Source: a virus. From it: a stretch of DNA of 28,727 nucleotides. Position 1 is the first letter of the stretch. The number at the start of each line of letters is the position of its first letter. Made by a program: the position numbers and the translations under genes. The stretch spans positions 1 through 28,727 of the IMG/VR virus record IMGVR_UViG_3300048121_001740. The stretch is one strand, 5' to 3'. Shown one piece after another: positions 1-28,727 of this stretch. The notes below the pieces were generated by a model. That model was given only the letters and a program-made list of their open reading frames with translations. It was not told the DNA's origin and ran no database searches.

Positions 1-1557
1 TAAAGTCACCAGCGAAGTCGCGTGTGTACTGTCCGGAGAATCCACGTGAGTAGTTACCTGTAAACGTTGTGTTGTAAGTACCAGTGTACTCACCAACGAA
101 TCCACGGTTGTAGTTACCTACGTAGTTACCAGCAAATCCACGAGAGTATGTTCCGGAATAAGCACCAGTGTATTCACCAGCAAATCCACGAGTATAATCT
201 CCTACGTAGTTACCAGCAAATCCACGTGCATAGTTACCGACGTAGTTTCCACCGAAGTCACGACTGAAGTTACCAACGTAGTTACCTGCGAACGTTCCTA
301 CGTAATCACCAACATACTCACCAGCGAACTGACGTGTGTACTGACCAGAGAAGGTGCGAGAGTAGTTACCTACAAAGTCACCAGCAAAGTTAGTTACACG
401 ATCACGGGTGTATGATGATCCACGGTTGCGGACGTATGCAGATACACGAGTACGAGCGTATGCGGAGTAACGAGTGCGCGTTGAAGTACGAGCATAGTCA
501 CCAGTGTAGTTACCAGCGAAGTCGCCTGCATATCCACGTGCGTAGTTACCAACGAAGTTTCCGGTAAACGTTGTTGCGTAGTTTCCTACGAAGTTACCAG
601 CGAAGTTAGTTACACGATCACGTGTGTATGAAGAACCACGGTTACGAGTAGATGTGCGGGTTGAATCGCGTGTGAAGTCACCGACGTAGTTAGTTACACG
701 TGTGCGAGCGTATGCACTGTAACGAGTACGAGCGTATGCGGATGCACGGTTACGTGTGTAGTAACCAGTATAGTTTGTTTCACGTGTGCGAGCGTAAGAG
801 TTCGCAAAGTTCTGTGTGCGATTACGTGTGTACGCAGAGTTACGAGTACGGGTGTAGTTAGTTACACGAGTACGCGCGTAGTTACCTACGAAGTCACCAG
901 CAAAGTTACCAGCGTATGCACGTGCATAGTTACCTACGAAGTTACCTACGAAATCACCCACGAATGTGCGAGCGTAGTTACCGACATAGTTACCAGCAAA
1001 TCCACGAGCGTAGTTACCTACGAAGTTACCAACATAATCACCCGCAAAGTTACGCGCATAGTTACCGACGAAGTCGCCAGTGAACGTTGTCGCATAGTTA
1101 CCTACGTAGTTACCTGCGTAAGTCAGTGTGCGTGAGTAGTAACCAGTATTGGTTGATGTGCGGGTAGATGTGCGTGAGTATGCACCAGCGAAGTTACCTA
1201 CAAAGTCACCTGTGTAGTATAGTGTCGCAGCGCGGTCACGTGTGTAAGTACCTGTCGCAACACGAGTTCTTGCGTAAGCACTATAACGTGTGCGTGTCGA
1301 AGTACGTGAGTAGTTACCAGTGTAGTTACCAGTGCGAGTACGTGCGTAGTTACCAGTGTAGTTTCCGGTACGAGTACGAGTATACGTGCCACCGAAGTTA
1401 CCTACGAAATCTCCAACATAAGTTGTTGAGTTCGCAAAATCACCTGTGTAGTAGAAAGTGCTACTACGGGTACGAGTCGAAGTACGTGTTGACGTTCTTG
1501 TAGAAGTACGAGTGTAAGTAGCAGTTCCTGTAAAGTTACCAGTAAAGTTACCAGTAT
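1..1557 (-). repeat. 12-base / 4-residue repeat array, continuing off the left edge
   Basis: The same repeat as the N-terminal segment, with the same two alternating classes (FVGNYARG-like and YARTRYSA-like), unbroken to base 1. The total array in the window is about 3.4 kb or roughly 290 four-residue units. Confidence 0.85.
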
Positions 1558-4492
1558 AAGAGGCACCACCCGATTGGTAAGTAACACCATAATGTGATAC
1601 GAATCCATTCGTGTTTCGCCAAGCAGCACGATAATATGTTACACCGCCAGCAGTCAGAGATGTTCCGCTTCCTGTCATGCCTCCAACTAAAGTTCCATTA
1701 ATATAAACGGTAACAAAATTGGTTCCACCTTCACTATCCGAACGCCAACCTGTAGTTAACGACCAGTTATTTCCGGAATATGCGTTGGTTACCTGACCGC
1801 CAGCACCAGTAGAAACACGTGTTGATGTACGTGTTGATGATGTAGATCGTGTAAAGTTACCAGCAAAGTTGCCTGCATAGTTACCTGCAAAGTTACCAAC
1901 AAAACCAGCACCGTTTGTGCTTACACGAGTAGAGTTACCAGCAACAACTCTATTACGAGTGTAGTTCGTTGCGCGAGTACGTGTGTAGTTACCTGCGTAT
2001 GAGAATGCACGGTTACGAGCATAGTCACCTACGTATGAAAATGCACGGTTACGTGTGTAGTTACCCACGAAGTTGCCTGCATATCCACGAGCATAGTTAC
2101 CAACGTAGTATAGGTTACGTGTGTAGTTACCTGTATAGGTCACGCCTACCGCTGAAGCACGAGTATAGTTTGTTACACGAGTACGACCATAGTTACCTAC
2201 GAAGTCACCTGCGTAGTATAGAGTACGTGCATAAGAGAACGTAGATGGTCTGCTACGAGTAGATGTACGCGCGAAGTCACCAACGTAGTTAGTGATACGA
2301 GTACGTGCGTAAGCTGAACCACGAGTTCTTGTATAGTTTGTTGCACGAGTTCTTGCGTATGCACTGTAACGAGTACGAGTAGATGTACGAGCGTAAGCAG
2401 AACCACGGTTGCGAGTGTAGTTCGTTGCGCGAGTACGAGCATATGCAGAGTAACGTGTGCGAGTCGATGTACGAGTTGAAGTACGTGCGTAGTTACCTAC
2501 GAAATCTCCAACGAAGTCACCGACGAAACCACGAGCGTAGTTTCCGGTGAAGTCACCAAGGAAGTTACGACTGTAGTTTCCGACAAAGTTTCCAAGGAAG
2601 TTACGACCGTAGTTACCTACGAATCCGCGAGAGTAGTTACCTACATATGCGCGAGCGTAGTTTCCAACGAAGTTTCCAACGAAGTCACGAGCGTAGTTTC
2701 CAATAAAGTTACCACCGTAGTTTCCTACGAAGGTGCGAGCATAGTTGCCCACAAAGTTACCCGCAAAGTTAGTGACGCGATCACGAGTAAAGTCACCAAC
2801 ATAGTTAGTGATGCGTGTTCTTGCGTAAGCACTGTAACGTGTGCGAGTTGATGTACGTGTTGATACGCGAGAGTAGTTACCTACGTAATCTCCAGCAAAT
2901 CCACGAGAGTAGTTACCCACGAAGTTACGCGAATAGTTACCTTGGAAGTTGCGAGAGTAGTTACCAATGAAGTTACCTGCGAAACCTGTTACACGGTTAC
3001 GCGTATATGTTGATACACGAGCACGAGAGAATACGCCAGTATAGTAACCAGTGTAAGTCCCTGCGAAGTTCTCTTCACGGGTGCGGGTAAAGTCAGTTGC
3101 GTAAGTAGATACACGTGTGCGCGTATATGTTCCAGCATAAGATGAAACACGGTTACGCGAGTATGTTCCAGAATAAGCAGAAACACGTAGACGGGAGTAA
3201 GTGCCCGAATATGTTCCAGAATATGTTGAAACACGGTTGCGTGTATAGTCTGCAACGTATGAAGAAACGCGGTTACGAGAATAAGTACCGGCGTAAGATG
3301 ATACACGACCACGAGTGTATGTTGAAACACGGTTACGTGAGAATGTACCAGTGAATGGTGTTACACGGTTACGTGTATAAACTGAAACACGTGCGCGTGA
3401 GTAAGTTCCCGCAAAGTATCCAGTAAACGCTGTTAAACGAGTACGTGCAAACGATGATACGCGAGTTCTTGCATATGTACCTGAGTACGATGATGGGCGA
3501 GTACGCGAGTAGTTCCCAACAAAGTCACGCGAGTAGTTACCTACGAAGTCGCGTGAATATGCACCAGTGTAGTCTCCTACAAAGGTACGACTAAATGTAT
3601 TTACACTATTACGCGTGTATGAAGATACGCGAGTACGAGTGTATGCAGAAACACGTGCACGGTTGTATGAAGATACGCGAGTTCTTGCGTATGCAACATC
3701 AACTGGAGTTCGACGTGTGTTCTGTGCAGTACCTACAGGCAACCATGAGCCTGGGACTGTCGGTGCGCCTTGTGCTGTGGAACGCAACTGGTATGAACCA
3801 ATCGATCCTGACGTAGCACGCATTGACTTAATACGTTGACCCAGTGTGTACTGAATCTGCGCATCCGTCATTTCACGTAGACCGTTGAAACCAGAACCGT
3901 CGTAGCTTGTCGCTACTGGACGAACTGGAGCAACTGCCGTCATAGAAGTACGCATCCAAATGTGATAGTTTGTTACTACGGTACCTGCCCCACCGTTACC
4001 ATGAGTGTCAGAGAATACAGAGTCAATAAACTTTGTATAGTCTGCACTTGGTTGAGTAGCGGACAGTTTGAAAGTACCGATATAGTCGTTCTGTACTAAG
4101 TTAGACAGAACACGACCTGCTAGGTTGTCCATATCCCCGTCTACCATTTCGTAGAAGCCTGGGTTTGGATCAACGTCGTAATAACCTACTGGGCGGACAA
4201 AGTCTGCACCGGATTCGTCTGCTGGGCCACTCACTTGCTTCAGAGTGGTGGTCACTGAGGCACCCGTTATTTGTGAAGCAGGGTGGGTGCCAGATATTTC
4301 ATTGTAGTAAGAATCTACAAACGAACCGATTGATTGGCCATCAGTTAAACTGATATTACCAACGTCATTAGAAGCGGCCGCAACTAATGCTTGTCCCACT
4401 GCAAAGGATAGATAAAGCTCATCCGATGGAGTGAATTCTTGTAGGTCACCATTAGCATTTTGAAGTTTTAGTGGTATACTAGATGCTGACAC
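1..4492 (-). CDS. Giant fibre protein built from tetrapeptide repeats (partial, C-terminus outside window)
   Basis: 1497 residues are visible, from a GTG at 4492 to the left edge, with no stop. An in-frame TAA lies 18 bases upstream of the GTG and AAGAGAG gives a moderate ribosome site; no earlier ATG is available. Residues 1 to about 265 are a non-repetitive head (SASSIPLKLQNANGDLQEFT at the start), a type seen in marine T4-like structural proteins. From about 265 onward the chain is a four-residue repeat: position 1 Y/F or R/S, position 2 V/A/T/S, position 3 G/R/S, position 4 N/D/T/S (for example FVGN YVGN, YARTRVSS). A single non-repeat domain of about 84 residues interrupts it (about 895-978). 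Probably a very long rigid or elastic tail fibre. I know no characterised structure for this repeat, so the function is inference. Confidence 0.8.
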   Translation of the reverse strand, partial: MSASSIPLKLQNANGDLQEFTPSDELYLSFAVGQALVAAASNDVGNISLTDGQSIGSFVDSYYNEISGTHPASQITGASVTTTLKQVSGPADESGADFVRPVGYYDVDPNPGFYEMVDGDMDNLAGRVLSNLVQNDYIGTFKLSATQPSADYTKFIDSVFSDTHGNGGAGTVVTNYHIWMRTSMTAVAPVRPVATSYDGSGFNGLREMTDAQIQYTLGQRIKSMRATSGSIGSYQLRSTAQGAPTVPGSWLPVGTAQNTRRTPVDVAYARTRVSSYNRARVSAYTRTRVSSYTRNSVNTFSRTFVGDYTGAYSRDFVGNYSRDFVGNYSRTRPSSYSGTYARTRVSSFARTRLTAFTGYFAGTYSRARVSVYTRNRVTPFTGTFSRNRVSTYTRGRVSSYAGTYSRNRVSSYVADYTRNRVSTYSGTYSGTYSRLRVSAYSGTYSRNRVSSYAGTYTRTRVSTYATDFTRTREENFAGTYTGYYTGVFSRARVSTYTRNRVTGFAGNFIGNYSRNFQGNYSRNFVGNYSRGFAGDYVGNYSRVSTRTSTRTRYSAYARTRITNYVGDFTRDRVTNFAGNFVGNYARTFVGNYGGNFIGNYARDFVGNFVGNYARAYVGNYSRGFVGNYGRNFLGNFVGNYSRNFLGDFTGNYARGFVGDFVGDFVGNYARTSTRTSTRTRYSAYARTRATNYTRNRGSAYARTSTRTRYSAYARTRATNYTRTRGSAYARTRITNYVGDFARTSTRSRPSTFSYARTLYYAGDFVGNYGRTRVTNYTRASAVGVTYTGNYTRNLYYVGNYARGYAGNFVGNYTRNRAFSYVGDYARNRAFSYAGNYTRTRATNYTRNRVVAGNSTRVSTNGAGFVGNFAGNYAGNFAGNFTRSTSSTRTSTRVSTGAGGQVTNAYSGNNWSLTTGWRSDSEGGTNFVTVYINGTLVGGMTGSGTSLTAGGVTYYRAAWRNTNGFVSHYGVTYQSGGASYTGNFTGNFTGTATYTRTSTRTSTRTSTRTRSSTFYYTGDFANSTTYVGDFVGNFGGTYTRTRTGNYTGNYARTRTGNYTGNYSRTSTRTRYSAYARTRVATGTYTRDRAATLYYTGDFVGNFAGAYSRTSTRTSTNTGYYSRTLTYAGNYVGNYATTFTGDFVGNYARNFAGDYVGNFVGNYARGFAGNYVGNYARTFVGDFVGNFVGNYARAYAGNFAGDFVGNYARTRVTNYTRTRNSAYTRNRTQNFANSYARTRETNYTGYYTRNRASAYARTRYSAYARTRVTNYVGDFTRDSTRTSTRNRGSSYTRDRVTNFAGNFVGNYATTFTGNFVGNYARGYAGDFAGNYTGDYARTSTRTRYSAYARTRVSAYVRNRGSSYTRDRVTNFAGDFVGNYSRTFSGQYTRQFAGEYVGDYVGTFAGNYVGNFSRDFGGNYVGNYARGFAGNYVGDYTRGFAGEYTGAYSGTYSRGFAGNYVGNYNRGFVGEYTGTYNTTFTGNYSRGFSGQYTRDFAGDF
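1558..1810 (-). other. Non-repeat domain inserted in the repeat fibre
   Basis: About 84 residues without the four-residue periodicity: contains NNWSLTTGWRSDSEGG, FVTVYINGTLVGGMTGSG and YYRAAWRNTNGFVSHYG. The alternating hydrophobic pattern suggests a small beta-sandwich. It is flanked on both sides by perfect repeat phase. Confidence 0.75.
1811..3700 (-). repeat. 12-base / 4-residue repeat array, N-terminal segment
   Basis: About 1.9 kb in which codons for an aromatic or Arg residue recur every 12 bases. Runs of Y/F-x-G-N (neutral) alternate with runs such as YARTRVST and STRTSTRTR (strongly basic). Codons vary between units, so the protein pattern is under selection. Confidence 0.85.
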
Positions 4493-4543
4493 GATATCGT
4501 CTCTCTTTTAAGTTAAAAGGATTTATTGGTTAATGACAAGAGT

Positions 4544-4551
4544 TATTTATA
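4544..4551 (-). promoter_or_regulatory. T4-type late promoter for the giant tetrapeptide-repeat fibre
   Basis: Perfect TATAAATA on the minus strand, directly downstream of the terminator T tract and 51 nt before the GTG at 4492. Confidence 0.8.
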
Positions 4552-4590
4552 TAAAAAAAAAGTGCGGGAACCGAGGCATCCGCACTTTTA
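4552..4590 (-). terminator. Rho-independent terminator between the chaperone-like gene and the giant fibre
   Basis: The minus strand has AAAAGTGCGG, a 12-base loop and CCGCACTTTT with more T following. The A and T tracts on both sides make it potentially bidirectional. The following late promoter begins right after the T tract. Confidence 0.85.
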
Positions 4591-4611
4591 TAAAAATATT
4601 TCTGTCAATTA

Positions 4612-5094
4612 TTACTGTGGTGTAGTAGGCCAGTTTAAGTCTAATATACTAGACACCCCTTCCAAGTCTGAAGTGATATCACGTAGTTCTTGTCGATAAC
4701 CTGCCCATGCATTCTTCATATCAAGTGACAATGGGGCGTCTGGAATCTGAGTCCAATCACAAAGAGTCAACAATCTGTTTCTTTCTATTCGGATGTCCTG
4801 TTCCAGAAGTTCTGAGTCCCATGACCAATCACCAGTCTCCGGATTCCATTCCGCATGTTGGTTTGGCGGAAGACCGATATGGACGAACTTATATTCTACC
4901 ATGTCATAGGTGTATTCATTTCTAAGCTGAGACGGACCTTCACATCCATCCGGAATATTATCTTTTGTTACGTAGACAACAAGACTAATACCATCATCAA
5001 CTACTGTACCATTTGATGGAGTATTGTATTGAGGGGCACTGCATCTATTGATCTGCCCTGTTCTAATTGTCACGTATGCGACGTAGTCTAACAT
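4612..5094 (-). CDS. Tail fibre assembly chaperone-like protein (Phage_tail_APC type)
   Basis: 160 residues. The C-terminal part contains NRLLTLCDWTQIPDAPL (about residues 106-122), AWAGYRQELRDIT (129-141) and LNWPTTP (153-159), the conserved pattern of the phage tail assembly chaperone family: 'R..LL..CDWTQ.......AW..YRQ.LRD......WP..P'. Residues 81-93 (AEWNPETGDWSWD) are typical of the segment before that domain. Members of this family are usually found beside tail-fibre genes and help fold or trimerise the fibre. Here the gene has its own late promoter, ends at a terminator, and lies directly before the giant repeat fibre, its most obvious client. AGGA lies about 11 nt before the ATG. Confidence 0.85.
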   Translation of the reverse strand: MLDYVAYVTIRTGQINRCSAPQYNTPSNGTVVDDGISLVVYVTKDNIPDGCEGPSQLRNEYTYDMVEYKFVHIGLPPNQHAEWNPETGDWSWDSELLEQDIRIERNRLLTLCDWTQIPDAPLSLDMKNAWAGYRQELRDITSDLEGVSSILDLNWPTTPQ

Positions 5095-5122
5095 TTTTAA
5101 AAGTCCTGTTACTAATTAAGTT

Positions 5123-5130
5123 TATTTATA
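5123..5130 (-). promoter_or_regulatory. T4-type late promoter for the tail-chaperone-like gene
   Basis: Perfect TATAAATA on the minus strand, 28 nt before the ATG at 5094, in the 40-base gap after the 648-residue fibre gene. Confidence 0.8.
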
Positions 5131-5134
5131 TAGA

Positions 5135-7081
5135 TCAATTGTTACCGAAATCACCGCCGCCGCCTGGGGTAGGTGGATTGTAACTACCACCACTTTGTCT
5201 AGTAATAGTGATATTACCACCAACCTTCGGTGTCCAATTTCCACCAGTTGCTTTTACTTGTGGAGTAAATGTTTTATTAGAACCTGCGGAAGGTAGATTG
5301 TTATTAATTGTTACTGTTACTAAACTGTAAAATGCTGTAGTAGTTGATGATGAAACCGCACCGGATGAGTCCACCATTCGTATCTGTTCACCACTCTGCA
5401 TTCCAGAATAATTCACACCATAACTTACCTCTGTTGATTCTATTGTTACGGACGAACTTCCTGATAGGGTTGGATTGCTCAATGGATCATTACTGCTTGA
5501 TGAATCTCCCGCCAATCGTCGAATAGTGAAAGGGGTTGACAACCAAGAATTTCCAGTGTATGCTTCAAGAGTATAATTTGCTGTTGTTGCGCTCGTAGTT
5601 CCAGTTCCGCTGGGCAGTCCCGCAGCAACCGTGATTGTGGTATTACCTGAATTGTTAAAATTAAATCCACTTCTAACAATAGTTCCAGAAGAATTTCTTA
5701 TTCTTCCCGCAACAGTAGCATCACCTACCGAACTAAAAGACGCAATAACATTAGCAGTAGTTGCGTTATTAGCAATATCAACACGGGTGCCTGAAGTGCC
5801 CACCACCGTTACAGACAAGTCATCATCATATAAACTAAAAGTACTTGATTGGAATAAATCCCCGTCTCCAAGTGTAGATCCCAGTCTCAGTTCTAGTGTA
5901 AAGGTTTCACCTTGCCATCCAATCTCAGAAGTACTATCATTATTTGCAGTGATTGTCATAGAGGTAGATGTTCCACTGAATGTTTTTCCAGTTCCGGATA
6001 GTTCTCCACCACCAACTGAACCTGAGTTTCGAACAACCTTTAAGTTGTAATCACCACTTATATTAACTCCAACATTGTATGTAATGCTAGGATCTGTACC
6101 TTCAGTTATCTTATTATCTTGACCTGTCGCAAGTTCTATAGTTCCTACAAGCTGTGTAACGCCAGATCCAGATTCATCCGTTCCATCGTCTCCGCTGTCG
6201 TCTGTACCGCTACCGTCAGATGCACCCGTTCCGGACGGGACCCCTGTATACATTTTGGCAGAAAATAATGCTACGTTATTAGGGAACCAAAAAATACCAG
6301 CACCCCCAACTTCGAATTCAAGAAACCCCTCATAAACGAAAGCACTAGTTGTACCAACTTGTATTCCTCTAATACGAAGACCACCCGAAGTACCGTCATA
6401 ACCACCATTAGCATAAGCTGAAGCGCCAACGGCAGTATGTTCTATATTCACATAACTATTAGATTCACCATAGGTAAATTGAGTTCTTAAACTATCATAT
6501 GACCAGCTACCAGATGCGGGAGCAACTCCATTTATACTAAAGGTCTGGTCATTAATAATTGCGCGAGAATCGAATGCAATGTCCTGAACACCATTTACTT
6601 CTTCGGTTAAAATCTGAATACCGTGAGTTTCGTTACTAGATAAACCATCACTGACAATCTGACCAACATCACGAACTAGGAACCAATCAAAGGCTACATC
6701 CCATTTTTGATAGGCATACCATCTTACATAGCCTCTATTTTGACCACCTATACTTCCTATTCTTCCGCCCTTGAAATTTATGGTTTTCTCATCTTCAGAT
6801 AGAGTAATATAATAATATGTTGGTCCAGTCCAATAGAGCTGTAACGTCTGGCCACCCTCCGGATCAGTATAATATCTTTGATAGGTTTCCCAACCACCAG
6901 GCGGTTCTTGTGGGTTTTTAACAAACAAAAGGTCGTTGGACTGTAATGCGGAATCTAAAGTAATTTGAGTATCATTAGTTCCGTAGTCCACTACGCGCAA
7001 GTTTCTTAAATTCTTATCAGTATCTGTTACAAGAAAAGTTCCACCAGCGTCAGTACCCTCTACCTTTAATCCATATGCCAT
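5135..7081 (-). CDS. Fibre/adhesin protein with Ig-like domains and Gly-rich C-terminus
   Basis: 648 residues. Residues 1 to about 280 form an aromatic beta-rich domain (YQRYYTDPEGGQTLQLYWTG). Residues about 283-308 are an acidic Gly/Ser/Asp linker. Residues about 312-628 look like three Ig-like sandwiches, each rich in Ser/Thr (for example STSMTITANNDS, GNTTITVAAGLPSGTG, SVTIESTEVSYGVNYSG). The last 20 residues are Gly/Pro/Asn-rich, ending PGGGGDFGNN. No catalytic motif was seen. Such architecture fits a distal fibre or adhesin that binds host surface glycans, inferred from composition only. It closes the gp8 transcription unit and has GAGG about 9 nt before its ATG. Confidence 0.8.
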   Translation of the reverse strand: MAYGLKVEGTDAGGTFLVTDTDKNLRNLRVVDYGTNDTQITLDSALQSNDLLFVKNPQEPPGGWETYQRYYTDPEGGQTLQLYWTGPTYYYITLSEDEKTINFKGGRIGSIGGQNRGYVRWYAYQKWDVAFDWFLVRDVGQIVSDGLSSNETHGIQILTEEVNGVQDIAFDSRAIINDQTFSINGVAPASGSWSYDSLRTQFTYGESNSYVNIEHTAVGASAYANGGYDGTSGGLRIRGIQVGTTSAFVYEGFLEFEVGGAGIFWFPNNVALFSAKMYTGVPSGTGASDGSGTDDSGDDGTDESGSGVTQLVGTIELATGQDNKITEGTDPSITYNVGVNISGDYNLKVVRNSGSVGGGELSGTGKTFSGTSTSMTITANNDSTSEIGWQGETFTLELRLGSTLGDGDLFQSSTFSLYDDDLSVTVVGTSGTRVDIANNATTANVIASFSSVGDATVAGRIRNSSGTIVRSGFNFNNSGNTTITVAAGLPSGTGTTSATTANYTLEAYTGNSWLSTPFTIRRLAGDSSSSNDPLSNPTLSGSSSVTIESTEVSYGVNYSGMQSGEQIRMVDSSGAVSSSTTTAFYSLVTVTINNNLPSAGSNKTFTPQVKATGGNWTPKVGGNITITRQSGGSYNPPTPGGGGDFGNN

Positions 7082-7377
7082 TATCTAATCCTCACTGCGA
7101 TTACCCATCCGGTCTGGGTGTTTCCCGATAAATTAAAACCTGTAGAGGTTCTATTGGTAACTGACACGCCCTCATAAGACGGAATCAAATTAAAATTAGT
7201 AGATTTGAATGTTATCAATACCTGAGAACTATCGTTCGCATCAGCACAAGTAAATGTCGGATTTGAGTTTGATGCTAAATCGAAGTAGGCATAAACTTGA
7301 ACATTAGTCTGTCTTTGGTTGCTTGACCAAACTACAGAGCCGGTAGTAGGATCATATACTTCTACACCTTGACTCAT
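7081..7377 (-). CDS. Small beta-rich tail protein, unknown family
   Basis: 98 residues: MSQGVEVYDPTTGSVVWSS at the start and GWVIAVRIR at the end. The opening 'M-x-x-G-[LIV]-x-[VI]-[YFE]-[DG]' also begins the next protein (MAYGLKVEGTD), suggesting a shared fold for these small fibre-tip or adaptor proteins. No enzyme motif or membrane segment. It overlaps the upstream fibre gene by ATGA and the downstream fibre gene by TAATG, with GGAG about 9 nt before the ATG. Possibly a cap or adaptor for the neighbouring fibres; this is inference. Confidence 0.8.
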   Translation of the reverse strand: MSQGVEVYDPTTGSVVWSSNQRQTNVQVYAYFDLASNSNPTFTCADANDSSQVLITFKSTNFNLIPSYEGVSVTNRTSTGFNLSGNTQTGWVIAVRIR

Positions 7378-10300
7378 GACAGATCTCCTAATTTAACCCT
7401 TAGAATTCCCGCGCCATTACCACCGGCAGAATATACTTTTACTCCATCTTGACTAACTTCTGTTCGTTCTCCAGAAGTGCCTTGTTTAGCTGAAAGTTTT
7501 CTGATTTCAACTTTATCTGCATCTAGTTCGCCCGTCGTAATCTTACCACCATCAATAGTGGTGATGCGGGAACTTTGGTCATCCATGTTAACCAACTCAT
7601 CACTCAGATTCTCGAAAGTCACTAAACCATTGAATGAGAAATTCTTGAAAGGAGTGCTGAAGTGTAAGTTTCCGTTCTCGGTTGTTGCGTCACCTGTCGC
7701 TGTGCCGCCTCCGGCGGTATCTTCAAATGCCGTGAATCTGGCCGCCCAGAATGTTCCTTCAAGATTCGTATCGCCTGGTGGGTTAGCAGACCAGTCGTCG
7801 GTGAGATTTACAAAGACTCCATCGGTTCCTGAGTTCCCGCCAGCGCCCGCAAACGTGAATGAATTTGCAGAAGGTTTTGCTGGACCATTTGTCGATCCAT
7901 CAGCAACTTGATAATAAACATAACCAGACTCAAATCTAGGAGGAACTGTAACATCTCCAGAATCAGTTCCATCGAATACGACAGGAATGTTTTCTTCATC
8001 AACCTTCACTCCGCTGGTGTCTGGTACCCAAAGTTCTACATTTATGGAAGTAGTATTATCAGCAACATCCCATATCAATGTACCGTCAGTTGCGCTTTCA
8101 ACTACTGTATCAACATCATTAGTTTTTAATATTAATGTCGTTCCTGTAAGCGCGATTGCGGGCGCCAGTCCACCAGTATACTTAAATGCGGTAACAAAAA
8201 GTTGTGATGGTTCATGTTCAGTATTATTTGGATTAGACTTAATAACACTAGCACTGTTTATTAAACGATATACTGTAGCGGGTTGGCCGGGTGCAGCTGC
8301 TTTAATTTTAGTTAGAGTAAATACGGCAGATCTATTCAGGACAGTAAAGGTTAATGTAAATTCATCAACGTTTGCGCCGACGTGAGTTATTGATGTTGAT
8401 AAATCTGCGGTTGTCCAATTTACATCATTAGGTCCGCTTCCTTGACTGACACCTTCAGAAAGTGATATGTCAATGGTTTCGTTCGAAAGGTCTATTGCAT
8501 CATCACCGTTAAAGGCTTGCAAAGTGGTAAACGCACCAACGAGAGAATTGCTGTATAGAGTACCATCAAATTGTGCTGTAATAGAATGGTTTTCATTGCT
8601 CAAGTCCACAACAATACCAGAACCAGGCTGTCCATTTTCACCGTCAGAAGATACCTTAACTGGTTCCGACCAAGTCAGTGTCGCGTCTGTTCCGGTGAGA
8701 CCTTTGGTTGTTGCCGTTGCGCGACACAACCATAGAGGATCTTTCGCATCGTTAGATTCTTGTGGGTCTTCTGACCAACCGTCCGTTATGTTTTGGTTTG
8801 TAAATACAACGACATCATCGGTAAAACTATATGTCGCACCGACTGGTCCCCACTCACCACTTCCGTCTGCTGCTGGTTTGACCGCACTTCTTTTATAAAC
8901 AGATGCGGAGAAGGTCGAGTAACCATCCTCACCGTTGTTGTGATCTTCGTATGGTTCGGACCATGTGCCACCAACATCTATAGAGTCGTCGCCGTCGATA
9001 GCGAAAGTTTGTTCTACCGCCCAGACTTTTCCGTCTGGAACTAAGGTCGCCGGAATATCAGAAACATGATCATACCACCCAACCGGAGGAGTTACTGAGT
9101 TAGGTGGGAATGAAGTGTTGCCTCCAACATTAGCACCTGACAGTTCTTGACTTGTGCCAGTCTTGGTGGTTCCTGCGAAGTTAACAACACCTCCTGTTGG
9201 TGGAACTAAAGTGCCTCCATCACTGACCGGAACATCGTTTGTTCTCGTTACGATGACCGCCCTAAATGTCGATCGACCGTCTCGGCCCGAACCACCTGCG
9301 GTAGTTGCATCTGCGGTAGACCACTCAATATTACTATCGACATTATTGTCCGCTTCTGTCAATCCCAGAGTACTTGCGACACCAGAGGAGACGTATAGTG
9401 TTAAAGGGCCATCATTAGGATCTGGGTCTGGAACATTTCTATACCAACCAGTAGGCACAGTAAACGTCTTAGAACTAAAATCAAAAGTGCCATCCGAAGG
9501 TGGTTCGCCTGGATTAGTCGATGCCCACTGATAGACATTTAACTGAACAAAACTGAATCCGTCCTCTGCATCAATCGCATAGTTAAGAACTCGCTTGATA
9601 TCTCCGAATGTTAGATCTCTATCTTCTCCAAGATACCCGATCAAACTCGCAGTGGTTGTTACTTCCCACAGATCCATCGGATCGTCTAGGTCTAGTTCTG
9701 GTGGCTCTTCATACCAAAATGGAAGGCCATCGATACCATTGACCGCATCGGTGTCGGGACCTATAGTTAAGAACTTGTCGTGAGTAAAACTATAAATTAC
9801 ATTATTGTTCGAAAAGTCAGTAGTCGGTCTAGTTGCGGAACGAGCGTATAGTGACTTTCGATATGTCGATACGCTATCTAAAATACCTATTGTAGGTTCG
9901 CTCCAGTTTTCATCAACTGCTATGTCCGTTCCCGTATCACCTACGACACTGAACGCATAGACAGATGACCATACATCTCCAGCGGGTTCGCCCGAAGTTG
10001 GGTCCCATGTTGGGACTCCAGCATACCAAACGCCGGTGTTGCCGTCTGCGTCATCTAGTGGGGCGGGTATGTCCGGTGCAGTTTTACCAAAGACCTCTTC
10101 ACCGAAGTTAAAGAAACCCCCCACTGGTTTTGGTGGTGCGGGAAGATCATCACCAATCGACCATCCAGCTGGTTTTTGAACTCTACGATAAACTGCCTTC
10201 TCGAAAATAGATCGACCATCTTGTCCATCTAGTCCAGTGCTTGTTTTCTGTGGATTGGACCAAGAGATGCTAGTATCTAATGTCACTCCTTCATCTAATC

Positions 10301-11342
10301 CGTTTGTAGTGGCGATGCCTGCGCTCACATACAAATCTCCCGCTTGAACGTCCACTGAAGGTGGAGTCAAGTACCAGTCATTTGGTGGAGTTAAAGGATT
10401 TTCTACTGAAGGATCAAAATCAAAAGATCCTCCGTCCGGTGCAAGAAGAACTGGCTCACTGCCGTCTTCTGGGGGTGACCATCTACGATAGATAGACAAC
10501 TGTGCGTATGACTCACCGTTAGAGTTGACATCGATTAGACCAGCCAGTCTATATGGTTCTGACCAATCAGTTGCAGTGATAGTTCCCTGTTGCGATAGGT
10601 AATCTCTGAATAGGAAGTTACATGCCCATAGGTCATCGTCGCCAGTTGGGATAGTTCCTTCCCAATCCGATGGTGGAGTTAGTGTGGCTGTAGGGAAGTC
10701 GAACGTACCGCCACTAGGTGTCGTCGGTTGAGTTGGAGACCTCTGGTAGATTGTCGCTTGATAGAAAGAGGTTCCGTTTTCGCCTGGGTCAGTTGGACCA
10801 CCACCGCCACCGCTGGCGTCTTCTAGGTTAGTCCACTTGGTTCCATCCCATTTTAGGACATGTCCGATCAACACTTGAGAACTAAACTGAACGTCACTCA
10901 AGTCGTCTAAGTCAGTCGGTATAGATGGTCTATTAGTTAGACTGTTATAGTCTCCATCAAAATCACTTGATCCAACATCACTCTTGTTCGCAAGTTCAAT
11001 CCATTGTCCACCGTGCGCATAGTATGCGGCAGGCGGGTTGTGAACATGAGCGAACATACCATGATACGAAGATGCATCTGGCAATTCCCCAAAAGTGGCA
11101 TAGTTGTTACTGTAGGTAATTTTACCATTACCAATATCAAGGTCTGCGTCCTTTAAGAATGCGCGGATGGCTGACTCATCAAAGTGAGGGTTACCATTCA
11201 AGTGTTCCGTTATAAGGGCTATAACTTCGTCACGAGTTAGACCCGCATCTAGTAATTCGAAGTTCTCGTTGATCTTATCAAACGCCGCGTTGATATTGTC
11301 CGCGAGGTTAATGATCTGTATTGTGTCGTCGCCGTGACTCAT
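7374..11342 (-). CDS. Modular tail fibre protein with seven or more repeated beta modules
   Basis: 1322 residues. The head contains NINAAFDKINENFELLD (about residues 15-32), then DGDYNSLTNRPSIPTDLDDL and HVLKWDGTKWTN, both common in phage tail fibres. From about residue 190 come modules of 75-110 residues, each opening with G-x-S-x-x-x-x-x-Y-x-R and closing with W-S-E-P or a variant (for example GTSFYQATIYQRS...DWSEP, GRSIFEKAVYRR...NWSEP, GYSTFSASVYKRS...TWSEP). Seven are clear and another is divergent. The C-terminus (ITTIDGGKITTGELDADKVE) is like tail-tip/fibre proteins of the gpJ type. Probably a receptor-binding or side fibre. The ATG lies in a 4-base ATGA overlap with the upstream gene and has GGAG about 9 nt before it. 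Confidence 0.85.
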   Translation of the reverse strand: MSHGDDTIQIINLADNINAAFDKINENFELLDAGLTRDEVIALITEHLNGNPHFDESAIRAFLKDADLDIGNGKITYSNNYATFGELPDASSYHGMFAHVHNPPAAYYAHGGQWIELANKSDVGSSDFDGDYNSLTNRPSIPTDLDDLSDVQFSSQVLIGHVLKWDGTKWTNLEDASGGGGGPTDPGENGTSFYQATIYQRSPTQPTTPSGGTFDFPTATLTPPSDWEGTIPTGDDDLWACNFLFRDYLSQQGTITATDWSEPYRLAGLIDVNSNGESYAQLSIYRRWSPPEDGSEPVLLAPDGGSFDFDPSVENPLTPPNDWYLTPPSVDVQAGDLYVSAGIATTNGLDEGVTLDTSISWSNPQKTSTGLDGQDGRSIFEKAVYRRVQKPAGWSIGDDLPAPPKPVGGFFNFGEEVFGKTAPDIPAPLDDADGNTGVWYAGVPTWDPTSGEPAGDVWSSVYAFSVVGDTGTDIAVDENWSEPTIGILDSVSTYRKSLYARSATRPTTDFSNNNVIYSFTHDKFLTIGPDTDAVNGIDGLPFWYEEPPELDLDDPMDLWEVTTTASLIGYLGEDRDLTFGDIKRVLNYAIDAEDGFSFVQLNVYQWASTNPGEPPSDGTFDFSSKTFTVPTGWYRNVPDPDPNDGPLTLYVSSGVASTLGLTEADNNVDSNIEWSTADATTAGGSGRDGRSTFRAVIVTRTNDVPVSDGGTLVPPTGGVVNFAGTTKTGTSQELSGANVGGNTSFPPNSVTPPVGWYDHVSDIPATLVPDGKVWAVEQTFAIDGDDSIDVGGTWSEPYEDHNNGEDGYSTFSASVYKRSAVKPAADGSGEWGPVGATYSFTDDVVVFTNQNITDGWSEDPQESNDAKDPLWLCRATATTKGLTGTDATLTWSEPVKVSSDGENGQPGSGIVVDLSNENHSITAQFDGTLYSNSLVGAFTTLQAFNGDDAIDLSNETIDISLSEGVSQGSGPNDVNWTTADLSTSITHVGANVDEFTLTFTVLNRSAVFTLTKIKAAAPGQPATVYRLINSASVIKSNPNNTEHEPSQLFVTAFKYTGGLAPAIALTGTTLILKTNDVDTVVESATDGTLIWDVADNTTSINVELWVPDTSGVKVDEENIPVVFDGTDSGDVTVPPRFESGYVYYQVADGSTNGPAKPSANSFTFAGAGGNSGTDGVFVNLTDDWSANPPGDTNLEGTFWAARFTAFEDTAGGGTATGDATTENGNLHFSTPFKNFSFNGLVTFENLSDELVNMDDQSSRITTIDGGKITTGELDADKVEIRKLSAKQGTSGERTEVSQDGVKVYSAGGNGAGILRVKLGDLS
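7614..10775 (-). repeat. Array of diverged fibre modules within the 1322-residue gene
   Basis: Seven clear protein-level repeats starting near Y-x-R/Y-x-x-R signatures and ending near W-[ST]-[EAN]-[PD], spaced 75-115 residues, plus a divergent one near the C-terminus. DNA identity between modules is low, so this is an old expansion rather than a recent tandem duplication. Confidence 0.65.
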
Positions 11343-11569
11343 TCGTTGTTCTCCACTAGAAGGGTAAGTAATTGTTTGATCTCAGACATCTCGTTCTTCA
11401 GAGTGGTTACCTCTTCCGTGAGTGAGTTCATTCTTTCCGTCTCTAGTCTCTTAGCCTCTTTTATTTTTCTCGCCTTTGCGATCTCTGCACGGTTGGTGTT
11501 TAGGATCGCCCCTGTCTGTTTGTCTCTTACTAGATTACTGTGTCCTTCGACCTTCTGGTATTTATTCAT
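11339..11569 (-). CDS. Small conserved phage protein with C-terminal coiled coil
   Basis: 76 residues from ATG 11569 (the codon before it, GTG at 11572, is a possible alternative). N-terminus NKYQKVEGHSNLVRDKQTGA followed by ILNTN resembles a small protein widespread in T4-like marine phages. The second half, SLTEEVTTLKNEMSEIKQLL followed by TLLVEN, is a clear leucine heptad coiled coil. It sits between two giant tail genes with a 1-base overlap upstream and a 4-base overlap (ATGA) downstream, so it should be made in step with them. It could be a small oligomerising connector or a chaperone; function unknown. Confidence 0.8.
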   Translation of the reverse strand: MNKYQKVEGHSNLVRDKQTGAILNTNRAEIAKARKIKEAKRLETERMNSLTEEVTTLKNEMSEIKQLLTLLVENNE

Positions 11570-14500
11570 CACGTTGCCAGTGCGATTACGCGTAAGTCAC
11601 GAATGCGTGGTGACTTGGATGAGTTGTTTGATTTCATAACAACCTTGACTTGGAACGCATTAAATGGACTAGAGGTTTCCTGTGTGTACTCATACTCACG
11701 GAACACTGATATATTATCATCTGAAGGTACTTGACTATCGATAGGCATTTCTATCCAAGAGGCATTGACTAAAGAATCATCATCAACAGAAGTTTTGATA
11801 TAGACTTCAAACGTTGATCCTGTCGGTCTATTCGCACCGAAGACCACTTTCAGACCGACTGAACTTTCATCAATAGTTGTAGGTCTTGTGGTGTGTTGCG
11901 CTTCCGATTGGTCCCCGATAATATTCTCTAGAGCAAGCATAGAAACTCTTTGTAGATCTATCAAAGGAGAGACCCTGCTGTCTGAAGTCTGAAGAGACAA
12001 GATAAATTCAATACTGTGACTCTGTTTGTTATCTGTAGTTGCGATAACAGAAGGATGTGATCCTGTGTTGACTTCGTTTAGTACAACATCTTGAGTGATA
12101 TTTCTGTTATATGAGAGTCCACTTGAATTTGGATTACGACCATTCTCTCCATCCCCAGCATATGATGCACCCTTACATCTCTGTGATGTAGAAGACACAG
12201 ATGTTCCGTTAGGCATGATAGAGGAAACTTGAGGAGTGAATTCGTCAAACATAACGTTCTGAGTCGCAATGACTGAATTACTGCCACCAACAGAAGTTGA
12301 TGTAGCTGTAGTTGTCTGACCAGTTACGATAGTATACCCTGTAGAAGTCACGTTGTCAATAGTAAATGTTCCATTTAAGTCGAGACCACCTACTGAAGTA
12401 GATCCAGAGAATGTTACCTGATCAAATCTAGTGAAACCGTGACCTTCGTGTCTGACTAATACTCGATTAGAGCTTTCTGTTGTACTAAATGGAGAATCTT
12501 CCAAAGATACAGAAGGTAGATCACTGTTGATTAAATGTACAGCACCGGACGCATCAAACTCTGCACGTTCCAGTTCAAACATCAAGTCCTTGGTCTGGTC
12601 TGGCGTCCATGTCGAACCACTCTGTGACATGAACAGAGAACCAAGTGAAGGTTGTTTTGATACCTTACCTTCGTTACCACCGATGATAGTCTCGTAGGTC
12701 TGTGCTACATATACGTTATACTCAACCGACTCTGCAAGTAGGACAATCGCATACTCTTCCCCTGCGGTTAGATATACTGGTTCGTCAAACTCAACGGTCG
12801 TTCCGTTAGATCGGATACTTGCAATGTCTGTGTTAGGTGCGAGCGTGATGTCGTCTGGTTTGACAAACTTTACCGAGCCTGGTACAATAGTAGTTGTAGG
12901 TATGCCATTTTCTACTGGTCGAATTTGAACCTGCATCGGAATCGTAGAGTCTTTGCTCTGTACGTAGACGCGTACCTTGGTTAGGAAAATTCCATTTGGG
13001 TTCTCTGCCGGATCAACGAAGAACGACTGTGCGAGTGGATCCTTACGACGACGAACTCTTTGTGGTATACGCGTGGTTCTAATTGTGCGTTGGATAGACT
13101 CGATAGTTCCTGTTGATGTGTAAGGAGCGGTAGAGTTTGTCAACGACTCCGCAGCCTGTGTTCTTGTCAGTCTCGCATCTGAGGTATTTACGTTGATGTC
13201 TAAGATCTGGAAGTCTTGAGTTCCTGTACGGAATCTTAATGCGTCTGTGTTTGGAATTAAGAATTCGCCGACGACTTCACCTCTGTCGTTGGTTGTCAAC
13301 TGACCTGATCCTACGATACCTGTCGCAGATGATTGGGACGATCCCACTTCGGAATCAGTTGTCGAGAACTCAACGAATGTGTTTGTTGGTCGACACCACG
13401 CAGAGACGTTTCGGTTACCGAAGTATGCCCACACTTTCGCGTTCGGACGAAGACCTTCTGCCTTGAATGATACTAGACGTGATCGCATGAATGGAATGAC
13501 TTCAACACCTGCGACACGTTCTCCAACGAACTCTTGAATTGAGCGAGCAAGAGGTGTCTGTGTCGACACGGTGTCTATCATTCTTTCGAATCGATTGCGT
13601 TGCGCTTGTCTGAAGTTACCAATGCCCCCAGGCGCGTTTTCCCATCTCCACAGGTCATTGAAACCTGTTTCAATTGGTGTGCGACGTACAACGGTCTGCA
13701 TAATTGGTGGCAGAGTCTGTGTCTCTACCCACTCATCACTTGATGGTGATAGTGTGATGTGACCTTCCTGTGTGATGACCGAGAACGGGTTAATGTTCAT
13801 TGTACTCGTGGCCACGTCTTGTGTTATGAACGAGGCGTGAGTGTATGGTAGAGTTGCGTAGTCTCCAGTACGAGATGAACTTCCTTGCGATTCGTCATGC
13901 TTCAGTCTAACTAGATTCTCTCTGAATGATGGTTGTAGTTCTCCACTCGTGGTTTCAACCGACGCGCGATAGTCTACACTATTCACATCGGAGAAGTTAA
14001 ACGAGGAGAAGTTGTCTGCAATGAATCCTGCTTTGGTTCTAGGGTTACCAGATGAATCTAATACATCCATTGATTGGGTACTAGACTCCAGTAAACTTAG
14101 AGTCGTCAATTCGTATAGACCTTCTAGTCTGTTCTCGATCTTAGCAATATCCTTCATGGTATATCGCTTATGGGATTGCTTCTCCATTGTAAGATCTGTT
14201 GAATTAAAAGTATATGCGTTAAGTCGATACACATATAGAGGTAAAGATCCTGTTGGGACCTCTGGTGGTCTAGGAGATACTGCTGGTTGACCCTGTATTA
14301 CTTGTAGTTCTCCAAATCCTACATCACCGTAACTATCAACGACGTTAGCAACCAAAACATCAATACGAGGTAGATAGTACTCTACTTCATTCAAAGTAAG
14401 GGAAGATGCATTCTGTGGTAAAGGCATCACCTTGAATGTCCCATTTGAATTTCTCGATGGACGGAAATCTATAACGTCACGTAGAGATTGCGTATTACCG

Positions 14501-16482
14501 TTAGACATAGTGTAAGATGGTATTTCATCGTAAGTCAACTGGCCTTCTGCTTCAGTTCCATATGATGCCGCAGAGAAGAAACCTCCGGTAGTAGAATGTT
14601 CGAAGTGTTTAAATCTAATAGAGACTTCAGCACCATCCGGTATAGTATTGCCTGGCTTTAAGTTAAATCTAACAAAGTCATAGAAGTTGTCGCGTTGACC
14701 GTTATCCATCTCATACATGAAGGTGATATCGGAAGACTGATTATTAACTGTTAGAAGTATATTTTCAATCTCATACCCATCTACTACCTGAGACGAAATA
14801 AGATCGTATCCACTTGTTACACTGATAGTAGTTGATGTTAAAGTCTTACTCTTATTGCTAGGTTGTATTGTCTGATAATAAAGAATAGTGTATGTCGCGT
14901 TCGCATCAAGGTTCTCATAAGTTCCTGATAAGGTTGGGACAACATTCTCTTCAATGCCAACTCCATCTTTAGAAAGAATCCAGTTCTGAGTTTCGCGACC
15001 ATCAAGGATAGAGATTGTATTATCATCTTCAGGAGACTCTCCTACCTTCACTACTTGTTGAGTGTAAGATATCTTGGTTACAGTACTTCCCACTGGACTC
15101 GATTGAGACAATGGAAATAAAAGATTGTTATCAGTAGTGCTGTATATCGTCGAACCTGAATCTGATTCACGTCTTAGTTTTAATACGGACGACCCGTCTG
15201 GGGTAACCATTTCATGAACTTCACTGAAGGACACATCAACATTAGTGACCGTATTAAAAATGTATGCTCGGAAGCCAGATTGGTCTTCTTCAATACCACG
15301 TAAGAAAGTTGAACCCAAAACATTATTCGGATCACCGTCAGATCCAATTAGATCGAGTTTACCGAAGTTCGCAATATCACCCAGACCAGTTGTTCCAGAA
15401 AGATCTAGGTAAACCCAGTTACCGTATGATGCTGGAATATTATCTAGATCTAGTTTCTTTGAAGACTGTGCACGTGGTACATTTATTTCTGTGCGGCCGA
15501 TATCTAATCGGTATCCGTCTACGTATGCTATACCTTCAGAGACATCTAGTATTAGTTCCTGATCATTCTTATCTTCGAAGACTGCGGTAAAGTCTTGTAC
15601 AACATAATCACCGGATTCTTCTTTAGTGCGCTGTGCAAGCAACTTGTTGATACGGTTGTATCCATCGTGACTTGTGACCTCACGAGTGATCTCGCCATTA
15701 AGGACACGAGCAACAAAAACAAAATTATTTTCGTTGGACTGTTCGCGAGTGGATGGTGTTAATATAATTTTGTAACGGTGTGCGCCTGGTGAAGTTTGAT
15801 TTACAACGTCCCCTTGGTTGTCGTATAACTCCGGATCTTCACTCTCTGTGAAAACAACTTCTTCAATTTTGAAACCAATATCGATTGGGGTAGATCTACC
15901 ATCTGCGTCTAGGTAACTAGTCCCTTCCGGATCGATGATCATTTCACCACCAACCGCATGGACGAAGTGTCCTTGAACAAAGTAGTCACCGGAAGCAAAA
16001 TATGCCCAAGTCGAAAGACCCGATGCCGCTACCTCTCCTGCCTCAAGGCGATCGCCTACAGCAAACCTTGGTGCGGTTTCACCACCACCTGCACCCAGAG
16101 TGTCGGTGTATTGCACGTAGATAGTTTTGGATTCTACATCTACTGAAAGGACCTTTGCCTTAATACCACTCTCATCATGAGTGAGTGTCTGAATATCCGA
16201 TGGTACTATACTGGTTTCGGTGAATCTAACGAACTCGACTTTATTGTCTACAGTGACGCCGCCTGGTTTAACTAACGCACCCTCTTTGAATACGTTACCA
16301 CCAAATCGAGAGATCTCCTCTTGGATGATCGTCTGTAGTTCGATTAACTCTCGAGCTTGTAACGCACGACCAGAATTGAATAAGACACGATGATACCCAT
16401 CATTCTCATCATAGTAGTCACGATAATTAATCTTAAATGTTGTGTCAGTTACTGGTTGTGGTTTGTTATCTTCGATTGCCAT
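11569..16482 (-). CDS. Very large tail/baseplate structural protein, DUF4815-type N-terminus
   Basis: 1637 residues. The N-terminus contains GYHRVLFNSGRALQARELIE and LQTIIQEEISRFGGNVFKEG (about residues 30-70), the conserved start of the DUF4815 family of marine T4-like virion proteins. Around residue 1150, DPLAQSFFVDPAENPNGIFL and TKVRVYVQSKDSTIPMQVQI form a second recognisable module, followed by beta-rich sequence. No enzyme motif is seen. It lies directly behind gp8 where T4 has gp9-gp12, so a peripheral baseplate or fibre-connector role is likely but inferred. AGGATAA before the ATG is a good ribosome site. The TGA shares one base with the ATG of the next gene. Confidence 0.85.
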   Translation of the reverse strand: MAIEDNKPQPVTDTTFKINYRDYYDENDGYHRVLFNSGRALQARELIELQTIIQEEISRFGGNVFKEGALVKPGGVTVDNKVEFVRFTETSIVPSDIQTLTHDESGIKAKVLSVDVESKTIYVQYTDTLGAGGGETAPRFAVGDRLEAGEVAASGLSTWAYFASGDYFVQGHFVHAVGGEMIIDPEGTSYLDADGRSTPIDIGFKIEEVVFTESEDPELYDNQGDVVNQTSPGAHRYKIILTPSTREQSNENNFVFVARVLNGEITREVTSHDGYNRINKLLAQRTKEESGDYVVQDFTAVFEDKNDQELILDVSEGIAYVDGYRLDIGRTEINVPRAQSSKKLDLDNIPASYGNWVYLDLSGTTGLGDIANFGKLDLIGSDGDPNNVLGSTFLRGIEEDQSGFRAYIFNTVTNVDVSFSEVHEMVTPDGSSVLKLRRESDSGSTIYSTTDNNLLFPLSQSSPVGSTVTKISYTQQVVKVGESPEDDNTISILDGRETQNWILSKDGVGIEENVVPTLSGTYENLDANATYTILYYQTIQPSNKSKTLTSTTISVTSGYDLISSQVVDGYEIENILLTVNNQSSDITFMYEMDNGQRDNFYDFVRFNLKPGNTIPDGAEVSIRFKHFEHSTTGGFFSAASYGTEAEGQLTYDEIPSYTMSNGNTQSLRDVIDFRPSRNSNGTFKVMPLPQNASSLTLNEVEYYLPRIDVLVANVVDSYGDVGFGELQVIQGQPAVSPRPPEVPTGSLPLYVYRLNAYTFNSTDLTMEKQSHKRYTMKDIAKIENRLEGLYELTTLSLLESSTQSMDVLDSSGNPRTKAGFIADNFSSFNFSDVNSVDYRASVETTSGELQPSFRENLVRLKHDESQGSSSRTGDYATLPYTHASFITQDVATSTMNINPFSVITQEGHITLSPSSDEWVETQTLPPIMQTVVRRTPIETGFNDLWRWENAPGGIGNFRQAQRNRFERMIDTVSTQTPLARSIQEFVGERVAGVEVIPFMRSRLVSFKAEGLRPNAKVWAYFGNRNVSAWCRPTNTFVEFSTTDSEVGSSQSSATGIVGSGQLTTNDRGEVVGEFLIPNTDALRFRTGTQDFQILDINVNTSDARLTRTQAAESLTNSTAPYTSTGTIESIQRTIRTTRIPQRVRRRKDPLAQSFFVDPAENPNGIFLTKVRVYVQSKDSTIPMQVQIRPVENGIPTTTIVPGSVKFVKPDDITLAPNTDIASIRSNGTTVEFDEPVYLTAGEEYAIVLLAESVEYNVYVAQTYETIIGGNEGKVSKQPSLGSLFMSQSGSTWTPDQTKDLMFELERAEFDASGAVHLINSDLPSVSLEDSPFSTTESSNRVLVRHEGHGFTRFDQVTFSGSTSVGGLDLNGTFTIDNVTSTGYTIVTGQTTTATSTSVGGSNSVIATQNVMFDEFTPQVSSIMPNGTSVSSTSQRCKGASYAGDGENGRNPNSSGLSYNRNITQDVVLNEVNTGSHPSVIATTDNKQSHSIEFILSLQTSDSRVSPLIDLQRVSMLALENIIGDQSEAQHTTRPTTIDESSVGLKVVFGANRPTGSTFEVYIKTSVDDDSLVNASWIEMPIDSQVPSDDNISVFREYEYTQETSSPFNAFQVKVVMKSNNSSKSPRIRDLRVIALAT

Positions 16483-16490
16483 GATTTATC

Positions 16491-17954
16491 CTAGACCGTG
16501 ATGACTACTTTAATGTCTTCTTGTTGTTCCGCGTCACGACGAATGCGTGGGTGGTTCTCGATGTATAGTACCTCACCTGTGTATCGGTCGATGCCATATG
16601 TTACGGTGACGAAATCTATAACTCCAGACTTAGAGCTGTTGCTCACTTGAGTAACGGCGTGGTTAGGACCAAAGGGAGTAAACCCTGTAGTCATATTTTG
16701 ATGATAATAAACTGTCTTGTCTTTAACTTCATTGACATATGCGACTGCGCCCGTTGACAAAAGACTATTATTTTCTCCGGACGGTGATGACGCCTCAACT
16801 AACTCTCCATGATCAAACGGAGCATTGTTGTTTAAGGTGAATGACGATAGACACTTATCACCTGCGCCGGTATAAGGGGTACCATCCTGTTTCTTAGGAC
16901 CCCTGAGTATACCAATCTGTCGGAATGAGTTTTCTAAGATAAACCTGTTGTTCTCATCTCCGTTTGGTTTGATAGTCATTAGGACCGAACTTGTTTTGAA
17001 ATCAGATGATGCGTCAGCACCTAGTCCGGTAGAGGTCGTAATAACCGGACGTGCCTTTGCATCGGCCTCGCCCTCACCATTACCACCTTCGATAGTTATT
17101 AACGCACGACTATATCCCGATCCGTATGATGTGATTGTTTTTCTAGTTGGAATATCCCCAACAGTTTCACGATATGCTAAATCTATTCTTACGACCTGTC
17201 CGTTTGTATCAACAACTGCGGTTGCAGTCGCGTCGGTGCCATCGCCTTCAATCTTTACAACTGGGGGGTTGTTCTGGTCATAACCCTCACCACCATCGGT
17301 AACTATGATACTAATGATCTGACCACCGATTGCCTTGTCGGCAACATGCCATTGCAGATCTTCAATAGAATCACCATCACTCAGTTCATCTTCTAATGGT
17401 TGTACTGGGATGTGGTTAGATGATAAGAAGGTGTATATATTTTCAGGAGTCAGAGAGAACATGTACTTCCAAGTGTACCCGTCAGATAGAATAAATGGTT
17501 TCCACTGCATGGGCTCTGGTGGTTCCAGATTGACATCTTGTTCTGCATCGGTATAGTAGTTTGGTTCTACTGTCGACGGTTGATGGGTACCAGTATCATC
17601 AATACCATGTGACAAACAAAGGTATACTTCCTTTGCACTGTTCATGACATAAAATGGGAACTCGCTACCTGTCTGCGAGACGTTATCGTCCCATCCCTGA
17701 TACTTGTTTCCGTTCGTCCAGTTATATCGGCGAGTGACCATCACCGCACCTTCAACTTTCTTTACGGACTGTAAATTGTTTCTGAACTCTCGTTCTTCTG
17801 CTGAAGAATCTATAGGTGCCGGAACTGTATCATCTGAACCAAAGATATCGGACTTGCCGATACCGATGTAGTAGTCAGACTCAGGACCAAGGACACTCGC
17901 TAGAAGATCCTTCGCAAGTGAGGTTCGCAATGGTTGTCTAACAATGGCTGGCAT
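16491..17954 (-). CDS. 8: Baseplate wedge protein gp8
   Basis: 487 residues from ATG 17954, with AGGAAAG about 8 nt upstream and a late promoter just before; T4 gp8 has 334. The T4 gp8 landmarks appear in order: YYIGIGKSDIFG (residues 28-39, like the T4 'ITFGRSEPW' area), DGYTWKYMFSL (158-168, T4 DGYVWEYLFEI), FRQIGI (344-349, T4 FRQISI) and the C-terminus GEVLYIENHPRI...EDIKVVITV (T4 GEMIYMENRPPI...EEINILFTF). gp8 dimers bridge gp6/gp7/gp10 in the wedge. The extra length is mainly an insertion at about 220-305 holding two glycine-rich beta repeats (GGEGYDQNNPPVVKIEG and YGSGYSRALITIEGG). It ends 8 bases before the next gene. Confidence 0.92.
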   Translation of the reverse strand: MPAIVRQPLRTSLAKDLLASVLGPESDYYIGIGKSDIFGSDDTVPAPIDSSAEEREFRNNLQSVKKVEGAVMVTRRYNWTNGNKYQGWDDNVSQTGSEFPFYVMNSAKEVYLCLSHGIDDTGTHQPSTVEPNYYTDAEQDVNLEPPEPMQWKPFILSDGYTWKYMFSLTPENIYTFLSSNHIPVQPLEDELSDGDSIEDLQWHVADKAIGGQIISIIVTDGGEGYDQNNPPVVKIEGDGTDATATAVVDTNGQVVRIDLAYRETVGDIPTRKTITSYGSGYSRALITIEGGNGEGEADAKARPVITTSTGLGADASSDFKTSSVLMTIKPNGDENNRFILENSFRQIGILRGPKKQDGTPYTGAGDKCLSSFTLNNNAPFDHGELVEASSPSGENNSLLSTGAVAYVNEVKDKTVYYHQNMTTGFTPFGPNHAVTQVSNSSKSGVIDFVTVTYGIDRYTGEVLYIENHPRIRRDAEQQEDIKVVITV

Positions 17955-17985
17955 TTCATCTTTCCTGAATAGAAATAATATTTCA

Positions 17986-17993
17986 TATTTATA
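17986..17993 (-). promoter_or_regulatory. T4-type late promoter for gp8
   Basis: Perfect TATAAATA on the minus strand, ending 32 nt before the ATG at 17954. It decides the gp8 start: the longer frame from 18005 would begin upstream of the promoter. It opens the unit gp8 through the 648-residue fibre gene. Confidence 0.8.
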
Positions 17994-18001
17994 ACAATTT
18001 A

Positions 18002-19000
18002 TCAAGAACCTTTGAATAAAAGTTCTTTAATCCTTTTGAAGGTGCTTTCGTAGTCATAACACTGATACTGTTGACAGTACCATGCAATGAAACTACGTGA
18101 CCTTTCTAAATCAAACCAAGACAGATCTCGAACATATAACTTCAACTGTGATAAGTGTCTAAGGTCTTTTGTGATCCAATGGTATTCTGGATAACCGTAT
18201 GATATCATTGGGACATCATGCATGGCACATTCGATTCCCGCCGTACTGTTCTCTAAGATTGCAACTCTGGTCTTGGGTAAGATATCGTATAAACTTTGGA
18301 AGTCATCAAAAACTGTAACTCCATTTTCTCTCCACTCATCTATCTTAGTTTGATACTTTTCCCAGTCATCACATTCTTTCTTGAGAGTTGGATGAAGTTT
18401 AACCACAACAGGCTGTGTTCCCATAAGCTCTTCGACAATAGAACACATCTTGGTCCAATGGTTTCCAAAAGACATTTCGGTCACCGTTTGGTCTGCGGGC
18501 ATTTGTCCTATAACCAAAACATGATCATTTGGAACATCTAATTCTTCTTGTAAGAAACCAAACTCATCTTGTCTGTCCGACCACTTGGATTCTCTATCAT
18601 TGATGTAACTTACTACGTCAGTATTAAAGAACGACGTGCTGTCATAGTTTTCAAAGTTGGGTTTAGTGTAGGTTATCGACGAGGCCGCAGCGTATCCTAT
18701 GGGGTCAATAGTAAAGTGTTTGGATGTAGGTCCCGTGGGTTTTAATATAAGGACGTTGGGTCCCCGTATAAGTCCTCTCGTGTTTAGTTCTTCTAAAAAC
18801 GTGTGGTTGTAAATATAAAGATCATCGGGGTTGTCTACAATTCCCTGTTCCGTCATGTGTTGTAAACTGGGAGAGTCTATATAAGGACTTCTATTTACTG
18901 TGTATCCAAGATTAGAAAGAGCGAGGGTTACATAACAATACATCTCCGCCCAGTTTCCATATATGACGGGGTACTTATACGCGCATAGGTTTGCTATCAT
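18002..19000 (-). CDS. Glycosyltransferase-like enzyme (capsule polysaccharide synthesis / GT-B type)
   Basis: 332 residues from the ATG at 19000. The open frame extends to a TTG at 19045, but that would place the terminator inside the coding region, so ATG 19000 is preferred; its ribosome site is weak (GGA about 7 nt upstream). Motifs typical of GT-B enzymes such as capsule Kdo/glycerophosphate transferases: VVVKLHP (about residues 198-204), a conserved basic-His-Pro element for the activated donor, and ENSTAGIECAMHDVPMISYG (about 250-269), the 'S..GIE....P.I..G' donor-site loop. It is soluble, with no membrane segment or signal peptide seen. A sugar enzyme inside a structural operon, directly behind a threonine-rich collagen fibre, suggests it modifies a virion protein; modification of host surface glycans is the alternative. 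The precise family is uncertain. Confidence 0.7.
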   Translation of the reverse strand: MIANLCAYKYPVIYGNWAEMYCYVTLALSNLGYTVNRSPYIDSPSLQHMTEQGIVDNPDDLYIYNHTFLEELNTRGLIRGPNVLILKPTGPTSKHFTIDPIGYAAASSITYTKPNFENYDSTSFFNTDVVSYINDRESKWSDRQDEFGFLQEELDVPNDHVLVIGQMPADQTVTEMSFGNHWTKMCSIVEELMGTQPVVVKLHPTLKKECDDWEKYQTKIDEWRENGVTVFDDFQSLYDILPKTRVAILENSTAGIECAMHDVPMISYGYPEYHWITKDLRHLSQLKLYVRDLSWFDLERSRSFIAWYCQQYQCYDYESTFKRIKELLFKGS

Positions 19001-19010
19001 TTGGTATCCA

Positions 19011-19037
19011 TAAAAAATGGGGGGAATTACACCCCCC
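19011..19037 (-). terminator. Rho-independent terminator after the collagen-like gene
   Basis: On the minus strand: GGGGGG, loop TGTAATT, CCCCCC, then A and six T. The stem begins 9 bases after the collagen stop codon and the T tract ends about 11 bases before the predicted start of the next gene. It should separate or strongly attenuate expression of the glycosyltransferase-like gene from the fibre gene. Confidence 0.85.
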
Positions 19038-19045
19038 GTTATCAA

Positions 19046-22000
19046 TTATGTCGGTGCATTGAATGTACTACTTAGGTTTCCAATAACTACTCTTTTATCA
19101 CCACCTTCGAAGATTGCCATACCGTTTTCATTTAGAACGGTACCGTTACCAGCTGTCGTGGAGAATATCAAAGCGCTCGCACTTAGGATACCCGAACCAT
19201 TGCTGGTTCTTTCTGCGAAGTTCACATTAGCACCAGGCGCACCAGTCGCGGTTGCTTGGAATACTCGACCGTCAGCAACATACCACACCACGTCTCCCGA
19301 AAGAACTTCATTTCTACTTCCGAAGTTTCTCACTGTTGCGGATAGAGTGGCGTTAGATGGATTGTTTCCGCCTAAAGTGGTTTGTGTTTGGAAGACAACC
19401 GCATTACCTACATTACCAACTGGACCTTGAGCTCCACGTGTACCTGTTAAACCCTGTGGTCCTCTCGAACCGGCAGGACCTCTTGAACCTTGTGCTCCTC
19501 TTGATCCCTGTAGTCCCTTAGTACCCCGTATACCCTTTGTACCTTGATCACCCTTCGGTCCCTGTGAACCTTGTGGTCCTCTTGATCCCTGTAGTCCCTT
19601 AGTGCCTCGTGGTCCTTTCGATCCGGTTGCTCCTCTTGATCCCTGTAGTCCCTTAGTTCCCTGTAGACCCTTTGTACCTCGATCACCCTTAGTACCCTGA
19701 TCACCTTTAGTACCCTGTAGACCTTTTGTACCTTGATCACCCTTCGGTCCCTGTGAACCTTGTGGTCCTCTTGATCCCTGTAGTCCCTTAGTGCCTCGTG
19801 GTCCCTTAGTGCCCTGTAGACCCTTAGTACCCTGTAGACCCTTTGTACCTCGATCACCCTTAGTACCCTGATCACCTTTAGTACCCTGTAGACCCTTTGT
19901 ACCCTGATCACCTTTAGTACCCTGTAGACCCTTTGTACCTTGATCACCCTTCGGTCCCTGTGAACCTCGTGGACCTTGAGAACCTTGTAGACCCTTAGTT
20001 CCTCGTGGTCCTTTCGATCCGGTCGGACCTTTTGGTCCTTGAGAACCAATTGTACCGCGAAGACCTACTGGACCTTTTGTTCCTGTTGGACCTTTTGGAC
20101 CCTGTGAACCAATAGTGCCGCGCAGACCTACTGGACCTCTGGTTCCTGTTGGACCTTTTGGTCCTTGAGAACCAATTGTACCGCGAAGACCTACTGGACC
20201 TTTTGTTCCTGTCGGACCTTTTGGTCCTTGTGAACCAATAGTACCACGTGGCCCCACTGGACCTCTGGTTCCTGTTGGTCCTTTAGTTCCTTGATCACCT
20301 TTAGTACCACGTGGACCTACTGGACCCTGTGTTCCTGTTGGTCCTTTAGTTCCTTGATCACCTTTAGTACCGCGAAGACCTACTGGACCTCTTGTTCCTG
20401 TCGGACCTTTTGGACCTTGTGAACCAATTGTACCACGCGGACCCACCGGACCTCTGGTTCCGACTGGACCCTGTGGACCCTGTGAACCAATAGGACCTCT
20501 GGTTCCGACTGGACCTTTAGTGCCTTGATCGCCTTGAGTACCGATTGGACCAATAGGACCTCTAGTGCCCACTGGACCTTTAGTTCCTTGATCACCCTGA
20601 GTACCTTGTGGGCCAATAGGACCTCTAGTGCCCACTGGACCTTTAGTTCCTGTCGGACCCTGCGGTCCTTGTGAACCAATAGTACCTCTGATACCTTTAG
20701 GACCTGACGTTCCCTGAATACCTTTAGTTCCCTGTGGTCCAATAGTGCCTCTGATACCTTGAGGACCTGACGTTCCCTGAATACCTTGAGTTCCCTGTGG
20801 TCCAATAGTACCTCTAATACCTTGCGGTCCTGCGGTGCCCTGTGGACCTTGAGTCCCTTGTAGACCGATAGGACCTCTCGAACCAACTGGACCCTGCGAA
20901 CCCCGCAACCCCTGTGGACCTTGAGAACCTTGTATACCCCTAGTACCAACTGGACCTTTAGTTCCTTGATCACCCTGAGTACCTTGTGGACCAATAAGAC
21001 CTCTAGTACCGATCGGACCCTTTGGTCCCGCACTACCCTGTGGACCTGCGATACCCTGTGGACCACGTGTTCCTATAGGACCCTGTGTACCTTGAGGACC
21101 TGCTGTGCCCTGCGGACCAATAGTACCTCTAATACCTTGAGGTCCTGTCGTGCCTTGAATACCTTGTGTTCCTTGAGGCCCTTGCGTTCCGCGTAGACCT
21201 ACTGGACCTCTTGTTCCTGTTGGACCCACTGGACCTTGTGAACCAATAGTACCTCTGATACCTTGAGGACCTGACGTTCCCTGTGGACCTTGAATACCCT
21301 GAGTACCTTGTGGTCCTGCCGTGCCCTGCGGGCCTGGTGATCCTTGTGGACCTCTAGTCCCAGGCGGCCCTGGCTCTGTTCCTGCTGGACCTGCTGGGCC
21401 AGGATCCCCTTGAGGACCTCTGGTACCTGCCGGTCCTGGCTCTGTTCCTGCTGGACCCTTTGGTCCCGCACTACCTTGTGGACCTATGGTTCCTTGTAAA
21501 CCGACAGTGCCTTGCGGTCCTTTTGGTCCCGCACTACCTTGTGGACCTATGGTTCCTGTTGGACCTGTTGGACCCGCTGGACCCTGTGGACCTGAATCAC
21601 CTTTAGGTCCTTCTGTACCAACTGGGCCTTGTGGGCCGACAGTACCTGAAGGTCCTTTTGTTCCTTGTGGTCCTTCTGTTCCTGCTGGTCCTTTTGTGCC
21701 GGCTGGACCTTTAGTTCCTGTTGGACCCTGCGGTCCCTCTGTTCCAGCTGGACCCGATGGACCAACTGGACCTGTTGTTCCTACTGGACCCTGTGGCCCT
21801 TCTGTTCCTGCAATTCCCTGCGGACCAACCGGACCCCTTGGACCCATAGTTCCCATCGGACCTTCTGTACCCGTTGGTCCCTGTGGTCCTACTGGACCTG
21901 CTGAACCTTGTGGACCCTTTGGTCCTTCTGTACCCGTTGGTCCCTGTGGTCCTGTTTGACCTGTTGGTCCTTGAGACCCCTGTGGTCCTTCTGTACCCGT

Positions 22001-23155
22001 CGGGCCCTGTGGTCCTACTGGACCTGCTGAACCTTGTGGACCCTGTGGTCCTTCTGTACCCGTTGGTCCGATAGGACCCAGTGGACCTGTTGGACCTGCT
22101 GAACCTTGTGGTCCTTCTGTACCCGTTGGACCCTGTGGTCCTTGTGTACCAACCGGACCCTGTGAACCTTGTGGTCCTTCTGTACCCGTTGGTCCGATAG
22201 GACCCAGTGGACCTGTTGGACCTGCTGAACCTTGTGGTCCTTCTGTTCCTGTTGGACCTATTGGCCCTTGTAAACCAATTGTACCCTGTGGTCCTTGTGG
22301 ACCCTCTGTACCTGTTGGTCCGATAGGACCCACTGGACCTGTTGGACCCTGAGAACCTTGTGGTCCTTCTGTGCCTGTCGGACCTATCGGTCCTACTGGA
22401 CCTGTTGGACCCTGAGAACCTTGTGGTCCTTCTGTACCTGTTGGTCCGATAGGACCTACTGGACCCGTCGGTCCTTGAGAACCCTGCGGTCCTTCTGTAC
22501 CCGTTGGACCTATTGGTCCTACTGGACCTGTCGGTCCTTGAGAACCTTGCGGGCCCTCTGTACCTGTTGGACCTATTGGTCCTACTGGACCTGTTGGACC
22601 ACGACTACCTTTAGGACCCTCTGTACCTGTTGGTCCGATAGGACCCACCGGACCTGTTGGACCACGACTACCTTTAGGACCTTCTGTACCTGTTGGACCT
22701 ATTGGTCCTACTGGACCTGTTGGACCACGACTACCTTTAGGACCTTCTGTGCCTCTTGGACCCATAGGACCTGTCCAACCCGTTGGTCCTTTCGTTCCGT
22801 CTTGCCCCTTAGTTCCTGCTGGACCTTGTGGTCCGATTGGACCGCCACCAGACAATAGATTTTGTACATCGGTGTTTAAAGTAGAAATAAGACTAGTATT
22901 AATACCTTGTTGCGCTAGAATATTCCCAATCAAGTCGACGCTAGAAACAATTTCATCAAAGTCTGTATCTTGAATAGAACTTTCCACCGACAAATTAACT
23001 AGGTCAGTAATTTCTTGTAATGTAATCCCGCTGTCTGTTGTTATGAGACTATAAATTTCAGCGAAGTTCTCATTAATTTTCTCACCGGCGGTGCGAAGTG
23101 TATCACCCGATCCGTCGTTCGCTCCCTGTCCAGTGTTAATGATTTTTCTTGACAT
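19046..23155 (-). CDS. Collagen-like fibre protein, 1369 residues
   Basis: Residues 1-104 are a non-repetitive head containing [14 protein letters not shown], followed by helical sequence. Residues about 105-1247 are almost uninterrupted Gly-X-Y (about 380 triplets). Residues about 1248-1369 are a compact C-terminal domain ([19 protein letters not shown]) that may nucleate trimer folding. The N-terminal collagen half is rich in GPT, GPV and GTE triplets, the C-terminal part in GTK, GDQ and GLQ. There are two one-residue breaks (GTEPG). By analogy with other phage collagen-like proteins it should form a long trimeric fibre on the tail or capsid; the exact site is inference. The start is well supported: AAGGGA lies about 10 nt before the ATG. 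A strong terminator follows the stop codon. Confidence 0.9.
19415..22843 (-). repeat. Gly-X-Y coding region with 9-base periodicity
   Basis: About 3.4 kb of DNA coding continuous Gly-X-Y triplets, seen on the plus strand as endless ggacc/ggtcc at 9-base steps. Glycine, proline and threonine codons vary, so the protein repeat is conserved more strictly than the DNA, which points to selection on the protein. Confidence 0.9.
22313..22753 (-). repeat. Tandem 63-base repeat inside the collagen-like gene
   Basis: Seven consecutive units of 21 residues: three of the form [14 protein letters not shown] + VGPIGPT, then four with QGSQ in place of KGSR. More degenerate units continue leftwards. This higher-order repeat implies growth of the fibre by unequal duplication of 63 bases. 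Confidence 0.85.
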
Positions 23156-23179
23156 TTTTGTTTGTCCCTTAAAATAGTT

Positions 23180-23187
23180 TATTTATT
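23180..23187 (-). promoter_or_regulatory. Possible degenerate late promoter for the collagen-like fibre
   Basis: The minus strand reads AATAAATA, one mismatch from TATAAATA, in the 36-base gap before the collagen-like gene, ending 24 nt before its ATG. The spacing is like that of the perfect late promoters in this window, but the A/T-rich context makes a chance match plausible. Confidence 0.4.
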
Positions 23188-23191
23188 TTTA

Positions 23192-25024
23192 TTAAGATTT
23201 CTCGATGGCATACCAATAAACCAAATCGTCTCGTATTCCATATACTTGAGAGTCTCTTAAATCTCTACGAGTATAAGTCACACCACCAATAGTATAAGAT
23301 GACCTTCTGAAGATCCCTGGCGTATTTTCAGTGAATACTAACTGATCATTCCAATAGACTGCTGTATAAACCATACCTTCATCACTTGATGGGTCATAGT
23401 AGTCTGCATGATACCAGTAGAATCTTGGGGCATCTTTAGAATATCGAATGTCCGCTGGTTCTGGTTCCGGTTCTGGTTCTGGCTCCGGTTCTGGTTCCGG
23501 TTCTGGTTCTGGCTCCGGTTCTGGTTCCGGTTCTGGTTCTGGCTCCGGTTCTGGTTCAGGGCCTGGCTCCGGTTCTGGCTCTGGTTGTGGTTCTGGTTCA
23601 GGCTCAGGTTGTGGTTCTGGTTCTGGTTCAGGCTCAGGTTCTGGTTCCGGAGTTGGACCCACGCGGAGTACACCAAATATGTTTCCGTTATAGTCAGAAG
23701 ACTCCTGATCACCACGTTCATAGATGCGACCATCTGGACCAATGAGTCTGGTAGGCCAACCATCTTCGTGACCTGTTATATCGTAGACGACTTCGTCATT
23801 CCACTTGACTGTAACTCTAAGTGTCGGTATCCACTGCTCCCACGAATACTCTGGGTATGCTGATCTGTAGTGGACTATATTGTCTGGTAGATCCTCTTCT
23901 GGTTCTGGTTCTGGTTCTGGTTGTGGTTCAGGGCCCGGCTCTGGTTCTGGCTCAGGTTCTGGTTCTGGCTCAGGTTCTGGTTCCGGATCTGGAGTTGGCA
24001 TCGGTTGTGGTGGTTCAATCATATCTGGAGTCCAAACCTCTGGACCAACATCTACTAAGGTACCATCTGCATCTCTATACCTGACCGTAACCTCTGTCTC
24101 CGCCGCACCACCATCAAGTAGTTCAAAGTCTTCAGACATGAGGATCTCATCGTTACTCATTCTAAACGATCGAGTCGATGCCCAGTCCGCAACGGTTGTG
24201 TAAATTTCTGCTAGACGTTCGATGGATATATCGTCGTAACGGTCTAACGTCTCTAGTGCGCTCAAAATAAATGTGATGTCTTCTGGGTCCGTCTCGCGCA
24301 GTGTCATCAACGCAAACGTAGAACGTAGGTTGATACCACCCACTTCTGATCCGACTGGTACTGGATAGTTTGGTGTCTCTAATGGATCTGTAGTAAGACC
24401 CGCACGGAGTCCTATAATAGCATGAGACAATAATGCAACTTCTGCTGCAAGATAGAAACCAGCGGGATGAGCAAACTTCTTATAGATTGTTTCATAGTCT
24501 ATGAGACTCATTCCGGTCTTCAATAAGATAGAGAAGATCTGATACTTCTTATCGTCGACAATAAACTTAATACTCTCTGGACCAATAAAGGACCCACCAT
24601 CCTGATCATTCAGAATAAAGATGTTACGTTTCGGATATTCTATCTCTACGGTATCACCAAAGAACCCACGAAAGAATTGTTCAACTGATTGTTCTGTACC
24701 TTTCGCACGATAGAAGTTAGCAAGAAGTCTTGCCATCAACTGAGGATTGTTGTAGAATGTATCTGACTGAACACCCTCTGCAAGTTCGGCGAGTAATGAA
24801 TCTAGATGGGACCCATCTATGCTACTAATAGTGCGTACATTATATAAAGACTGTATCTGTTTTGAAAACGAACCACTCTCGTTCCCTTCCATGTACTCGT
24901 AGTACCTTTCAAGGAACTGTATAAACTCTGGGTATTGCTCAACGAAAAACTCAGGTACCGCATTCCTTACTGTGTTGGAATGCAGTCCGATATGAGTTCG
25001 ACGGTCGTCCGTTTGTATTGCCAT
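23192..25024 (-). CDS. Baseplate-type structural protein in gp7 position, with two Pro-Glu rods and two related small domains
   Basis: 610 residues. Residues 1 to about 210 form a compact domain with [20 protein letters not shown] and [15 protein letters not shown], a pattern I associate with structural proteins of marine T4-like phages. Residues about 345-376 are a (Pro-Glu)n rod. About 377-455 is a small aromatic domain containing [11 protein letters not shown]. About 457-522 is a second, longer Pro-Glu rod. About 523-610 is a second domain with [11 protein letters not shown] that looks related to the first. The gene follows gp6 where T4 has gp7, and gp8 comes three genes later, but I see no clear sequence match to gp7 and leave the symbol blank. 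The rods probably hold the small domains away from the baseplate. Start ATG overlaps the gp6 stop (TAATG). Confidence 0.8.
23453..23655 (-). repeat. Second, longer Pro-Glu rod
   Basis: About 66 residues of Pro-Glu (with PQ and PG variants) encoded by a six-base repeat alternating GAA/GAG and CCA/CCG/CCT-type codons. A longer near-perfect repeat (a 36-base block recurs around 23470-23560) suggests expansion by duplication. It separates the two related small domains. A length-variable locus is likely. Confidence 0.85.
23896..23989 (-). repeat. First Pro-Glu rod (short GAACCA/GAGCCA-type tandem repeat)
   Basis: Six-base tandem repeat coding alternating Pro and Glu with a few Gly or Gln substitutions, about residues 345-376 of the 610-residue protein. 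Read on the plus strand the same DNA gives meaningless Ser-Gly runs. Confidence 0.85.
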
Positions 25025-26844
25025 TATAATGTGACCTTAATCGTCCCTTCATCAATGATTGCACGAGATGTAGATAAGCCCTCATCAAGTTCTATAATAT
25101 AGTTGCGTAATGGTCTGATCGTCGACGAATTGGCAGGAACCACTGAGATCTTGATCTCTACTGGAAGTAGATTTGTTTGCACTTCCAATGCATTTATTAA
25201 AACCTGTCCCTTTGCTTCGTCATAGTAACCGATGTTACTGAACTCTAGTTCACCATCAAGGTTAAAGATCTGTAATTTATGGGACCCTAATTCATTTTTA
25301 ATAATGACATTTTTTCCTTGCCATAAGAAAGGAGATGTTGTTACAGTATTAACGTCCTTGTCCGGAGATGCTAACGCGAATGGGTAATCTATCACATGAC
25401 TTAATGCCCTTGGTTCGATTACAGTAATTCGTTGTTGACCCTTGACTTCCATTCGTGAGTTGAGTATACTAGGATGGATAGAATCAATATCACTCAATAG
25501 ATTTGAACGGCGGAATACTGTTCCAAAGGTTCCAAGGTTCTCTTTTACATAGTCTACAATAAACTGCATGACTGTGCTAGATTGTCCTTCTGGTGTATCA
25601 ATCTTAGAAACTGCGTCTAACTGAAAGACGGTATTGATTTCTAAGTAAGTTTTCTTTGGATTGACAAACTCTGTATCTATTGACATAATAGAAAGGTGCG
25701 AAGTCAAATCTGATATAATGGATTCCTTTACAATGTTTTGTCGCTGATATGGGACCCCCTCATAAAAATCAAGACTGACAAATACCTTACCATATTCTGG
25801 TGGTTGATTATCTGCTCCACCCCATGCGATAACATTTTGGATATCATTTCCATAGTTTGACTGTATCATCGCTGCGTAATCTTCGGCAGTCACTAAACGT
25901 TGTTGTGATGCAAACGCTCTTGGTGCGTTGAGTTTAATAGAACTAAGGGATTCCTTATCAGAGCCTCCACCCGCTTCTGTAGTATTAGTTACTTCGATAC
26001 GCAATCCGTCCAGACGATCCGCATTGAAGTTAATCGCACCATTTGGTTTTTCGCCCAATGTCTGTAAATAAGAAACTCGAATAACCGAACCGACCCCAGG
26101 CCCTTCTCCTAATACATTACCGTCAGAGAAGAACATCTCGTAGTATCCGTTCGAGATTTCTTTAATCATATAGACACGCGAATCTGGAGTAATAGAAGGG
26201 ACTGACAGAATGTTAGAATATGATACTGTCTCCATAGTGGTAGGGTTCTCAGAGACCGTGACGATCATTGTAGACACATCTACGTTGGTGTCTGGTATGA
26301 CGTATACCGCATCTTTTTCGGATGACACTAAAAAGGTTTTTTCGCGATAAGTTCCTTCCTTGACTTCGACGCCCGTCCAGTCGTAGGTGATTGTCCCGTC
26401 TGAGGATACATTACCGACTACCGATGTATCATCTGTTGTTACGAATCGGTATGCGGTATCTCCCACTTCTGCGAAGACTGCATGTCCTTTGCTGATTTTT
26501 TTGGGGGCACCCGCTACGCTTTTTGGAGAAACAGAACTCGTATCCGTGGTGAGTCTGAGATCTAGGTATGCGGTCGATGCTGTATTACTCTTCGGTGTGT
26601 AACCCAAAGTCTCTGCATGACTGACCGCACTGGAACGTAATTGTGACGAACTAAGGAACGACTCATTGATCGCCATGTTCGCGATAAGACCATTCACATG
26701 AGTATTATACGCAAGCACATCCATAATACTCGACAGACCAGAACCTTCAAAGTTGTAGTCCTTGTATTCGTCATACTTCTTAAAGTGTTGTTTTAGACTC
26801 TGTCTGATTTCTAAGAAGTCTAGGTCTGTAGTTTTCACTGCCAT
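25024..26844 (-). CDS. 6: Baseplate wedge subunit gp6
   Basis: 606 residues against 660 in T4 gp6. The N-terminus is the diagnostic gp6 stretch: [20 protein letters not shown], then [36 protein letters not shown] and LGYTPKS (residues 8-85). The middle has the gpJ/gp6-like core with [16 protein letters not shown]. gp6 dimers form the inner ring of the baseplate and hold neighbouring wedges together. The gene overlaps gp25 by one base upstream (TAATG), and its stop overlaps the ATG of the next gene in the same way, so gp25, gp6 and the 610-residue gene should be made as a coupled set. Confidence 0.95.
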
Positions 26845-27287
26845 TATCGTATCCTTGAGATGGACACTTCCATCGTCTCTACTTTTAAATTCTCAATTAT
26901 CTGAAACACAATGTATATCCTTAACGCATTATTATCACTATCCAAATTCGCTTTGACTTTCGTCATACCCACGCGTGGTTCGTATCTGCGTATCGTCTCA
27001 GCAACAATTGTCTCTATGTCGTCTTCATCCAGATCCGTAGATAGTTCAAAGAGAAGACGATTCAGGTCCGCGCCTAACAATGGTTGAAACGGAATGTCAC
27101 CGCGATTAGTTAACAACAGTTTACGTATAGACTGTTTAACAGACGCAACCGAAGTTTTCTTATAGAGGTTTCCTTTTGGAGAGATACTAAAGGACAGGTC
27201 TAAGTCGGAGTTCTCCGCTGGACTTGAACTTGTAATGGGACGTTTGGTGATGTCCTTGTCTTCTAATGAGAATACTGTGGTCGCCAT
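26844..27287 (-). CDS. 25: Baseplate wedge protein gp25 (GPW/gp25 family)
   Basis: 147 residues, close to T4 gp25 (132). The hallmark segment GDIPFQPLLGADLNRLLFE (about residues 58-76) matches the conserved 'G..PF.P..G..L..LLFE' core of the gp25/GpW sheath-initiator family, and YEPRV (about residues 107-111) is the family's second conserved motif. In T4, gp25 joins the gp6-gp7-gp53 wedge core and starts sheath polymerisation. The old label 'lysozyme' is not supported by catalytic residues here. The ATG is preceded by only a weak AGAG. The gene is the first of its late unit and its TAA shares one base with the gp6 ATG (TAATG), so the two are translationally coupled. Confidence 0.95.
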   Translation of the reverse strand: MATTVFSLEDKDITKRPITSSSPAENSDLDLSFSISPKGNLYKKTSVASVKQSIRKLLLTNRGDIPFQPLLGADLNRLLFELSTDLDEDDIETIVAETIRRYEPRVGMTKVKANLDSDNNALRIYIVFQIIENLKVETMEVSISRIR

Positions 27288-27315
27288 AGTAGAATCTCTG
27301 AAATGTGTTTTGTTC

Positions 27316-27323
27316 TATTTATA
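27316..27323 (-). promoter_or_regulatory. T4-type late promoter for gp25
   Basis: The minus strand reads TATAAATA, the T4 late promoter -10 consensus recognised by gp55-type sigma factors. It ends 29 nt before the gp25 ATG (27287) and overlaps the stop codon of the upstream gene. Expected transcription start is a few bases downstream. It opens the wedge transcription unit gp25-gp6-610-residue protein. Confidence 0.8.
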
Positions 27324-28727
27324 CCAGACCGTCGATAAATTCTTGGAATTCTTCTTCGGTCATGTTTTCTGTATCGGGGGCTTGAATGTCATCGAGGCTG
27401 GGGAGAGCTAAACCCCCTGCTCTGTGGGGGACCCGTTCAACTGCTATAAGTAGGGGGGGCTCCACTCCTATAACGGACAGGTCTGGTAAGGGTATCTCTA
27501 TCTCCAGCGGTAGTCCGATCAGCTCCATGACATCACACAGCGTAAAGTCTAAGAACGATAACAGCTTTCCCAGACCGATCGCAGACAGAAACTTCTTGAT
27601 CTTACGTAACCAGATATTGAACAGTTCCTTCATGGAGATTATTTTCCAGTCACGTGCCGCAGTGACGATCTGATTAATACGTTCTTCCAGACACGTGACC
27701 TTTCCTTCTATCTCACCACCGAATACTTCTACGAGAGTGATGTCAAAAGGTGCGGGTAATGGTATACTGGTCTCTAGGATCTCATCGATCATGTCAAGAC
27801 CTATCTGGTTTAATTCGTTCTCTAACTCAGTTTGTGCATCAAAGTTCTTGACATCTGACTCTAACTGTGTTATATTATCCTCAACATCCTGTTCTAAGTC
27901 TGCGAGTTCCTGTTCTACGTCAAGGTTCTGTAGTTTCTCTAGGTCGCCGAGTATGCGGTTCTGTTCTTCTGTATACTTTTCTACGACCATGTCTATGACT
28001 GCGCGAACCCATTCTGCCATATCAAAAGACAATGGAATAGGTAAGTTGGGCAGACCTAATGCGTCCCATATCTCTTTGAACTTACCGATCAGTTTATCGA
28101 ACAGTTTGAACAGTGACATCGTGCACCATTCCATGATCTCGTTTTTAATATAAGACCATGTGAGTTTTGCCTTCCACTCTTCACACTTGACACCGAACTC
28201 TCCATCGTGTAGTCTATACTGTTCGGGAACAAGCATATAGAAGGCATCAAGCACTTTCGCTTTCTCATCCTCTAACATACCTAATGCAGAGTCATACGCA
28301 TCCTGTTCGAGTTTCCCTGATTCAAAATCTTCTTGCAATGTCTCTAGTTTTGTGGTATACTCTTCTGTCCACCCAGAGATCTGTGCCTTGAGTTCTTCCT
28401 GATAAGATGGCTCACTGATCAGTCGCAATACATCAATAGACAATCCCATAATAGGAACCGCAAACTCTACAGGAATAATCTTACTGATCATCTCCATCAT
28501 CTTGACAGGAATAAAGATATGAAACTCCTGCACAAGTTCTGTGAATGCGTCCTCTGCTTCCTTCTCTAACTGACGGACTGTCCTACCCTTCTCCCAATAC
28601 GGTTCAAAGAGTGTCGCGACATTATCAATAGTATCTTCAATTTCCTTGATCTTATCTTCAAACTCTGATACAATACCTAATGGGTCCTCTCCATTCTTCA
28701 GTGCTTCTAGGTCTGCTTCCAGTCTAG
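27319..28727 (-). CDS. Large helical virion structural protein, 5' end outside the window (partial)
   Basis: The frame stays open from the right edge to a TAA at 27319, giving 469 visible residues without the true N-terminus. A GTG at 28533 could serve as a start, but the frame upstream of it (28534-28727) encodes equally good helical sequence (e.g. FEDKIKEIEDTIDN), so I treat the gene as truncated by the window. Most of the chain is charged, heptad-like helix (e.g. LEKLQNLDVEQELADLEQD), interrupted by short hydrophobic, proline-rich pieces such as GLPNLPIPLSFD and IGLPLEIEIPLPDL. It ends in an acidic tail (NMTEEEFQEFIDGLV). I do not recognise a named family. Its place directly before gp25 in a late operon suggests a baseplate or tail structural role, which is inference. 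Its stop codon lies inside the late promoter of gp25. Confidence 0.8.
   Translation of the reverse strand, partial: RLEADLEALKNGEDPLGIVSEFEDKIKEIEDTIDNVATLFEPYWEKGRTVRQLEKEAEDAFTELVQEFHIFIPVKMMEMISKIIPVEFAVPIMGLSIDVLRLISEPSYQEELKAQISGWTEEYTTKLETLQEDFESGKLEQDAYDSALGMLEDEKAKVLDAFYMLVPEQYRLHDGEFGVKCEEWKAKLTWSYIKNEIMEWCTMSLFKLFDKLIGKFKEIWDALGLPNLPIPLSFDMAEWVRAVIDMVVEKYTEEQNRILGDLEKLQNLDVEQELADLEQDVEDNITQLESDVKNFDAQTELENELNQIGLDMIDEILETSIPLPAPFDITLVEVFGGEIEGKVTCLEERINQIVTAARDWKIISMKELFNIWLRKIKKFLSAIGLGKLLSFLDFTLCDVMELIGLPLEIEIPLPDLSVIGVEPPLLIAVERVPHRAGGLALPSLDDIQAPDTENMTEEEFQEFIDGLV

Follow-up and report, generated by a model that had tools for sequence, protein, structure and literature searches.

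T4 gp37 is the described phage fibre whose plan comes closest to that of the protein reported here; it comprises a collar (residues 811-881 and 1010-1026), two stem arms (882-931 and 960-1009) and a receptor-binding tip (932-959) (PMC6957217), and its needle constitutes a six-stranded antiparallel beta structure (PMC7291167). Collagen-like phage fibres, by comparison, display Gly at each third residue and are Pro-rich. The central spike of T4 gp5 harbours an octapeptide repeat. This spike is described as a triple-stranded beta-helix with three chains round one axis (PMC4576200), and gp54 of mycobacteriophage Tweety displays a long run of tetrapeptide repeats whose copy number varies (PMC2884959).

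In this work, we analysed a window, i.e., the whole stretch of 28,727 nucleotides, whose minus strand harbours a gene for a protein with a four-residue (tetrad) repeat. According to our results, the product is probably a giant tail fibre that a T4-like marine phage expresses late, with antiparallel arms running out and back around a tip. This fibre may work like gp37 without recognisable sequence kinship to the gp37 family: both would share equal arms running out and back around an inserted tip (the gp37 plan being that of the published description), and both belong to T4-like phages with a fibre chaperone gene. Conversely, the gp37 arms have 50 residues, compared to about 100-1,000 in the present family (those of the window are about 12 times longer), and gp37 bears iron-binding histidines, whereas the window fibre follows a four-residue Tyr/Arg/Gly code with His essentially absent; no homology to gp37 residues 811-1026 was detected (hhalign probability 0.2%, E 0.36; best BLASTP E 0.10). 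Tweety gp54 is likewise a phage protein with a long tetrapeptide run, yet its motif is Ala-Ala-[Gly/Trp/Gln]-[Ser/Tyr], in 15-48 copies forming one block, with no aromatic/Arg phase. The T4 gp5 spike resembles the proposed window fibre in being a thin, fibrous beta structure of a phage that is built on a short repeat, and differs in its three wound chains from the antiparallel two-arm pairing proposed here; the window repeat displays no sequence match to any PDB chain. Collagen-like fibres, one of which is a neighbour in the window (19046-23155), are also long repetitive tail fibres, in contrast to the period of four and the near lack of Pro in the present repeat.

The fibre gene and the elements upstream of it are arranged as follows:

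2..4492, minus strand: in-window part of the whole tetrad-repeat fibre gene (1,497 aa, GTG start, open frame).
4544..4551, minus strand: T4-type late promoter TATAAATA, about 52 nt upstream of the fibre start codon.
4552..4592, minus strand: intrinsic-terminator-like hairpin with a T run (-17.2 kcal/mol, z -4.6), between the chaperone and fibre genes.
4612..5094, minus strand: tail-fibre assembly chaperone gene (PF16778, Phage_tail_APC, E 1.1e-14; phrog_4912, E 1e-12).

The late promoter is kept at about -47 to -69 upstream in most of the window-type relatives, and the PF16778/phrog_4912 chaperone gene lies directly upstream of the fibre in the window, in L009 and in C48C1. The window also encodes homologues of baseplate wedge subunits, and the fibre locus resembles the host-recognition cluster of related marine myophages (PMC7029224). 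The proposal that the repeat protein is a phage fibre, made in the initial annotation, is therefore well supported by the T4-like baseplate and tail-fibre cluster, the adjoining chaperone gene, the terminator and the late promoter. Exact TATAAATA late-promoter-like sites occur at 4544, 5123, 17986 and 27316, all on the coding (minus) strand, where 1.0 would be expected. The site at 17986-17993 falls within the listed ORF 16491-18005 (gp8-like), and for this reason that gene probably starts at a later ATG. The same cluster includes a collagen-like (Gly-X-Y) tail fibre of 1,369 residues (19046-23155, minus strand); its N-terminus is that of a T4-like fibre, and it strongly matches tail-fibre PHROGs. 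Amid the fibre genes, a 347-residue ORF (18002-19045, minus strand) displayed no meaningful PHROG match, and we have only the impression of an enzyme of polysaccharide or glycosyl-transfer type.

The minus-strand frame from 4492 to 2 contains zero stops across 1,497 codons and runs past the window edge, so that the initial observation holds on checking. In the L005 relative (93% identical), about 108 further repeat residues are followed by a conserved tail with YTLY; given this extension, the true window protein is longer than 1,497 aa and, by comparison with L005, its C-terminal 130 aa or so would lie outside the window edge. We found at least 72 related loci, 71 of which came from scanning viral contigs; almost all of the loci lie on T4-like phage contigs of marine type, and one homologue of 3,347 aa is encoded in a finished annotated phage genome, C48C1 (L002), a T4-like Kyanoviridae genome of 156 kb. 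Complete members range from about 650 to 3,350 residues and have in common an N-terminal base domain, the tetrad repeat and a C-terminal tail, in which YTLY is followed by a short R-containing end. Searches for known relatives of the family yielded no Pfam match (E<=0.1), no PDB match and no match in the fold library; those in PHROG were weak and of unknown function. PDB searches with the repeat and base domain gave chance-like best values for phmmer (E 0.22) and profile (E 0.47). A match to Enterococcus phage Riverwalk was discarded as chance, being antisense to annotated genes and of low complexity. The family is undescribed in the literature searched, which lies mostly outside subscription journals.

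Many family contigs carry two tetrad-repeat fibre genes side by side (L036, L038-L045, L048-L050, L053, L054, L056-L065, L067, L069 and L070), each gene having a separate base domain and tail, and with arm lengths that differ between both. The second gene is interrupted by an in-frame stop in L044 (2676-6203) and by a frame change in L043 (10474-13990), these being either natural variants or sequencing errors; the near copies in L040-L042 are intact. Residues 2098-2144 of the C48C1 fibre constitute a tandem duplication of a side-module end plus repeat, apparently a recent event or an assembly artefact. A further homologue (L074) lies at one end of a contig of 142 kb that bears the label of a Sphingobacteriales MAG (bacterial) and is probably binned phage DNA or a phage genome; as a clue to the host, this label is a weak hint at most.

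Within the window, the protein is divided into four parts:

3707..4492, minus strand: N-terminal base domain, aa 1-262, a part that the family conserves, made of three tandem alpha/beta units of about 90 aa.
1844..3691, minus strand: outgoing repeat arm, aa 268-883, with 616 residues in 154 tetrads, the length of the L005 return arm.
1538..1843, minus strand: tip module, aa 884-985, hypervariable, non-repeat and presumed receptor-binding.
2..1537, minus strand: return repeat arm, aa 986-1497, truncated at the window edge, its pairing given by a blind register scan.

The four-residue period spans aa 268-1497 (nt 3691-2). Tyr/Phe autocorrelation reaches 0.55, 0.60 and 0.56 at lags 4, 8 and 12 and is negative at the other lags tested, and that of Gly is positive at lags 4, 8 and 12 only, so that Gly does not occur at every third residue. 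Besides small phase slips, the repeat is interrupted once, by the non-repeat module of about 100 residues at aa ~884-985 (nt 1843-1538). In a count of 8,052 tetrads, drawn from 49 members of the family, Y (49%), F (28%), R (18%) and S (6%) make up position 1; position 2 is T, A, V or S; position 3 is mainly G (41%), R (38%) or S (12%); and position 4 is mainly N (34%), T (24%) or D (15%), with Pro at 0.1% and both His (0.0%) and Met at about zero. An Arg at position 1 almost always comes after an Arg at position 3, and a Gly-type tetrad followed by an Arg-first one was seen 9 times against 539 expected; the tetrad period and its Arg grammar are far beyond chance. These counts match the pattern [YF or R]-[small]-[G/R/S]-[N/D/T/S] given in the initial annotation, whose strict period of four is borne out by the autocorrelation, although the extent of about 1,150 residues was slightly low and the interruption had been overlooked, as had the hypervariability of the tip, the equality of the arms and the conservation of both ends. 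With period four and no significant match to a solved repeat fold in PDB, Pfam or the fold library, its distinction from pentapeptide and hexapeptide beta-helices and from collagen also stands.

Coupling within the repeat is strongest at i,i+2 (0.74 bits between positions 1 and 3; 0.58 bits between position 3 and the next position 1), compared to 0.38 at most between neighbouring residues, which suggests that residues two apart share one face, as in beta-strands, and points to beta structure. Most of the indels listed between relatives are multiples of four. Positions 1 and 3 display an excess at a spacing of 3 tetrads (12 residues); one higher-order period was considered and rejected, as the peaks at 3, 6 and 11 tetrads seem to record past duplications and not one coil.

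Arm lengths around the central module are equal or nearly so in L005 (616/616), L028 (460/460), L071 (580/580), L019 (748/748), L020 (678/679), L032 (416/416) and L017 (572/572); in some members the equality is inexact, e.g., L009 (586/612), because the module edges are ragged. Antiparallel pairing was assessed in 41 non-redundant proteins by comparing residue i with residue s-i, where s was set by both conserved ends. Cross-arm mutual information, conditioned on phase, peaked at register 0/2 with values of 0.18-0.29 at every depth from 0 to 400 aa (bins of 0-60, 60-150, 150-250 and 250-400 residues from the base), falling to about 0.05-0.14 once the register was off by 12 residues or more and to 0.03-0.10 in a control with arms swapped between proteins. 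Across the arms, Arg avoids Arg and faces Gly or Tyr/Phe: for position 1 opposite position 3, Arg-Arg was seen 10 times against 222 expected, Arg-Gly 554 against 252 and Tyr/Phe-Arg 1027 against 688, and for position 3 opposite position 3, Arg-Gly was seen 749 times against 427 and Arg-Arg 65 against 393.

The register could also be recovered for individual proteins. When the pair score was trained solely on proteins with dissimilar base domains and 56 registers were scanned, the predicted register ranked first in 38 of the 41 proteins; the misses were L002 and L039, which have return-arm insertions near the base, and the irregular second gene of L056. For the window protein, a blind scan of about 600 sums gave 1871 as the best (0.223; runner-up -0.123), the exact value predicted from the C-terminus of L005, with residue i of the return arm opposite residue 1873-i or 1875-i of the outgoing arm. 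At this sum, aa 883 is opposite aa ~990, so that pairing extends up to the borders of the tip module and ends there. Furthermore, a model-free scan of single proteins recovered the predicted register in 21/28 cases and favoured the antiparallel over the parallel arrangement in 23/28. Gapped pairing aligned L028 as a single ungapped block (275-742 with 839-1306), and in C48C1 the extra return-arm modules came out mostly as loops. An RNA or DNA hairpin as the source of the mirror coupling was discarded, since no nucleotide complementarity was found.

Insertions and deletions are mirrored as well. Of the 312 indels counted in the outgoing arm over 151 pairs of relatives, 174 had a return-arm counterpart that agreed in sign and length and lay no more than 20 residues from the mirror position, whereas random positions or swapped pairs gave a mean of 25 and a maximum of 49. 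For instance, 28 residues are missing from both L009 and L035 at 406 from the base, as are 28 at 411 in the opposite arm, and L020 and L071 differ by 20 aa indels at 297 and 296 from the base in opposite arms. By this matching rule, about 44% of the arm indels are left without a clear mirror counterpart, partly due to alignment ambiguity, and the counts are not independent events, because the 151 pairs share ancestry; the per-protein register scans do not rest on such pairs. Taken together, the covariation indicates that both arms are coupled residue by residue in antiparallel register; in a low-complexity repeat, covariation and paired insertions that link stretches a thousand residues distant from each other are unusual.

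This covariation fits pairing within one chain and between chains alike, and both the atomic fold and the oligomeric state are predictions. The same register could be formed between chains, as an antiparallel dimer or through swapped arms, for which covariation at constant i+j and mirror indels would be equally expected. We regard such inter-chain pairing as an unlikely account, though one with some weight. A full antiparallel dimer would place bases at both ends and the variable module mid-rod, which does not suit a fibre attached by one end and carrying its adhesin at the other; arm swapping within a parallel trimer is entirely possible and would alter the reading little.

Structure prediction bears on two further alternatives. 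AlphaFold2 was given two constructs of one arm each, one joining the base domain to the first part of the outgoing arm, and the other spanning the end of the return arm. The base domain was predicted with pLDDT mostly 75-95; its units 2 and 3 are clearly homologous by profile comparison (hhalign E 1.5e-8), and unit 1 more weakly so (1 vs 3, E 7.6e-4). Foldseek with the base-domain model, which carries a disordered tail, returned only noise and no match at E<=0.001. For the repeat, the mean pLDDT was 26 in one construct and about 22-43 in the other. Such very low confidence, as well as a composition rich in Tyr, Phe, Arg, Gly, Asn, Ser and Thr, would suit a disordered sticker-and-spacer polymer, with Tyr/Arg among Gly/Ser/Asn/Thr, acting as a flexible or sticky tether; this reading is strongly disfavoured and has very little chance of being correct, as the strict phase and grammar, Pro at 0.1%, the in-register covariation and the compensating indels are unexpected in such a polymer. 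Equally improbable is a beta-solenoid formed by a single chain, with faces of four residues and akin to a shortened pentapeptide or hexapeptide helix, in agreement with which are the short strict period and the 12-residue excess for positions 1 and 3. Its coils would couple i to i+coil inside an arm and not i to s-i over 1,000 residues, and indels of 4, 8, 12, 16, 20, 24, 28, 56, 60 and 72 residues suit no single larger coil. AlphaFold2 is generally good at solenoids, and none was found in the single-arm construct. Finally, that the arms share only a composition dependent on distance from the base, without contact, would yield some mirror symmetry and is the least credible explanation, since arms of different proteins in the same register share roughly 3-7 times less mutual information and equal-length mirror indels are left unexplained. 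Regarding the new fibrous fold suggested in the initial annotation, the covariation makes it concrete as antiparallel pairing of the arms, whereas AlphaFold2 on single arms (pLDDT about 25) does not back it.

In the out-and-back fibre that we propose, the base domain (aa 1-262) would anchor a rod; the outgoing arm of about 154 tetrapeptides would lead to the tip of about 100 residues, followed by a return arm of equal length and by the short conserved C-terminal tail, back at the base. The arms would be zipped together antiparallel, in register and over their full length, with Arg facing Gly or Tyr/Phe across them, and three chains would most likely form one slender rod, by analogy with other tail fibres, whose fast-evolving module at the far end may bind the host surface. 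If the strands run axially, like those of the gp37 stem in T4, a rod of about 200 nm would result (616 residues x 0.33 nm), compared to 145 nm for the T4 long tail fibre (PMC6957217). On balance, we lean towards a previously undescribed fold, defined by a single-chain antiparallel zipper of hundreds to about a thousand residues per arm, a four-residue Arg/Gly/aromatic code, compensating mirror insertions and exchangeable adhesin modules, the latter being located at the turn and, in some members, also as side loops of the return arm. If correct, this would be a novel route from one simple repeat to a protein fibre both very long and thin; its readable pairing code would be of use in protein design, and the finding would help to explain how abundant marine phages reach and recognise their hosts.

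The tip is the most variable part of the fibre. Near relatives are mostly 90-100% identical to the window along the backbone and only 10-66% at aa ~850-1000. The window tip is shared with the distant L015 (75% over the module and its flanks) and is absent from L005, the nearest complete relative; for this reason, tips have probably been exchanged between lineages by recombination. Judging from its variability, the module may bind the host receptor, and a swapped hypervariable tip would be a possible host-range marker for uncultured marine phages. An iterated HMM built from the window tip recovered no tip family beyond close copies, and no Pfam domain was recognised in the relatives scanned. 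By eye, most tips resemble one small beta-rich module with a GG-x-x-Y-x-R-G motif.

Modules that look tip-like by eye (W-N-D/E ... Y-x-R) are also present in a 610-residue protein encoded at 23192-25024 (minus strand), which bears two long Glu-Pro-rich spacers; the HMM from the fibre tip did not match them. Moreover, genes adjoining the fibre in three relatives (L071:3025-7389, L008:4944-9056 and L018:5607-10040), apparently homologues of window 5135-7081, contain short tetrad runs of their own, such as YTPTYTPTFTPT in L071, and the L018 gene also carries tip-like modules.
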